DNA of 64,000 bases from Alloyangia pacifica (GTDB lineage Bacteria; Pseudomonadota; Alphaproteobacteria; Rhodobacterales; Rhodobacteraceae), in assembly GCF_003111685.1 (NCBI RefSeq), contig NZ_CP022190.1, forward strand, positions 830,001 to 894,000, read 5' to 3'. The translations under genes and the position numbers were made by a program. Positions within the stretch are counted from its first letter, which is position 1, and each line of letters starts with the position of its first letter. Positions 1 through 64,000 of the stretch are shown piece after piece. The notes under the pieces are model-generated. The model was given only the letters and a program-made list of their open reading frames with translations, made no database searches and was not told where the DNA came from.

Positions 1-119
1 GATCCGGACTTGACGAGCGGGGGGGCGGCTGCTGCCGTGTCCCCGTTTTCTCTTTCGTGTGGCCCGGTTCTTCGGTTACAGGAGGCCGGGCCGTACTTTC
101 CAATGCCGCGAGGCTTCGC
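1..119. other. Upstream region of the nucleoside-type ABC ATPase
   Basis: No gene is visible here. A GGAGG at 81-85 lies about 34 bases before the chosen ATG, too far for a normal ribosome site, and sits beside a 7-bp dyad (GGCCCGG at 61-67, CCGGGCC at 86-92). The usual first gene of this importer, the BMP-family lipoprotein, would lie left of the window. Confidence 0.4.
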
Positions 120-1721
120 ATGAACGACACCCCCGCCATCGAGCTGAAGGGCATTTCCAAGGCCTTCGGCCCCGTCCAGGCCAACAAGGACATCTCGATC
201 CGCGTGATGCCCGGCACCATCCACGGCATCATCGGCGAGAACGGCGCAGGGAAATCGACGCTCATGTCGATCCTCTACGGCTTCTACAAGGCCGACGCCG
301 GCGAGATCTGGGTCAACGGGTCGAGAAAGGACATCACCGACAGCCAGGCCGCGATCTCGGCGGGCATCGGCATGGTGTTCCAGCACTTCAAGCTGGTGCA
401 GAACTTCACCGTGTTGGAGAACATCATCCTCGGCGCCGAGGATGGCCCGATGCTGCGCCCCTCGCTGGCCCGCGCGCGCGGCGTTCTCAAGCAATTGGCC
501 GAGGAATACGAGCTTTCGGTCGATCCCGACGAGCTGGTCGAGAACCTCTCGGTCGGCCACCAGCAGCGGGTCGAGATCCTGAAGGCGCTCTACCGGCAGG
601 CCGACATCCTCATTCTGGACGAGCCCACCGGGGTGCTGACCCCGGCCGAGGCCGACCACCTGTTCCGGATCCTTGACCACCTGCGGGCCGAGGGCAAGAC
701 CGTCATCCTGATCACCCACAAGCTGCGCGAGATCATGGAGATCACCGACACGGTTTCGGTCATGCGGCGCGGCGAGATGACCGCGACGGTGAAGACCGCC
801 GAGACCTCGCCCGAGCAGCTCGCCGAGCTGATGGTCGGGCGCAAGGTGCTGCTGCGTGTCGACAAGACCGCTGCGCAGCCGGGCGAGGTGCTGCTTGACG
901 TGCAGAACCTGCGCCATGTCGACGACGCCGGGGTCGAGCGGCTCAAGGGCGTGTCGCTGCAACTGCGCGCCGGCGAAGTCTTGGGCATCGCCGGGGTTGC
1001 CGGCAACGGCCAGTCGGAGCTGCTCGAGGTGCTGGGTGGCTACGCCGATGCCACCGGTTCGGTCACCATGAAGGGCGTCTCGCTGCCGCTCTCGGGGACT
1101 GGCGCCGATGGCAGCGCCCGCCGCAAGGCTGGCATCGGCCACGTGCCGGAGGACCGCCAGGAAGAGGGGCTGATCATGCCCTACACCGCGTGGGAGAACA
1201 CCGTCTTCGGCTACCATCGCGACCCGCACTACCAGTCGGGAATGCTGATGAACAACGCGCGCATCAAGGAAGAGGCGGCGGACAAGATGCAGCGCTACGA
1301 CGTCCGTCCGCCCAATCCCAACCTCGCGGCGCGCAACTTCTCGGGCGGCAACCAGCAGAAGATCGTGCTGGCGCGCGAGATCGAGCGCGATCCCGACGTG
1401 CTGCTGATCGGCCAGCCCACGCGCGGCGTCGACATCGGCGCCATCGAGTTCATTCACCAGGAAATCATCCGCCTGCGCGACAAGGGCAAGGCGATCCTGC
1501 TGGTCTCGGTGGAGCTTGACGAGATCTTCTCGCTCTCGGACCGCATCGCCGTGATGTTCGACGGGCAGATCATGGGCGAGCGTCAGCCGGACCAGACCGA
1601 CCAGACCGAGCTTGGCCTGCTGATGGCCGGTGTCACCGAAAAGCCCGAGGGCCGGGTGATCGACGCGGTCGATGCCTCGCTGCACGAAAAGGAAGCCCGC
1701 GAGGCCCAGCAGCATGACTGA
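120..1721 (+). CDS. ABC transporter ATP-binding protein, nucleoside/BMP type (two ATPase domains)
   Basis: This 533-residue cytoplasmic subunit should energise an importer of nucleosides or purine-like compounds. Two ATPase domains are in tandem. The first has a Walker A motif GENGAGKS (residues 39-46), the signature LSVGHQQ (143-149) and Walker B ILILDEP. The second has a degenerate Walker A (GVAGNGQS), a good signature FSGGNQQ and an altered Walker B (LLIGQPTRGVD), a pattern typical of ATPases that pair with BMP-family binding proteins. I chose the ATG at 120 because homology begins there. The two permeases follow on the same strand. Nucleoside specificity is inferred from family and neighbours, not shown. 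Confidence 0.9.
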   Translation: MNDTPAIELKGISKAFGPVQANKDISIRVMPGTIHGIIGENGAGKSTLMSILYGFYKADAGEIWVNGSRKDITDSQAAISAGIGMVFQHFKLVQNFTVLENIILGAEDGPMLRPSLARARGVLKQLAEEYELSVDPDELVENLSVGHQQRVEILKALYRQADILILDEPTGVLTPAEADHLFRILDHLRAEGKTVILITHKLREIMEITDTVSVMRRGEMTATVKTAETSPEQLAELMVGRKVLLRVDKTAAQPGEVLLDVQNLRHVDDAGVERLKGVSLQLRAGEVLGIAGVAGNGQSELLEVLGGYADATGSVTMKGVSLPLSGTGADGSARRKAGIGHVPEDRQEEGLIMPYTAWENTVFGYHRDPHYQSGMLMNNARIKEEAADKMQRYDVRPPNPNLAARNFSGGNQQKIVLAREIERDPDVLLIGQPTRGVDIGAIEFIHQEIIRLRDKGKAILLVSVELDEIFSLSDRIAVMFDGQIMGERQPDQTDQTELGLLMAGVTEKPEGRVIDAVDASLHEKEAREAQQHD

Positions 1722-1733
1722 CCGCCCCCTCAC

Positions 1734-1750
1734 ATCTTTCCGAAAATACT
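1734..1750 (-). repeat. AGTATTT...GAAAGAT intergenic element, copy 1
   Basis: On the minus strand this reads AGTATTTTCGGAAAGAT. A 17-base relative (AGTATTTGAAGAAAGAT) lies at 54993-55009 in the nrdE-nrdF gap. From memory, such AGTATTT elements are frequent between genes in Rhodobacteraceae. Their function is unknown to me. Confidence 0.4.
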
Positions 1751-1810
1751 ATCGCCGGAGACTGACGCACCCGAAGGGCGCGCCTCTGGCGAGCATGAAC
1801 GAGGTTCCGA

Positions 1811-2905
1811 ATGGATAAGATGCCCGCCTGGGCCGACGCGGTGCTCGTGCCCCTGATCTCGATCCTGCTGGCAGCGATCCTATCGGCGCTGGTGATCCTC
1901 GCCATCGGCGAGAACCCGATCGAGGCTTTCAAGCTGATGGTCGACGGCGCGCTGATGCGCAGCACCGGCTGGGGCTACACGCTTTATTACACCACCAACT
2001 TCATCTTCACCGGCCTCTGCGTCGCCGTCGCCTTCCACGCCAAGATGTTCAACATCGGCGGCGAGGGGCAGGCGATGGTCGGCGGGCTTGGCGTGGCGCT
2101 GGCTTGCCTCTTCATCCCGTTCCCGCACTGGTCGGTGGCGCTGATCGTGGCAACGCTGGCGGCGGCGGCCTTCGGCGCGGCCTGGGCCTTCATCCCGGCC
2201 TGGCTGCAGGCCAAGCGCGGCAGCCACATCGTGATCACCACGATCATGTTCAACTTCATCGCCGCGGCGCTGCTGAACTATGTGCTGGTCAACCTGCTGC
2301 GCCCCGTCGGCGCGATGGAGCCGGCGACGGCCAACTTCCCCGCCGCGACCCACCTGCCAACCTTCCAGGACATGTTCGCCTCCGAGGGCAATCCGCTCTT
2401 CCGGGGCTCGCCAGCCAACGTGACCTTCTTCCTCGCCGTTCTCGCCTGCGTCGCCTTCTGGTACCTGATCTGGCGTACCAAGCTGGGTTATGAAATTCGC
2501 GCCTTTGGTCATTCCGAGAGCGCTGCGCGCTACGCCGGTATTTCCCCGGTCCGCATCACCGTCATCGCCATGCTGATCTCCGGCGGGCTCGCGGGGATGA
2601 TGGCGCTCAACACCACCATGGGCGAGGCCGAACGGCTGGTGCTCAACGCCACCGAGGGCGCGGGCTTCATCGGCATCGCCGTGGCGCTGATGGGCCGCTC
2701 GCACCCGGTGGGGGTCTTCCTCGCGGCGCTGCTCTTCGGCTTCCTCTATCAGGGCGGCGCGGAGCTGGCGCTCTGGACCAATATCCCGCGCGAGCTGATC
2801 ACCGTGATCCAGGCGCTGGTGATCCTGTTCACCGGGGCGCTCGACAACATGGTGCGCCTGCCGCTGGAAAAACTCTTCCTCGCCACGCGCCGGAGGTCCT
2901 CGTGA
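1811..2905 (+). CDS. ABC transporter permease, nucleoside/BMP type (subunit 1)
   Basis: This 364-residue protein is a multi-spanning inner-membrane permease of the BPD_transp_2 family. It has a hydrophobic N-terminal segment (residues about 7-30) and repeated hydrophobic stretches, and ends in a basic cytoplasmic tail (LEKLFLATRRRSS). The EAA-like loop region around 'AARYAGISPVRITV' is typical of permeases that contact the ATPase. It is 89 bases downstream of the ATPase gene, and its stop overlaps the start of the second permease as TGATG, implying translational coupling. The larger permease normally comes first in BMP-type importers, as here. Confidence 0.9.
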   Translation: MDKMPAWADAVLVPLISILLAAILSALVILAIGENPIEAFKLMVDGALMRSTGWGYTLYYTTNFIFTGLCVAVAFHAKMFNIGGEGQAMVGGLGVALACLFIPFPHWSVALIVATLAAAAFGAAWAFIPAWLQAKRGSHIVITTIMFNFIAAALLNYVLVNLLRPVGAMEPATANFPAATHLPTFQDMFASEGNPLFRGSPANVTFFLAVLACVAFWYLIWRTKLGYEIRAFGHSESAARYAGISPVRITVIAMLISGGLAGMMALNTTMGEAERLVLNATEGAGFIGIAVALMGRSHPVGVFLAALLFGFLYQGGAELALWTNIPRELITVIQALVILFTGALDNMVRLPLEKLFLATRRRSS

Positions 2906-3870
2906 TGGATTACGCGACGCTTCTGCAGGTGCTCGACTCGACCGTGCGCCTTGCCACGCCGCTGCTGCTGGCCTGCCTCGCGGGTCTTTTCTCGGAACGC
3001 GCGGGCATCGTCGACATCGGGCTCGAGGGCAAGATGCTCGCCGCCGCCTTCTTCTCGGCGGCCATCGCCGCGGTCACCGGCTCGGTCTGGCTCGGCCTGC
3101 TGGCCGGCATCGCCGCCTCGATGGTCATGTCGGGCATCCACGGGCTGGCCTCGATCACCTTCCGTGGCAACCAGCTGATCTCGGGGGTGGCGATCAACTT
3201 CCTCGCCTCCGGCATCACTGTCCTGATCGCGCAGGACTGGTTCAGCCAGGGGGGCCGCACGCCGTCTTTGATGGGCGGCGGGCGCTTCGAGAGCATCACG
3301 CTGCCCTTCGCCGAGGCGCTGCGCGGCGTGCCGGTCATCGGTCCGCTCTACTACGAGCTGATCTCGGGCCATTCGATCCTCGTCTACGTCGCCTTCCTGA
3401 TGGTGCCGCTGACCTGGTGGATCCTCTTCCGCACCCGTTTCGGCCTGCGCCTGCGTGCGGTCGGGGAGGCCCCCGAGGCGGTGGATACCGCGGGCGTCTC
3501 GGTGGTCGGGCTGCGCTTTGCCGCGATCGCCATCTGCGGGCTGCTGACCGGCCTTGCGGGCGCCTATCTCGCCACCGGCCTGCAGGCGGGCTTCGTGCGC
3601 GAGATGACCGCGGGCCGCGGCTACATCGCGCTGGCGGCGCTGATCTTCGCCAAGTGGCGGCCGTGGTACGCGCTTTATGCCTGCCTGCTCTTCGGCCTGC
3701 TGCAGGCGGTGGCGCTGCGCTACCAGAACATTGATCTCGGTGGCTTCATCATCCCGGTGCAGGTCATGGACGCTCTGCCCTATATCCTGACCGTGGTGAT
3801 CCTGGCCGGTTTCGTCGGCAAGGCGATCCCGCCGCGCGCCGGCGGCGAGCCCTACGTCAAGGAGCGCTGA
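2905..3870 (+). CDS. ABC transporter permease, nucleoside/BMP type (subunit 2)
   Basis: This 321-residue inner-membrane permease is the second half of the importer's translocation pore. The N-terminal portion carries the family block 'LFSERAGIVDIGLEGKML', and the C-terminal half has 'GRGYIALAALIFAKWRP'. GGAGG at 2892-2896 is 8 bases before the ATG at 2905. A GTG at 2902 is also in frame but closer to the ribosome site, so I prefer ATG. A strong hairpin follows at 3880, suggesting that this transcription unit ends here. Confidence 0.9.
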   Translation: MDYATLLQVLDSTVRLATPLLLACLAGLFSERAGIVDIGLEGKMLAAAFFSAAIAAVTGSVWLGLLAGIAASMVMSGIHGLASITFRGNQLISGVAINFLASGITVLIAQDWFSQGGRTPSLMGGGRFESITLPFAEALRGVPVIGPLYYELISGHSILVYVAFLMVPLTWWILFRTRFGLRLRAVGEAPEAVDTAGVSVVGLRFAAIAICGLLTGLAGAYLATGLQAGFVREMTAGRGYIALAALIFAKWRPWYALYACLLFGLLQAVALRYQNIDLGGFIIPVQVMDALPYILTVVILAGFVGKAIPPRAGGEPYVKER

Positions 3871-3879
3871 GGCGCTCAG

Positions 3880-3923
3880 GCTGGGCGCCGCGCGATGCGG
3901 CGGCGCCCAGCCATGCGGTTTTT
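3880..3923 (+). terminator. Terminator-like hairpin after the nucleoside-type importer
   Basis: A perfect 12-bp stem, GCTGGGCGCCGC (3880-3891) with GCGGCGCCCAGC (3900-3911), has an 8-base loop. The T-run (3919-3923) starts seven bases after the stem rather than directly, so intrinsic termination is plausible but not certain. Confidence 0.5.
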
Positions 3924-4129
3924 GCAAGTGAAGAAGCTGGAAAGCCGGAACGCCGCCGGGCCGGATCACCGTGCCGGCGCCTTTCTTCTCGTTGGCACCT
4001 ACGCAGATCCCGCCCGCGACGGCGGCGCTGCAACGGGGTTGTGGGAAAACCGCCGCGACGCGGCACAATGCGGCGGCTGTCACATCGCTGCCCGTTGCCA
4101 AATCACCCCCGCGCAAGCAAGGTCGGGCC

Positions 4130-5035
4130 ATGCAGATCTACCTCCCCATCGCCGAGGTTTCGGTCAATGTCTTCCTGCTCTTCGGGCTGGGCGGGATCGT
4201 TGGCATCCTGTCGGGCATGTTCGGGGTCGGCGGAGGCTTCCTGATCACCCCGCTGCTGTTCTTCATGGGCATTCCGCCAGCGGTCGCCGTGGCCACCGGT
4301 GCGAACCAGATCGTGGCGAGTTCGATCTCGGGCGTTCTGGCGCATTTCAAGCGCAAGTCGGTGGATCTCCGGATGGGGCTGGTGCTGCTTGCGGGCGGCC
4401 TCGTTGGTGCGGCGTTGGGGGTCTGGATCTTCAACCTGCTCAAGGAACTGGGGCAGGTCGATCTTCTGGTCCGGCTTTGCTACGTGGTCTTCCTCGGCAT
4501 CATCGGCGGGCTGATGTTCATCGAGAGCGTCAATGCCATCTTCAAGTCGCGCAAGGGCGCGGCCCCAAAGCGCCGTCACCACGGCTGGGTACACGGGCTG
4601 CCCTTCAAGATGCGCTTTCGCACCTCGGGGCTCTATATTTCGGCGATCCCGCCTGTGCTTGTGGGGCTCTCGGTGGGCGTGCTCGCGGCGATCATGGGCG
4701 TGGGCGGCGGCTTCATCATGGTGCCGGCGATGATCTACCTGCTTGGCATGCCGACCAAGGTGGTGGTGGGCACCTCGCTGTTCCAGATCATCTTCGTCAG
4801 CGCCTTCACCACGCTGCTGCATGCCACCACCAACTACACGGTCGACATCATGCTGGCGCTGGTGCTGATCCTCGGCGGGGTCATCGGCGCGCAGATCGGG
4901 ACCGCCTTTGGCACCCGGCTGAAGGCCGAGCAACTGCGCATCGCGCTGGCCTCGCTGGTGTTGCTGGTCTGCGGCAAGCTGGCGCTCGATCTGTTCATCA
5001 CCCCCTCCGAGCTCTACGAGCTGGTGTCGCGATGA
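4130..5035 (+). CDS. TSUP-family membrane protein (sulfite exporter TauE/SafE type)
   Basis: This 301-residue membrane protein belongs to the TauE/SafE (TSUP) family, which moves sulfur-containing or other small organic anions. Two copies of the family's glycine-rich motif are visible, one per repeat: 'GMFGVGGGFLITP' near the N-terminus and 'IMGVGGGFIMVPAM' in the second half. Several hydrophobic segments follow each. I start at the ATG at 4130. An upstream in-frame ATG at 3971 would add 53 polar, proline-rich residues unlike the family. The gene overlaps the next one by four bases (ATGA), so the two are coupled. The substrate is unknown. Confidence 0.87.
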   Translation: MQIYLPIAEVSVNVFLLFGLGGIVGILSGMFGVGGGFLITPLLFFMGIPPAVAVATGANQIVASSISGVLAHFKRKSVDLRMGLVLLAGGLVGAALGVWIFNLLKELGQVDLLVRLCYVVFLGIIGGLMFIESVNAIFKSRKGAAPKRRHHGWVHGLPFKMRFRTSGLYISAIPPVLVGLSVGVLAAIMGVGGGFIMVPAMIYLLGMPTKVVVGTSLFQIIFVSAFTTLLHATTNYTVDIMLALVLILGGVIGAQIGTAFGTRLKAEQLRIALASLVLLVCGKLALDLFITPSELYELVSR

Positions 5036-5793
5036 GAGCGCTCGTGGCCCTTCTGCTGCTGCTCGCCGCGCTGCCCGCGCGGGCCGAGGAGGTTGTGATG
5101 GGGCTCAGCCAGTCGAACGTGTCGATCACAACCGACTTCGACGGTTCGGACATCCTCATTTTCGGCGCGGTGAAGCGTGAAGTGGCGATCCAGGCCGACC
5201 CTCCGCTGCAGGTGATCGTCACCGTCGAGGGCCCGCTCGAGCCGGTCACCGTCTGGCGCAAGGCGCGCAAGCTCGGCATCTGGGTCAACGCCGAGGCGGT
5301 CGACGTCGACAGTGCGCCGGGCTTTTACGCGGTCGCCACCTCGGCACCCTGGGCCGAGAGCATCTCGGCGGTGGAGGATTTGCGCCACAAGGTGTCGATC
5401 CCGCGCGCCATCCGCTCGGTCGGTGCGCCGATGGACATCATGGACAGCGAGGCGTTCACCGAGGCGCTGATCCGCGTGCGCGAAAGGCAGGGGCTCTACA
5501 GGGTCGAGGAGGAGAGCGTCGAGCTGCGCGAGTCGACGCTTTTCGACACCTCGATCTCGATGCCGGCGAACATCTCCGAGGGGCGCTACCTGACCCGGGT
5601 CTTCCTGACCCGCGCGGGCAAGGTCGTCTCGGTGCACGAGAGCGAGATCCAGGTCGGCAAGGTGGGTCTCGAGCGCTGGCTCTTCACCCTGTCGCGGCAG
5701 ATGCCGCTGGTCTACGGTCTGTTGTCGCTGGCCATCGCGGCGCTCGCGGGCTGGGGTGCCTCGGCGCTGTTCCGGGCGATCCGTTCCGGATGA
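5032..5793 (+). CDS. TIGR02186-like protein, partner of the TauE-type transporter
   Basis: This 253-residue protein has a clear signal peptide (MRALVALLLLLAALPARA, cleavage after about residue 18) and one hydrophobic segment near the C-terminus (about residues 225-245), so it is probably exported and anchored by its tail. The mature part resembles the alphaproteobacterial TIGR02186 family, commonly encoded just after TauE/SafE genes. Its biochemical role is not known. ATGA overlaps link it to the transporter upstream and to the thioesterase downstream, so the three are probably translated together. Confidence 0.8.
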   Translation: MRALVALLLLLAALPARAEEVVMGLSQSNVSITTDFDGSDILIFGAVKREVAIQADPPLQVIVTVEGPLEPVTVWRKARKLGIWVNAEAVDVDSAPGFYAVATSAPWAESISAVEDLRHKVSIPRAIRSVGAPMDIMDSEAFTEALIRVRERQGLYRVEEESVELRESTLFDTSISMPANISEGRYLTRVFLTRAGKVVSVHESEIQVGKVGLERWLFTLSRQMPLVYGLLSLAIAALAGWGASALFRAIRSG

Positions 5794-6227
5794 GCCGCCA
5801 GCCGCCCGGAACCCGCGCCGCCTATTGCGCCTTCTTTCCCATCGCCACGCGGTGGAAGGACATGGATGCCTACGGGCATCTCAACAACGCGGCTTACCTG
5901 TCGTATCTGGACACGGCGGTGACGCTCTGGCAGCTCGGGGCAGGCATGGAGATCTACCGGCCCGGCGGGCTCCGCTTTCTTGCGGCACAGAACGGCTGCA
6001 CCTACCATGCCGAGGCGCGCTTCCCCGACGTGCTCCACGCCGGGGTACGCTGCGGGCATCTGGGGCGCAGCTCGGCGCGGTTCGAGGTGGGGTTCTTTCG
6101 CAACGACGACGACCTAGCCTGCGCAGAGGGGTTCATCGTGCATGTGTCGGTGGACGGAAACACCCGACCCGAACCGATCCCCGACCGCTTCCGTCCGGTG
6201 ATCGAGGCGATCATGCGCGGCGACTGA
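5790..6227 (+). CDS. Acyl-CoA thioesterase, hot-dog fold (4HBT family)
   Basis: This 145-residue cytoplasmic enzyme should hydrolyse acyl-CoA thioesters. The N-terminal block 'RWKDMDAYGHLNNAAYLSYLD' (residues 21-41) is the 4-hydroxybenzoyl-CoA thioesterase-like motif, with Asp26 the likely catalytic acid and the usual G-H-x-N-N turn. Length matches the single-domain family. It starts within the stop of the preceding gene (ATGA). The link to the TauE-type transporter may be only co-transcription. The substrate cannot be told from sequence. Confidence 0.85.
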   Translation: MSRQPPGTRAAYCAFFPIATRWKDMDAYGHLNNAAYLSYLDTAVTLWQLGAGMEIYRPGGLRFLAAQNGCTYHAEARFPDVLHAGVRCGHLGRSSARFEVGFFRNDDDLACAEGFIVHVSVDGNTRPEPIPDRFRPVIEAIMRGD

Positions 6228-6287
6228 ACCGGGGTCTCGGGCCGGAATGGCGCCGGCGTCAGTCCCGGCACAAAGAAGGAGACACCG

Positions 6288-7493
6288 ATGACGACGCTTC
6301 CCGTCGATCCTGAACGCTTCCTCGCGGATCTGCACATGCTGCGCTCCTTCGGCGCCAGCGGCACCGGCAAGGGCGTCTGCCGTCCGGCCTTTTCCGAGGC
6401 CGATCTTGCGGCGCGCGATTGGCTGGCCGGGCGCATGGAAGAGGCCGGCCTGCGCGCGCATTTCGACCCGGTCGGCTCGCTCTTCGGGCTGGTCGACGGG
6501 CCCTCGCTGCTGATCGGCTCGCATTCGGACAGCCAGGTCGAGGGTGGATGGCTCGACGGCGCGCTGGGGGTGATCGCGGGGCTCGAGGTGGCCCGCGCCG
6601 CACAGGAGGCGGGCGGCCCGCCGGTGTCCTGCGTGTCGTTCCAGGACGAGGAAGGGCGCTTTGGCGTTACCACCGGCAGCGCGATCTGGGGCGGCAACAT
6701 CTCTCTGGCCGAGGCGGATGCGCTGAAGGCTCCGGACGGGACAACCCTTGCCGAGGCGCGCAAGAGGCTGGGCGCGCGCGCCGGGGCCTTCCTCGATCCC
6801 GACCGTTTTACGGGCTTTCTCGAAATGCACATCGAGCAGGGACCGGTGCTCGACACCGAGGGCGGCCGCCTTGGCGTGGTCGAGGCGATCGTCGGACTGC
6901 GCAACCTGACGATGACTCTGAAGGGTGCACAAAACCACGCGGGCACCACGCCGATGCGGCTGCGCAAGGATGCCTTCCAAGGGCTCGCAGCCTTTACCAC
7001 CGCGCTCAACGAGCGTTTTCGCAACGTTGTGTCCCCGGCGACGGTCTGGACGATCGGCCACGTCGAGCTGCGTCCGAATGCTCACGCCATCGTGCCCGGA
7101 GAAGTGCGCTTCACCCTGCAATGGCGCGATGGCTCGGCGGAGCGGCTCGACCGGATGGAGGCCATTGCCCGCGAGACGGTGGGGGAGATCTGCGCCGAGC
7201 GTGGCCTCGGGCTGGAGGTGGCGCCGATGCTGAAGCTCGCGCCGGTCTCCATGGACGCCCGCCTGCGCAAGGCTCTGGAACAGGGTGCCGAAGCGGCGGC
7301 GCCGGGTGGCTGGCAGAGGATGCCCTCGGGCGCGCTGCACGATGCCACGAACCTGTCGAACCTGATGCCCGTGGCGATGCTTTTCGTGCCCTCGATCGGC
7401 GGGATCAGCCATGATTTCGCCGAGGACACGGCGGAGGCCGACCTCGTCACCGGGCTGCGCGCATTGGCAGGCGCGGTAAGCACGCTCGGCTGA
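6288..7493 (+). CDS. M20-family Zn-dependent amidohydrolase (N-carbamoyl-amino-acid hydrolase / allantoate amidohydrolase type)
   Basis: This 401-residue cytoplasmic metallo-amidase is of the HyuC/AllC type, which cleaves carbamoyl amides such as N-carbamoyl amino acids, ureidoglycolate or allantoate. Metal-ligand motifs are in order: 'GSHSDS' with His79, 'GGWLDG' with Asp90, 'FQDEEG' with Glu121-Glu122, and 'MHIEQGP' further on. A good AAGGAG ribosome site precedes the ATG. Together with the nucleoside-type importer about 2.4 kb upstream, a role in purine or pyrimidine breakdown is attractive, but this is inference. Confidence 0.85.
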
Positions 7494-7554
7494 AGGCGGG
7501 AACCGGGGCGGGGCGGCGGCGTTTGTTCGGTGACAGACACCGGAGGACCCCGCC

Positions 7555-8043
7555 ATGAAGGATGCCCCTATCGAGCCCAAGGCCATCACCGCCAGCCCGC
7601 AGCAACTCGATTTGCTGAACCACCTGCAGGCCCGCAGCATCGGCGCTCGCGGATGGTTCGAGGAAATGGTCGAGAAGTCCGACCCCGCGTTTCGTTTCGT
7701 TGCCGTCCGCTTCCACGGTCTGCACGTCGAGCAGGTCCAGCGCCTGACCTCGCTGATCACCGCTGTCGGCGGCGATGCCGACCCCTCTGACAACATGAGC
7801 GCCGCGCTGAAGCGTGCAGGCCTCTCGGTGCGCGCGGTCTTTGGCGACATCGATGGCGACATGATGGACCGGATTCGCGAGTCCGAGGCAAAGGTGCTCG
7901 CCGGCTTCACAGAGGTGATCAAGGCCATGGAGCCCTCGCGCTACCGCGACGAGCTGGTGCAGATGCAGGCCGAACTGCAGGATCTGCTGCAGGCGGTCCA
8001 AAGTGAAGAGCGCTCGCTTCCGGAAACGCCGAAGGAGGAATGA
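7555..8043 (+). CDS. Small helical protein, DUF2383/DUF892-like four-helix bundle
   Basis: This 162-residue soluble protein is rich in predicted amphipathic helices. The pattern of a N-terminal helix 'LDLLNHLQARSIGARGWFEEM', a region with 'RFVAVRFHGLHVEQVQRL', and a C-terminal helical segment resembles the DUF2383 type (ferritin-like four-helix bundle), but the match is only by eye. There is no signal peptide or membrane segment. GGAGGACCCCGCC directly precedes the ATG. It runs convergent with the response regulator that ends 20 bases downstream. The function is unknown. Confidence 0.7.
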   Translation: MKDAPIEPKAITASPQQLDLLNHLQARSIGARGWFEEMVEKSDPAFRFVAVRFHGLHVEQVQRLTSLITAVGGDADPSDNMSAALKRAGLSVRAVFGDIDGDMMDRIRESEAKVLAGFTEVIKAMEPSRYRDELVQMQAELQDLLQAVQSEERSLPETPKEE

Positions 8044-8062
8044 GTCTGGCTTCGGCTTGCGC

Positions 8063-8764
8063 TCAAACCCACTCCACATCTCCGAGGAAGATATAGCCCG
8101 CGCCGTAGATGGTCTTGATCAGGCGCGGGTTCTTCGGATCTTCGCGGAGCTTCGTGCGCAGCCGCGAGATGCGCACATCCATGGCCCGGTCGAAACTCTC
8201 GCCCGCCGCGCCGCCGAGGCTTTCTTGCATGTGCGCGCGGGTGATGAGCCGTTTCGGGCTTTCCAGAAATAGCCGGAGCACTTCTCCCTCTGCATGGGAG
8301 AAAGGGGTTTCCTGCGCCTCGGCATCTTCCAGCGCGTAGCGGTCGAAATGCGCGGTCCATCCGGCGAAACGGGCGGTCTCGCCGCGCGAGGGCGCGGCGC
8401 GTGGGCCGCGCAGCCGTGCGCGGACCCGCGCCACCACCTCGGCCGGATCAAAAGGTTTGATGATGTAGTCATCCGCGCCCAGCTCCAGCCCGGTCACCCG
8501 GTCCTGCACCTGCGCGCGCCCCGAGACGATGATCACCACCGCCCCCTGTTCCAGCGCCAGCCGGTGCACAAGGCTCAGGCCGTCGCGATCCGGCAGGCTC
8601 AGATCGACCAGGCAGACGTCGGGCGTGGCGCGTTTCAGCGCCGCCTCGAACTCGGTGGCGCGCGCAAAGGCCATGGTGCGGAAACCGGCCTCGGTCAGCG
8701 CCTCCGACAGGATCGCGCGGATTGCAGGCTCGTCGTCGAGGATGGAGATCAGCGGCGCGCTCAT
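8063..8764 (-). CDS. Response regulator, OmpR-type
   Basis: This 233-residue DNA-binding response regulator has an N-terminal receiver with the acidic pair near residues 10-11, phospho-acceptor Asp54 (LVDLSLPD) and Lys103 (YIIKPFD). The C-terminal half is an OmpR/PhoB winged helix ('LITRAHMQESLGG', 'DVRISRLRTKLREDPKNPRLIKTIYGAGYIF'). Its ATG overlaps the kinase stop by four bases, so kinase and regulator are coupled. The pair is divergent from the acyl-CoA synthetase/ABC operon at 10967, a plausible target. Confidence 0.92.
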   Translation of the reverse strand: MSAPLISILDDEPAIRAILSEALTEAGFRTMAFARATEFEAALKRATPDVCLVDLSLPDRDGLSLVHRLALEQGAVVIIVSGRAQVQDRVTGLELGADDYIIKPFDPAEVVARVRARLRGPRAAPSRGETARFAGWTAHFDRYALEDAEAQETPFSHAEGEVLRLFLESPKRLITRAHMQESLGGAAGESFDRAMDVRISRLRTKLREDPKNPRLIKTIYGAGYIFLGDVEWV

Positions 8765-10644
8765 GTCTCCGCCCCGCTCAGGAAGGTGGCGAGCTGCCCT
8801 TGGGTGAAGGGCTTGGCGATCACCGGGGCCGCGGCCTCGGCGGCGACGCGGCGCGGATCGCCTGGCGGCAGCGAGGTCATCAACCGCACGTCGAGCCCGG
8901 GCAGGGCGGTGGGCAGGGCCGAGCCGGGCGCGTCGCCCTCGAGCATCAGGTCCGACAGCACCAGCTCGAGCGGCAGTCCCTCGGCCAGGGCGCAGGCCTC
9001 GGCGACCGAACTCGCCTCGACCACCGCGTGACCGAGGCCGGTGAGCATGTCGCGGAGCTGGGTGCGCAGCTCGGTGTCATCCTCGACCAGCAGTGCCAGC
9101 CCGCGCGGACGGTCCTGCGCCGGCGGCGCGCGGCGCAGCGGCAGGCGCAGGGTGACCCGGGCGCCTGGGCCGGTGTTGCCGATCTTGATCGTCCCGCCTG
9201 CCAGCTTGACCATGTCGTAGACCATCGCCAGCCCCAGCCCCGTTCCGGAGCCGCCCTTGGTGGTGAAGAAGGGATCGAGCCCGTGTTTCAGCGCCTCGGG
9301 CGAGAACCCCGGGCCACTGTCACTGACCGCCAGTTCCAGCCAGGTGTCCTTGACGGTGCGCATCTCGATCCGGATCCGTCCGCCCGCCGCGCCGCAGGCG
9401 TCCCGCGCGTTGAGCACGAGGTTCAGCGCGGCATCCTGCAGCAGCCCGAGGTCGAGCAGAAAGGCGCCCTCTGGTGCGGGCGAGATCTCTAGCGTGACGT
9501 TCTCTGGCAAGGTCGGGCCGGTCAGCACCTGCAGATCGCGCAGGAAGTCCGCGGGCGATACGGGCTCGGGAGTCCAGGCGCGGTGCGAGGTGATCCCGGC
9601 GATCCGGTCCAGCAGATCGCCGCCGCGCCGCGCCGCCTGCAGCGTGCCCGCCGCCAGGTCCGCCGCCTCGGGCGGCAGCTCCATGCGCGCCAATTTCGAT
9701 TGCATGCCGAGGATGATGGTCAGAAGGTTGGAAAAGTCATGCGCCAGCCCCGAGGTAAGCTGCGACGCCAGCTCGCGCCGCCGGGCGTGCTGCAGGGCGG
9801 CGCGGGCCTGCGTCTCTTCGGTCACGTCGAGCGAGAGAATATAGACCCCGCGCTCCGCCGGATCGGGCGTGAAGACAGCGCGTATGCGTCGCGATGAGCC
9901 GTCGTCGGTGAATTCGAAGATGCTCTGCGCGCCCTCGAGCGCGCGCTCAAGATGCGGGCGCACCTTGGCGTAGGCCGGCCCCAGGGCCTCGGAGATATGC
10001 AGCCCGGTGATCTCCGAGGGTCGCCCCGGCATCACCTGCGACAAGCGGCGGTTGGAATAGGTGTACCGCCCCGAGGCATCCACCCGGGCGATATGGGCGG
10101 GCATCATCTCGGTGGTAAGGCGGGTGCGCGCTTCCATTTCGGTCAGTTCGCGTCGCGCCTCTTCCAGTGCGGCGTTGGTGGCCGCGAGCTGGCGGTTGCT
10201 GGCCGCCAGCGCCTCGGAGCGGCGGATCACCTCTTCCGACAGGAGTTCCGAGCGGGTGCGCAGCAGCGCCTCCTGCGCCTTCACGGCGGTGATGTCGGTG
10301 TAAACCGTGACCCAGCCGCCCTGCGGCAGCGGTGCCCCTTCGACCGAGATGGTCCGGCCGTTCGCGCGCGTGCGCTCCATGTAGTGCGGGGCAAAGGCGC
10401 GGGCCTGCTCGACCCGCGCCCGGATGAAATCCTCGGGATCGTCCACCGTGCCATATTCGCCCGCGCTGACGAGGTGGCGGATGGTGTCCTCGAAGCAGGC
10501 GCCGGGCCGTGTGAGCCGCCCGGGCAGGTCGAACATCTGCGCGAAGGGGCGGTTGCAGACAGCCAGCTTCAGCTCGCGATCATAGATCGAGAGCGCCTGC
10601 TGGATCAGGTTCAGCCCTGCCTGTGTGAGCGCGTCCTTGTCCAT
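8761..10644 (-). CDS. Hybrid sensor histidine kinase with two PAS-like domains and a C-terminal receiver
   Basis: This 627-residue protein has no evident membrane segment and so is probably a cytoplasmic sensor. In order: an N-terminal PAS-like domain (about 10-120, 'ALSIYDRELKLAVCNRPFAQMF'), a coiled coil (about 125-175), a second PAS domain ('PAHIARVDASGRYTYSNRR'), the histidine box 'SGLAHDFSNLL', an ATPase domain ('NLVLNARDACG', 'DSGPGFS', 'GGSGTGLGLAMV'), and a receiver ('LLVEDD', 'LVLSDLMLEGD', 'VIAKPF'). I start at the ATG with GGAGGAGATTTC before it. An upstream in-frame start would add 31 unlike residues. The phosphate probably passes to the coupled OmpR-type regulator. Confidence 0.9.
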   Translation of the reverse strand: MDKDALTQAGLNLIQQALSIYDRELKLAVCNRPFAQMFDLPGRLTRPGACFEDTIRHLVSAGEYGTVDDPEDFIRARVEQARAFAPHYMERTRANGRTISVEGAPLPQGGWVTVYTDITAVKAQEALLRTRSELLSEEVIRRSEALAASNRQLAATNAALEEARRELTEMEARTRLTTEMMPAHIARVDASGRYTYSNRRLSQVMPGRPSEITGLHISEALGPAYAKVRPHLERALEGAQSIFEFTDDGSSRRIRAVFTPDPAERGVYILSLDVTEETQARAALQHARRRELASQLTSGLAHDFSNLLTIILGMQSKLARMELPPEAADLAAGTLQAARRGGDLLDRIAGITSHRAWTPEPVSPADFLRDLQVLTGPTLPENVTLEISPAPEGAFLLDLGLLQDAALNLVLNARDACGAAGGRIRIEMRTVKDTWLELAVSDSGPGFSPEALKHGLDPFFTTKGGSGTGLGLAMVYDMVKLAGGTIKIGNTGPGARVTLRLPLRRAPPAQDRPRGLALLVEDDTELRTQLRDMLTGLGHAVVEASSVAEACALAEGLPLELVLSDLMLEGDAPGSALPTALPGLDVRLMTSLPPGDPRRVAAEAAAPVIAKPFTQGQLATFLSGAET

Positions 10645-10966
10645 GAAATCTCCTCCAACCCAAGGGCTAGCACCCTGCCGCCGCCGAGAGAAGCGCGCCG
10701 CGACGTCGCAGGCTGCGCCGCCGTTTCTCCCAGGCAAGAATATCGATGGGTGTCGGAAGAAGGCAGAAGTGAGCAGGCCACCTCCCCGCTCAGAGGCGCG
10801 TTACAATTCGTTAGATTCGGGCAAAGATCACGAAAACATTGACCGTCAGGCTGGCCGAACCCCTTAATGGGGCTGACTCGCGAAACAGCGCGTCACAGGC
10901 CGCGGAGGAGGTGGCTTGTGACGTCCGGGAGACGACAAGATCCCGGGAGCCTAGGGAGGAGACACT
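10645..10966. other. Divergent control region between kinase and acyl-CoA synthetase operons
   Basis: These 322 bases carry no credible gene. The right half is AT-richer (around 10800-10870) and holds a sigma-70-like promoter for the plus strand. The likely targets are the two-component pair (minus) and the acs-liv operon (plus). Confidence 0.6.
10839..10868 (+). promoter_or_regulatory. Candidate promoter of the acyl-CoA synthetase/ABC operon
   Basis: TTGACC (10839-10844) and CTTAAT (10863-10868) are separated by 18 bases, about 100 bases before the first gene of a nine-gene operon. The match is moderate and the start of transcription is not shown. Confidence 0.35.
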
Positions 10967-12940
10967 TTGGCTTACATGTCCGAGGGCGCGGCTGGTCTGC
11001 GCTCCGTTCCGGCCTTGTTGCAGCGCAATGCATCGCGCTTCGCCGGCAGGCCCGCCTATCGGGAAAAGGAATTCGGCATCTGGCAGAGCTGGAGCTGGGC
11101 CGAGACGCAGGAGGAGATCGAGGCCTTTGCGCTGGGTCTGCTGAACCTCGGCGTGGCGCCGGGCGACCACGTGGCGGTCATCGGGCGCAACCGTCCGACG
11201 CTCTACTGGTCGATGGTCGCGGCGCAGATGGCCGGGGCCGTGCCGGTGCCGCTCTATCAGGACGCGGTCGCCGAAGAGATGGAATACGTGCTGCAGCACT
11301 GCGGCGCGCGGTTCGTCATCGCCGCCGACCAGGAACAGGTCGACAAGGTCATCGAGATCCAGGACGACCTGAACCAGTTCGAGCACATGATCTACGTCGA
11401 TCCGCGCGGCATGCGGAAATACGACCACCGCGCCCTGCACGACTACGCCCACGTGCAGGCGCAGGGCCGCGCCGCCCGCGATGAGCTGATCGGCGAACTC
11501 GAGCGACGCCGCGATGGCTTGGGTTACGACGACACCTGCGTGATGCTGTACACCTCGGGCACCACCGGCAAGCCCAAGGGCGTGGTGCTGTCGAACCGCA
11601 ATATCATCGAGACCGCCAAGTCTTCGTCCGAATTCGACCACCTGACCCCCGGCGAGGAAGTTCTGGCCTACCTGCCGATGGCCTGGGTTGGCGATTTCAT
11701 CTTCTCGATCGGACAGGCCTATTGGAACGGGTTCTGCGTGAACTGCCCCGAGTCCGCCGAGACGATGATGACCGATCTGCGCGAGATCGCGCCCAGCTAT
11801 TATTTCGCGCCGCCAAGGGTTTTCGAAACGCAGCTCACGCAGATCATGATCCGGATGGAGGATGCGGGTGCGATCAAGCGCAAGCTCTTCCACCACTTCC
11901 TGAGCCACGCCAAGGTGGTCGGGCCGAAGATCCTCGACGGCAAGCCGGTGGGTCCGATGGAGCGTCTGAAGTATGCGCTTGGCGAGTTCATGGTCTACGG
12001 GCCGCTGAAAAACACGCTTGGCTTCAGCCGGGTCCGCGTCGGCTATACCGCGGGCGAGGCGATCGGGCCCGAGATCTTCGATTTCTACCGGGCGCTGGGG
12101 ATCAACCTCAAGCAGCTCTACGGCCAGACCGAGGCCTCGGTCTTCATCACCCAGCAGCCGGACAACGAGGTGCGCCCAGACACCGTCGGCGTGCCATCGC
12201 CCGGCGTTGAGATCCGCATCGCCGAGAGCGGCGAGGTCTTCTACCGCTCGCCCGGTGTCTTCGTCGAATACTACCAGAATCCCGACAGTACCGCGGGCAC
12301 CAAGGACGCCGAAGGCTGGGTCGCCACCGGCGACGCGGGTTTCATCGAGGAGGCGACGGGCCACCTGCGGATCATCGACCGGGCCAAGGACGTCGGCAAG
12401 ATGGCGGATGGCGCGCTTTTCGCGCCCAAGTACGTCGAGAACAAGCTGAAGTTCTACCCCAACATCCTCGAGGCCGTGGTCTTCGGCAATGGCCGCGATC
12501 GCTGCTCTGCCTTCATCAACATCGACCTCACGGCGGTGGGGAACTGGGCCGAGCGCAACAATATCGCCTATGCCTCCTACCAGGAGCTGGCGGGGCACCC
12601 GAAGGTCCTGGACATGATCCAGAGCCATGTGGAGGAGGTGAACGCCTCGATTGCGCAGGACGAGATGCTCTCGGGCTGTCAGATCCACCGCGTCCTTGTG
12701 CTGCACAAGGAGCTCGATGCCGACGATGGCGAGCTCACACGCACCCGAAAGGTGCGCCGCAATATCATCGCCGAGAAATTCGCCGATCTGCTGACCGCCC
12801 TCTACGACGGTTCGGAGAGCATCTACACCGAGACCGAGGTCACCTACGAGGACGGGCGCAAGGGGCGGATCAAGGCGACGCTGGCGATCCGCGATGCGCA
12901 GGTGGTGCCGGTGGCACCGATCAAGGTGGCGGCGGAATGA
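10967..12940 (+). CDS. AMP-forming acyl-CoA synthetase (long-chain/aromatic acid type)
   Basis: This 657-residue adenylate-forming enzyme activates a carboxylic acid with ATP and CoA. The P-loop-like motif 'YTSGTTGKPKG' (near residue 190), the 'YGQTEAS' block, 'GWVATGDAGFI' and 'LRIIDRAKDVGK' are all present and intact. I favour a TTG start at 10967: GGAGG (10955-10959) is 7 bases upstream, while the next ATG (10976) is 16 bases away. It heads an operon with a branched-chain-type ABC importer and overlaps the next gene by four bases. This suggests that the imported acid is captured as its CoA ester. The acid is not identifiable. Confidence 0.9.
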   Translation: MAYMSEGAAGLRSVPALLQRNASRFAGRPAYREKEFGIWQSWSWAETQEEIEAFALGLLNLGVAPGDHVAVIGRNRPTLYWSMVAAQMAGAVPVPLYQDAVAEEMEYVLQHCGARFVIAADQEQVDKVIEIQDDLNQFEHMIYVDPRGMRKYDHRALHDYAHVQAQGRAARDELIGELERRRDGLGYDDTCVMLYTSGTTGKPKGVVLSNRNIIETAKSSSEFDHLTPGEEVLAYLPMAWVGDFIFSIGQAYWNGFCVNCPESAETMMTDLREIAPSYYFAPPRVFETQLTQIMIRMEDAGAIKRKLFHHFLSHAKVVGPKILDGKPVGPMERLKYALGEFMVYGPLKNTLGFSRVRVGYTAGEAIGPEIFDFYRALGINLKQLYGQTEASVFITQQPDNEVRPDTVGVPSPGVEIRIAESGEVFYRSPGVFVEYYQNPDSTAGTKDAEGWVATGDAGFIEEATGHLRIIDRAKDVGKMADGALFAPKYVENKLKFYPNILEAVVFGNGRDRCSAFINIDLTAVGNWAERNNIAYASYQELAGHPKVLDMIQSHVEEVNASIAQDEMLSGCQIHRVLVLHKELDADDGELTRTRKVRRNIIAEKFADLLTALYDGSESIYTETEVTYEDGRKGRIKATLAIRDAQVVPVAPIKVAAE

Positions 12941-13812
12941 TGGACGGGTCGAACCAGCGTGTTTGGGGGAACAATGAAAGGCAGGATGCCGTGAAGGATG
13001 CCAGCAAGGACGGGGGCTATGTCACCGAGGACGGGCGGCAGATCGGCGGCGTGCTGATGGAGCTGCGGAATATCACGCTCAAGTTCGGTGGGGTCGTCGC
13101 GATCAAGGACATCTCCTTCGACATCCGCGAGGGCGAGATCCGGGCGATCATCGGGCCGAACGGGGCGGGCAAGTCCTCGATGCTCAACATCATCTCGGGC
13201 TTCTACACGCCGTCGGAGGGCGAGCTGTGGTACAAGGGTTCGAAACGCCCGCCGATGAAGCCCTACGAGGTGGCGCGGCTCGGCGTGGCGCGGACGTTCC
13301 AGAACATCGCGCTCTTCGAGGGGATGACGGTGCTCGACAACGTCATGACCGGACGGCTGACCCACATGAAGGCGGGCATTGCCAGCCAGGCGATCTGGTG
13401 GGGCAAGGCGCGCGACGAGGAGATCGCCAACCGCGAAATCGTCGAGAAGGTCATCGACTTCCTTGAAATCCAGAACATCCGCAAGACGCCAGTGGGGCGG
13501 CTGCCCTACGGCCTGAAGAAGCGTGTCGAACTGGCGCGGGCGCTTGCCGCAGAGCCGTCGTTGCTGTTGCTCGACGAGCCGATGGCGGGGATGAACGTCG
13601 AGGAGAAGGAGGACATGAGCCGCTTCATCCTCGACGTGAACGACGAGTTCGGCACCACCATCTGCCTGATCGAGCACGACATGGGCGTGGTCATGGATCT
13701 GTCGGACCGGGTGGTGGTCATGGACTACGGCAAGAAGATCGGTGACGGGCCTCCAGAGGAGGTGCGGCAAAACCAGGACGTGATCGACGCCTATCTCGGC
13801 GTGGCGCATTGA
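12937..13812 (+). CDS. ABC transporter ATP-binding protein, LivG type
   Basis: This 291-residue ATPase is of the branched-chain amino acid (HAAT) importer class. Walker A 'GPNGAGKSS', signature region 'LPYGLKKRVELARAL' and Walker B 'LLLLDEPMAGM' are seen, followed by the conserved 'CLIEHDMGVVMDLSDRVVVMDYGKKI' block. The N-terminus has about 40 extra polar residues before the canonical 'LMELRNITLKFGGV', so an internal start is possible. The gene overlaps the synthetase by four bases. With livF-, livH- and livM-like genes it forms a complete importer. Confidence 0.92.
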   Translation: MMDGSNQRVWGNNERQDAVKDASKDGGYVTEDGRQIGGVLMELRNITLKFGGVVAIKDISFDIREGEIRAIIGPNGAGKSSMLNIISGFYTPSEGELWYKGSKRPPMKPYEVARLGVARTFQNIALFEGMTVLDNVMTGRLTHMKAGIASQAIWWGKARDEEIANREIVEKVIDFLEIQNIRKTPVGRLPYGLKKRVELARALAAEPSLLLLDEPMAGMNVEEKEDMSRFILDVNDEFGTTICLIEHDMGVVMDLSDRVVVMDYGKKIGDGPPEEVRQNQDVIDAYLGVAH

Positions 13813-13825
13813 AGGAGCAGGCGAC

Positions 13826-14779
13826 ATGCTGAACGACATCTTCATCCAGCCCTTCGTGGATATGTTCTCCGCGCCGGACTTCCTGCTGCAGGTGCTGTGG
13901 GAGGGGCTCGTCTCGGGCATCCTCTACGCGCTGATCGCGCTTGGCTTCGTGCTGATCTTCCGCTCGAGCCGGATCTTCAACTTCGCGCAGGGGATCATGG
14001 TGGTCTTTGCCGCGCTGACGCTCGTCGGGCTGCACGCGATGGGGGTGCCCGCCTGGATCAGCGTGGGGCTGACGCTGGCGGTGATGTTCGTCCTCGCGGT
14101 CACGATCGAGCGGGTCGTGCTGCGGCCGCTGGTCGGCCAGCCCGACATCATCCTCTTCATGGCCACAATCGGCATCACGCTCTTCCTGATCGGCTTCGGT
14201 GAGATCATCTTCGGCGGCGAGAACAAGGTGATGATCACCGAGGAGCTGGGAATCCCGACCGACTCGGTGGTGCTGGAACCCTGGGGCGGGCTGCTGATCC
14301 TCGAACAGAAAGACATCACGGCGGTCGTCGTGGCGGGGCTTCTGGTGGTGGCGCTGCTGCTGTTCCTCGGCAAGACCCGCATGGGCCGCGCCATCCGGGC
14401 GCTTGGCGACGACCATCAGGCGGCGCTTTCGGTGGGCATCTCGCTGCAGACGATCTGGGTTCTGGTCTGGTTCATCGCGGGCATCATCGCGCTGGTCACC
14501 GGCATCGCCTGGGGCGCCCGAGCCGGGGTGAGCTTTGCCTTGGAAGTCATTGCCTACAAAGCACTTCCGGTGCTGATGCTGGGCGGGCTCGAGAGCATCA
14601 CAGGGGCAATCATCGGCGGGCTGATGATCGGGATGCTCGAAAAGCTCTTCGAGATCTACTGGGGCCAGCCGCTGATGGGCGGCAATACCGAGACCTGGTT
14701 CGCCTTTGTGCTGGCGCTGATCGTGCTGCTCTTCCGCCCGCAGGGGCTGTTCGGAGAGCGCATCATCGAAAGGGTCTAG
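13826..14779 (+). CDS. ABC transporter permease, LivH type
   Basis: This 317-residue inner-membrane permease of the HAAT class has about eight hydrophobic segments. The N-terminal block 'GLVSGILYALIALGFVLIFRSSRIFNFAQG' is characteristic of LivH ('NFAQG' motif). The C-terminal half contains 'AYKALPVLMLGGLESITGAIIGG', which forms the ATPase-facing loop. It is 13 bases downstream of the LivG-type gene with GGAG upstream of the ATG. A GC-rich hairpin follows at 14784. Confidence 0.92.
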   Translation: MLNDIFIQPFVDMFSAPDFLLQVLWEGLVSGILYALIALGFVLIFRSSRIFNFAQGIMVVFAALTLVGLHAMGVPAWISVGLTLAVMFVLAVTIERVVLRPLVGQPDIILFMATIGITLFLIGFGEIIFGGENKVMITEELGIPTDSVVLEPWGGLLILEQKDITAVVVAGLLVVALLLFLGKTRMGRAIRALGDDHQAALSVGISLQTIWVLVWFIAGIIALVTGIAWGARAGVSFALEVIAYKALPVLMLGGLESITGAIIGGLMIGMLEKLFEIYWGQPLMGGNTETWFAFVLALIVLLFRPQGLFGERIIERV

Positions 14780-14783
14780 ACAG

Positions 14784-14814
14784 TCTCCCGGCGGCGCTCC
14801 GCGGCGCCGGGAGA
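14784..14814. other. Intercistronic hairpin after the LivH-type gene
   Basis: A 10-bp perfect stem, TCTCCCGGCG (14784-14793) with CGCCGGGAGA (14805-14814), starts 4 bases after the stop. No T-run follows, so it more likely stabilises or processes the message than ends it. Confidence 0.45.
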
Positions 14815-14880
14815 AGCCGAAAGCGGATGCGCTCCCGTGGGATGCAGGTGCGCGTCGACGAAACCAAAGGGGAGAACGCA

Positions 14881-15114
14881 ATGGCAAAACTCGTGGCGAT
14901 CCTGAACGTGGTGGCCTGGGCGGGCTTCTGGGCCTTCGGCTACCTCGCGCTGACCGGCACCGAGGGGCATGTGCTGCCGGCGTTGCTGCTGGCGGCGGCG
15001 GGCGCCGGGGTGGGGCTCAAAGCCTGGTTCTGGCTGGTGCGGCACTCGGAGGCGACCGGCTACGCCGTGCCGCCGAAGCGCGCCTACCCGAAAGAGACGC
15101 ACGGGCCCGCCTGA
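14881..15114 (+). CDS. Small membrane protein of 77 residues inside the Liv-type operon
   Basis: I do not recognise this protein. It has two hydrophobic segments (about residues 5-24 and 31-50, 'VLPALLLAAAGAGVGLKAWF') and a short polar tail ending in 'KRAYPKETHGPA', so it is probably a two-span inner-membrane protein. GGGGAGAACGCA precedes the ATG, a good ribosome site. It lies between the two permease genes in the same orientation, which suggests an accessory subunit or simply a conserved passenger. Nothing in the sequence reveals a catalytic role. Confidence 0.65.
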   Translation: MAKLVAILNVVAWAGFWAFGYLALTGTEGHVLPALLLAAAGAGVGLKAWFWLVRHSEATGYAVPPKRAYPKETHGPA

Positions 15115-15222
15115 GGGCGGCCCGGCAGAGACACGAGGACCGCGTGATCGGGGAAGAGGAGCCCCGGACCCGCGGCCGGACCTGAAGGAGCGGCGCAGCG
15201 GCGCCGGGAGAGGGAGAAACCG

Positions 15223-16299
15223 ATGCTCTATCGCACAGCGGGGCAATTCAAGACGAGCTACAAGTCGGACATGGCGCTGTTCCCGGTCCGCCAGGACGCG
15301 GTGCTGCTGATGGTGATCCTCGGCTTTGCCTGGGTGGTCTTTCCGCTCACGGCCAGCGAGTTTGCCTTCCAGACATTGCTGATCCCGATCCTGATCTACG
15401 CACTGGCGGCGCAGGGGCTGAACATTTTGACCGGCTACGCCGGGCAGCTGTCGCTGGGGACCGCCGCCTTCATGGGGGTGGGCGCCTATGCCTGCTACAA
15501 GCTGGTGACGCTGTTTCCGTGGATGAACCCGATCATCGCCATCCTGCTGTCGGGCTTCTTCAGCGCTGGCGTGGGCGTCGCCTTCGGCATTCCTTCTTTG
15601 CGGATCAAGGGGTTCTACCTCGCAATTGCCACGCTGGCGGCGCAGTTCTTCCTGGTCTGGCTGTTCGAGAAATGGGGCTGGCTCTACAACTACAACGCCT
15701 CGGGTGCGATCCAGGTGCCGAACCTCGACATGTTCGGGCTTTACGTCGCCGGCCCGCAAGCCAGCTCGATCACCCAGTACTATGTGGTGCTGGCCGTCGT
15801 CACGCTGATGACGGTGCTCTGCATCAACCTCACCCGCGGCACGCTGGGGCGCAGCTGGAAGGCGACGCGGGACATGGACATTGCTGCCGAGCTCATCGGC
15901 ATCAACCTGATGCGCTCGAAGCTGACAGCCTTTGCGGTCTCGTCCTACGTGGTGGGCGTGGCGGGCGCGCTCTTCGTCTTCATGTGGCGCGGCGCGGCCG
16001 AGCCCAACCTCTTCGACATTCCGCTGAGCTTCCGTATCCTCTTCATCGCCATCATCGGCGGGCTGGGATCGATCCTCGGCAATTACCTGGGCGCGATCCT
16101 CATCGTCGGCCTGCCGGTCGTGCTGGGCACGGTGCCACAGGCGCTGGGGCTGCCGATCAGCTCGGCCACGGTCGAGCATCTCAACATCATGATCGTCGGC
16201 GCGCTCATCGTCTTTTTCCTGATCATCGAGCCGCACGGGCTCGCGCGTCTCTGGGCGCTGATCCGGGAGAAGCTGATCATCTGGCCCTTCCCGCACTGA
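15223..16299 (+). CDS. ABC transporter permease, LivM type
   Basis: This 358-residue inner-membrane permease of the HAAT class has about ten hydrophobic segments and the LivM block 'NILTGYAGQLSLGTAAFMGVGAYA' at about residues 67-90. The conserved 'GTLGRSWKATRDMDIAAELIGINL' region forms the cytoplasmic ATPase contact. The N-terminal ~25 residues are polar, as is common in this family. It is separated from the small membrane protein by about 108 GC-rich bases. A complete HAAT importer needs this subunit with LivH, and both are present. Confidence 0.92.
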   Translation: MLYRTAGQFKTSYKSDMALFPVRQDAVLLMVILGFAWVVFPLTASEFAFQTLLIPILIYALAAQGLNILTGYAGQLSLGTAAFMGVGAYACYKLVTLFPWMNPIIAILLSGFFSAGVGVAFGIPSLRIKGFYLAIATLAAQFFLVWLFEKWGWLYNYNASGAIQVPNLDMFGLYVAGPQASSITQYYVVLAVVTLMTVLCINLTRGTLGRSWKATRDMDIAAELIGINLMRSKLTAFAVSSYVVGVAGALFVFMWRGAAEPNLFDIPLSFRILFIAIIGGLGSILGNYLGAILIVGLPVVLGTVPQALGLPISSATVEHLNIMIVGALIVFFLIIEPHGLARLWALIREKLIIWPFPH

Positions 16300-16352
16300 G
16301 GAGACGCGGGCCGGGCTTTCCATATCATCGCAGATCTCAGGGAGGAGACAGG

Positions 16353-17645
16353 ATGAAAACGTTGACCAGACTTGCGGGGGCCGCGGCGCTTGGTGCCCTG
16401 ATGGCCGGGAGTGCCATGGCCGAGGGGCTTTACGCGCCGAACCTCGCCTATCGGACCGGGCCTTTCGCGGCGACCGGCATCCCGCTGATGAACGGGCAGA
16501 AGGACTACATGGAGCTGATGAACGCCCGCGACGGCGGCATCGGCGGCATCGCCATCGACTTCGACGAATGCGAGACCGGTTATTCCACCGAGAAGGGCGT
16601 CGAGTGCTACGAGAAGACCAAGGGCAAGGCGATCGTGACCCAGCCCTGGTCCACCGGCATCACTCTTCAGGTGTTGCCCAAGACCAACGTGGACGAGATC
16701 CCGATCCTCGCCCCGGGCTACGGCTTCTCGCCGATGGCCGACGGCAAGGTGTTCCAATGGGCCTTCAACACGCCGCTGAGCTACTGGGACGGCGCCTCGA
16801 TCCTGATCCGCTACCTGGGCGAGCAGGGCGACCTGAACGGCAAGAAGATCGCCTTCCTGCACCTCGATCACCCCTTCGGCAAGGAGCCGCTGCCCTATCT
16901 CGAGGCGGCCGCAGAGGCGCAGGGCTTCGAGCTGGTGCCGATCCCCGTGGGCCTCAAGGAAATGCAGAACCAGTCGGCGCAATGGCTGCAAATCCGCCGC
17001 GAGCGCCCGGACTACGTGATCATGTGGGGCTGGGGCGCGATGAACGCCGGGGCCATCACCGAGGCCGTGAAGACCAAATTCCCCATGGAGAACATGCTGG
17101 GCGTGTGGTGGGCCGGGCATGACGCCGACCTGAAGATCGTCGGCGAGGACGGCAAGGGCTACAAGTCCGTCAGCTGGTCGTTCCCCAATCCCGAGGCGCC
17201 GATCATGGCCGACCTGCAGAAATACGTGGTCGAGCCGGGCAACACCCAGAGCAACGCCGAAGAGATGTCGGGTGTCTTCTATTCGCGGGGGCTGGTCATC
17301 TCGATGATCCTCGGCGAGGGCATCCGGGTGGCGCAGGAGCACGCGGGCAAACCCGAGATCACGCCGGCGGACCTGCGCTGGGGGCTCGAGAACCTCGACA
17401 TCACCGAGGAGCGGCTCGAGGAGCTGGGTATGGCCGGCATGGTGCCGCCGTTCAGCACCTCCTGCGACAACCACACAGGCCACTCGGGTGGCTGGATCCT
17501 CGAATGGGACGGCGAGAAATTCGTCAAGGCGTCTGACCTGATCATGCCCGACAGCGACATGATCGCCCCGCTCGAGCAAAAGGCGGCAATGGAATACGCC
17601 GACGCCAACCAGCCCTGGCCGGTGAACGAAGAGTGCGGCGGCTGA
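16353..17645 (+). CDS. ABC transporter substrate-binding protein, branched-chain amino acid type (Peripla_BP_6)
   Basis: This 430-residue periplasmic binding protein has a signal peptide (MKTLTRLAGAAALGALMAGSAMA, cleaved around residue 23). The mature start 'EGLYAPNLAYRTGPFAATGIPLMNGQKDY' is the Peripla_BP_6 type in which the ligand contacts line the first lobe. Several cysteines (for example 'ECETG', 'VECYEK', 'STSCDNHTG') could form disulfides in the periplasm. A strong GGAGGAGACAGG precedes the ATG. Despite the family name, such proteins in Rhodobacterales bind many ligands. The flanking CoA ligases suggest an organic acid. Confidence 0.9.
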   Translation: MKTLTRLAGAAALGALMAGSAMAEGLYAPNLAYRTGPFAATGIPLMNGQKDYMELMNARDGGIGGIAIDFDECETGYSTEKGVECYEKTKGKAIVTQPWSTGITLQVLPKTNVDEIPILAPGYGFSPMADGKVFQWAFNTPLSYWDGASILIRYLGEQGDLNGKKIAFLHLDHPFGKEPLPYLEAAAEAQGFELVPIPVGLKEMQNQSAQWLQIRRERPDYVIMWGWGAMNAGAITEAVKTKFPMENMLGVWWAGHDADLKIVGEDGKGYKSVSWSFPNPEAPIMADLQKYVVEPGNTQSNAEEMSGVFYSRGLVISMILGEGIRVAQEHAGKPEITPADLRWGLENLDITEERLEELGMAGMVPPFSTSCDNHTGHSGGWILEWDGEKFVKASDLIMPDSDMIAPLEQKAAMEYADANQPWPVNEECGG

Positions 17646-17654
17646 GCTGACACC

Positions 17655-17684
17655 TCCGGCGGCGGCGCGGGTGTCGCCGCCGGA
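17655..17684. other. Intercistronic hairpin after the binding-protein gene
   Basis: A 10-bp stem, TCCGGCGGCG (17655-17664) with CGCCGCCGGA (17675-17684), is followed by only three T. Such stems after a binding-protein gene commonly protect that message and lower expression of the genes behind it. Confidence 0.45.
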
Positions 17685-17710
17685 TTTCGCGTATTTGGGA
17701 AGTGAAGAAG

Positions 17711-18565
17711 ATGCTGGACGGAGTGCGAAGCGATCAGACCTCGGCCCGCGACGGCGCGGCGCGCGACAGGCTGCTCGAGGTCAACAATATCGAGGTGATC
17801 TACAACCACGTGATCCTCGTTCTTAAGGGCGTGTCGCTCTCGGTGCCGCAGGGCGGGATCACCGCGCTTTTAGGCGGCAACGGCGCGGGGAAGACCACCA
17901 CGCTCAAGGCGATCTCGAACCTGCTGCAGTCCGAACGCGGCGAGGTGACCAAGGGCACGATCTCCTATCGCGGCGAGCGAGTGCAGGACCTCGATCCGGC
18001 GGCGCTGGTCAAGCGCGGGGTGATCCAGGTGATGGAGGGGCGGCATTGCTTCGAGCACCTGACGGTCGAGGAAAACCTGATGACCGGCGCCTTTACACGG
18101 CGCGACGGGAAAGCCGCCGTGTTGCGCGATCTCGAGATGGTCTACGACTATTTCCCACGGCTCAAGGAGCGGCGGAAGTCGCAGGCCGGCTACACCTCGG
18201 GAGGCGAGCAGCAGATGTGCGCCATCGGCCGCGCCCTGATGTCACGCCCAGAGATGGTGCTGCTGGACGAGCCCTCGATGGGGCTGGCGCCGCAGCTGGT
18301 CGAGCAGATCTTCGAGATCGTGAAAGCGGTCAACGAGGGCGAGGGCGTCTCCTTCCTGCTGGCCGAGCAGAACACCAACGTGGCGCTGCGCTACGCGCAT
18401 TACGGCTACATCCTCGAGAACGGCCGGGTGGTGATGGACGGGCCGGCGCAGGCGCTGCGCGAGAACCCGGACGTGAAGGAATTCTACCTTGGCGTGTCCG
18501 ACGAGGGGCGCAAGTCGTTCCGCGACGTGCGCTCCTACCGCCGCCGCAAACGGTGGCTGGCGTGA
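17711..18565 (+). CDS. ABC transporter ATP-binding protein, LivF type
   Basis: This 284-residue ATPase is the second of the HAAT importer. Walker A 'GGNGAGKTT', signature 'TSGGEQQMCAIGRAL' and Walker B 'VLLDEPSMGLAP' are intact, and the LivF-type ending '...VMDGPAQALRENPDVKEFYLGV' is present. The C-terminus has about 20 extra basic residues ('RSYRRRKRWLA'). I use the ATG at 17711 with GGGAAG eight bases before it. A GTG at 17702 would add three residues. The stop is directly followed by the ATG of thpR. Confidence 0.92.
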   Translation: MLDGVRSDQTSARDGAARDRLLEVNNIEVIYNHVILVLKGVSLSVPQGGITALLGGNGAGKTTTLKAISNLLQSERGEVTKGTISYRGERVQDLDPAALVKRGVIQVMEGRHCFEHLTVEENLMTGAFTRRDGKAAVLRDLEMVYDYFPRLKERRKSQAGYTSGGEQQMCAIGRALMSRPEMVLLDEPSMGLAPQLVEQIFEIVKAVNEGEGVSFLLAEQNTNVALRYAHYGYILENGRVVMDGPAQALRENPDVKEFYLGVSDEGRKSFRDVRSYRRRKRWLA

Positions 18566-19141
18566 ATGCGTGCCTTCCTCGCGCTGCCTTTGCCGGAGCC
18601 GCTGGTCCCGCCACTGCTGGCGGTGCAGGAGGCTCTGCCGGTGGGGCGCGCGGTGCCCGAGGAGAACCTGCATGTGACGCTGGCCTTCCTCGGCGAGGTG
18701 GCGGAGGCGGAGTTGCAGGAGCTGCACCTCGAGCTGGAGGGGCAGGCGCTGCCGGGGTGCTGGTTGCGGGTGACCGGGCTCGAGAGTTTCGGCGGGCGTG
18801 CGACCCGGCTCTTGGCAGCGGAGATCGCGTGCGAGCCGGGGCTGGTCGGCCTGCAAGGGCGCGTCGTGCGGGCCTGCCGGGCGGCGGGCATCCAACTCGA
18901 GCGGCGGCGGTTCCGGCCGCATGTGACACTGACGCGCTTCGGTGCGGGGCTGCGCGGCGAAGCGCTTGCGCGGCTTGAACGGGCGGTGGCGGGGCAGGTT
19001 GCGCTCGCCACCGGGGCAGAGGCGGCAGAGGAGCTGCGGCTCGTCGCCTCGAGGCTGACCCCCGAGGGGGCGATCTACGAGACATTGGCGGCCTATGCGC
19101 TGCCACTCCCGCCCGGTGCTGCCGGCGACGGGGCAGGATAG
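18566..19141 (+). CDS. thpR: RNA 2',3'-cyclic phosphodiesterase (2H family)
   Basis: This 191-residue 2H phosphoesterase opens 2',3'-cyclic phosphates in RNA. Both catalytic H-x-T motifs are visible: 'HVTLAFLG' near residue 35 and 'HVTLTRFG' near residue 115. It starts at the base after the livF-type stop, so it is part of the operon, yet no link to transport is obvious. It may be a passenger. Function is assigned from the two motifs and length (family about 180-200). Confidence 0.85.
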   Translation: MRAFLALPLPEPLVPPLLAVQEALPVGRAVPEENLHVTLAFLGEVAEAELQELHLELEGQALPGCWLRVTGLESFGGRATRLLAAEIACEPGLVGLQGRVVRACRAAGIQLERRRFRPHVTLTRFGAGLRGEALARLERAVAGQVALATGAEAAEELRLVASRLTPEGAIYETLAAYALPLPPGAAGDGAG

Positions 19142-19165
19142 GACTGGGCTGGAAGGGAGGCTCGG

Positions 19166-20398
19166 ATGAGCGGTTACTACGACGATCTGGAGACGCGCAG
19201 CGCGGCGGAGCGCGCCGCGGCGCTGGCCGAGGCGCTGCCCGAGCAGATCGCCCGGGCGCAGGCGCTGCCGGGCTATGCGGAGCTGTTGGCGGGGGTGGAT
19301 GCGGCAAGCGTCACCACCCGCGAGTCGCTCGCGGCCTTGCCGGTGCTGCGCAAGTCCGACCTCGGCCGCGCGCAGAAAGGCGCTGCGCCCTTCGGCGGGT
19401 TCACCACGCGGCCCGTGTCGGGCTTTGCACATGTCTTCCAGTCGCCGGGGCCGATCTACGAGCCGGGCGGCATCGCGCACGACTGGTGGCGGCTCGGGCG
19501 CTTCCTGCATGCGGCGGGCATCGGCACGGGCGACATCGTGCAGAACTGCTTCGGCTACCACCTGACCCCCGCCGGGATGATCTTCGAAAGCGGGGCTCGG
19601 GCGGTCGGCGCGGCGGTGCTGCCCGCCGGTACCGGCCAGACCGAGCTGCAGGTGCAGGCGGCGGCGGACGTGGGGGTCACCGCCTACGCGGGCACGCCGG
19701 ACTATCTGAAAATCATCCTCGACAAGGCCGAGGCCATGGGCGTGGAGCTCGGGATCACCAAGGCGGCGGTCTCGGGCGGGGCGCTCTTCCCCTCGCTGCG
19801 GGACTTCTACGCCGCGCGCGGTATCGCCTGCCTGCAGTGCTATGCCACCGCCGATCTGGGCCTCATCGCCTACGAGACGCCGAGCATGGAGGGGATGATC
19901 GTCGACGAGCGGGTGATCGTCGAGATCGTCACCCCCGGCACCGGCGATCCCGTGGCCGAGGGCGAGGTCGGCGAGGTGGTGGTGACCACGCTCAACCCCG
20001 ACTACCCGCTGATCCGCTTTGCCACCGGCGACATGTCGGCGGTGCTGCCGGGGGCGAGCCCCTGCGGACGCTCCAACATGCGCATCAAGGGCTGGATGGG
20101 ACGCGCCGATCAGACCACGAAGATCAAGGGCATGTTCGTGCGTCCGGAGCAGGTGGCGGCGCTGGTCGCCCGCCATGCCGAGATTGGCCGGGCGCGGGTC
20201 GTCGCCAGCCGCGAGGGCGAGATGGACGTGATGACCGTGCGGATCGAGACCTCGGGGCAGGGCGGCGCGCCCGATGCCGGAGCCTTCGAGGCCAGCGTGA
20301 CGGAGCTGCTGAAACTCAAGGGCAAAGTCGAGCTAGTGGCGCCCGGCGGGCTGCCTCGCGACGGCGTGGTGATCGAGGACGCGCGCAGCTACGAGTGA
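19166..20398 (+). CDS. Phenylacetate-CoA ligase-like adenylate-forming enzyme
   Basis: This 410-residue enzyme resembles PaaK-type ligases, which form aryl-acyl-CoA from the acid, ATP and CoA. Visible features are the N-terminal helix bundle 'YYDDLETRSAAERAAALAEALPEQIARAQ', the 'AGTPDYLKIILDKAEAMG' block, 'CYATADLGLIAYET' and the C-terminal 'GRADQTTKIKGMFVRPEQV' in which Lys is expected to act. It closes an operon that starts with another AMP-forming ligase. Two ligases in one importer operon suggest two acid classes or two steps. The substrate is unknown. Confidence 0.85.
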   Translation: MSGYYDDLETRSAAERAAALAEALPEQIARAQALPGYAELLAGVDAASVTTRESLAALPVLRKSDLGRAQKGAAPFGGFTTRPVSGFAHVFQSPGPIYEPGGIAHDWWRLGRFLHAAGIGTGDIVQNCFGYHLTPAGMIFESGARAVGAAVLPAGTGQTELQVQAAADVGVTAYAGTPDYLKIILDKAEAMGVELGITKAAVSGGALFPSLRDFYAARGIACLQCYATADLGLIAYETPSMEGMIVDERVIVEIVTPGTGDPVAEGEVGEVVVTTLNPDYPLIRFATGDMSAVLPGASPCGRSNMRIKGWMGRADQTTKIKGMFVRPEQVAALVARHAEIGRARVVASREGEMDVMTVRIETSGQGGAPDAGAFEASVTELLKLKGKVELVAPGGLPRDGVVIEDARSYE

Positions 20399-20429
20399 CG
20401 GGGCCGCGCGCCTCGAGGCAGTCGGTCGC

Positions 20430-21623
20430 TCAGCGCAGCAGGGACGAGTAAAGGAGCAGGCCCCAAGGCTCCAGCGCCTTGTGGACCTGCGCCCAGCCGG
20501 TGCCGAAGGTGATCGGGTCGAACCTTGCGGCTTGCGCGATGTCGCTCAGGCTGCGGCGACCGTCGACGCCGGCAAGCAGCGGCGCGGTGCCCTTGGGCAG
20601 CGTCAGCGTGGCCTGGACCCCACCTATCTTCACCGGCAGCGGACGGCCCTGCGCCACGGCCTTCGCCAGCGCCGCGCGCTGCACGCCACGCAGGTGCGGC
20701 ACCAGCTTGCGGTCAGAGGGGGCGGCCCTGGTGTCCTCTGCCGCCGCGGGCACGGCATAGGCGGTGTGCATCCGGATGGTGCCGCGCAGCTTTTCCGCGG
20801 TGGCCATCTGGGTTGCCGCGTCCATCCCTTCGGGGACCTCGGTGATCTGAGCCAGATCGTAGAGCGCGGGGGTGGTGAAGCCGGCCAGCCGCCAGCCGGT
20901 CTGCGCGAGTGTCTGCAGAAGCTCGGGGACGGCGTAGCTGCGGTCCTGCCCGTGCAGCAGTAAATCGTAGAACCCGGCATCCGAGGCGTGGTGATCGCCG
21001 AGATTGCGGTTGGCGGCAAACGGATGTCCCTCGGGCAGATCGGCCACGAGCCGCTGCGCGCGGGCAAGACGCTCTTGCGGCGCCAGCCCCTCGAAGAGCG
21101 CGCCGAATGCCTCCTGCAGCGGGTAGACGCCGGAGCGACCATAGGGCGCGTAAACCATGAAGCCGAGACCACCCCCGGGGGCGAGGGCGGCGCGCAGGGC
21201 GGCAAAGCCCGCCTCGGGGTCAGGCAGGTGGTGCAGCACGCCGCAGCAGTCGATGTAGTCGAAACTGCCGTAGTCCGCAGCGTCGAGCAGGCTGGCGGTG
21301 TGAAAGGTGATACCGCTGAGGCCGCGGACCTTGGCCCGCGCCTCGGCCACCCCGCGCGAGGCGGTCGAGAGGTCGAGGTAGGTGATCTCGTAGGGTTTCT
21401 TCGCCGCGGTCAGCAGAGTGGCGAGCTGGATCAGCCCGTCGCCAGTGCCGCCGCCCGCGACCAGCACCCGCAGCGGCTGCGACCAGTCGCGGCTGCCGCG
21501 CCACAGCCAATGGTCCATCTCGAGCGGGTGCGAGGGCGAGCCTGTTATGAGCCGGGTGGTCTCGTCCTTCGGGTCACGCTCGGGATAGGGGTAGCTCTCG
21601 TACTGTTCCTTGACCGTGACCAT
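20430..21623 (-). CDS. Class I SAM-dependent methyltransferase with C-terminal extension
   Basis: This 397-residue cytoplasmic protein has an N-terminal 'YPYPERDP' stretch, then a class I methyltransferase fold: 'RVLVAGGGTGDGLIQLA' (SAM-binding glycine motif), 'YLDLSTASRGVAEARA', and 'FDYIDCCGVLHHLPDPEAGFAALRAAL'. The C-terminal ~100 residues ('DRKLVPHLRGVQRAAL...') are outside the methyltransferase fold. GGGAGAGCGC lies just before the chosen ATG. A start 11 residues upstream lacks a better site. It converges with the PaaK-like gene. The acceptor is unknown. Confidence 0.8.
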   Translation of the reverse strand: MVTVKEQYESYPYPERDPKDETTRLITGSPSHPLEMDHWLWRGSRDWSQPLRVLVAGGGTGDGLIQLATLLTAAKKPYEITYLDLSTASRGVAEARAKVRGLSGITFHTASLLDAADYGSFDYIDCCGVLHHLPDPEAGFAALRAALAPGGGLGFMVYAPYGRSGVYPLQEAFGALFEGLAPQERLARAQRLVADLPEGHPFAANRNLGDHHASDAGFYDLLLHGQDRSYAVPELLQTLAQTGWRLAGFTTPALYDLAQITEVPEGMDAATQMATAEKLRGTIRMHTAYAVPAAAEDTRAAPSDRKLVPHLRGVQRAALAKAVAQGRPLPVKIGGVQATLTLPKGTAPLLAGVDGRRSLSDIAQAARFDPITFGTGWAQVHKALEPWGLLLYSSLLR

Positions 21624-21678
21624 GCGCTCTCCCTTTCCGTGCGGATGTTCTGGCACGGTAGGGCAGATAGGCCAAGCC

Positions 21679-21981
21679 TCAGCGTGACTTGCGGGCGATC
21701 TCGAGCTTTGTTTCGAGCAGCGCCATGTCCCTTATGAGACGGCGGCGCTGGTCCCGGTCGGAGGTTTCGCGCAGCGCCTCGCGCAGGGTTGCGAGCTCGC
21801 GGGTGAGCGCCACCGCCTGCGGTACGGCGCCATTGTCCTTGAGAATCCGGGTCAGCACCGCGTTTTCCGGATCGTCGCACTCGGGCAGCGGCTTTCCCGC
21901 CCCGGGCAGGTTCTCAAAGGCGCCTTCGGCCTCGGCCTTGGCGATGCGGGCATTGATCAGGTCGATGAGCGGGTGATCCAT
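21679..21981 (-). CDS. DUF1992 (DnaJ homolog C28-like) domain protein
   Basis: This 100-residue soluble protein is essentially one DUF1992 domain: 'DLINARIAKAEAEGAFENLPGAGKPLP' is the hallmark, followed by a helical charged region ending 'DMALLETKLEIARKSR'. There is no J domain, in contrast to the eukaryotic DNAJC28 relatives. I chose the ATG at 21981 because the domain starts there. An upstream in-frame start would add 16 residues. Its function is unknown. Confidence 0.8.
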   Translation of the reverse strand: MDHPLIDLINARIAKAEAEGAFENLPGAGKPLPECDDPENAVLTRILKDNGAVPQAVALTRELATLREALRETSDRDQRRRLIRDMALLETKLEIARKSR

Positions 21982-22039
21982 GGGGGATGTGCGTGCGCAA
22001 AGAGAGGTGAGCGGAATGGAGGCAAGCATAGCGCGGCGA

Positions 22040-22084
22040 CCGGCGCGGAGAAAGGGGGGCGACTGGCCCCGCTCCGCGCCGGTG
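22040..22084. other. Long GC-rich hairpin directly after tex
   Basis: ACCGGCGCGGAG (22040-22051) and CTCCGCGCCGGT (22073-22084) form a perfect 12-bp stem, with a nested GGGG/CCCC stem in the loop. It begins 4 bases beyond the tex stop on the minus strand. There is no T-run, so it is a weak terminator candidate or a 3' stability element. Confidence 0.35.
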
Positions 22085-22088
22085 CGGC

Positions 22089-24443
<2,355 letters not shown>

Positions 24444-24737
24444 GGGGGCGGTCTCCTCTGGGTCTTCGGGAAGGCCGGTTTAGCCCCGCCGCGCGGCTGC
24501 GCCAAGAGGCCGCGTTGGAGGCGGCTGATCCTTGCGCGAAAGGGCCGGGTGCAACGTGAGCCGGGCGGGCGCCAGCCCGTGGGATGGCGCCGCCAAGATT
24601 GGGGTCTGCGCTTTATACCTGTCAAGTTCTGACGACATATGAGCGCTGTGCTCGGTGCCCAAAGCGCCAGCCCGCCGGGACGGGCAGGCGCTCGCCCGGC
24701 GCCTCCGGCTTGATTCCGGTCGGGTGACGCGATGCGT
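24444..24737. other. Gene-free stretch between tex and the response regulator
   Basis: These 294 bases hold no supportable gene. On the minus strand a symmetrical hairpin lies at 24663-24692, 45 bases after the response regulator stop, and the left part is the leader of tex. Confidence 0.5.
24663..24692 (-). terminator. Candidate terminator of the NarX-like two-component operon
   Basis: On the minus strand: AGCGCC, T, GCCCG, loop, CGGGC, T, GGCGCT, giving an 11-bp stem with one mismatch followed by only TT. Intrinsic termination is uncertain because the T-run is very short. Confidence 0.35.
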
Positions 24738-25463
24738 CTAGTGCACCGACCTTGCCCGCCCCGCCAGCCAGCGTTCGTAGTCGCGCTGCGCGCTCTCCAG
24801 CGTCTCGACGTTCAGCGTGCGGGTTGTGAAGGCGCGCGACAGCGCCTTCACCCGCTTGTTGAGCGCGGGGCCAATGTCCTCGCCGTCCACGCCGAGCTTG
24901 TCGTAGAGCGACAGCAGCCGGTTCTGCACGGTGCGCAAGGACATGCCGCGGCGCTCGGCGATGAGCTTGTCTTGCAGCCCCAGCGCCAGATCCAGCAGAA
25001 CCGCGTATTCGCTGTCGTCGAGCGCGTTGCGCGGCGAGGCGCTACGCCGCTGCAGGCGGTGGATTTCGCGGTCCACCATGATCTGGCCCTCCAGCAGCAC
25101 CGCGCGCAGCGCAAGTTTCAGCCGCTCGCGGGTGGCGGTCTTGAGCACGTAGCCATAGGCGCTGTCCTCGGGCACGATGCGGGAGATGCCGCGCAGGTAG
25201 GCCTCGTCGGAGTAATTCGACCAGAAGAGGATGCGCGTGCCCGGCCGCTCGGCCCAGATCGCGCGGGCCGCCTCGATGCCATTGCGGCCATCCATCTGCA
25301 GGTCCATCACCACCGCCTCGATGCGGGCGGCGCGGGCCTCGGCCTCGCCCGCCGCCCCGTCGGTGGCGTGGAGCATTTCGGTCACCTCGGGCAGCGCCTC
25401 GGCGAGGGCGTCCTGGAGGTAGGAGGCGTGGAACTGGTCATCCTCGACAAGCAGGACTTTCAT
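24738..25463 (-). CDS. Response regulator with C-terminal helix-turn-helix (NarL-like)
   Basis: This 241-residue protein is encoded directly after the kinase gene (30-base gap), so the two should be one signalling pair. The receiver has 'LLVEDDQ', phospho-acceptor Asp in 'VVMDLQMDG' (about residue 54) and a conserved Lys in 'YGYVLKTATRERL'. The C-terminal region 'DSEYAVLLDLALGLQDKLIAERRGMSLRTVQNRLLSLYDKLGV' looks like a LuxR-type HTH. It is likely to control the divergent sugar importer. That is inference from arrangement. Confidence 0.88.
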   Translation of the reverse strand: MKVLLVEDDQFHASYLQDALAEALPEVTEMLHATDGAAGEAEARAARIEAVVMDLQMDGRNGIEAARAIWAERPGTRILFWSNYSDEAYLRGISRIVPEDSAYGYVLKTATRERLKLALRAVLLEGQIMVDREIHRLQRRSASPRNALDDSEYAVLLDLALGLQDKLIAERRGMSLRTVQNRLLSLYDKLGVDGEDIGPALNKRVKALSRAFTTRTLNVETLESAQRDYERWLAGRARSVH

Positions 25464-25493
25464 CGGGGCAGGACTTTCATGCGGACTGGTCTT

Positions 25494-26726
25494 TCATGCG
25501 GAGGTTTCGGGAAGGGTGACGGTGACGCGGGTGCCCGCATCCGCCACGATTTCGAGATCCGCGCCGATCAGGTGGGCGCGGGTGCGCAGGTGCGACAGGC
25601 CCGAGCGGCGGCCGACCTCTGGGTCGATGCCGACGCCATCGTCGCTGATGCAGATGCGCAGACGGTTCTGCGGCTCGGAGCTGACGGTGACGAGAATGCG
25701 CCGAGCGCCAGCGTGGCGGGCGGCGTTGTTGATCGCCTCCTGCGCGATACGGAAGAGCGCCGTGCGCTCGGTGGGGCCGAGACGGTCGGGGGCGCCATCG
25801 GTCTCGTCCTCGACATCCACCTCGACGGCCTCGGCGCCAACGGCGCGTTCAAGATGCACCCGGACCGCGTGGGCGAAGCCGAAAAGATCGAGCAGGGTGG
25901 GGACGGCGGTGTCGATCAGCGCGCGCAGGTCGTCGATCGTGTCGGTCACGCGCTCGGCCAGCAGGTCGCGGTCGAGCGGCACCTCGCCGGTCAGCTCGCG
26001 CAGGATGCGGGTGAGGTCGGCGAGCGTCTGGTCGTGCAGGTCCATGCCGATGCGCTGGCGCTCTTGCTCGAGCGTCTGGGTCAGCTCCAGCGCGCCCTGC
26101 CGCAGCCCCTCGGCCTGTTCCTGCGCGCGGGCGCGCATCTGCGCCGCTTGGCTGGCCTTGGCCGCACCGTGCAGAGCGTGGAACCAGGGCGCAAGCAGAT
26201 CCGCCAGCGCCTGCGCCACAGGCACCTGCTCGGGTCCGTAGAACCCCTCGGTGCCATGGGAGAAATTGAGCGTGCCGGTGACCCGGCCCATGACCCGCAG
26301 CGGCACGTTGATCCGCGCGCGCAGCCGGTGGTTCAGGATCGGCTCGCAGCAGGCGCCGGGGAAGGTCTGCTGCGGATCCTCCATGGCATTGGCCGAGAGC
26401 ATCGCGGCGCTGCGTCCCTGCAGCACGTCGCGCACCGGCGAATATTGCACGCGGGTGCGGCGCTGCGACCAGCGGGTTTCGATCCCCGCCTCGAAGCTCA
26501 CCACCCAGCCGGGCGTGTCGTGCAGGCAGATGTCGACATGGCTGAAGGGCAACACGGTCGCGATCTCGGGCGCGACGGCGGTGAGCGCCGAGCCGATCTC
26601 GACCTCGGTCGAGAGCCGCGCGGACATCCGCTTGAAGGCCTCGGCAAAGACCCCGGCGGCGCCGGGCTGCACGCCCGAAGGCGCGCGGCGCGCGGGTACG
26701 GCCGCGGCCGTCTGCGGTAAACTCAT
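25494..26726 (-). CDS. GAF-domain sensor histidine kinase, NarX/HisKA_3 type
   Basis: This 410-residue soluble kinase lacks membrane segments. A GAF-like domain (about 40-190, with 'INVPLRVMGRVTGTLNFSHGTEGFYGPEQVPVAQALADL') precedes a long helix and the HisKA_3 block 'ERQRIGMDLHDQTLADLTRIL' (phospho-accepting His). An ATPase domain follows ('IAQEAINNAARHAGA', 'ISDDGVGIDPE', 'GLSHLRTRAHLIGAD'). I start at 26726, with GGGGAGGGATC before the ATG. An upstream in-frame start adds 40 arginine-rich residues of no family likeness. A cytoplasmic or small-molecule signal is likely. Confidence 0.9.
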   Translation of the reverse strand: MSLPQTAAAVPARRAPSGVQPGAAGVFAEAFKRMSARLSTEVEIGSALTAVAPEIATVLPFSHVDICLHDTPGWVVSFEAGIETRWSQRRTRVQYSPVRDVLQGRSAAMLSANAMEDPQQTFPGACCEPILNHRLRARINVPLRVMGRVTGTLNFSHGTEGFYGPEQVPVAQALADLLAPWFHALHGAAKASQAAQMRARAQEQAEGLRQGALELTQTLEQERQRIGMDLHDQTLADLTRILRELTGEVPLDRDLLAERVTDTIDDLRALIDTAVPTLLDLFGFAHAVRVHLERAVGAEAVEVDVEDETDGAPDRLGPTERTALFRIAQEAINNAARHAGARRILVTVSSEPQNRLRICISDDGVGIDPEVGRRSGLSHLRTRAHLIGADLEIVADAGTRVTVTLPETSA

Positions 26727-26813
26727 GATCCCTCCCCACGCGCCTCCTCTTGCGCGTCTCCGCAAGATGGCGCGTCTGGGTGGAGAAGAAAACACCCTTT
26801 CCCGCAGTCGAGG

Positions 26814-26859
26814 TGCGGAAACCCGCAAGTGATCTGCGGGGGGCACACTTTACGTGCGG
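26814..26859. promoter_or_regulatory. TGCGG repeat array in the divergent control region
   Basis: TGCGG occurs at 26814, 26835 and 26855, with 21- and 20-base spacing (two helical turns). The first forms a dyad with CCGCA at 26823-26827, and another CCGCA is at 26802. The array lies between the kinase operon and the sugar importer, where the partner response regulator could bind. No binding has been shown. Confidence 0.4.
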
Positions 26860-26938
26860 CCTCGGTCACGGCAGCATGCGAGTGCCCGTGGAGGACGGGC
26901 GTCCAGTGAGCGTCCGGAATAGGGCGGTGGGAGGGAAT

Positions 26939-27949
26939 ATGACCAAGACAATGATGCTGCTCGGCGCGGCGGGGCTTGCCATGGCGGCAGGCGGCGCATT
27001 CGCCGACACCTCGGGCAAGCGCATCGCGCTGTCCAACAACTACGCGGGCAACTCGTGGCGGCAGGCCATGCTGCAGACCTTCGAGGAGGTCGGCGCCAAG
27101 GCGGTCGAGGAGGGCGTCGTCGCTGCGGCGGATGCCTATACGACCTCCGAGAACCAGGCCACGGAGCAGGCCGCGCAGATCCAGAACATGATCCTGCAGG
27201 GCTATGACGCGATCATCCTGAACGCGGCCTCGCCGACGGCTCTGAACGGCGCCGTCGAGGAAGCCTGCAACGCGGGCGTGACCGTGGTCAGCTTCGACGG
27301 CATCGTCACCGCGCCCTGCGCCTGGCGCATCGCGGTGGACTTCAAGGCGATGGGCAAGGAACAGGTGGACTATCTTGCTTCCCGTCTGCCCGAGGGCGGC
27401 AACCTGCTGGAGATCCGGGGCCTTGCCGGCGTCTTCGTGGATGACGAGATCCACGCGGGCATCGAGGAAGGCGTGAGCGAGAACGACCAGTTCGAGATCG
27501 TCGGCTCGGTGCACGGGGACTGGGCGCAGGACGTGGCGCAAAAGGCCGTGGCGGGCGTGCTGCCTTCACTGCCCGACGTGGTTGGCGTGGTGACCCAGGG
27601 CGGCGACGGCTACGGCGCGGCGCAGGCCTTCAAGGCCGCGGGCCGCGACACCCCGCTGATCGTGCTCGGCAACCGCCAGGACGAGATGCAATGGTGGGCC
27701 GACCAGCGCGACGCCAACGGCTATGAGACGCTCTCGCTTTCGATCGCGCCGGGCGTGGCCTCGCTGGCCTTCTGGGTGGCGCAGCAGATCCTCGACGGGG
27801 CCGAGGTGCCCAAGGATCTGACCGTGCCCTTCCTGAAGGTGACGCAGGACACGCTGGACGAGGCGCTGGAGAGCACGCCCGAGGGGTCTGTCGCCAATAC
27901 CGTCTATTCGCTCGACGACGCCAAGGGCGTGATCTCCGAGGCGATGTAA
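26939..27949 (+). CDS. Sugar ABC transporter substrate-binding protein (periplasmic)
   Basis: This 336-residue periplasmic binding protein has a signal peptide (MTKTMMLLGAAGLAMAAGGAFA). The mature start 'DTSGKRIALSNNYAGNSWRQAMLQTFEEV' and the internal 'ENQATEQAAQIQNMILQGYDAIILNAASPTALNGAVEEA' are characteristic of Peripla_BP_4 sugar binders. The ATG at 26939 is preceded by GGAGGGAAT. The ATPase follows 6 bases after the stop. A pentose or related sugar is likely. Which one is not determined. Confidence 0.9.
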   Translation: MTKTMMLLGAAGLAMAAGGAFADTSGKRIALSNNYAGNSWRQAMLQTFEEVGAKAVEEGVVAAADAYTTSENQATEQAAQIQNMILQGYDAIILNAASPTALNGAVEEACNAGVTVVSFDGIVTAPCAWRIAVDFKAMGKEQVDYLASRLPEGGNLLEIRGLAGVFVDDEIHAGIEEGVSENDQFEIVGSVHGDWAQDVAQKAVAGVLPSLPDVVGVVTQGGDGYGAAQAFKAAGRDTPLIVLGNRQDEMQWWADQRDANGYETLSLSIAPGVASLAFWVAQQILDGAEVPKDLTVPFLKVTQDTLDEALESTPEGSVANTVYSLDDAKGVISEAM

Positions 27950-27955
27950 TCCAGC

Positions 27956-29386
27956 ATGAGTACCGCAGCCCACGCGGCTGCGCCGATCGTCGCCCTGACA
28001 GAGGCCGCCAAGCACTTCGGTCCGGTCAGGGCGCTCGACGGCGTGAGCCTGTCCATCTCTCCCGGCGACTGCCTCGGCCTCGTCGGCCACAACGGCGCCG
28101 GGAAATCCACGCTTGTGAACGTGGTCAATGGCGGGCTCGCGCCCTCCGCCGGTTCCGTCGACTTCCCGGCCTCGGGCGCGGCGACCGCGCTTGCCGCCGG
28201 GGTGCGCTCGGTGTTCCAGGAGCTTTCGCTCTGCCCGAACCTGACGGTGGCCGAGAACCTGCGTATCTCGCATTCCGGGCTCAAGGGCATGAACTGGCGC
28301 GCCGCCGCGCGGGCCGAGATCCGCGCCGCGCTGGATGAGGTCTTTCCGGGCCATGGCATCGACGCCGACGCCGCGGTCGACACGCTCAGCATCGCCGAGC
28401 GGCAGATGGTCGAGATCGCCATCGGCTTCGCGCCGCGTGGCACCGAGGCGCGGCTGGTGATCCTCGACGAGCCGACCTCGTCGCTCGATGCCGGGATCGC
28501 CGAACAGCTGCTGAGCCACATCAAGCGGTTCTGCGCGGGAGGAGGCGCGGTGATCTTCATCTCGCACATGCTGGGCGAGATCTTCGAGGTCGCCACCCGC
28601 ATCATCGTGATGAAGGACGGCAAGGTGGTGGCCGAACGCCCGACGGGGGACTTCACCCGGCAGGGGCTTGTCGACGCCATGGGCCATGTGGCGAGCGAGG
28701 CCGCAGCGGCGCAGGCCGCCCGCGTGCAGGGCGAGGAAGTGCTGCACACCCCCGAGGGCCTGCGCGCCCGCAAGGGCGAGATCGTCGGTCTGTCGGGTCT
28801 GGCCGGACACGGGCAGGCCGAGGCGCTGGCCCGGCTCTACCTCGGGGCCACCTCGTCGTGGCGCAGCCCGCGCGCGGCGGGGATGGTGTTTGTCGCCGGG
28901 GACCGGGGGCGGGACGGCGTGCTGCCGCTCTGGTCGATCCTCCGCAATGCCTCGATCTCGATCCTGCCGCAGATCTCGCGGCGGGGCATGGTCGACCGGA
29001 GCCGCGAGGCCGAGATCGTCGCCGAGTGGAAGAAACGCATCGGCATCCGCACCGATGACGTGACCAATCCCATCCTGTCGCTCTCGGGCGGCAACCAGCA
29101 AAAAGTGCTCTTCGCCCGCGCGCTCGCCTCCTCCGCCCCGGTGGTGGTGATGGACGATCCGATGCGCGGCGTCGACGTGGGCACCAAACAGGACGTCTAT
29201 GCCATGATCCGCGCCGAGGCCGCCCGCGGCCGCACCTTCCTGTGGTATTCCACCGAGACAGAAGAGGTCTGCCAATGCGACCGGGTCTTCGTGTTCCGCG
29301 ACGGCGAGATCTCTGCCGAGCTGACCGGCGATCAGATCACCGAGGAGCGTATCCTCGAGGCCTCCTTCGAGATGGAAGGGGCGTGA
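27956..29386 (+). CDS. Sugar ABC transporter ATP-binding protein, RbsA-like (two domains)
   Basis: This 476-residue ATPase has two tandem domains, as in carbohydrate importers of the CUT2 class. Domain 1 has Walker A 'GHNGAGKST', a reduced signature 'LSIAERQMVEIA' and Walker B 'LVILDEPTSSLD'. Domain 2 has a diverged Walker A ('GLAGHGQAE') but a good signature 'LSGGNQQKVLFARAL' and 'VVVMDDPMRGVDVGT', as usual for this class. It is slightly shorter than typical RbsA proteins (about 500). The next permease gene starts 2 bases after its stop. Confidence 0.92.
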   Translation: MSTAAHAAAPIVALTEAAKHFGPVRALDGVSLSISPGDCLGLVGHNGAGKSTLVNVVNGGLAPSAGSVDFPASGAATALAAGVRSVFQELSLCPNLTVAENLRISHSGLKGMNWRAAARAEIRAALDEVFPGHGIDADAAVDTLSIAERQMVEIAIGFAPRGTEARLVILDEPTSSLDAGIAEQLLSHIKRFCAGGGAVIFISHMLGEIFEVATRIIVMKDGKVVAERPTGDFTRQGLVDAMGHVASEAAAAQAARVQGEEVLHTPEGLRARKGEIVGLSGLAGHGQAEALARLYLGATSSWRSPRAAGMVFVAGDRGRDGVLPLWSILRNASISILPQISRRGMVDRSREAEIVAEWKKRIGIRTDDVTNPILSLSGGNQQKVLFARALASSAPVVVMDDPMRGVDVGTKQDVYAMIRAEAARGRTFLWYSTETEEVCQCDRVFVFRDGEISAELTGDQITEERILEASFEMEGA

Positions 29387-29387
29387 C

Positions 29388-30317
29388 GTGAAGCTCTTCG
29401 CGAAATACCGGATCCTGCTGCCCGTGGTCTCGCTGGCGGTGCTGCTGGCGGCGACCTTCTACATGCAGCCGCGGGCGATGAGCTACTTCGGCATCAACCT
29501 GCTGTTCAACCTCGCGGTGCCGATCGCGCTGGCGACCATCGCGCAGATGATGATCATCATGGTCAACGACATCGACCTGTCGCTCGGGGCCTTCGTCTCG
29601 CTGGTGGCCTGCGTGACGGCGACCATCCTCAACGACAGTCCCATGCTCGGCGTGCTGATCCTGCTGGCGCTGGTGCTGTGCTACGCCGCTCTTGGTGCGG
29701 TGATCCATGCGCTCGATCTGCCGGCCATTGTGGTGACGCTGGGCATGTCCTTCGTCTGGGGCGGGCTGGCGCTCTTCATCCTGCCCAGCCCCGGCGGCGA
29801 GAGCCCTGGCTGGCTGCGCACCCTGATGACCGTCAAGCCGCCCTACATTCCCATGGCCGTCTGCGCCTCGGTGCTCATCGCCCTGGTGACGCATCTCGTG
29901 GTGATCCGCTCCGGCATCGGCACGGTGCTGCGCGGCGTCGGCGGCAATGCCCGTTCGGTCGAGCGCGCGGGCTGGCCGGTGGTTCGGCTCAAGGCGCTGG
30001 CCTATGGCCTTGCGGGGCTCTTCGGGGTGTTTGCGGGCATGGCGCTGGTGGGGCTCACCACCTCGGCCGATGCCAATATCGCGCTGCGCTACACTCTGCT
30101 CAGCATCGCGGGGGTGATCCTCGGCGGCGGCGAGTTCACCGGTGGCAAGGTGAGCCCGGTGGGGGCAGTGATCGGTGCGCTGACGCTGACGCTCGCGGCC
30201 TCCTTCCTGAGCTTCCTGCGGCTCTCGCCCGATTGGCAGATCGGCGCGCAGGGGGCGATCCTGATCCTAGTCCTGACGGCGCGGCTGCTCTTCACCCGCC
30301 GCGACGCGCAGGCATGA
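29388..30317 (+). CDS. Sugar ABC transporter permease (subunit 1)
   Basis: This 309-residue inner-membrane protein has about eight hydrophobic segments and belongs to the BPD_transp_2 permeases that pair with RbsA-type ATPases. The cytoplasmic contact stretch is near 'GTVLRGVGGNARSVERAGWPVVRLKALAYGL'. It starts with GTG at 29388, two bases after the ATPase stop, so coupling is expected. A second permease gene follows 10 bases downstream, giving a heterodimeric pore. Confidence 0.9.
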   Translation: MKLFAKYRILLPVVSLAVLLAATFYMQPRAMSYFGINLLFNLAVPIALATIAQMMIIMVNDIDLSLGAFVSLVACVTATILNDSPMLGVLILLALVLCYAALGAVIHALDLPAIVVTLGMSFVWGGLALFILPSPGGESPGWLRTLMTVKPPYIPMAVCASVLIALVTHLVVIRSGIGTVLRGVGGNARSVERAGWPVVRLKALAYGLAGLFGVFAGMALVGLTTSADANIALRYTLLSIAGVILGGGEFTGGKVSPVGAVIGALTLTLAASFLSFLRLSPDWQIGAQGAILILVLTARLLFTRRDAQA

Positions 30318-30327
30318 GGAGGCGCGC

Positions 30328-31263
30328 ATGAAACTGATACAGAAACCCTGGCTCTGGTCCTGGGTCGCCGCCGCCGCAGCCTTCGCGCTCACCGTGGCAC
30401 TGACCGAGGGGCGCGGCGCCGGAGAGCTCGCCTATGCCGCGCTCAGCTTTGGCGCCTTCGCCGCCATCGTCGGGCTTGGCCAGATGCTGGTGATCACGCT
30501 CGGTCCGGGCAACGTGGATCTGTCGATCCCGGCCACCATGACGCTCTCGGGCACCTTGGCACTGAAGGCCATGGGGTCTGACCCCGGCACGGCGTTGATG
30601 GGGCTTGGCGTGGCGATCCTCGTCGGCCTTGGCACAGGGCTGGCCAATTTCGCGCTGATCTACCTGCTGCGACTGCCGCCCATCATCGCCACGCTCGCCG
30701 CCTCGCTCGTCTACCAGTCGCTGGCGATCTGGTCGAACAGGGGCCTGCGCATCAAGCCGCCCGCCGGGCTGGCCGACTTCGCCACCGGTCGCAGCTTCGG
30801 GATCCCCAACGTGGCGCTGGTGGGGCTTGGCCTGTCGATCCTGATCTGGCTGCTGCTCGAGCGCTCGGTCTGGGGCCGCTGGCTGCTTGCCTCGGGGCAA
30901 AACCTGCGCGCCGCGCGGCTGGCGGGTGTGCCGGTCGAGGCGGTGCGGGCGGCCACCTATGTTGCGGTGACCGTCTTTGCCGCCATCGCCGGCTACCTGC
31001 TGGCGAGCTTCTCGGGCGGCGCGGCGCTCAACATGGGGGCCGAGTATCTTCTGATGTCGATCGCCGTGGTGGTCATCGGCGGCACCTCGATCGCCGGGGG
31101 CATGTCCAACGTTCCCGGCGTCTGGGGCGCCTCGCTTTTCATGTTTCTCGTCGTCTCCATGCTCAACTCCTATGGCGCGGGCGCCGGGGTGCGCATGGTG
31201 CTGACCGGTCTCATCATCATTGGCATCGTCATCGCCGCCAGCACGAGGAGGGTCCAGAGATGA
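30328..31263 (+). CDS. Sugar ABC transporter permease (subunit 2)
   Basis: This 311-residue inner-membrane protein is a second, diverged copy of the BPD_transp_2 fold. The region 'ILIWLLLERSVWGRWLLASGQNLRAARLAGVPVEAVRAATYV' is the ATPase-facing loop. Its stop overlaps the ATG of the lactonase (ATGA), so the enzyme is translated with the importer. Confidence 0.9.
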   Translation: MKLIQKPWLWSWVAAAAAFALTVALTEGRGAGELAYAALSFGAFAAIVGLGQMLVITLGPGNVDLSIPATMTLSGTLALKAMGSDPGTALMGLGVAILVGLGTGLANFALIYLLRLPPIIATLAASLVYQSLAIWSNRGLRIKPPAGLADFATGRSFGIPNVALVGLGLSILIWLLLERSVWGRWLLASGQNLRAARLAGVPVEAVRAATYVAVTVFAAIAGYLLASFSGGAALNMGAEYLLMSIAVVVIGGTSIAGGMSNVPGVWGASLFMFLVVSMLNSYGAGAGVRMVLTGLIIIGIVIAASTRRVQR

Positions 31264-32189
31264 TCCGCACACCCGAGCATCTGGAAATCCATGACGAAAG
31301 GTTCCGCAACCTCGTGCACCCGATGGGCAAGCTCGAGCAGCTCTGCACCGGTTTCACCTGGACCGAAGGGCCGGTCTGGTTCGGCGATCGGAACGCGCTG
31401 ATCTTCTCGGAGATCCCCTCGCAGACGCTGTACCAGTGGACCGAAGGGCAGGGGCTCAGCGTCTACCGCGCGCAAAGCCAGTTCAACAACGGCAATACGC
31501 GAGATCCCTGGGGACGGCTGGTGGGATGTCGCCACGGCGCGCGCGACGTGGTTCGGACCGAATACGATGGGTCGCTGACCGTGCTGGCCGCCGAGTACGA
31601 CGGAAAGCGGCTCAACTCCCCCAACGACGTGGTGGCAAGCTCTGACGGCGCCGTGTGGTTCACCGATCCCACATACGGCATCATCTCCAATTTCGAGGGC
31701 AACCGCGCCGAGCCGGAGCAACCCGCCCGCCACGTCTTCCGCATCCCGCCCGAGGGTGGCGCACCGGTGCCGGTGATCTCGGATTTCGCCCAGCCGAACG
31801 GGCTCTGCTTCTCGCCGGACGAGTCGATCCTCTACGTCGCTGAGAGCGGATCGAGCCATGACGACACCGTGCCCCCGGTCATCCGCAAGTACGCCGTCGA
31901 CGGCGACGCGCTTACACCGCTGGGAGATTTCGCCACGCTCGATTGCGGCTTGCCGGACGGGATGCGCTGCGATGCGCTCGGCAACCTCTGGTCGTCTGCC
32001 GGGGACGGGGTGCACTGCTTTGCCCCGGACGGCACGCTGCTGGGCAAGATCTTCGTGCCCGAGGTGGTGGCCAACCTCTGCTTCGGAGGGCCGGACGGGC
32101 AGCGCATGTATATCACCGCGACCAGTTCGGTGTACCGCGTCTTTGTCGATGTAAAGGGCGCGGAGCCCTGGACCCGCAGCGGCCGCTGA
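31260..32189 (+). CDS. SMP-30/gluconolactonase-like sugar lactone hydrolase
   Basis: This 309-residue beta-propeller hydrolase opens sugar lactones to the acid. Metal ligands expected in the family are at 'TEGPVWFG' (Glu) and 'NSPNDVV' (Asn), and a third at 'AESGSSHDD' is probable. No signal peptide is visible, so it acts in the cytoplasm. Its overlap with the permease gene suggests that the imported compound is oxidised to a lactone by an enzyme encoded elsewhere, then opened here. The exact sugar is unknown. Confidence 0.85.
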   Translation: MIRTPEHLEIHDERFRNLVHPMGKLEQLCTGFTWTEGPVWFGDRNALIFSEIPSQTLYQWTEGQGLSVYRAQSQFNNGNTRDPWGRLVGCRHGARDVVRTEYDGSLTVLAAEYDGKRLNSPNDVVASSDGAVWFTDPTYGIISNFEGNRAEPEQPARHVFRIPPEGGAPVPVISDFAQPNGLCFSPDESILYVAESGSSHDDTVPPVIRKYAVDGDALTPLGDFATLDCGLPDGMRCDALGNLWSSAGDGVHCFAPDGTLLGKIFVPEVVANLCFGGPDGQRMYITATSSVYRVFVDVKGAEPWTRSGR

Positions 32190-32343
32190 CGGCGAGCGGC
32201 AAAAAAAGTGGCGCGCGGGTTCCCGCCTGCGAGTCAAGAAGCTGTGTCTGTATCCGATGGAACACGCGTCGGGACCTTGCCGTTGCATATCCAGACGCGC
32301 CGATTGCGGCGCTGGAATGAAGACAGATGCAAGGAGGCACGCC

Positions 32344-32904
32344 ATGACTGCCATCGACAAAGCCAAGATCCTGATCATTGCCACCAACGGTTTCGAACAG
32401 TCCGAACTGGAGTTTCCCCGCGACCAGCTGCGCGTGAAGGGAGCCGAGGTCCATGTCGCCACGCTGGATGGCAAGGCAATCAAGGGCTGGGAGGGTTCTG
32501 ACTGGGGCCGCGAGGCCGAGGCGGATGCCAAGGTCTCGGAGATCAACTCGCATGACTACGATGCGCTGGTGATCCCGGGCGGACAGATCAACCCCGATCT
32601 GTTGCGGGTCGAGCCTGCAGTGATTAACCTGGTGAAGGATTTCTATAATGAAGGCAAGGTGATCGCCGCCGTATGCCACGGACCCTGGGTGCTGGTCGAG
32701 GCGGGTATCGTCAAGGGCCGCGAGGTGACCTCGTACCACTCGATAAAGACCGACGTCATCAACGCAGGCGGCACCTGGGTGGACGAGCCCGTGGCCTGTG
32801 ACAAGGGCATCGTCACCAGCCGCAAGCCGGACGACCTCAAGGATTTCGTGGCGAAAATCGTCGAGGAAATCGAGGAAGGTCAGCACAACCGTACGGCCGC
32901 ATAA
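32344..32904 (+). CDS. DJ-1/PfpI family protein (type 1 glutamine amidotransferase-like)
   Basis: This 186-residue cytosolic protein has the family's nucleophile elbow 'AAVCHGPWVL' (Cys about residue 115) and the acid block 'FEQSELEFPRDQL' near the N-terminus. PfpI/YhbO-type members are linked to stress and aldehyde or protein repair. Catalysis here is inferred from the intact Cys. The ATG at 32344 is preceded by AAGGAGGC. A terminator follows directly at 32932. Confidence 0.87.
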   Translation: MTAIDKAKILIIATNGFEQSELEFPRDQLRVKGAEVHVATLDGKAIKGWEGSDWGREAEADAKVSEINSHDYDALVIPGGQINPDLLRVEPAVINLVKDFYNEGKVIAAVCHGPWVLVEAGIVKGREVTSYHSIKTDVINAGGTWVDEPVACDKGIVTSRKPDDLKDFVAKIVEEIEEGQHNRTAA

Positions 32905-32931
32905 CCTTCCGTGGTGGCCTTGCGAAGACTG

Positions 32932-32960
32932 GCCGCGCCGGGCACCCGGCGCGGCTTTTT
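32932..32960 (+). terminator. Rho-independent terminator after the DJ-1/PfpI gene
   Basis: A 10-bp perfect stem (GCCGCGCCGG at 32932-32941, CCGGCGCGGC at 32946-32955) with a four-base loop is followed by five T. This is a standard intrinsic terminator. Confidence 0.85.
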
Positions 32961-33121
32961 GATGTATCAAACCGAGCCCCTCCCAGACGCAGATTTTACC
33001 TCCCGGTTTCGAGGGCACGTACAGTGCGCAGTAAAACCCCGATATTGTCCCCGCTCTGTCCAAGTCCTGCCCCAATCCGGGGCAATACCAGTTTGTGAAG
33101 AACGTTTACGAGGTGACGGGT

Positions 33122-34027
33122 ATGGATCGGCTGACCGAAATGGAAGCCTTCGCCACGGTGGTGGACCAGGGTGGTTTCACCGACGCGGCGAAGAAGATGG
33201 GAATCTCGAAATCGGCCGTATCGAAACATGTCTCCTCGCTGGAAGCGCGGCTCGGCGCACGGTTGCTAAACCGCACCACGCGGCGCGTCTCCCCCACCGA
33301 GATTGGCCTTGCGTATTACGACCGTGCCCGCCGCGTGCTGAATGATGCCGGCGAGGCCGACGCGCTGGTCACCTCGATGCAATCGGCACCCTCGGGGCTG
33401 CTGCGCATCTCCGTCGCCACGGATTTCGGAGTGAACCACCTGAGCCCGGTGCTGGGAGAATTCCTTGCCGAGTTTCCCGACATCACCGTCAATATGGTGC
33501 TCAACAATCGCTACGTCGAACTGATCTCTGAAGGCTTCGACATGGCGGTGCGGATCGGCGAGTTGGAGGACAGCACGCTGCGCGCCCGCAAGCTGACCGA
33601 CACCACCAAGCGGATGATCGCCTCGCCGAACTACTTCCAGCGGTTCGGACGCCCGCAGCGGATCGACGATCTGAACGAGCACAAGCTGCTGCACTATTCC
33701 AACCAGTCCTCGGGCAACGTCTGGAAGGTGACCGCGCCTTCGGGTGAGAAGCGGCAGGTGCGCACTGCGGGCTGGCTGTCTGTGAACGACGGGCAATCGC
33801 TGCTCAATGCCTGCATCGCCGGGCTCGGCATCGCCTACCTGCCGTCCTACCTCTACGCGGATGCCATGAAGCAGGGGCTGGTCGAGGACGCGATCCCCGA
33901 TCTTCCGGTCGAGACGCAGGGCATCTATGCCGTCTACCCGCCGGGCCGCTTTACCCAGCCGAAGGTTCGCGCCTTCATCGATTTCCTCGTGCATGCCTTC
34001 GCAGAGAAGGGCCCGCACGACTGGTGA
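33122..34027 (+). CDS. LysR family transcriptional regulator
   Basis: This 301-residue regulator has an N-terminal winged helix ('FATVVDQGGFTDAAKKMGISKSAVSKHVSSLEARLGARLLNRTTRRVSPTE') and a LysR effector-binding domain with the GluRS-type 'RTAGWLSVNDGQSLLNACIAGLGIAYLPSYL' region. Overall it is like the AaeR/DsdC-type LysR proteins with short C-terminus. The ATG at 33122 has GAGGTGACGG before it. A GTG at 33095 would add nine residues. No clear target is adjacent. The effector is unknown. Confidence 0.9.
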   Translation: MDRLTEMEAFATVVDQGGFTDAAKKMGISKSAVSKHVSSLEARLGARLLNRTTRRVSPTEIGLAYYDRARRVLNDAGEADALVTSMQSAPSGLLRISVATDFGVNHLSPVLGEFLAEFPDITVNMVLNNRYVELISEGFDMAVRIGELEDSTLRARKLTDTTKRMIASPNYFQRFGRPQRIDDLNEHKLLHYSNQSSGNVWKVTAPSGEKRQVRTAGWLSVNDGQSLLNACIAGLGIAYLPSYLYADAMKQGLVEDAIPDLPVETQGIYAVYPPGRFTQPKVRAFIDFLVHAFAEKGPHDW

Positions 34028-34067
34028 CCTTGTTTTCCTCGGGCTGCGATCGTTCACGGCCCACCTG

Positions 34068-34097
34068 CGCCCCGGTTCGTCGCCGGGGCGTTTTTTT
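34068..34097 (+). terminator. Rho-independent terminator after the LysR gene
   Basis: CGCCCCGG (34068-34075) and CCGGGGCG (34083-34090) form an 8-bp stem, followed by seven T. It lies between the LysR gene and the convergent TetR gene. Confidence 0.85.
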
Positions 34098-34117
34098 GTC
34101 CGCGGGGCACAGGGGCC

Positions 34118-34750
34118 TCACCTCTCCGTGGCCGCCGGCAGGGCGAGCCCGTCAAACAGGATTTTGCCGCGGCGCAGAATCGTCTCGACGCATTGGGCAG
34201 GGCTGGCACCGTCGTAGATCGCCGGACGCAACCCATGGGTGTAGATCGCATAGAAGGCGTCGAGCGCCTCCTCGAGTTCCTCCCCGCTTTTATGGGTGAA
34301 TTGTGGCGAGTCCCGCAGCGCCTGGAGGATCGGAGCGAGCGCCTGCCTCAATTGCAGGCGGTTTTCGATCTCGGTGTCGGCAGGCCATTGCCAAAAGTAG
34401 GCCTGCATCACAGCGAGAAGCCGCGGATCCTCGAGGTCTCCCTCCACGTAAACGGTCACGATGTGGCGCAGCTTTTCCTCGAAGCTGGCGTGCAAGGGCA
34501 CCGAGCCGCACAGCCTATCTATCTGAGAAGCATTGTTTTCCCGGATGAGGGCGTAGAGCAGGCCGGCCTTTGAATGGAAGTAGACGTTGATCATCGCATG
34601 GGTGACGCCGGCCATCCGGGCGATTTGCGTGACCGAAACGTTGTGGTAGCCGTGCTCATCGAAGAGAGTGCGGGCAGCTGCGGTCAGGCGCGCACGGGTT
34701 GCGGCGCTCTTCTCATCACGGCTTCGTCGGCGGCTCGCTGGGCTGTCCAT
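34118..34750 (-). CDS. TetR family transcriptional regulator
   Basis: This 210-residue repressor has an N-terminal TetR helix-turn-helix ('RARLTAAARTLFDEHGYHNVSVTQIARMAGVTHAMINVYFHSKAGLLYALI') and a ligand-binding C-terminal domain of unknown specificity. I choose the ATG at 34750. An upstream in-frame start at 34831 would place a perfect palindrome (34788-34806) inside the gene, whereas with the shorter start it sits just upstream, as expected of a self-controlled repressor. It is divergent from a LysR gene. Confidence 0.87.
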   Translation of the reverse strand: MDSPASRRRSRDEKSAATRARLTAAARTLFDEHGYHNVSVTQIARMAGVTHAMINVYFHSKAGLLYALIRENNASQIDRLCGSVPLHASFEEKLRHIVTVYVEGDLEDPRLLAVMQAYFWQWPADTEIENRLQLRQALAPILQALRDSPQFTHKSGEELEEALDAFYAIYTHGLRPAIYDGASPAQCVETILRRGKILFDGLALPAATER

Positions 34751-34787
34751 CTGCTTGAGATTACGGCACGAAACAGGAAAGTCTATG

Positions 34788-34806
34788 ACATTGTTACTAA
34801 CAATGT
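34788..34806. promoter_or_regulatory. Perfect palindrome between the TetR and LysR genes, candidate TetR operator
   Basis: ACATTGTTACTAACAATGT is a 9+1+9 perfect inverted repeat, 38 bases upstream of the TetR start and 73 before the divergent LysR gene. TetR proteins bind such palindromes of 15-20 bases, so auto-repression and control of the LysR gene are plausible. Confidence 0.6.
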
Positions 34807-34878
34807 TGAAAATCTGTCGCCCGCGAGACATAAGCCGCGGGCGGGTGACGAGTACCCTAGGTATCTGGAGAGACTTGA

Positions 34879-35784
34879 ATGGACAAGTTTGCTGAGCTGC
34901 GCGCCTTCACACATGTGATGGACCACGGCGGCTTCACAGCAGCGGCGGAAGCGCTTGGCATGTCCAAGGCGGCGGTTTCCAAGAACGTCGCGGCGCTGGA
35001 GCGTCGGCTCGGGCTCAAGCTCTTCGAACGCACCACGCGTCAGGTGCGTCCGACTACCGAGGGCAACCACTACTACCGCTGGACCCGCCAACTGCTGGCC
35101 GAGGCTGACTGGGCCGACACCTGTGCCCGCGCGCTGGCCGAACCGCAGGTCGCCGCGCTGCGCGTCGCGGCGCCCGCCGAGCTGGTCGAGCACATGATCC
35201 TGCCGCGGCTTGGCCGGTTCCTCTCGTCGCACCCCGACAGCTCGATGGTCTTCGAGACGGGGGGCTCCGAGGGCTGCGATCTGACGCTGAGCGCCGAGAC
35301 CGGCGAGGCGATGGACGGCCGGCCGCTCGCGGTCAGCACCCATGTGGTCGTCGCCTCCTCGCTCTACCTTGCCAGCCATGGCCGCCCGGAGAGCGCCAGC
35401 GATCTGGCAAACCACCGGCTGCTGCACCTGCCGTCCGAGCAGGAGGGCGTGATCTGGACGCTGACCGATCGCCGCGGTGCGGTCACCCCGGTCACCGCCG
35501 AGCGGCGGATCGAGATGGCCGACACGCGCTCCGTGCTCGAGGCCTGCCTTGCGGGACTCGGGATCGCCTGCCTGCCCGATTTCGTTGTGGCGCGGGACCT
35601 CAGCGTTGGGCGTCTGACACGGGTTCTGCCCGACTACGATTCCGCGCGCCGGGTGATTTTGTCGCGCACCGAGAGCGGTGGTCCGGCGCGCGAACTGGCG
35701 ATGCAGTTCGAGTCCTATCTCGACAGCGCGCTGCGCGAGCAGGGCGCGCCGCTGGCCGGACGCGCCGGCGATTTGGCCCCCTGA
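34879..35784 (+). CDS. LysR family transcriptional regulator
   Basis: This 301-residue regulator has an N-terminal helix-turn-helix 'FTHVMDHGGFTAAAEALGMSKAAVSKNVAALERRLGLKLFERTTRQVRPTTEG' and a C-terminal effector domain ('RSVLEACLAGLGIACLPDFVVARDL'). It is divergent from the TetR gene. The shared 128-base gap holds the palindrome. The role of the pair is unclear: neighbours downstream run in the opposite direction. Confidence 0.88.
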   Translation: MDKFAELRAFTHVMDHGGFTAAAEALGMSKAAVSKNVAALERRLGLKLFERTTRQVRPTTEGNHYYRWTRQLLAEADWADTCARALAEPQVAALRVAAPAELVEHMILPRLGRFLSSHPDSSMVFETGGSEGCDLTLSAETGEAMDGRPLAVSTHVVVASSLYLASHGRPESASDLANHRLLHLPSEQEGVIWTLTDRRGAVTPVTAERRIEMADTRSVLEACLAGLGIACLPDFVVARDLSVGRLTRVLPDYDSARRVILSRTESGGPARELAMQFESYLDSALREQGAPLAGRAGDLAP

Positions 35785-35793
35785 TCGAGGGTT

Positions 35794-35814
35794 GCGCCGC
35801 AACGCGTGCGGCGC
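35794..35814. terminator. Hairpin between convergent LysR and OmpA-like genes
   Basis: GCGCCGCA (35794-35801) and TGCGGCGC (35807-35814) form an 8-bp stem ending directly at the OmpA-like stop. No T-run, so it is only a weak bidirectional terminator candidate. Confidence 0.3.
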
Positions 35815-36771
35815 TCACTCCACGGCGGGCAGCAGCACGACCTCGACGCGGCGGTTCTGCTCGCGGCCCGCGTCGCTGAGGTTGCTCGCAACGGGCGCGA
35901 GATAGCCCGCGCCATCCGCCTCCATCTGGCTCTCGGGCACACCCTTGGCCTGCAGGTAGCTGCGCGCGGCCCGCGCGCGGCGACGCGAGATCTCGACGTT
36001 GGCCGCGACCGAGCCGGTGGCATCGGTGTGTCCCACGAAGAGCACCCGCCGCGCGGGATCGGCGGCAAGATAGTCCGCCAGCGCGTCGAGCGAGGCGATA
36101 TCGCCCGGCTCCAGCTCGTCTGCGCCGCTGGCGAAGGTGAGATCCCCCAGCACCGCATGGCCCCGCGCCTCGAGCGTCTGGATGAGGTCCGGCGTGCTGC
36201 TGGCGATCACCGGCTCTGCCTCTGCGGTCTCCTCCGGCGCGGGGACGGCCCCGGGCGCGGCGGCGCTGGCCCGGATCACCTGCACGAAGCCCACGGCGGG
36301 GCTCCGGCTGACCAGAAGGCTCAGAAAATCGCCCTCGGGGCTGCGTGCCGAGAGGGCGCGGTAGCTGCTGAGATCGACGTACATCGCCGGACCGCGCATC
36401 ACCTCGGTGGCGAAGCGGAAATCGAAGCCGCCGCAGGCGCGCGCGGCGCAATCGAGCAGGATCTCCCATCCGGCGTCCTCGAGCTGCGCGCGGAGCGGTG
36501 CCATGATCTGCAGCACGGTGAGCCCGGTGGTCTCGATCCGCCAGGCCTGCCGCTGGATGCGGCCCTCGACGGTTTCGGTGAGCAGCCCCTCCATCTCGGT
36601 CCAAGGGGCCAAGGGGACGGCGTAGCTGCCGGGATCGGTGATACGTTCCTCGGCGAGCTTGGCCGAGCCGGGCAGGGAGAGTTCGAAGGCTTGCGCTGGA
36701 AGGGCGGCAAGGACGGCCAGCACCAGCCCAGGAAGAAGGCGCTCAGCGCGCCTGCGCGTGATAGTCGTCAT
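35815..36771 (-). CDS. OmpA-family envelope protein
   Basis: This 318-residue exported protein has a signal peptide (residues 1-28, 'LLPGLVLAVLAALPAQA') and a C-terminal OmpA peptidoglycan-binding domain (about 210-315: 'LGDLTFASGADELEPGDIASLDALADYLAADPARRVLFVGHTDATGSVAANVEISRRRA', 'SNLSDAGREQNRRVEVVL'). The N-terminal half is unlike a beta-barrel, so it is probably a periplasmic tether. The 5' end overlaps the AhpD-like gene by 29 bases. Confidence 0.85.
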   Translation of the reverse strand: MTTITRRRAERLLPGLVLAVLAALPAQAFELSLPGSAKLAEERITDPGSYAVPLAPWTEMEGLLTETVEGRIQRQAWRIETTGLTVLQIMAPLRAQLEDAGWEILLDCAARACGGFDFRFATEVMRGPAMYVDLSSYRALSARSPEGDFLSLLVSRSPAVGFVQVIRASAAAPGAVPAPEETAEAEPVIASSTPDLIQTLEARGHAVLGDLTFASGADELEPGDIASLDALADYLAADPARRVLFVGHTDATGSVAANVEISRRRARAARSYLQAKGVPESQMEADGAGYLAPVASNLSDAGREQNRRVEVVLLPAVE

Positions 36772-37312
36772 TCGGCCGCATGTCTGTGGCGCTGGCCACC
36801 CGGTTGGTCATGTTGAAGAACGCCGCCACGTTGACGATGTCCCAGATATCGCGCTCGGAAAAGCCCGCGTCACGCAGCGCTTCGCGGTCGTATTCGGCGA
36901 TCTCGGCGCTGCTCTTGGTCATCTTCTCGGCGAAGTGCAGCATCGCCCGGTGACGGTGGTTCAGGTCGGCGGCGCGCCAGTTCATCACCAGCAGTTCGCC
37001 GAGCTTCGGATCGCCCGAGAGCGTGCGCACCGCTGCGCCATGGGCGGTCAAGCAATAGAAGCAGCGGTTGATCGAGGAGACCACCACGGCAATCATCTCG
37101 CGCTCGAGCTTGCTCAGCCCCGAGTCCGCCAGCATCAGCTCGTTGTAGATCCCGGTAAAGGCATCGAGCTTGGCGATGTCGAAGGCATGCGCCCTGAGCA
37201 CGTTCGGCACCATGCCCAGCTTCTCCTCGCAGACATCGAAGTATTTCTGCGTCCGCTCCGGGAGCGGGTCGACCATCGGCAGGTCGAGGGCGGTGGGCAG
37301 GTCCTTGGTCAT
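36743..37312 (-). CDS. AhpD-like peroxidase-related protein
   Basis: This 189-residue cytosolic protein belongs to the carboxymuconolactone decarboxylase/AhpD fold. The redox motif 'NRCFYCLTAHG' gives the Cys-x-x-Cys pair (about residues 80-83) with a following His as in peroxidase-related enzymes. The N-terminal 'DLPMVDPLPERTQKYFDVCEEKLGMVPNVLRAHAF' is typical of this subgroup. Start at 37312, four bases after the acetyltransferase stop. Alkyl peroxide reduction is inferred from the family. Confidence 0.87.
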   Translation of the reverse strand: MTKDLPTALDLPMVDPLPERTQKYFDVCEEKLGMVPNVLRAHAFDIAKLDAFTGIYNELMLADSGLSKLEREMIAVVVSSINRCFYCLTAHGAAVRTLSGDPKLGELLVMNWRAADLNHRHRAMLHFAEKMTKSSAEIAEYDREALRDAGFSERDIWDIVNVAAFFNMTNRVASATDMRPNDDYHAQAR

Positions 37313-37316
37313 GCGT

Positions 37317-38042
37317 TCAGGTTCCAGGCTTGATGCGGTAGTGGTACTGTCCCACAAGCTCCATCCCGAGGGAAGCATAGAGCCCGTTGGCCGCGGCGTT
37401 ATCCGTGAGGCAGGCCAGCGACATGTAGCGCGCGCCCTTGCTCTCGGCCCAGAGCGCCGCGCGCCTCATCATGGCCGTGCCGACGCCCTTGCCGCGGTGG
37501 GCCTCGAGCACCTCGAGCGCGTGGACCATGGCGATGCCGTCGTGGATCGCGCAGTAGCCCGCGCCCGCCGGCTTGTCCGAGACCCGACCGAAGAGCGCGG
37601 TCTTCGGGCCCCTGGCGCGCTCCATCACGCCGACGCGGGCCGGGCCGATGCCGCCCGCGGCCCAGATCTCGCGCATCACCGCGAGCGGCTCCCAGAGCGC
37701 AAAGGCACTCATCCGGTGCGGCGGTTTCTCGGTCAGCAGGCCGATCTTGCAGACCCAGAGGTTGACCGGGTCGATGATATCGTAGCCGCGCGACTCGAGC
37801 GCCACGTCGAGCGCCGTCTCGCCGGCGCGGATCATGAAGAGAGGCTCCTGCCGCATCATCCGCTGCGCCTGTTCGGCGGCCTGCAGGTCGTCCGGGCTCC
37901 AGCCGTCCTCGGCAGTGATGCAAGAGACTCGCTTGCCGCCGCCGCCGCCCTCGCGCAGCAGCCAGGGGCCGGCGGCCACCGTCGAAGCGGCGGGCCAGGT
38001 GGTGTCGAGCGTGGCGTAAAGGCGGGGAAGGTCTGGCGTCAT
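37317..38042 (-). CDS. GNAT-family N-acetyltransferase
   Basis: This 241-residue acyltransferase has the acetyl-CoA-binding block 'EVLEAHRGKGVGTAMMRRAALWAESKGA' and a trailing 'DNAAANGLYASLGMELV' typical of GNAT proteins, within a longer N-terminal part ('RLYATLDTTWPAASTVAAGPWLLREGGGGGKRVSCIT') resembling two-domain GNATs. The acceptor is unknown. It forms a packed minus-strand set with the AhpD-like and OmpA-like genes. Confidence 0.87.
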   Translation of the reverse strand: MTPDLPRLYATLDTTWPAASTVAAGPWLLREGGGGGKRVSCITAEDGWSPDDLQAAEQAQRMMRQEPLFMIRAGETALDVALESRGYDIIDPVNLWVCKIGLLTEKPPHRMSAFALWEPLAVMREIWAAGGIGPARVGVMERARGPKTALFGRVSDKPAGAGYCAIHDGIAMVHALEVLEAHRGKGVGTAMMRRAALWAESKGARYMSLACLTDNAAANGLYASLGMELVGQYHYRIKPGT

Positions 38043-38164
38043 TCTTGCACTCTGCCGGGCCGCGGCGCGGGCAGGGCGCGCGCGGGCTGGAACGGGTTAC
38101 GGTCTTTGTCCCTATCTATGGCGGCAGCGGTGCCCCAGGGCAATCGCCGCGGCGCAACCGGGGA

Positions 38165-38890
38165 TCAGCTCTGGGGAAAGAGCGCGGCGAGACGTGTCAT
38201 TGCCGCATCAACCCGGGCGCCCTCGGCGCCGCGGATGACGATGTTGGCACCGTAGACGCCGTCCTTCTGGAACGGGTAGGAGCCGATCGAGAGGTCAGAG
38301 AACTCGGCGGCCAGCGCCGAGAGCGGGCCGGCGATCTCGCCCTCGCCACGCTGGATGCGCAGCGATTGTGACAGCAGCGGCGCGCCGCCGGTCAGCGTCG
38401 GCAGCACGCTCGCCACCATCGCCTCGAAGACCGCGGGCACCCCGGCCATCACATGCACATTGCCAAGCGTGAAACCGGGCGCGATGGAGACCGGGTTGTC
38501 GATCAGCGTCGCGCCTTCGGGGATGCGGGCCATGCGTTGGCGGGCCTCGTTGAACTCGGAGCCCTGGCGCCGATAGTGCGCCGCGAGCAGTTCGTAGGCG
38601 TCCTGCCGCACTCCGATCGCGGCGCCAAAGGCCGCGGCGACCGCATCGGCGGTGATGTCGTCGTGAGTCGGGCCGATGCCACCCGAGGTGAAAACGTGGT
38701 CGAAGCTGGCGCTGAGCGCCTGCACCGCGCCGACGATGGCCTGCTTGTCGTCCGAGACCATGCGCGCCTCGCAAAGATCGATGCCCTGCTTGGTGAGAGC
38801 CTGCGCAAGGTAGTGCATGTTGGAATCGCGGGTCCGGCCCGAGAGGATTTCGTCTCCGATGACCAGCATTGCGGCGGTGGGATTGGCCAT
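38165..38890 (-). CDS. Molybdopterin-binding-domain protein (CinA/MoaB type)
   Basis: This 241-residue protein is a MoaB/Mog-like domain, best known in molybdenum cofactor synthesis and in the N-terminus of CinA. 'MLVIGDEILSGRTRDSNMHYLAQALTKQGIDLCEARMVSDDKQ' and 'VFTSGGIGPTHDDITADAVAAAFG' are the motif blocks (GGxGP-T-DD). It lacks the CinA C-terminal deamidase domain. The function is uncertain. It belongs to the same orientation as the upstream string but is separated from the GNAT gene by 122 bases. Confidence 0.85.
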   Translation of the reverse strand: MANPTAAMLVIGDEILSGRTRDSNMHYLAQALTKQGIDLCEARMVSDDKQAIVGAVQALSASFDHVFTSGGIGPTHDDITADAVAAAFGAAIGVRQDAYELLAAHYRRQGSEFNEARQRMARIPEGATLIDNPVSIAPGFTLGNVHVMAGVPAVFEAMVASVLPTLTGGAPLLSQSLRIQRGEGEIAGPLSALAAEFSDLSIGSYPFQKDGVYGANIVIRGAEGARVDAAMTRLAALFPQS

Positions 38891-39095
38891 GGTCCTGCAC
38901 TCCTAGTGGCGTCTGTCGCCCTTGGTATAGGCCTCGGCCCGGCGCTTTCAAACCCCCCGAAACCGTTTGCTTTTCCAGCTGTGGGCAGTCCCCCGAAGGC
39001 GCGCATGGGAAAGCGAGACGCAAGGTTCAAGATGCCTGCGCAAAAATCCGCTGGACAGTTACAGAATCTTCATGTGTTGTGGGCAACGGAATTTG

Positions 39096-39132
39096 GGTCG
39101 GCCAACCGGATACGATGTCCGGCAGGCCGACC
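39096..39132. other. Nested hairpin in the gene-free stretch
   Basis: GGTCGGCC (39096-39103) pairs with GGCCGACC (39125-39132), and inside it CCGGA (39106-39110) pairs with TCCGG (39118-39122). The two stems are separated by two-base internal bulges. There is no T-run on either strand, so it is not a standard terminator. Confidence 0.5.
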
Positions 39133-39482
39133 AGGAAGATGGCGCTTTGGGAGGAGTGGCCATCTTCAGCGATCCGGTCGCCCCTTGGGAGGTGTTGGGG
39201 CGGCCGGATACTTTTCTTACAGGATATGCAGCCAGGGGACGCAAGCCGCTTCCTCGCAAAATCGCGGATCCAGCACCCCGCTCGCAAGGCCGAGAAAACA
39301 ATTGCTCATTTCATGGGCAATTGCGCCCGGTCCCAGAGCGGCGAGGAGACCGTCGCGGCGAGCAGAGTCGGGGGCACGGCGCGCCAGCGGCCACCAAGCG
39401 CTTTGCCAGGGATCGCACCTCCGCGCGCCGCCCGAGATGCGTGCCATGCGCTCAGTTCAGAGCGGGTCTGCAATCCTGTACA

Positions 39483-39510
39483 TTGTTCGCGGCCGTGAGA
39501 ATGGCTAGTT
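39483..39510 (+). promoter_or_regulatory. Candidate promoter of the first cuckoo RNA
   Basis: TTGTTC (39483-39488), 16-base spacer, CTAGTT (39505-39510). The second copy of the RNA is preceded by TTGCCC, a 16-base spacer and CTAAAT, the same geometry and a similar distance to the first hairpin. Confidence 0.4.
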
Positions 39511-39516
39511 TCATTT

Positions 39517-39625
39517 CACGACGCAGCGATGCGTCAACGGGTTTCCTGGAACTCTCTCCTCCTCCCTGAGTTCCGGAAATTGGCGGCGATCCCCCTCCTC
39601 CTCCCTGGGATCGCCGCACTTCCCG
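39517..39625 (+). ncRNA. Small RNA with two CCUCCUCCC hairpin loops (cuckoo/CcsR type), copy A
   Basis: Two stem-loops expose the anti-Shine-Dalgarno sequence CCTCCTCCC. Hairpin 1: GGAACTC (39548-39554) with GAGTTCC (39568-39574), extended outward by TTTCC/GGAAA, and loop motif at 39558-39566. Hairpin 2: GCGGCGATCCC (39583-39593) with GGGATCGCCGC (39607-39617), loop motif at 39597-39605. A 5' mini-hairpin GACGC...GCGTC lies at 39520-39535. This double-loop layout is the cuckoo (CcsR) RNA family of Rhodobacteraceae, known for stress-linked expression in Rhodobacter sphaeroides. Ends are estimated. Confidence 0.8.
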
Positions 39626-39776
39626 CTCCCTCAAGCTTTGATCCGCTCCTTGGCACCGCGCACTGGGACCTCTGCGATTCTCCGCATCTCGGCGGTTTCC
39701 TTGTCCGGCGCGGAAGGGTAAGCCTTTCCGATATCCCGCCGAGGCACCGTCTCGGCCGTTCGAGACCGAGGCAGAC

Positions 39777-40679
39777 ATGAAACTCATCATCGATACCGAC
39801 CCCGGAGTCGACGACGCGCTGGCCATCCTCTACGCCGCCGCGCACCCACAGATCGAGCTGCTGGGGCTGACCACCGTGTTCGGCAATGTCACCGTGCAAC
39901 AGGCGACCCGCAACGCGCTCTACCTGGTTGAGCGCGCAGGGCTCGACATCCCCGTGGCCGAGGGCGCGTCCAAGCCGATGCAGCTGCCGCCCTTCACTCC
40001 AAGCCATCATGTGCACGGCCCCGAGGGGTTCGGCCACCTGCCCGAGATGGCCCCCAAGGGCACCAAGATCGACGAGAGCGCCGCCGAGTTCCTCGTGCGC
40101 ATGGCGCGCGCGCACAAGGGCGAGCTGGTGCTCTGTCCGATCGGCCCGATCACCAATGTCGCCGACGCCATCGCGCTCGATCCCGAGTTCGCTCGGAACT
40201 TGCGCGAAATTGTGTTCATGGGCGGGGCGCTCGACGCGCGCGGCAACATCACGCCCTACGCAGAGGCCAACACCTACCATGACCCGCATGCGCTCGACAT
40301 CGTGCTACAAAGCGGGGCAGAGATTCGCATGATCGGGCTCGACGTGACGATGGAGGTGCTGCTCACCGCAGAGGACTTCGAGGAACTCGAGCGGCGCGAC
40401 CCCGAGCATGGCGCCTTCCTGCGTGAGATGAGCCATTTCTATCTCGAGTTCTACCGCACTGTCGGCGCAGAGGGCTGCGGTCTACACGATCCGCTCGCCG
40501 TGATGGCCTGCGTCATGCCCGGGCTGGTGGGATTGGAGCACACGGCGGTGGACGTGGTGCTGGAAGGGCCGGAGATCGGCCGCACCCGCCGTGCGAGCGG
40601 GCGTCCCGAGATTGGCGTTGCGCTGAATTGCGACGGCGCCGACATCAAGCGGCGCTTCATAGCGAGTTTTGGGGGCTGA
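39777..40679 (+). CDS. Nucleoside hydrolase (IunH-like)
   Basis: This 300-residue hydrolase cleaves the N-glycosidic bond of nucleosides to free base and ribose. The calcium-binding signature 'DTDPGVDDALAIL' (residues 6-18) is intact, and 'GDLP...FLV' and 'NTYHDPHALDIVL' blocks fit the family. It is soluble, with no signal peptide. It lies 160 bases downstream of the small RNA, on the same strand, and ends at a strong terminator. Which nucleosides it prefers is unknown. Purine or pyrimidine salvage is likely. Confidence 0.9.
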   Translation: MKLIIDTDPGVDDALAILYAAAHPQIELLGLTTVFGNVTVQQATRNALYLVERAGLDIPVAEGASKPMQLPPFTPSHHVHGPEGFGHLPEMAPKGTKIDESAAEFLVRMARAHKGELVLCPIGPITNVADAIALDPEFARNLREIVFMGGALDARGNITPYAEANTYHDPHALDIVLQSGAEIRMIGLDVTMEVLLTAEDFEELERRDPEHGAFLREMSHFYLEFYRTVGAEGCGLHDPLAVMACVMPGLVGLEHTAVDVVLEGPEIGRTRRASGRPEIGVALNCDGADIKRRFIASFGG

Positions 40680-40695
40680 GCCTTCCGCAATGCAG

Positions 40696-40727
40696 AACCG
40701 CCGGACCATCGCTGGTCCGGCGGTTTT
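40696..40727 (+). terminator. Rho-independent terminator between nucleoside hydrolase and QuiC genes
   Basis: A 13-bp perfect stem (AACCGCCGGACCA at 40696-40708, TGGTCCGGCGGTT at 40713-40725) with a four-base loop is followed by T. The stem begins and ends with AA/TT, so it could serve both converging genes. Confidence 0.9.
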
Positions 40728-40749
40728 CATTTGAGCGCCACTGCCCGGC

Positions 40750-42639
40750 TCAGGACTGCGGAATGCCCTTGGGCGGCCCGAGCCGCTTCTGCGCGGCAAT
40801 TCGGAAGGGCGCGTTCGGCCCTCCGAAGCCCTTGTAGCCCGGGCCGCGCTGGATGATCTCAAAGAACATGCCGCCGGCGAAGGCACGGCTGTAGACCTGG
40901 AAGAACTCCGCCTCGCCCTCGCGGTCGTAGAGGATGTTTCCGGCCCGCAGCCTCTCGAGCAGCCCCTCGGGCATGTCGAAACGCGCGGCCAGGTCATCGT
41001 AGTAGTTGCCCGGGATCGGCAGTGGCTCGAAGCCGAGCTCCCCCATCCGCGCCACGGTGTCGAAGATATCCTCGGTCGACAGCGCGATGTGTTGGACCGA
41101 GGCGCCGAAGGTCGAGGCGAGAAAGCGGCCCGCCAGCGTGCGATGCGTCTCGGCGCCGTTGAGGGTGATCTTCAAGCGGCCCGCAGCGCTTTCAACAACC
41201 TGGCTGCGCACCAGCCCGTCGGGATCGATCACGTCGACCATGGGCGATTTCCTCATGTCGAAGAGCGTGCTGTAGAACAGCGTCCAGCTCAGCATGTCCT
41301 CATAGGACATCGTCTGCGCGAGGTGGTCGACATGGGTAATCCCGGCACCGGCGTGCGGCTCGGTCGGCAATGCGTCGAACTCTACGTCCCAGACTTCGTC
41401 GAGCCCGCTGGTGCGGTCGATGAAATGCAGAACCGAGCCGCCGAGCCCGCGGATCGCCGGGATTGCCAGTTCGCCCGGCCCAGTGGGCTGCGAGAAGGTC
41501 GGCGAGCCAAGCGCATTGGCGCGGGTCACTGTGTCCTCTGCGGAGGAGACCTGCAGGCCGATGTCGCACACCGACAGGCCGCGGGTGTTCCAGACGTGCG
41601 CGGCGTGCCCCTCGGTCTCGGAGTTCACCACGATGCGCACGTCGCCCTGCTGCCAGAGCGTGATCGCCTTGTTGCGGTGCTTGGCGGCGTTGCGGAAGCC
41701 GAGGGTGCGCAGCATGGCGGTCAGCGTCTCGACCTCGCCGTCGCGGGCGGCGAATTCGACAAAGCTGACATCCTCGGCGCGGACGCGCGGCGGGATAGCG
41801 GGCAGGTCGATGCGCGTCTCGGGCTCGGCGCGGCGCACGTCGTCCATCAGCGCGATCAGCGAGCGGTAGCCGTCCTGCGCCGTGGCGCGGGCATTGCTGC
41901 CGCGGAACTGGTCGTTGAAGATCTCGAGGCTGATCGGCCCGGTGTAGCCCGCCGCCATGACAGCCTGCATGAAGCGCTGCACCTCGAGATCACCCTCGCC
42001 GGGCATATTGCGGAAGTGGCGCGACCAGTAGAGCAGGTCCATGTCGATCGCGGGAGCGTCAGCGAGTTGCACGAAGAAGATCTTCTCGCCAGGGATCGCG
42101 CGGATCGACTCCGGATCCAGCTTGCGGCCCAGCGTGTGGAAGCTGTCGAGGATGATCCCGACATTGGGGTGATCGGCCTGGCGCACGATCTCCCAGGCGT
42201 CGCGGTGATCGTTGAAGTGACGGCCCCAGGCCAGCGCCTCGTAGCCAAGACGGATGCCGCGCTCGCGGGCGATCTCGCCCAGTTCGGCGAGGTCGCCCGC
42301 GGCCCGCTTGATGCCGCCCAGCGAGCGCGGGTGCACCGACGAGCAGATCAGGATCAGGTCAGTGCCAAGCTCCTGCATCACGTCGAACTTGCGCTTGGCG
42401 CGGTCAAAGGCCTTGGAGCGCAGCGGCTCAGGCAGGCATTCGAAATCTCGGAAGGGCTGGAACAGCGGGATCTCGAGCCCGTGGTCGCGGATCATCCGCC
42501 CCACGTCCCGCGCGCCACCATCATGGGCAATGAAATCCTGCTCGAAGATCTCGACGCCATCGAAGCCGGCGGCGGCGATGGCCTCGAGCTTCTCGGGCAG
42601 GGTGCCCGAGATCGAGACGGTGGCGATCGCGGTTTTCAT
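40750..42639 (-). CDS. quiC: 3-dehydroshikimate dehydratase, fused two-domain type
   Basis: This 629-residue enzyme converts 3-dehydroshikimate to protocatechuate. The N-terminal TIM barrel (about 1-270) carries metal ligands Glu134 ('GYEALAWG'), Asp165 ('ILDSFHTLG'), Gln191 and Glu239 ('SLEIFNDQFRG'), the positions known in fused QuiC enzymes. The C-terminal part (about 290-629) resembles 4-hydroxyphenylpyruvate dioxygenase (VOC) repeats ('LPTEPHAGAGITHVDHLAQTM', 'SVQHIALSTEDIFDT'), as in Pseudomonas QuiC1. It is the last gene of an operon with a TRAP importer and a shikimate-dehydrogenase-like enzyme. Confidence 0.9.
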   Translation of the reverse strand: MKTAIATVSISGTLPEKLEAIAAAGFDGVEIFEQDFIAHDGGARDVGRMIRDHGLEIPLFQPFRDFECLPEPLRSKAFDRAKRKFDVMQELGTDLILICSSVHPRSLGGIKRAAGDLAELGEIARERGIRLGYEALAWGRHFNDHRDAWEIVRQADHPNVGIILDSFHTLGRKLDPESIRAIPGEKIFFVQLADAPAIDMDLLYWSRHFRNMPGEGDLEVQRFMQAVMAAGYTGPISLEIFNDQFRGSNARATAQDGYRSLIALMDDVRRAEPETRIDLPAIPPRVRAEDVSFVEFAARDGEVETLTAMLRTLGFRNAAKHRNKAITLWQQGDVRIVVNSETEGHAAHVWNTRGLSVCDIGLQVSSAEDTVTRANALGSPTFSQPTGPGELAIPAIRGLGGSVLHFIDRTSGLDEVWDVEFDALPTEPHAGAGITHVDHLAQTMSYEDMLSWTLFYSTLFDMRKSPMVDVIDPDGLVRSQVVESAAGRLKITLNGAETHRTLAGRFLASTFGASVQHIALSTEDIFDTVARMGELGFEPLPIPGNYYDDLAARFDMPEGLLERLRAGNILYDREGEAEFFQVYSRAFAGGMFFEIIQRGPGYKGFGGPNAPFRIAAQKRLGPPKGIPQS

Positions 42640-42652
42640 GGCGGGGGCCTCC

Positions 42653-43927
42653 TCAGTAGCCGAGCACGCGCGGCAGCCATATCACGGTCTGGGGCACGAA
42701 GGTCAGGATGATGAGCACGAGCACTTCAACAAGGAAGAACGGCATGATCGCCCGGATGAGCTTGGCCATGCCGACGTTCGCCACCCCTTCGGCGACGAAG
42801 AGACACAGGCCCAGCGGCGGGGTGATCAGGCCGATCATCAGGTTGAAGATGACCAGAATGCCGAAATGTGTGGGATCGACGCCCATCGACACGGCGATCG
42901 GGTGCAGGATCGGCACCAGCACCAGCATCGCCGCGATGCCCTCGAGGAACAGGCCCACGAAGAGGAAGAGCACGATCACCGCCAGCAGGAAGGTGGTCTT
43001 GCTGTCGACGTTCCCCAGGACCCAGTCGGTCAGCATGTTTGGAACGCGGTTGTAGGTCAGCAGCCAGTTCGCCGCCGAAACCGCCGCGATGATGATCAGG
43101 ATCACCGCGCTGTCGCGCATCGCACCCGAGAAGATCCGCGGCAGCGCCGAGAGGCGGATGTTGCGGTAGACGAAGAGCCCGAGGATGAGCGCGTAGCCCA
43201 CCGCGAAGCTCGCAGCCTCGGTCGGGGTGACGATGCCCAGCAGGATCGAGCCCACCACCAGCACCGGCATCAGCAGCGGCAAAATGCCCTGCAGCAGCGC
43301 CTGAGCGTTCGAGGGGCCGCCGAGATCGCCGGCCTCGTGGCCGGCGTCGACCTTGACGGTCATCATGACGTAGGCCGAGAGGAACACCGCCAGCAGGATG
43401 CCGGGGATCACGCCTGCGAGGAAGAGCGCCGGTACCGATACGCCCGAAACGATCAGCGCGTAGATGATGACCGGGATCGACGGCGGGATGATCGGGCCAA
43501 TGACCGAAGAGGCGGCAGTCAGTGCCGCGGCGAAGGCGCGGTCATAGCCGTGCTTTTCCATCTCCGGGATGAACACGCGGCCGATCGCCGAAGTGTCGGC
43601 CACGGCCGAACCCGACAGGCCCGCGAAGATCACCGAGGCCCAGATATTGACCAGCGCGAGGCCGGCGCGCATGCGGCCCACCAGCACGTTGGCAAAGGCG
43701 ATGATCCGGCCGGTGATGCCGCTTTCGTTCATCAGCTCCCCCGCCAGCACGAAGAGCGGGATTGCCAGCAGCGGGAAGGAGTTGAGACCTTTGAAGATCT
43801 CGGTCGGCACGATGCGCAGCGTGTAAGGCGCTTCGCCCATGCCCATGAAGAAAAGCAGCGCCGCGAGGATGGCCACCGCGATGGGGGCTCCGGCCAGCAG
43901 GCCGCCGATGAGGATGACGTAGACCAT
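42653..43927 (-). CDS. TRAP transporter large permease (DctM type)
   Basis: This 424-residue inner-membrane protein is the proton/sodium-coupled translocating subunit of a tripartite TRAP importer. About twelve hydrophobic segments are visible, with the DctM block 'GLSGSAVADTSAIGRVFIPEMEKHGYDRAFAAALTAASSVIGPIIPPSIPVIIY'. The gene is 3 bases from the small permease and 13 from quiC. Substrate is inferred to be shikimate or quinate from the enzymes around it. Confidence 0.93.
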   Translation of the reverse strand: MVYVILIGGLLAGAPIAVAILAALLFFMGMGEAPYTLRIVPTEIFKGLNSFPLLAIPLFVLAGELMNESGITGRIIAFANVLVGRMRAGLALVNIWASVIFAGLSGSAVADTSAIGRVFIPEMEKHGYDRAFAAALTAASSVIGPIIPPSIPVIIYALIVSGVSVPALFLAGVIPGILLAVFLSAYVMMTVKVDAGHEAGDLGGPSNAQALLQGILPLLMPVLVVGSILLGIVTPTEAASFAVGYALILGLFVYRNIRLSALPRIFSGAMRDSAVILIIIAAVSAANWLLTYNRVPNMLTDWVLGNVDSKTTFLLAVIVLFLFVGLFLEGIAAMLVLVPILHPIAVSMGVDPTHFGILVIFNLMIGLITPPLGLCLFVAEGVANVGMAKLIRAIMPFFLVEVLVLIILTFVPQTVIWLPRVLGY

Positions 43928-43930
43928 GGA

Positions 43931-44461
43931 TCAGACCTCTGCGTCGCGGCCGGAGAGCCGTTGCATGAGCTTCAGCGCCGCCGCGATGGCGAGGAGCGCG
44001 CCGCCGAAGGCGATGGCGTATTGATAGGGACCAACCTTGCCGAGCCAGGTGAGCGCCTCGATGCCGGTGCCCTGCGCCAGCGCGTCGGCGGTGCTCTTGA
44101 GACCGGAGGAGGCGACATCGCCGCGGCGCAGGGCAAAGACGTGCCCGGCGTAGGCGAGCGCGATGCCGGTGGCGACGCCGACGGCGTCAGCGGCCACGAA
44201 GAACCAGTGACGTACGCGTTTGGGCAGCATGTCCGAGACCACGGTGAAGCGGATGTGGTTGTCGCCAAGATAGGCCAGCGCCAGGCCGAACATCACCCCG
44301 TAGATCGTCAGGTAGATCGGCAGCTCCTCGCCCCAGGGGACGGAACGCCCCACGGCGTAGCGCCGCAACGAGTTGACGAAGATGATGATGAAGACCAGCG
44401 CCATGCTGAGACCTGCGCCGAAGGCGAAGACCCACCTCGCGCCGCGGATGAGACGATCCAT
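43931..44461 (-). CDS. TRAP transporter small permease (DctQ type)
   Basis: This 176-residue membrane protein has four hydrophobic segments (about 11-30, 45-65, 87-108, 133-158), the expected DctQ topology, with 'VNSLRRYAVGRSVPWGEELPIYLTIYGVMFGLA' as the conserved part. GGAGCCAAG precedes the ATG at 44461. The longer in-frame reading would add 19 arginine-rich residues. It assembles with the DctM protein. The intercistronic stretch to dctP has a GC-rich stem at 44484-44507. Confidence 0.9.
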   Translation of the reverse strand: MDRLIRGARWVFAFGAGLSMALVFIIIFVNSLRRYAVGRSVPWGEELPIYLTIYGVMFGLALAYLGDNHIRFTVVSDMLPKRVRHWFFVAADAVGVATGIALAYAGHVFALRRGDVASSGLKSTADALAQGTGIEALTWLGKVGPYQYAIAFGGALLAIAAALKLMQRLSGRDAEV

Positions 44462-44483
44462 CTTGGCTCCTCCATGGGAAAGA

Positions 44484-44507
44484 CCGGGCCGCGCAGGGCG
44501 GGCCCGG
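44484..44507. other. Intercistronic hairpin after the first dctP-type gene
   Basis: CCGGGCC (44484-44490) pairs with GGCCCGG (44501-44507), between dctP and dctQ. No T-run. Comparable stems follow two other binding-protein genes in this window. Confidence 0.4.
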
Positions 44508-44524
44508 CCGGATGTCATGCGGTG

Positions 44525-45535
44525 TTACTGGGTCGCGTCTGCGACAGCCGACTGCAGGCGATCGATCCACTCGGCGTCGTCACCAAGCTCGCCGCGCAGG
44601 TATTCGATCACCGCGGGCTGTGCCTTTTCGGCGAAGGCTGCGATCTCGTCCGAGGTCGGTGCATAGACCTGCATGCCCTCGGCCTGTGCCTTGCCGACGC
44701 CTTCGGCGGTGTTCCACTGCTGGATCGCGCGGCCCATGGTGCCGGCAACGCGTGCTGCCTTGCGAACAACTTCCTGCTGCGCCGGCTCGAGCATGTCATA
44801 AAACTCGTCCGAGATCACGATGAAGTCCGCCGCGTAGACGTGGCCGTCGAGCGTCATGTACTTCTGCAGCTTGTGCAGACCGTTGTTGTAGATCACCCCG
44901 ACCGGGTTCTCCTGGCCATCGACCACGCCGGTCGAGAGCGCGTTCGGCAGCTCGGTCCAGGCGATGGGGGTCGGCTCGCCGCCAAGGCCCTTGACCATTT
45001 CCACGTAGAGCGGGATCGGCTGGACGCGGAACTTCAGGCCTTCCATGTCCGCAGGCGATTTGATCTCGCGGGTGTTGTTGGTGAAGTTACGGAAGCCGGT
45101 CTCGCCGTAGGCGAGGGTGCGCAGGCCGGTCTCTTCGAGGCAGTGCTGCGCCAGCTCGTCGCCGAAGGGTCCGTCGAGCACGTCCCAGGCGACGGTCGCC
45201 GACGAGAAGGTGTAGGGGATGTCGAGCACGGAGGCTGCCGGGCAGACCTTAGACATCGCGCCCGAGATCAGCGCGACCTGGGTCAGGTTGTCCTGCACCT
45301 GCGCCACCAGCTCGTCCTCGTTGCCAAGCGCGCCGGCCGGGAAGATCTCGACAGTCATGTCGGATTCACTCTCGACGATGTTCTTGAAGATCTGCGCCGC
45401 GGCGCCTTTCTTCGAGCCGGTCCAGTCGTCGGGGTCGACGTGGGCGACCCGCAGGGTCTGCGCCCCGGCGGCAGTGGCGACGAGGCCACCGCAGAGCGCG
45501 GTGGCGGCGAGCAGGGTCTTGGTGATCGAACGCAT
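44525..45535 (-). CDS. TRAP transporter substrate-binding protein (DctP type), shikimate/quinate inferred
   Basis: This 336-residue periplasmic protein has a signal peptide (MRSITKTLLAATALCGGLVATAAGA). The mature part has the DctP carboxylate-binding core, 'ADMEGLKFRVQPIPLYVEMVKGLGGEPTPIAWTELPNALSTGVVDGQENPV', in which the Arg in 'KFRVQ' is the conserved carboxylate clamp. It is in a dehydrogenase-dctP-dctQ-dctM-quiC operon, so a cyclic hydroxy acid such as shikimate or quinate is the expected ligand. Confidence 0.92.
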   Translation of the reverse strand: MRSITKTLLAATALCGGLVATAAGAQTLRVAHVDPDDWTGSKKGAAAQIFKNIVESESDMTVEIFPAGALGNEDELVAQVQDNLTQVALISGAMSKVCPAASVLDIPYTFSSATVAWDVLDGPFGDELAQHCLEETGLRTLAYGETGFRNFTNNTREIKSPADMEGLKFRVQPIPLYVEMVKGLGGEPTPIAWTELPNALSTGVVDGQENPVGVIYNNGLHKLQKYMTLDGHVYAADFIVISDEFYDMLEPAQQEVVRKAARVAGTMGRAIQQWNTAEGVGKAQAEGMQVYAPTSDEIAAFAEKAQPAVIEYLRGELGDDAEWIDRLQSAVADATQ

Positions 45536-45546
45536 GAGTTCCTCCC

Positions 45547-46449
45547 TTAGCGTTTCTGTGTGCCCGCGTCCTGCGCAGGCTGATCGAAGGCGTCGAAGGT
45601 CGCCTTCATGCGAACCGGATCGGCGGGCCGCCCGGTGAAGAGTTCGAAGGCGCGCACCGCCTGGAAGACCGCCATGCCCGAGCCCGGCAGCACCCGGCAC
45701 CCCTTGGCGCGCGCGGTGGCGATGAGGCGAGTTTCCAGCGGGAAATATACGATGTCGGCGACCCAGAGGTCGGCGGCTATCAGGTCTTCGTCGATCGCCA
45801 TGCCCGGCAGCTTGGCCATGCCCATAGGGGTCGCGTTGACCACACCGTTCGGCTTGTCCTGCGCAAAGAGCGCGGCAAGATCGCTGACTGCCTGCGTTTT
45901 GGTGTCCGGACGGTTCGAGGCGACGAGCCTTGCCAGCCCCTCGGCACGGGCAGGATCGGTGTCGAAGATCGACAGGTTCTTTACGCCGCAATCGGCCAGG
46001 GCGTGAGCGACGGCGACGCCTGCGCCACCGGCCCCCAGCAACACCGCGTGATCTGTATCGGCGCCGTCGAGACCGCGACGGAAGCTTTCGGCAAAGCCCC
46101 ACATGTCGGTATTGTGACCGATCCGCCTGCCATCCTGGAAGACAACGGTATTCACCGCGCCGACGGCGCGCGCGTTCTCGCTCAACTCGTCGAGCAGGGG
46201 GATCACGTCGATCTTGTAGGGGTAGGTGATGTTGAGGCCATCGAAGCCCGCGGCCTCGGCCGATTGCACCATCTGCGCCAGCGTCATGTCGCGCCGCTCG
46301 GGCGCGTCCATGTCGAGCTTCTTGTAGGTGGCAAAGAGACCCTGCGCGCGTGCCTCCTGCATTTGCATGAGAGGCGTGCGCGACAGCGCGATACCCTGAC
46401 CGATCAGCCCGGCCAGCAGGCAGTCTTCCCGTGTTTGCGCGGTGTCCAA
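45547..46449 (-). CDS. Shikimate/quinate dehydrogenase, catabolic AroE-like
   Basis: This 300-residue oxidoreductase interconverts shikimate and 3-dehydroshikimate. The substrate block 'LNITYPYKID' has the catalytic Lys, and 'VGAVNTV' and 'GHNTDMWGF' are family motifs. The Rossmann motif is 'LLGAGGAGVAVAHAL', followed by 'SIFDTDPARAEGLA'. Asp there, in place of the Asn-Arg-Thr of NADP-dependent AroE, points to NAD use and hence oxidation. The start is TTG at 46449, since no in-frame ATG or GTG precedes the conserved N-terminus. It opens the operon with dctP, dctQ, dctM and quiC. Confidence 0.88.
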   Translation of the reverse strand: MDTAQTREDCLLAGLIGQGIALSRTPLMQMQEARAQGLFATYKKLDMDAPERRDMTLAQMVQSAEAAGFDGLNITYPYKIDVIPLLDELSENARAVGAVNTVVFQDGRRIGHNTDMWGFAESFRRGLDGADTDHAVLLGAGGAGVAVAHALADCGVKNLSIFDTDPARAEGLARLVASNRPDTKTQAVSDLAALFAQDKPNGVVNATPMGMAKLPGMAIDEDLIAADLWVADIVYFPLETRLIATARAKGCRVLPGSGMAVFQAVRAFELFTGRPADPVRMKATFDAFDQPAQDAGTQKR

Positions 46450-46508
46450 AGCGGTCTTCTCCCCCTTGCGTCGTGTTGGCGGCCTCGCGGCAACCAGGCC
46501 CGGATGCT

Positions 46509-46525
46509 TTGAACTCCCGGGTTAA
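46509..46525. promoter_or_regulatory. Operator copy 1 of three in the shikimate cluster
   Basis: TTGAACTCCCGGGTTAA. Related 17-base copies start 29 and 59 bases further on (46538 and 46568). It lies 60 bases upstream of the dehydrogenase start, on its promoter side. Confidence 0.65.
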
Positions 46526-46537
46526 TTGGCATTAACA

Positions 46538-46554
46538 TTGAACTCACGGGTTAA
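46538..46554. promoter_or_regulatory. Operator copy 2 of three in the shikimate cluster
   Basis: TTGAACTCACGGGTTAA, differing from copy 1 at one position. Each copy approximates a palindrome of TT(G)AAC and GGTTAA halves, as expected for a TetR dimer site. Confidence 0.65.
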
Positions 46555-46567
46555 ATTGTCAAGATAA

Positions 46568-46584
46568 TTGAACCCACAGGTTAA
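46568..46584. promoter_or_regulatory. Operator copy 3 of three in the shikimate cluster
   Basis: TTGAACCCACAGGTTAA, on the side of the TetR gene, 41 bases before its ATG. Spacing between copies is 29 and 30 bases, close to three helical turns. Confidence 0.65.
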
Positions 46585-46624
46585 AAATGTAGGATGGTCC
46601 CCGGTGAGGCAGCAGGGAAAGCCC

Positions 46625-47314
46625 ATGGAAAGTCGCGAGAAGTCCCGGAAGTGGAAACAGAATCCGGAAGCGGTCAAGGCGGATATCCTGCGCGTCGCGC
46701 GGGCCGAATTCGCCAAGAACGGGCTTTCGGGCACCCGAATCGAGGACATCGCGGCGGGCACGAAGACCTCGAAGCGGATGATCTTCTATTATTTCCAGGA
46801 CAAGCAGTCGCTCTACGAGGCGGTGCTCGAGGACTGCTATGCCGAGGTGCGCGAGGGGGAGTTGGAGCTCGACCTGGAAGGGTTGCGGCCCGATGTGGCG
46901 CTGCGGGCGCTGCTGGAATTCACCTTCGACCACCATCGCCGCAACCCGGAGTTCATCCGCCTGGTGATGATCGAGAACATCCACGAGGCGCGGCATATGC
47001 AGAAGATGCACGCGCTGGCGGCAAAGAACGAACGCGCCATCGGGGTGGTCGAGCGGATCTGCCGGGCAGGCTGCGAGGCGGGGCTCTTCCGCCCGGACAT
47101 CTCGCCGGTCACGCTGCACTGGCAGATCAGCGCCGTCAGCTTCTTCAACGTCGCCAACCGCGCGACCTTCTCGACCAACTTCGGCCCGGAGCTGTTTGGC
47201 GAGGCGGGGCAGGCTCTGCTGCGACGCACCGCGATCCGCGGCATCCTCGCTTCGGTTTTGAAGGACGTGAGCCAGCTCGACGCGCTGTGCCCGGCGGATC
47301 CCGCGCTGGCTTAG
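46625..47314 (+). CDS. TetR/AcrR family regulator of the shikimate TRAP cluster
   Basis: This 229-residue regulator has a TetR helix-turn-helix ('KADILRVARAEFAKNGLSGTRIEDIAAGTKTSKRMIFYYFQDKQSLYEAVL') and a C-terminal part of the TetR_C type ('EFIRLVMIENIHEARHMQKM', 'RPDISPVTLHWQISAVSFF'). ATG at 46625 follows AGGGAAAG. The earlier in-frame TTG lies inside operator copy 3 and is unlikely. It is divergent from the shikimate operon, with three operators between, so it is the likely repressor, released by the substrate or an intermediate. It meets the racemase gene tail to tail with a 4-base overlap. Confidence 0.88.
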   Translation: MESREKSRKWKQNPEAVKADILRVARAEFAKNGLSGTRIEDIAAGTKTSKRMIFYYFQDKQSLYEAVLEDCYAEVREGELELDLEGLRPDVALRALLEFTFDHHRRNPEFIRLVMIENIHEARHMQKMHALAAKNERAIGVVERICRAGCEAGLFRPDISPVTLHWQISAVSFFNVANRATFSTNFGPELFGEAGQALLRRTAIRGILASVLKDVSQLDALCPADPALA

Positions 47315-47994
47315 AGCCCGGGTACCAACCGCGCGGCATCGAGGATGGAAAAGACCGGCCGGCCGGTGACCTGCCGGATCGCCTTCGCATAGGGCGGCAG
47401 GTTGCCGCATTCCAGCACGATGGCGGCGATCTCGGGCGCGCGGGCGACGAGCGCTTCGGCGGCGTGGCAAACCTCGGCCTGCATCCGTGCGGCATCGAGG
47501 GCCGCGTGCTGACTGTGCTTGGGGGCAAGAAACGTTTCCGCGAAAAGCGCGCTGTCCTGCAGCCCGCCGATCCGCACGTCCTCCGGGCTGGCCCCGGCGG
47601 CGCGGAGCGCCTCCGACCCAAGCGCCGAAGCCGAGGCGGTGAGCACTCCGACAGGCCGTCCGCCGACCATCAGCCGCACGCTTGGCAAGAGGCAAAGGCC
47701 CGACAGCAGCACCGGCACGGGCAAGGATGCCCCGATCTCGCGCTGCACGGTGATCAGGAAGCCGCAGGTCGAGGTGATCAGACAGGCGCCTTCGGACACC
47801 AGATCCTCGGCGGCCCTGCGGAACCCCTCGACCAAAGCGGGCGCGGGGCGGCCGTCCTTGACGATGTCGGGGCTGCCCGCGCCGGGCACGACGCGGAAGC
47901 GGGCGGGCAGGTGGTAGCTTTCCGGATTGCCCGCGTCGCCAAGGATGCGCGGAAAGCGCGTGTCGAGACTGAGGATGCCGATGAAGGGGGACAT
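47311..47994 (-). CDS. Asp/Glu racemase-superfamily protein
   Basis: This 227-residue enzyme resembles aspartate/glutamate/hydantoin racemases and maleate isomerase relatives. It has two candidate catalytic cysteines, in 'LITSTCGFL' and 'VLECGNLPPYA', in the usual two-lobed arrangement. The reaction cannot be named. The start at 47994 follows a weak site. A start 18 residues upstream is possible. It is 50 bases downstream of a TRAP permease gene on the same strand, so it likely handles that importer's substrate, a small dicarboxylate or amino acid. Confidence 0.75.
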   Translation of the reverse strand: MSPFIGILSLDTRFPRILGDAGNPESYHLPARFRVVPGAGSPDIVKDGRPAPALVEGFRRAAEDLVSEGACLITSTCGFLITVQREIGASLPVPVLLSGLCLLPSVRLMVGGRPVGVLTASASALGSEALRAAGASPEDVRIGGLQDSALFAETFLAPKHSQHAALDAARMQAEVCHAAEALVARAPEIAAIVLECGNLPPYAKAIRQVTGRPVFSILDAARLVPGL

Positions 47995-48044
47995 GTGGTG
48001 CCTTGGCGAAGGGCCGGGAGCGCGAAAGGCGCGCCCGGCGGGGC

Positions 48045-49970
48045 TCATTGCTTGGCCTGTACCATGTCCGGCAGCCAGGTGGCGAGGCCGGGGAAGGCCA
48101 CCAGCACGCCCACCATCAGCACCATGATCAGGAACATCGGCAATGCGGTGCGGGCGATGTAGCTCATGTCGTGGCGGGTCATCCCTTGCAGCACAAAGAG
48201 GTTGAAGCCCACCGGCGGGGTGATCTGCGCCATCTCGACCACCACCACGATGAAGATGCCGAACCAGATGAGGTCGATCCCCGCGGCGCGGATCATCGGC
48301 TCGATGATCGCCATGGTCAGCACCACCGCCGAGATCCCGTCAAGGAACATGCCGATGATGATGTAGAAGACCGTGAGCGCCGCGATCAGCGCCACCGGCG
48401 ACAGCTCCCACGCGGCGATGACCCCCGCGAGCGCGCGCGGCACGCCGGTGAAGCCCATGGCCAGCGTCAGGAAACTCGCCCCCATCAGGATCAGCGCGAT
48501 CATCGCCGAGGTGCGGGTGGCACCCATCAGGCTCTGGCGGAAGGCCTCCCAGCTCAGCGAGCCCTGCAGCGCCGCCAGCACCAGCGCGCCGATGACACCG
48601 AAGGCCGCCGCCTCGGTCGCCGTGGCGACGCCGAGATACATCGAGCCGATGACCACGAGGATGAGCACGATCACCGGGATCAGCAGGGTCGAGGCACGCA
48701 GCTTCTCGGCAAAAGTGGTTTGCGGCTCGGGCGTGGGGGTCTGGTCTTTGCGGACCACGGACCACATCGCGATATAGGCCATGAACATGGTTGCGAGCAC
48801 GATGCCGGGGATGACGCCCGCCATGAAGAGCCCGGTGATGCTTTGCTGCACGGTCACACCATAGACGATGAGGGTCAGCGAAGGCGGGATCATCAGCCCG
48901 AGCGTGGCCGCCCCGGCGAGCGTGCCGATGATCATGAACTCGGGATAGCCGCGCTTGCGCAGCTCGGGGATCGACATCTTGCCCACGGTTGTCAGCGTCG
49001 CCGCCGAGGAGCCCGAGACTGCTGCGAAGACCGTGCAGCCGACCACATTGGAATGCAGCAGGCCACCGGGGAAGCGCGAAAGCCACGGTGCGAGTCCCTT
49101 GAACATGTCCTCGGAGAGCTTTGTGCGATAGAGGATTTCGCCCATCCAGATGAACAGCGGCAGCGACGTGAGAGTCCAGCTCGAGGACGAGGACCAGACG
49201 GTGATGCTCATCGAGCTGCCGGGGTTGCGCGGGGTGAAGCCGATCATCCCCATGTAAGCCACGCCCATCAGCGCCAGCCCGACCCAAAGACCGGAGCCGA
49301 GAAGGAAGAACAGCACGAAGAGGAAGACGCCGATCTTCAGCCCCACCGCATCACGGTCGAAGCCAGTCATCAGATGGACCGCGGTGTAGAGCACCAGCGC
49401 GCATGCCGCGAACATGGCCAACCGGGCCTTCGTCGATCCAAGTGCATCGCGCAGCATCGGACCGCGCGGGGCATCGACACCCATCTTTTCGGTGAAGAGC
49501 AGCCCAAGCAGGCTGTCGATCACCGCGATGGCCAGCAGCACCGCGCCCACGGCCATGGCGATCTGCGGGATCCACAGCGGTGTGCCATCCTGGCCCTGGC
49601 TGATGTCGTTGATCTTGTGGCTCAGGATCGGCGCCTGCACGGCGTACCAGGCAAAGAAAAGCGCGACCGCTGCGCCGGCGGTGTAGCACCAGATCTCGAT
49701 GCCCCGGCGCAAGGCGCCGCCGCGCTCGACGAGCATGCCGACCCGGATGTGTTCGTTGCGGCGGAACGTGTCGGCCAGCGCGAGAAAGGACGCCGTGGCC
49801 ATGGCATAGCCGGCGTAATTCGCGCCGCCGGGGAACAGCACCCCGGTCCAGCGGGTGACCATCTGGGCGACGACAAGGCAAAGGATCGAGACCAGCGCCA
49901 GCGCCGCCCCGAAGCCGGAGAGTGTGTAGAGCCCGTCGGTCAGGCGGCGCAAGGTAGAGCCAGCAGTCAT
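48045..49970 (-). CDS. TRAP transporter fused permease (DctQ-DctM)
   Basis: This 641-residue inner-membrane protein fuses the small and large TRAP permeases. The N-terminal ~180 residues show four hydrophobic segments with the DctQ stretch 'ADTFRRNEHIRVGMLVERGG'. From about residue 195 the DctM part follows ('AAVSGSSAATLTTVGKMSIPELRKRGYPEFMIIGTLAGAATLGLMIPPSLTLIVYG'). AGGAGG lies 10 bases before the ATG at 49970. Fusion is common in one branch of TRAP transporters. It serves the dctP gene upstream. Confidence 0.92.
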   Translation of the reverse strand: MTAGSTLRRLTDGLYTLSGFGAALALVSILCLVVAQMVTRWTGVLFPGGANYAGYAMATASFLALADTFRRNEHIRVGMLVERGGALRRGIEIWCYTAGAAVALFFAWYAVQAPILSHKINDISQGQDGTPLWIPQIAMAVGAVLLAIAVIDSLLGLLFTEKMGVDAPRGPMLRDALGSTKARLAMFAACALVLYTAVHLMTGFDRDAVGLKIGVFLFVLFFLLGSGLWVGLALMGVAYMGMIGFTPRNPGSSMSITVWSSSSSWTLTSLPLFIWMGEILYRTKLSEDMFKGLAPWLSRFPGGLLHSNVVGCTVFAAVSGSSAATLTTVGKMSIPELRKRGYPEFMIIGTLAGAATLGLMIPPSLTLIVYGVTVQQSITGLFMAGVIPGIVLATMFMAYIAMWSVVRKDQTPTPEPQTTFAEKLRASTLLIPVIVLILVVIGSMYLGVATATEAAAFGVIGALVLAALQGSLSWEAFRQSLMGATRTSAMIALILMGASFLTLAMGFTGVPRALAGVIAAWELSPVALIAALTVFYIIIGMFLDGISAVVLTMAIIEPMIRAAGIDLIWFGIFIVVVVEMAQITPPVGFNLFVLQGMTRHDMSYIARTALPMFLIMVLMVGVLVAFPGLATWLPDMVQAKQ

Positions 49971-50055
49971 CGCGTCGCGGCCTCCTGTGTCTTTAGGTGA
50001 TGTCGTGGCTCTGTCAGCACAGTTCGGACGCACCTGCCTCGCTGGAGGCAGGGTC

Positions 50056-50080
50056 GGCGCCCCGGTCCTGCCGGGGCGCC
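50056..50080. other. Intercistronic hairpin after the second dctP-type gene
   Basis: A 10-bp perfect stem, GGCGCCCCGG (50056-50065) with CCGGGGCGCC (50071-50080), lies between the dctP and fused permease genes, with no T-run. It may protect the dctP message and limit read-through. Confidence 0.45.
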
Positions 50081-50116
50081 CCGCGTCTGTCGAGCCCGTG
50101 CTTAAAGGGCCTGTGC

Positions 50117-51091
50117 TTACTGGGCCTCGTAGGCGTCAACGATGGCCTTGCCATCCTCGCCCGCGTTCTCCAGCCATTCGGCAGTCATGGTCTTGCCGAT
50201 CTCCTGCAGCTTGGCGGTGATCGCCTCGCTCGGCGGGTTCACGTCCATGCCGTTGTCGGCCAGCGTCTTGACGAAGCCGCCGGCCAGTTCGGAGGCCTTC
50301 TCGGCGCCGCGGGTCTGGGCGGCCGCCGCCTCGTCGAGCACACAGGTGCGCGCCGCGTCAGACAGCCCGTCCAGCGCGTCCTTGTTGACGAAGACGGTGT
50401 TGCGCGGCAGCCAGGCCTTCACGTCATAGAAGTTGGTCATGTCTTCCCAGACGCTCTCATCCACGCCGGTCGCGCCCGAGGAAATCATCGCCGAGACGAC
50501 GCCGGTCGCCAGTGCCTGCTTCAGATCCGCGGCCTCGACCTGCGTCGGCACCATGCCGGCAAGCTCGGCGACGCGCGCCGTGATCGAGTTGTAGGCGCGG
50601 AACTTGGTGCCTTCCATCGCCTCGGGGGTCTCGACAGGCTTGGAGAAATAGAGACCCTGCGGCGGCCAGGGCACCGAGTAGAGCGGCACGATGTTCTGCT
50701 CTTCGAGCACCTTGGCCAGCACAGGCTCGGCGGCGGCGCGCAGCTTCTCGGACGCCTCGAAGGAGGTCGCGAGGAAGGGGATCGAGTCATAGGCGAAGAC
50801 GGCGTTCTCATTGGCATGGGCGGACAGGAGGCGCTCGCCGATCTGCGCTTCACCGAGCTGCACGGCGCGCTTGATCTCGTCGCCCTTGAACAGCGAGCCG
50901 CCAGCGTGGATGACGATCTCGAGCTCGCCGCCGGTGCATTCCTTGACCGCATCCGCGAAGGTCTGCGCGTTCTCGGTGTGATAGTTGTTGGCGGGGTATG
51001 CCATCGGCATGTCCCAGGTCTCGGCCGAGGCGGCGCCGGCGAGCGCGGTGGTCAGCGTCAGGACTGCGGCTGCGGCTGCGGTGAGTTTCAT
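50117..51091 (-). CDS. TRAP transporter substrate-binding protein (DctP type), substrate unknown
   Basis: This 324-residue periplasmic protein has a signal peptide (MKLTAAAAAVLTLTTALAGAASA). The mature part begins 'ETWDMPMAYPANNYHTENAQTFADAVKECTGGELEIVIHAG', and the core 'AMEGTKFRAYNSITARVAELAGMVPTQVEAADLKQALATGVVSAMISSG' retains the carboxylate-clamp Arg. A single cysteine near 'KECTGG' and another at 'RTCVLDEA' could form a disulfide. It pairs with the fused permease 146 bases downstream. No substrate can be named. Confidence 0.92.
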   Translation of the reverse strand: MKLTAAAAAVLTLTTALAGAASAETWDMPMAYPANNYHTENAQTFADAVKECTGGELEIVIHAGGSLFKGDEIKRAVQLGEAQIGERLLSAHANENAVFAYDSIPFLATSFEASEKLRAAAEPVLAKVLEEQNIVPLYSVPWPPQGLYFSKPVETPEAMEGTKFRAYNSITARVAELAGMVPTQVEAADLKQALATGVVSAMISSGATGVDESVWEDMTNFYDVKAWLPRNTVFVNKDALDGLSDAARTCVLDEAAAAQTRGAEKASELAGGFVKTLADNGMDVNPPSEAITAKLQEIGKTMTAEWLENAGEDGKAIVDAYEAQ

Positions 51092-51505
51092 AGTGTACCT
51101 CTCTGTGGTTGTTCGGGTTTTGTTATCTGTCTCCCGATCCGGCCTATGTGGGCCTCGACGGGAAGATTTTGCAATCACGTTTGCAGAAGTTTCGCGGCAT
51201 TGGAACGGGCGATATCGCGTCAGTGCCACGCGGGTGGGCAATTGCCGGTCGCGCCGCGGAGGCGCCATGACCCAGCCGGGCGACGGGTGGGCCGCGCGCC
51301 GACCACCCAGAGAAACAGCCGGAGCAGAAATGAGCAGGGTGCCTCTCGCGGCGCAGCCCGCCTTGTTGCAGAAATGCGACAAGTAACTGAGTAATTTTGT
51401 CTGAAATATTGTCGCGAGGGGGCGATGATGGTTTTCCTCCGCTCGCCAGCTTCCGCCAGCGCCCCCTCAGAAAATTGTAAAACTTCAGCGCAGAGAGGAT
51501 CGCTC
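51092..51505. other. Divergent control region between dctP and the siderophore receptor
   Basis: These 414 bases have no supportable gene. The right end (51370-51420) is AT-rich with an inverted repeat and probably carries the promoter of the receptor. The left part (51110-51180) has TTTGCA direct repeats near 51160-51180 and may hold the dctP promoter. Confidence 0.55.
51376..51415. promoter_or_regulatory. Inverted-repeat region upstream of the siderophore receptor
   Basis: GCGACAA (51376-51382) and TTGTCGC (51409-51415) form arms around an AT-rich centre that also contains TTGTC at 51397 and TGA-N9-TCT at 51388-51402. The latter is close to the TGA-N9-TCA iron-response consensus of Rhodobacterales but has one mismatch. 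Confidence 0.35.
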
Positions 51506-53806
51506 ATGGCATCCGCACGCACACGGCTTGCCTCTGGCACAGCCGTCTTTCTCCTGTCCGCCGCCCCGCTGACCCCGGCACTGGCGCAGGACCTTACACT
51601 TGGCGACGACAGCGGCTACGAGCTCGGCACCATCGTTTTGACCGCCGAGGAGCAGATCAAGCAGGCGCTCGGCACCTCGACGATCACCGCCGCGGACATC
51701 GAGAAGCAGCCCGTGGTCAACGACGTGGCCGAGATCATCCGCAAGATGCCGGGCGTCAACCTCAGCGGCACCTCGCCCTCGGGTCAGCGCGGCAACCAGC
51801 GCCAGGTCGACATCCGCGGCATGGGTCCGGAGAACGTGCTGATCCTGATCGACGGCAAGCCGGTGCTGTCGCGCACCTCGGTGAAGATGGGCCGCTCGGG
51901 CGAGCGCGACACCCGCGGTGACACCAACTGGGTGCCCGCCGAGATGGTCGATCGCATCGAGGTCATTCGCGGGCCGGCGGCGGCCCGCTATGGCTCGGGT
52001 GCCGCGGGCGGGGTGGTGAACATCATCACCAAGGCCCCGGAAGAAGACTTGCTGCAGCTCGGCACCTTCTTCGACGCGCCCGAAAGCAGCCTCGAGGGCG
52101 CGACCCAGCGCTACAACCTGCTTTGGGCCAAGAATCTGAACAACGACTTCTCGCTGCGCTTCTCGGGCAGCTACAACAAGACCGATGCCGATGATCCCGA
52201 GCTCAATGCCGAAACCGTCGAGGGCGAGACCTGCACCGACCGGAGCGGCGCAGAGACCGAATGCGGCTACGACGCGGGCAGCGAGGGCGTGGTCAACAAG
52301 GATGCCTCGTTGCTGCTGCGCTGGACGCCGAGCGACCGCAACAGCTTCGACTTCGATCTCGGCTGGTCGCGGCAGGGCAACATCTACGCCGGTGACAAGC
52401 TGCTCGGTGGCGGCTTGACCGACAGCGGCGGCACGGTTGTCGATGACCTCGCCGAGGACGGCGACGAAACCAACGTCATGGAGCGCTACACCGCCGCCAT
52501 CACCCATAACGGCAGCTACGGCTGGGGCGAAACGCGCAGCTACCTGCAATACGAGCACACCGACAACACCCGTCTGACCGAGGGGCCGGCCGGCGGGTCC
52601 GAGGGCATGATCAATGCAACCGACGAATGGGATACGGCACTGCTCGACGCCATCGCGGCCAAGTCCGAGACCTACATCGACCGCAGCTTCCTCGGCCGCC
52701 CCTCGGCGCTGACGCTCGGCGCCGAAGCGCGCTACGAGCGGCTCGATCTCGGCGACTACAGCTCATTCGCGTCGATCACCAGCGATGACGGTGGCATCAA
52801 TTCCTCTAGCGGCGACGAGCTCACCGAGCAACTGACCCTCGGTCTCTATCTCGAGGACAACATCGAGTGGACCGACCGGCTGACGCTGACCCCCTCGGTG
52901 CGTGTCGACTGGGCCGACAGCTTTGGCTACAACTGGTCGGGCGGGCTGAATGCCTCCTACGCGGTGAACTCGGAATGGACGGTCAAGGGCGGCGTGGCGC
53001 GGGCGTTCAAGGCGCCGACGCTCTACCAGCTGTCAGACACCTACGTCTACACGACGCGCGGCAATGGCTGCCCTTATCCCTACGTCGGCGACGGCCCCTG
53101 CTACGTTCTGGGCAACGACGACCTGGACCCCGAGACCTCGATCAACTCCGAAATCGGGATCGCCTATGCCGGCCTCAATGGTGTCAACGCGACGCTGACC
53201 TATTTCCACAACGACTACCGAGACAAGATTCAGGCGGGCACCGAGCAGGCCGGCACCACCCAGGTCAGTGGCAACGCGGCGCGGCTCTACCAATGGGAAA
53301 ACGTTCCCCAGTCGACGGTCGAGGGTCTTGAGGGCAGCTTCGCGATGCCTCTCGGCGAGCGGGTCTCGCTGGCGGTGAACGGAACCTACATGATCGAGTC
53401 GAGCCAGAAGCTGAAGATCAAGGGCGGCACCAATTCGGATGGCGAAACCTATGATGCCGTCGAGGTAGACGTGCCGCTGTCGCTGGTGCCCGAGTACACG
53501 ATCAACGCCGCGGTGACCTGGAACGTAAACGACAAGTTCAGCCTTATCCCCTCGCTCACCCATTATGGTCCGATCGAGGCGACGGAGTACAGCGCAGCGA
53601 CCGGCTACGCCCAGGGCGACGACGAGGACCGCGATCCCTATACGCTGGTCAATCTGGGCATGACCTACCAGTTCGACAACGGCTTCGATCTCAAGGCCGG
53701 GGTGACCAACCTTTTTGATACCGAGATCCTGCGCTCGGGAGACGGTGCGAACACCTACAACGAGCCTGGACGAGCCTATTACTTCGGTCTGACCAAGACC
53801 TTCTAA
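51506..53806 (+). CDS. TonB-dependent siderophore receptor, FepA type
   Basis: This 766-residue outer-membrane receptor imports ferric siderophores using TonB energy. It has a signal peptide (about residues 1-28, ending 'LTPALAQ'). The plug domain carries 'GTIVLTAEEQIKQALGTSTIT' (TonB-box region) and 'RQVDIRGMGPENVLILIDGKPV', and the FepA-type block 'MGRSGERDTRGDTNWVPAEMVDRIEVIRGPAAARYGSGAAGGVVNIITK'. The barrel ends in 'AYYFGLTKTF', a proper Phe terminus. AGAGAGGAT precedes the ATG. Catecholate (enterobactin-like) specificity is inferred from similarity to FepA/PfeA. No siderophore genes are nearby. Confidence 0.92.
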   Translation: MASARTRLASGTAVFLLSAAPLTPALAQDLTLGDDSGYELGTIVLTAEEQIKQALGTSTITAADIEKQPVVNDVAEIIRKMPGVNLSGTSPSGQRGNQRQVDIRGMGPENVLILIDGKPVLSRTSVKMGRSGERDTRGDTNWVPAEMVDRIEVIRGPAAARYGSGAAGGVVNIITKAPEEDLLQLGTFFDAPESSLEGATQRYNLLWAKNLNNDFSLRFSGSYNKTDADDPELNAETVEGETCTDRSGAETECGYDAGSEGVVNKDASLLLRWTPSDRNSFDFDLGWSRQGNIYAGDKLLGGGLTDSGGTVVDDLAEDGDETNVMERYTAAITHNGSYGWGETRSYLQYEHTDNTRLTEGPAGGSEGMINATDEWDTALLDAIAAKSETYIDRSFLGRPSALTLGAEARYERLDLGDYSSFASITSDDGGINSSSGDELTEQLTLGLYLEDNIEWTDRLTLTPSVRVDWADSFGYNWSGGLNASYAVNSEWTVKGGVARAFKAPTLYQLSDTYVYTTRGNGCPYPYVGDGPCYVLGNDDLDPETSINSEIGIAYAGLNGVNATLTYFHNDYRDKIQAGTEQAGTTQVSGNAARLYQWENVPQSTVEGLEGSFAMPLGERVSLAVNGTYMIESSQKLKIKGGTNSDGETYDAVEVDVPLSLVPEYTINAAVTWNVNDKFSLIPSLTHYGPIEATEYSAATGYAQGDDEDRDPYTLVNLGMTYQFDNGFDLKAGVTNLFDTEILRSGDGANTYNEPGRAYYFGLTKTF

Positions 53807-53833
53807 TCTCCGAAGTAGTTCCTCAAAAAAACT

Positions 53834-53865
53834 AAGAGCTGCCCGCATCTTGCGGGCAGCTCTTT
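53834..53865. terminator. Bidirectional Rho-independent terminator between receptor and nrdF
   Basis: A 14-bp perfect stem, AAGAGCTGCCCGCA (53834-53847) with TGCGGGCAGCTCTT (53851-53864), has a three-base loop. Downstream of the receptor gene it ends in T, and on the other side the sequence is A-rich (53825-53831), so it can stop transcripts from both convergent units. Confidence 0.88.
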
Positions 53866-53951
53866 ATGTTGTCGCGGTAGGCCAGAGGCGGCCGGCACGA
53901 AAAGCCGCGGGCAGCAGACCCGCCCGCGGGTTGAGATAGGTCAGGCTGGGA

Positions 53952-55046
<1,095 letters not shown>

Positions 55047-57170
55047 TCAGAGCGTACAGGAGACGCAGCCCTGCACTTCGGTGCCCTCGAGCGCGGTCTG
55101 GCGCAGGCGCACGTAGTAGATCGTCTTGATGCCCTTCTTCCAGGCGTAGATCTGCGCACGGTTGATGTCCCGCGTGGTGGCCTCGGCGGGGAAGAACAGC
55201 GTCAGTGACAGGCCCTGGTCGACGTGCTCGGTGGCCGCCGCATAGGTGTCGATGAGCTTTTCCGGGCCGATCTCGTAGGCGTCGCGGTAGTACTCGAGGT
55301 TCTCGTTGTTCATGAAGGCAGCCGGGTAGTAGACGCGGCCGATCTTGCCTTCCTTGCGGATCTCGATCTTCGACACGATCGGGTGGATCGAGGAGGTCGA
55401 GTTGTTGATGTAGCTGATCGAGCCGGTCGGCGGCACCGCCTGCAGGTTCCGGTTGTAGAGCCCGTGCTCCATCACGTCGGCCTTCAGCGCGTCCCAATCC
55501 GAACGCGTGGGCAGGATGATGCCGTCGAAGAGCTTGCTGACGGTTTCGCTCTCGGGCAGCCAGTCGCGCGTGACGTATTTCTCGAAGAAGCTGCCGTCGG
55601 CATATTTCGACTTCTCGAAGCCCTTGAAGGTCATGCCTTTTTCACGCGCCATGGCGCAGGAGGCGCGTAGGGCGTGATAGGCCACGGCGGCGAAATAGAC
55701 CGAGGTGAACTCGACGCCCTCGTCGGAGCCGTAATGCACGTGCTCGCGGGCAAGGTAGCCATGCAGGTTCATCTGGCCGAGACCGATCGCGCGGCTCTCG
55801 TCGTTGCCGCGGCGGATCGAAGGCACGCTGTCGATCGCCGACATTTCCGACACGGCGGTGAGCGCGCGGATCGCGGTCTCGATCGAGGCGCCGAAGTCCG
55901 GGCCGTCCATGGTCTTGGCGATGTTCATCGAGCCGAGGTTGCACGAAATGTCGGTGCCCAGCTTCGAGTAGCTCAGGTCGTCGTTGAACTCCGACGCCTC
56001 GGCCACCTGCAGGATCTCCGAGCAGAGGTTCGACATGGTGATGCGCCCGTCGACCGGGTTGGCTTCGTTCACCGTGTCCTCGAACATGATGTAGGGATAG
56101 CCGCTCTCGAACTGGATCTCGGCCAGCGTCTGGAAGAAGGCGCGGGCGTTGATCTTGGTCTTGCGGATGCGCTTGTCCTCGACCATCTCCTCGTATTTCT
56201 CGGTGACCGAGATTTCGGAGAAGGGCACGCCGTAGACCTTCTGCACGTCATGCGGCGAGAAGAGATACATCGGCTCGTTGCGCTTGGCGAGCTCGAAGGT
56301 CACGTCGGGGATCACCACGCCAAGGCTGAGCGTCTTGATGCGGATCTTCTCATCGGCGTTCTCGCGCTTGGTGTCGAGGAACTTGAGGATGTCGGGGTGG
56401 TGCGCGTTCAGATAGACCGCGCCCGCGCCCTGACGCGCACCCAGCTGGTTGGCATAGGAGAAGCTGTCTTCGAGCAGCTTCATCACAGGGATGACGCCCG
56501 AGGACTGGTTCTCGATGCCCTTGATCGGCGCGCCGGCCTCGCGGATGTTGGTCAGCATCAGGGCGACGCCGCCGCCGCGCTTGGACAGCTGCAGCGACGA
56601 GTTGATCGCCCGGCCGATGCTTTCCATGTTGTCTTCGATGCGCAGCAGGAAGCAGGAGATCAGCTCGCCCCGGCTCTTCTTACCGGCGTTGAGGAAGGTC
56701 GGCGTGGCGGGCTGGAAGCGGCCCGAGAGCATCTCTTCCATGAACGACATCGCCAGCGCCTCGTCGCCGCGTGCCAACGCCAGCGCCACCATGACGACGC
56801 GGTCCTCGTAGCGCTCGAGGAAGCGTTTCCCGTCACGCGTCTTCAGCGTGTAGGAGGTGTAATACTTGAACGCGCCGAGAAAGGTCGGGAAGCGGAACTT
56901 CTTGGCAAAGGCCGCGTCCCAGATCTTCTGCAGGAAGGCGGGCGGGTATTGCTCGAGCACCTCCGCCTCGTAATAGCCTTCCTCGACGAGGTAGCCGAGC
57001 TTTTCCGTCAGCGAGTGGAAGAACACGGTGTTCTGGTTCACGTGCTGAAGGAAATACTGCCGCGCCGCCATCCGGTCGGCCTCGAAGCGGATGTTGCCGT
57101 CCGCATCGTAGAGGTTCAGCATGGCGTTGAGCGCGTGGTAGTCCAGCGTCTCGTTCAGGCGGTCAAGCAT
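55047..57170 (-). CDS. nrdE: Class Ib ribonucleotide reductase, large subunit
   Basis: This 707-residue catalytic subunit reduces ribonucleoside diphosphates. Catalytic features are visible: 'ELISCFLLR' (first active-site Cys), '[13 protein letters not shown]...[12 protein letters not shown]', 'NLGSMN' and the C-terminal redox pair 'CVSCTL'. The N-terminus lacks the ATP-cone regulatory domain, as normal in class Ib. The ATG at 57170 overlaps the end of nrdI by 16 bases. With nrdH, nrdI and nrdF it is a complete B12-independent system. Confidence 0.97.
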
Positions 57171-57568
57171 GGGGTCCCCCAGAAAGCGTCGAGCCCGTCG
57201 TTGACGCGGGCGAAATCCTTGGTCGTTCCCGCCAGCTCAAACGAGTAGAGCAGGGGGACATTGCATTTTTGCGCGATGACGCGGCCCGCGAGCGCGAAGG
57301 TCTCGCCGAAGTTGCGATTGCCGCTGGCGATCACGCCGCGCAGCAGCGCGCGGCGGGACGGGTCGTTGAGAAAGCGGATCACCTGCTTCGGCACCGCGCC
57401 GCGGCCTTCGCCGTCGGCATAGGTCGGGCAGATCAGCACAAAGGGATCGCGCGGATCGGGCGTCAGTTCCTTGGGCGACACCGGGATGCGCAGCGCCGCC
57501 CGGCCGAGGCTGGCGACGAAGCGCGCGGTGTTGCCGCTGGCAGAGGAGAAGAAGACGAGCCCCGACAT
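57155..57568 (-). CDS. nrdI: NrdI flavodoxin-like activator of class Ib ribonucleotide reductase
   Basis: This 137-residue flavoprotein supplies the oxidant that assembles the manganese cofactor of NrdF. '[16 protein letters not shown]' (FMN phosphate loop), '[10 protein letters not shown]' and '[14 protein letters not shown]' are the NrdI motifs. It lies between nrdH and nrdE. The gap from nrdH is 31 bases. Confidence 0.95.
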
Positions 57569-57599
57569 GGTCGATCCCTTGTTGCCGATCCCGCCGCGA

Positions 57600-57821
57600 T
57601 CAGCTCGCGAGGCGGGCGATCAGGTCCGGACGGAAGCCCGACCAGTGGTCTTCGCCAAAGGTCACGACGGGGGCCTGGCGGTAGCCGAGCTCGGTGACCA
57701 GCGACATGGCCGCGTCGTCCTCGGTGAGGTCGATCACGTTGTAGTCCAGCCCCTTGGCATCGAGCGCGCGGGTGGTGGCAGTGCACTGCACGCAGGCGGG
57801 TTTCGAATAGACGGTGATCAT
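57600..57821 (-). CDS. nrdH: NrdH glutaredoxin-like redox donor
   Basis: This 73-residue redoxin reduces the class Ib reductase. The motif is 'CVQC' (Cys10, Cys13), with 'QAPVV' (cis-Pro) and '[13 protein letters not shown]' for the NrdH C-terminus. It is the first gene of the operon. The leader upstream contains a cobalamin riboswitch. Confidence 0.95.
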
Positions 57822-57874
57822 GCTCTTGCGTCCTCAGCTGCGAAGGCGGGGACGCGTCACCGCGCAGGCCTTGT

Positions 57875-57930
57875 GCCTGACGCGGTCCTCGCACGCCCCG
57901 AACCCTCCGTTCGTGGTCATTCTGTCAGGC
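57875..57930 (-). promoter_or_regulatory. Possible expression-platform stem of the nrdH riboswitch
   Basis: On the plus strand GCCTGAC (57875-57881) and GTCAGGC (57924-57930) are complementary and lie between the B12 box and the nrdH start. A stem here could alternate with the aptamer or hide the start region. This is inferred from pairing only. Confidence 0.35.
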
Positions 57931-58085
57931 CTTCGGCAGGTCTCCTGGCTTGGCGGGTCGTGGGTCCGGCCGCGCCTTCCCGGGATGTCCCAGTGGCTCA
58001 TTGGGCCTTCACTCGCCGCTTACAGTTGCGGGGGCAGCACCGGTGTTACACCGGTTTCCCTCTTAGCGCCGCGCCGGGCCGTCGC
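57930..58085 (-). promoter_or_regulatory. Cobalamin (B12) riboswitch upstream of nrdHIEF
   Basis: Conserved parts in minus-strand order: GGAAACCGGTGTAACACCGG (plus 58040-58059), GCTGCCCCCGCAACTG with TAAGCGG (58016-58038), GAGCCACTG (57991-57999) and the B12 box AAGCCAGGAGACCTGCC (57935-57951). Spacing and order fit the cobalamin riboswitch family. Class Ib reductase does not need B12, so repression by adenosylcobalamin would make physiological sense. Confidence 0.93.
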
Positions 58086-58106
58086 CCGACTCGATGAACC
58101 GAAAAG

Positions 58107-58122
58107 CAACTATATCTAGAAC
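58107..58122. promoter_or_regulatory. NrdR box 1 upstream of nrdHIEF
   Basis: CAACTATATCTAGAAC matches the core of the NrdR consensus acaCwAtATaTwGtgt (10 of 16 positions). It overlaps the likely -10 region of the nrdH promoter. The second box is exactly 31 bases away. Confidence 0.72.
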
Positions 58123-58143
58123 AGGATGCAGGTCATGCGTCAA
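58113..58143 (-). promoter_or_regulatory. Candidate promoter of nrdHIEF
   Basis: Minus strand TTGACG (58143-58138) with TAGATA (58118-58113) at a 19-base spacing. The long spacing lowers confidence, yet both parts coincide with the NrdR boxes, as expected for a repressed promoter. Confidence 0.4.
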
Positions 58144-58153
58144 TATCCTGTTG
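58138..58153. promoter_or_regulatory. NrdR box 2 upstream of nrdHIEF
   Basis: CGTCAATATCCTGTTG, 9 of 16 positions matching the consensus, including CAATAT. It is 31 bases from box 1, the spacing seen in known NrdR box pairs, and overlaps the likely -35 element. Confidence 0.6.
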
Positions 58154-58288
58154 TGCGAGCCCGACTTCAAAAAATTTTTCAGCCTCTGTGTGCAGCAAGT
58201 CGGCCACGGTGGACACCCTTGGAGCGGCCTTTGCAAGGGGTTGCGCGGGCCATGCATTCTCGACAACTCGGCCCTGCAGGAATGTGCG

Positions 58289-58316
58289 TTGCCCGGGCCA
58301 GGGAGGGCCCCTAAAT
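58289..58316 (+). promoter_or_regulatory. Candidate promoter of the second cuckoo RNA
   Basis: TTGCCC (58289-58294), 16-base spacer, CTAAAT (58311-58316), with C-rich bases before the -10. This is the same layout as at copy A, 36 bases before the first large hairpin. Confidence 0.4.
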
Positions 58317-58321
58317 GTGCC

Positions 58322-58432
58322 CCTGTCGACGCGGCAACGCGTTCAAGGATTTTTTCGGGGTGTTTCTCCTCCTCCCTCAGCCCCGGAAATCGGCGGCGGC
58401 CCTTCTCCTCCTCCCTTGGGGCCGCCGCATCC
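58322..58432 (+). ncRNA. Small RNA with two CCUCCUCCC hairpin loops (cuckoo/CcsR type), copy B
   Basis: Paralogue of copy A. A 5' mini-hairpin GACGCG-GCAA-CGCGTT (58328-58343) has a GNRA-type loop. Hairpin 1 pairs 58352-58362 with 58378-58389 (one bulged G, one G-U pair) and has CCTCCTCCC at 58368-58376. Hairpin 2 pairs GCGGCGGCCC (58393-58402) with GGGCCGCCGC (58419-58428), with CCTCCTCCC at 58407-58415. Sequence differs from copy A mainly in paired positions, as expected for RNA structure. Ends are estimated. There is no DUF1127 gene beside it. Confidence 0.8.
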
Positions 58433-58548
58433 TCCCTTCCTCCGCAAGCTTCCTGATAGGCGCGCGCCGCCAAGCGATCTGGCTTTCGCCCGCCCGCGCG
58501 CATATGCAGACATCACGCACCGTCAGTTCAGCCCTGCAGGAGGTCCGC

Positions 58549-59541
58549 ATGTCCCATATCGTTCTCGTCGCCACCGGTGGCACAATTGCCTCCTATGCCA
58601 AGACCGAGGGCGGCGCGGTCACCGCCGGGCTGAGCGGCGACAGGCTGCTCGAAAGCCTGCACGCACCACTGCCCGGGATCACCGTCGAGGTCGACAACAT
58701 CGAGGCCGCGGGCAGCAACGCGCTGACGCTCGAGACGATTCACAAGCTCTGTCGCCACATCGACGCCCGACTGGCCGAGCCCGGGGTGGATGGCGTCGTC
58801 GTCACCCATGGTACCGATACCATGGAGGAGAGCGCCTTTCTCGCGCGGCTGCTGGTCAGGTCCGACAAGCCAGTGGTCTTCACCGGCGCACAGCGCCACG
58901 CGGGCCAGGCCGACACCGACGGGCCGCGCAACATGCACGACGCGCTGCTCTGCGCGGCGGCGCCGGATCTGGCCGGCGTGGGTGCGGTCATCGTCTTCGA
59001 GGGCGAAATCCACGGCGCGCGCTACGTCAGCAAGGTGCACAGCTCGCGCGTGGACACCTTCCGCTCGAACGGCCATGGCAAGCTGGGCGAGATCGACGAG
59101 GGCGAGGTGCATCTCTACACGCGCCCTGCGCGCCCGCGCGAGGTGATCGACGCGCCGTCGCTGGACCCGAACGTCGAGCTTATCGCGCTCGGGCTCGGCA
59201 GCACGCCGCGCTACTTGGAGTGGTGTGCCTCGAACGGCGTCTCGGGCGTGGTCATCGAGGCCTTCGGGCGCGGCAATGCCCCCAAGGGCTTTGCCGAGGT
59301 CTGCCGCAAGCTCGTCGCGGCGGGCATCCCGGTGATCCTTGCCACCCGCTGTCCCGAGGGGCGGACCCGGGCCATCTACGGCGCCGACAGCGGCGGCGTG
59401 ACGATGGTCGAGGCCGGGGCGATCCTGTCCGGTGATCTCAGCGCCGCCAAGGCCCGCCTGCTGCTCGCCGCGCTGCTGCCGCTGCTGCCCGAGCGGGCAG
59501 GGCGGATGGAGGCCATCGCCGAGGCACTCGCGAAGGTCTGA
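58549..59541 (+). CDS. L-asparaginase (type II-like fold, cytoplasmic)
   Basis: This 330-residue amidohydrolase converts asparagine to aspartate and ammonia. 'VATGGTIAS' (nucleophile Thr12) and 'VVTHGTDTMEES' (second catalytic Thr/Asp, residues 89-90) are the two signatures, and 'ARYVSKVHSSRVDTF' holds the expected Lys. There is no signal peptide. CAGGAGGTCCGC is just before the ATG. An in-frame ATG at 58315 would run through the small RNA and is rejected. Specificity may also include other amides. Confidence 0.9.
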   Translation: MSHIVLVATGGTIASYAKTEGGAVTAGLSGDRLLESLHAPLPGITVEVDNIEAAGSNALTLETIHKLCRHIDARLAEPGVDGVVVTHGTDTMEESAFLARLLVRSDKPVVFTGAQRHAGQADTDGPRNMHDALLCAAAPDLAGVGAVIVFEGEIHGARYVSKVHSSRVDTFRSNGHGKLGEIDEGEVHLYTRPARPREVIDAPSLDPNVELIALGLGSTPRYLEWCASNGVSGVVIEAFGRGNAPKGFAEVCRKLVAAGIPVILATRCPEGRTRAIYGADSGGVTMVEAGAILSGDLSAAKARLLLAALLPLLPERAGRMEAIAEALAKV

Positions 59542-62043
<2,502 letters not shown>

Positions 62044-62062
62044 GGCCGCGCGGAAGTTGAGG

Positions 62063-62097
62063 AAAGGCCCGCACGTGACAGATGTGCGGGCCTTTTT
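62063..62097 (+). terminator. Rho-independent terminator after katG
   Basis: AAAGGCCCGCAC (62063-62074) pairs with GTGCGGGCCTTT (62084-62095), followed by more T. It is a textbook terminator 20 bases after the stop. Confidence 0.9.
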
Positions 62098-62226
62098 GCC
62101 ATCCAGCTCAGAACGGAAAGCCGCCGCCCTTGCGTCCTGGCAGACGTATCCCGAAGAGAGCCGCAGGCCGGGGTCAGAGCCCCTTTTTTTAAAGATGGCG
62201 GAGCCCGCGCATCGCCGTGGTAGGTG

Positions 62227-62994
62227 TCAGCCCTGACCCGCCCGTGCCTTGAGCCGGTGCAGAACCTCCTCGCCAACGGTTTCACCCTCGAAGCGATGCC
62301 AGCGCTCCAGCAGCGGCTGGCCCGAGTTGCGGCAATGGTGCGCCATGGCGGCGCGCGCCGCCCCGGCATCGCGCGCGACCAGGGCGTCGACGATGGCGAC
62401 ATGCTCGTCGCGGGAGAAGCGCGCGATGTCCTCGGCGTTCTGGCGGTTGTTGAGGCGCGTCCATTCCGGGTAGCGCTGGCGGGCGTGCCAGAAATCCTCG
62501 ACCATCGTGACAAAAAGCGAATTGCCGGTGGAGCGCGCGATGACGAGGTGGAACTCGCGGTCATGCGCCTCGATCCGGTCGAAGGGCAGGCGGGTGTCGC
62601 ACATGCCCTCGATGCAGCGGGTCAGCTGCGCGATTTGCCCGGGGGTCACGGTGCTGGCGGCGATGGCGGCGATCTCGGGCTCGATGACGAAGCGCGCCTC
62701 GACCAGTTCAAAGAACCCGGGCAGGCCCGGTGTCTCGGGGTGCGTCTCATCCTGCGCCATGGGCAGCGGGTCGGCCACGAAGGCGCCGGCGCCGTAGCGG
62801 GTGACGACATAGCCCATCAGTTCGAGCGCGATCATCGCCTCGCGCACCGTCGTCCGGCTGACCCCGAGTTGGGCAACCAGATCCTTGTCCGCGGGCATCT
62901 TGGTGCCGGAGGCGAAGTCGCCGGCGCGGATGCGCGCGGCGATCTCCTCGGCCACCAGCCGATATCGCGGGGTCTGGACGATCGGGGTCAGCAT
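62227..62994 (-). CDS. GntR-family regulator, FadR subclass (FCD domain)
   Basis: This 255-residue repressor has an N-terminal winged helix ('VAEEIAARIRAGDFASGTKMPADKDLVAQLGVSRTTVREAMIALELMGYVVTRYGAGAFV') and a C-terminal FCD ligand-binding domain ('FELVEARFVIEPEIAAIAA', 'DREFHLVIARSTGNSLFVTMVEDFWHARQR', 'DEHVAIVDALVARDAGAARAAMAHH'), with His/Asp ligands for a metal as usual. It lies 20 bases from the DenD-like gene in one orientation, so it likely controls sugar-acid catabolism. Confidence 0.92.
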   Translation of the reverse strand: MLTPIVQTPRYRLVAEEIAARIRAGDFASGTKMPADKDLVAQLGVSRTTVREAMIALELMGYVVTRYGAGAFVADPLPMAQDETHPETPGLPGFFELVEARFVIEPEIAAIAASTVTPGQIAQLTRCIEGMCDTRLPFDRIEAHDREFHLVIARSTGNSLFVTMVEDFWHARQRYPEWTRLNNRQNAEDIARFSRDEHVAIVDALVARDAGAARAAMAHHCRNSGQPLLERWHRFEGETVGEEVLHRLKARAGQG

Positions 62995-63014
62995 GGCGGG
63001 TCTCGGTCGTGGCC

Positions 63015-63992
63015 TCAGGCGGGGGTTTTGGCTTTCGGAAGGTCATCTTCCATGTAGTAGCGCACGTTCTCCTCGAAGCTCGCATCCGCTTCAAGCCCCA
63101 GCGCGAGGGCCTTGTCGAAACGGTAATCGTAGCGCCAGCCGCGCACGATGTCGGCGATCTCGGGTTGCTCCTCCCATTTGATCAGCTTCGCCGGCTCCGG
63201 CCCGGCCACGGCGGTGAGCGCATCGATCATCTGGCGGATGGACAGGCGCTGGCCGGGCATGGTCATGCAGCGCTGCATCCCCAGATCCTCGGCGTCGAGC
63301 TCGGCGCCCTTGATGAGGTTTTCGACGCACCGCTTTGGCGAGAGGTAGAAATGCTCCTGGCCCTCGTCCACCGGACAGATCGCCGGCTCGCCGTTCAGCG
63401 GCTCGCGGATAATCGATGACATGAAGGAGGAGGCCGCGCGGTTCGGCTTGCCCGGGCGCACCGAGATGGTCGGCAGGCGGAAGCCCCGGCCGTCGACGTA
63501 GCCCTTGCGCGAGTAGTCGTTGAGCAGCAGCTCACCGATCGCCTTCTGCATACCGTAGGAGGTCTGCGGGTTGGGGATGGTGTGATCGGTGATCGGGTCG
63601 GGCACCTCGCCGCCGAAGACCGCCAGCGAGGAGGTGAAGACCACCACCGGGCAGGTGCCGAGCGCGCGGCAGCGTTCCAGAACGTTGAGCGTGCCGTCGA
63701 GGTTGACCTTCATGCCGGCCTCGAAATCTGCCTCGGCGTGGGACGAGACGACGGCGGCGAAGTGGAAGATCACGTCGGTGTCGTCGTCGATGAGCGCGTC
63801 GATCGAGGCGCGGTCGGTGATGTCGCAGGCGCGGGTCTCGACGGGGAAGGGGGCCTCGAGGGGCTCGGGCGCGGCGATGTCGGCCAGCGTCAGCTTGTCG
63901 ATGGGCGCGTCGCGCAGGTTGCCGCGGGTGGCGAGGCTTTGGGCGACCTTGCGGCCGATGAAGCCGCCGCCGCCGATGATCAGAACGTTCAT
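63015..63992 (-). CDS. denD: NAD-dependent epimerase/dehydratase-family enzyme, DenD-like (D-erythronate dehydrogenase type)
   Basis: This 325-residue short-chain dehydrogenase has the nucleotide motif 'LIIGGGGFIGRKVAQSLA' and an active-site region 'VFTSSLAVFGGE...TSYGMQKAIGE' with the Tyr-x-x-x-Lys pair. It resembles DenD, which oxidises D-erythronate in four-carbon acid sugar pathways. The upstream edge of the window lies eight bases beyond its start, so the rest of the locus is not seen. The assignment is by similarity and by its regulator. Confidence 0.82.
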   Translation of the reverse strand: MNVLIIGGGGFIGRKVAQSLATRGNLRDAPIDKLTLADIAAPEPLEAPFPVETRACDITDRASIDALIDDDTDVIFHFAAVVSSHAEADFEAGMKVNLDGTLNVLERCRALGTCPVVVFTSSLAVFGGEVPDPITDHTIPNPQTSYGMQKAIGELLLNDYSRKGYVDGRGFRLPTISVRPGKPNRAASSFMSSIIREPLNGEPAICPVDEGQEHFYLSPKRCVENLIKGAELDAEDLGMQRCMTMPGQRLSIRQMIDALTAVAGPEPAKLIKWEEQPEIADIVRGWRYDYRFDKALALGLEADASFEENVRYYMEDDLPKAKTPA

Positions 63993-64000
63993 CCCGTGTG

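What the first reader, a model, noticed from the sequence alone, without database searches (positions are those of the whole stretch)
39517..39625. First of two cuckoo/CcsR-like small RNAs, anti-Shine-Dalgarno loops
Two hairpins in a row each expose CCTCCTCCC in the loop, and the stems are perfect (7 bp extended to 12, and 11 bp). This is the hallmark of the cuckoo (CcsR) RNAs of Rhodobacteraceae. The loops could bind ribosome sites (GGAGG) of messages or proteins that normally bind those sequences.
Basis: partly seen in the sequence, partly recalled or inferred. Interest (0 to 1): 0.75.

Follow-up and report, generated by a model that had tools for sequence, protein, structure and literature searches.

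The report
Cuckoo small RNA with mirror-image partner
The sequence very probably encodes a small regulatory RNA that can cover ribosome-binding sites, and next to it lies a second conserved RNA-like element whose loops are complementary to it, suggesting a regulator sitting beside its own decoy.

Summary
In detail: 39540-39617 folds into two hairpins that show CCUCCUCCC in 13-nt loops, and 53 distinct solitary copies from the genus covary in both hairpins and in a 5' hairpin at 39520-39535. It is cuckoo-type, but not a CcsR locus: it is solitary, the neighbouring products tested are not DUF1127, and it has its own conserved promoter-like block. The genome's DUF1127-plus-array locus lies elsewhere. 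I accepted 19 such elements in 16 of 20 genus genomes; 17 lie 141-680 bp from a solitary cuckoo. CTGGAC-N15-RTGT lies upstream on + in 16 of 19; CTGGAC lies on the other side in 0. My reading: a cuckoo sRNA paired with a sponge, working like CrfA/SisA of Caulobacter. Transcription and the element's strand are inferred; its hairpin 1 fits the other strand better and its covariation is weak.

The parts
39483..39511 (+). promoter-like TTGTTC-N17-TAGTTT of the cuckoo RNA, at the end of a conserved block (GCCATGC...GGTCTGCA...TTGT...CTA)
   Evidence: Conserved in 7 loci of the same arrangement and in the alignment of 51 solitary copies. A strict sigma-70 consensus scan found no promoter in 38950-39780.
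39518..39620 (+). predicted cuckoo-type sRNA; the 5' end is inferred from the promoter, the 3' end is not known
   Evidence: Fold z -5.8; CcsR1 58.2 bits, ar14 51.8 bits; covariation in 53 copies.
39520..39535 (+). 5' hairpin GACGCA-GCGA-TGCGTC
   Evidence: helix 1: 90.9% of cells paired, 4 of 6 pairs with changes on both sides.
39540..39581 (+). cuckoo hairpin 1, CCTCCTCCC loop at 39558-39566
39583..39617 (+). cuckoo hairpin 2, CCTCCTCCC loop at 39597-39605
39051..39081 (+). promoter-like motif of the complementary element, CTGGAC-N15-ATGTGTTGTG
   Evidence: Same spacing in 16 of 19 accepted elements; CTGGAC within 150 nt on the other side in 0 of 19, shuffled sequences 4.2%.
39096..39132 (+). 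element hairpin 1; no SD-like loop here, but GGGAGG-type loops in other copies
   Evidence: Its A.C mismatches fit the - strand better.
39135..39167 (+). element hairpin 2, loop GCTTTGGGAGGAGTG, with an 8-nt perfect complement of the cuckoo loop
39172..39209 (+). element hairpin 3, 13-bp stem, loop TTGGGAGGTGTT, 6-nt complement of the cuckoo loop
39299..39323 (.). inverted repeat CAATTGC-N11-GCAATTG between the two RNA elements; operator-like
   Evidence: Conserved island in the 7-locus alignment, coordinates; function not tested.

Best explanation
Window 39518-39620 encodes a solitary cuckoo-type sRNA transcribed from its own promoter; its CCUCCUCCC loops pair with GGAGG ribosome-binding sites and so lower translation of target mRNAs. 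About 330 bp upstream of its hairpins, on the same strand, roughly 39087-39212 encodes a three-hairpin RNA that presents complementary GGGAGG(A/U)G loops and sequesters the cuckoo RNA by loop-loop pairing (a sponge). Shown here: sequence, folds, covariation of the cuckoo, conservation of both elements, their linkage in one genus, and conserved promoter-like motifs. Inferred: transcription, strand of the element, mRNA pairing and the sponge function.
For: Cuckoo RNA. Element: 19 accepted copies in 16 of 20 genus genomes, 17 of 19 within 141-680 bp of a solitary cuckoo, 9 same strand upstream and 8 convergent, none divergent or downstream. The four weakest (27.3-36.6 bits) were accepted after I had seen their loci; without them 14 of 15 are linked and 12 of 15 have CTGGAC. 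Plus strand: CTGGAC-N15-RTGT on the + upstream side in 16 of 19, CTGGAC on the other side in 0 of 19; + upstream flank more conserved than downstream in 28 of 30 within-group pairs at 60 nt, 22 of 30 at 100 nt; lower fold energy on + in 12 of 13 copies folded, window included, control cuckoos 20 of 29 on their sense strand; hairpins 2 and 3 hold 22 G-U against 3 C.A pairs read on +. Loop pairing with the cuckoo loop is stronger than with a recalled 16S anti-SD tail for 32 of 36 loops of 14 copies, 3 weaker, 1 equal. No CsrA found in this genome. Precedent: CrfA, whose G/A-rich loop sponges four sRNAs with a UUUCCUCCCU core (PMC12559287).
Against: Element hairpin 1 has 17 C.A against 5 G-U pairs read on +, so it fits the - strand better; over all three hairpins 27 G-U against 20 C.A is only a mild lead. 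Covariation of the element is weak: on 10 copies 2 of 22 pairs changed on both sides, 86 of 500 shuffles as high, and RNAalifold on 14 copies recovered hairpin 3 but not hairpins 1 and 2 as drawn. On the - strand ar14 scores 38.4 bits, below its cut-off of 58.8. No fitting intrinsic terminator on either strand. 40 of 57 solitary cuckoos have no accepted element within 1 kb, and two of 19 elements lie 6.9 and 57 kb from a cuckoo. An alphaR8-type core would pair almost as well with several loops, and a few loops pair no better than their shuffles. No expression data.
Confidence: 0.55

Rival explanations
1. The element at 39096-39209 is transcribed from the - strand and is a second, divergently transcribed and diverged cuckoo RNA with ACUCCUCCC and CACCUCCC loops.
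For: ar14 38.4 bits on the - strand; hairpin 1 pairs better on the - strand, 17 C.A against 5 G-U pairs read on +; a GTTGC-like block downstream on + could be a - promoter (my reading of the alignment).
Against: CTGGAC on the + upstream side in 16 of 19 against 0 of 19 on the other; hairpins 2 and 3 favour + (22 G-U, 3 C.A); + folds better in 12 of 13.
Confidence: 0.2
2. The element is a + strand RNA, but its SD-like loops sequester the 30S anti-SD or an RNA-binding protein (for example a DUF1127 protein) rather than the cuckoo RNA.
For: Hairpin 3 of the window copy pairs slightly better with the 16S anti-SD tail (-14.1) than with the cuckoo loop (-12.6); CcaF1-type proteins bind RNA (PMC10253847, passages).
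Against: 32 of 36 loops pair better with the cuckoo loop; linkage to solitary cuckoos (17 of 19); no CsrA found.
Confidence: 0.12
3. The cuckoo RNA works mainly by binding protein or Hfq rather than by covering mRNA ribosome-binding sites (this concerns the cuckoo alone and does not exclude the other readings).
For: Loop flanks stay alike in copies whose stems differ, which fits a protein as well as a generic SD target; the loop core itself was the selection criterion and is no evidence.
Against: Relatives are described as acting on mRNAs: NfeR1 by prediction through this motif, CcsR1-4 on flhR mRNA (PMC10746234 and PMC8307010, passages).
Confidence: 0.1
4. The inverted repeats act as DNA (operators or cruciforms) or are unexpressed remnants.
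For: No strong sigma-70 consensus and no fitting intrinsic terminator; an operator-like palindrome nearby; weak covariation of the element.
Against: Compensatory change in the cuckoo stems; homology to expressed families.
Confidence: 0.04

Closest known systems
CcsR1-4 / cuckoo RNAs with CcaF1 (Rhodobacter sphaeroides), Rfam RF02791
   Same: Two hairpins, each with CCUCCUCCC in the loop; best Rfam match (58.2 bits).
   Different: Solitary, own promoter-like block, a short 5' hairpin with a GCGA loop, no DUF1127 gene or tandem array found here; below the gathering score.
ar14 / NfeR1 (Rhizobiales), Rfam RF02344
   Same: aSD-loop sRNA with its own conserved promoter (PMC10746234, passages); 51.8 bits.
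   Different: ar14 has three hairpins that each carry the motif (same passages); here two carry it and the third is a short 5' hairpin.
CrfA sponge of SisA-D (Caulobacter, PMC12559287)
   Same: A G/A-rich loop complementary to the C/U-rich anti-SD core of an sRNA family; model for the element's proposed action.
   Different: CrfA acts on alphaR8 RNAs through its second stem loop; here two to three such loops, encoded beside a cuckoo gene. Sequence relation was not tested.
MmgR / alphaR8 under PhaR (Sinorhizobium)
   Same: aSD-type sRNA; its PhaR site CAATTGTGCACCGCAGCATTA (PMC12542648, passage) resembles the box in many solitary cuckoo promoters.
   Different: Other RNA structure; the window's own two cuckoo promoters lack a good box.

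Membership tests
CcsR1 (RF02791) / CIN1-locus cuckoo RNA | two hairpins with CCUCCUCCC loops | tested here: met
CcsR1 (RF02791) / CIN1-locus cuckoo RNA | Rfam gathering score 65.3 | tested here: not met
   58.2 bits; 0 of 20 genus genomes have a match over it, the DUF1127 array copies of this genome included, so the test does not discriminate.
CcsR1 (RF02791) / CIN1-locus cuckoo RNA | downstream of a ccaF1 (DUF1127) gene, tandem copies from one transcript | tested here: not met
   Only one copy here. Of the products around it, 7 tested and 4 are not DUF1127; not every small ORF was tested. The DUF1127 gene with its array lies on C1.
CcsR1 (RF02791) / CIN1-locus cuckoo RNA | RpoHI/RpoHII promoter and stress induction | not testable with these tools
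   No expression data; RpoH-type sites were not scored.
ar14 (RF02344) | three hairpins, each with CCUCCUCCC | tested here: not met
   Two hairpins carry the motif; 51.8 bits against 58.8.
sRNA sponge (functional class: CrfA, QrrX) | loops complementary to the seed of an sRNA | tested here: met
   8-nt perfect complement in the window copy, up to 11 nt in others, provided the + strand is the transcript.
sRNA sponge (functional class: CrfA, QrrX) | sequestration or decay of the sRNA in vivo | not testable with these tools
   Needs bench work.
CsrB/RsmY-type sponge of CsrA | a CsrA protein in the genome | tested here: not met
   No PF02599 match in the genome at E <= 0.001; 3 of 14 control genomes ring.

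The most novel reading that the evidence does not exclude
One genus (Salipiger, by coordinate matches of two members) carries a two-RNA module: a solitary cuckoo anti-SD sRNA and, within 0.7 kb, a dedicated multi-loop anti-cuckoo sponge. The sponge may have arisen by inverted duplication of a cuckoo gene read from the other strand, and in many copies both promoters may answer to one PhaR-type regulator of polyhydroxybutyrate metabolism.
Probability: 0.4. Interest if true: 0.75.

Novelty: new variant of a known kind. Interest (0 to 1): 0.6.

Why it matters
Cuckoo RNAs carry a generic anti-Shine-Dalgarno motif, and what keeps such RNAs in check is, as far as I know, open. A dedicated complementary RNA beside the cuckoo gene would be a direct, testable answer, would give alphaproteobacteria a second case of the CrfA type of control, and would offer natural loop pairs for testing loop-loop sequestration. 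A possible PhaR link would extend the mmgR/PHB connection to another anti-SD RNA family.

Tried and rejected
CsrA-type sponge: no CsrA found in the genome. Ordinary CcsR locus: none of 11 neighbouring products tested is DUF1127. Element outside the genus: model R1 over 295 family genomes, with stricter filters, matched only 2 genomes, both of this genus; the model is narrow, so distant relatives may be missed. Rfam at gathering score: only a cobalamin riboswitch in the window. Intrinsic terminators: one weak match that overlaps the cuckoo promoter, 0.9 expected by chance; mean T fraction after the last hairpin 0.32 on + and 0.28 on -. StsR as cuckoo sponge: the passages of PMC8307010 seen report no strong effect on CcsR1, and the word sponge does not occur in its main text. 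PhaR for this very locus: the window's two copies have at best 2 mismatches to CTGC-N3/4-GCAG, so that link is claimed only for other copies.

Rows dropped or left out: 3 of the 22 places (two overlap an ordinary cuckoo on the opposite strand; one, G006:C5:546287, 27.3 bits, has no CTGGAC in the 100 nt shown). Of 168 CcsR1 matches summed over the genomes the list was cut; I copied 150 into. My rule for 'solitary' also counts a few copies that may be array remnants or at contig ends (for example G011:C51, G001:C23). One search used 14 of the 19 elements, left out hairpin 1 of group 1, and counts identical loops more than once. In one search the automatic stem finder misassigned some stems (hairpin 2 of G012 and G017, hairpin 1 of G011 and perhaps others); they are in the counts. 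The three group 2 copies have no CTGGAC. The confidence of the best explanation was lowered from 0.58 to 0.55 on rechecking, because the weak covariation of the element had been left out.

Literature: I found no report of a sponge of cuckoo, CcsR or NfeR1 RNAs, which cover open papers only; PMC4615179, PMC4402390 and PMC8034643 were not held. PMC12542648, PMC10746234, PMC10253847, PMC8307010, PMC7866481 and PMC3927594 were seen as search listings and passages only.

Full report
OBSERVATION. The motif CCTCCTCCC lies at 39558-39566 and 39597-39605. In the window it occurs 5 times against 1.26 expected, and 1 of 100 shuffles reached 5. The stretch 39515-39640 folds at -51.4 kcal/mol, z -5.8, 0 of 200 shuffles as stable; both motifs are wholly in 13-nt loops. 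A third, 5' hairpin GACGCA-GCGA-TGCGTC lies at 39520-39535.

COVARIATION OF THE CUCKOO. I aligned 53 distinct solitary copies, the window's two among them, and counted pairs for the structure derived from the first window copy: 93.3% of 1583 cells paired (shuffled 86.9), 18 of 30 pairs changed on both sides (shuffled 11.9; 1 of 500 as high), 144 cells with such changes (shuffled 47.5, sd 8.8; 0 of 500 as high), covariation score 0.318 (slid versions at most 0.128). 'Further pair types' did not exceed shuffles (374 of 500 as high). All three helices take part. The loop motif does not vary, but copies were selected by it, so that is no evidence; shuffles do not keep relatedness.

FAMILY. Rfam CcsR1 gives 58.2 bits (gathering 65.3) and ar14 51.8 (58.8). 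With CcsR1 all 20 genus genomes match and none passes the gathering score; the five listed array copies of this genome, which follow a DUF1127 gene (PF06568, 49.6 bits; array), score 42.8-50.9. The window copy scores above these, so the missed cut-off says little. By locus, however, it is not of the ccaF1-CcsR type: it stands alone between a molybdopterin-binding-domain gene and a nucleoside hydrolase gene, and none of 11 neighbouring products tested is DUF1127. I file it as a solitary cuckoo-type RNA.

THE NEIGHBOUR. At 39096-39209 three hairpins follow each other. Read on the + strand, hairpins 2 and 3 carry GGGAGGAG and GGGAGGTG, complementary in part to the cuckoo loop. Seven loci of the same arrangement keep both RNA stretches as conserved islands. 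Model R1, built from hairpins 2 and 3 of ten copies, found 22 places in 17 of 20 genus genomes; I accept 19 in 16 genomes. Among 295 family genomes only two matched, both of this genus. In other copies hairpin 1 also carries GGGAGGAGGA-type loops. Covariation of the element is weak: on the ten copies 94.9% of cells paired (shuffled 93.9), 2 of 22 pairs changed on both sides (86 of 500 shuffles as high), covariation score 0.120 (12 of 500 as high; slid versions at most 0.081); on a 14-copy alignment RNAalifold recovered hairpin 3 but not hairpins 1 and 2.

LINKAGE. By my rule (fewer than three matches within 1.5 kb) 56 of the 150 CcsR1 matches that I copied from the cut list are solitary; with one more from BLAST this makes 57. 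Of 19 elements, 17 lie 141-680 bp from one of them: 9 upstream on the same strand, 8 convergent, none divergent or downstream. The exceptions lie 6.9 kb and 57 kb away. The four weakest elements (27.3-36.6 bits) were accepted after I had seen their loci; without them 14 of 15 are linked. Conversely 40 of 57 solitary cuckoos have no accepted element within 1 kb. A hairpin scan around 51 distinct copies found isolated GGAGG-loop hairpins at many loci and, away from elements, a close group only at L129; at some true elements it found just one, so it is not a sharp test.

WHICH STRAND. For +: CTGGAC within 150 nt upstream in 16 of 19, within 150 nt downstream in 0 of 19 in either orientation, shuffled 4.2%; in all 16 it is followed after 15 nt by RTGT; the + upstream flank is the more conserved in 28 of 30 within-group pairs at 60 nt (one lower, one tie) and in 22 of 30 at 100 nt (six lower, two ties); the + fold is the more stable in 12 of 13, control 20 of 29 cuckoos. 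Core stems, distinct ones only: hairpin 3 has 13 G-U and 0 C.A, hairpin 2 has 9 and 3, hairpin 1 has 5 and 17; cuckoo control 41 and 23. Hairpin 1 thus speaks for the - strand. An earlier count on 14 copies gave 40 and 22, its control 58 and 36. Pairs inherited together are not independent. I put the + strand at about 0.8.

HOW IT MAY WORK. Of 36 loops from 14 of the 19 elements, 32 pair better with the cuckoo loop than with a recalled 16S anti-SD tail, 3 worse (the window's hairpin 3 among them) and 1 equally; an alphaR8 core comes close for several. No CsrA was found in the genome. CrfA of Caulobacter sponges four sRNAs with a UUUCCUCCCU core through a G/A-rich loop (PMC12559287: outline and abstract, passages, results section 7 and the first of two parts of the discussion). 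NfeR1 (ar14) is described with three aSD hairpins and its own regulated promoter (PMC10746234, passages). CcsR1-4 come from one transcript with ccaF1 (PMC10253847, passages).

PROMOTERS. The 51 distinct solitary copies share a promoter block. A CTGC-N3/4-GCAG box is exact in 20 and has one mismatch in 9 of 51, against 0.5% and 8.6% in shuffles; 22 of 51 have two or three mismatches. This is the PhaR site given for R. sphaeroides, and mmgR, another aSD-type sRNA, carries a similar PhaR site (PMC12542648, passages). The genome has a PhaR gene (PF07879) with similar boxes upstream. The window's two copies have only 2-mismatch sites. Of 19 elements, 11 have a box with at most one mismatch in 150 nt on the + upstream side (shuffled 14%), and 6 on the other side, two of these being the neighbouring cuckoo's own box. 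The pattern YTGC-N3-GCAGCA occurs 101 times in this genome against 22 for its reversed control, so the box is not specific to these RNAs. The PhaR link is a lead, not a result for this locus.

VERDICT. The cuckoo RNA is a new member of a known kind; with its complementary neighbour the pair is a new variant. Transcription, strand and function of the neighbour remain to be shown.

Noticed in passing
window 58349-58433: Second solitary cuckoo RNA (CcsR1 43.8 bits), in front of an ORF whose product looks like an asparaginase (my reading of the sequence, not tested).
   Followed up: partly
window 57918-58118, - strand: Cobalamin riboswitch, 125.7 bits, the only Rfam match over its cut-off in the window.
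   Followed up: no
window 39299-39323: Inverted repeat CAATTGC-N11-GCAATTG, conserved between the element and the cuckoo RNA; looks like an operator.
   Followed up: partly
L061-L063, between the element and the cuckoo: In three convergent loci a small ORF (56 aa, MTFFNREQ... or MTLFNREQ...) behind an RBS-like AGGGAGAGG lies between the two RNAs on the element's strand; the copy tested has no Pfam family over its cut-off.
   Followed up: partly
L018 (G000:C1:1054000-1060000): DUF1127 gene followed by an array of about six cuckoo hairpin pairs, the CIN1-type locus of this genome.
   Followed up: yes
window 40750-42639, - strand: 629-aa protein joining a xylose-isomerase-like TIM barrel to a hydroxyphenylpyruvate-dioxygenase-type domain.
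   Followed up: no
L193 (NZ_CP014597, Salipiger sp. CCB-MM3): One element copy lies 6.9 kb from the nearest cuckoo, with several genes between. No listed gene covers either RNA, but the PLSDB table lists no RNA genes.
   Followed up: partly
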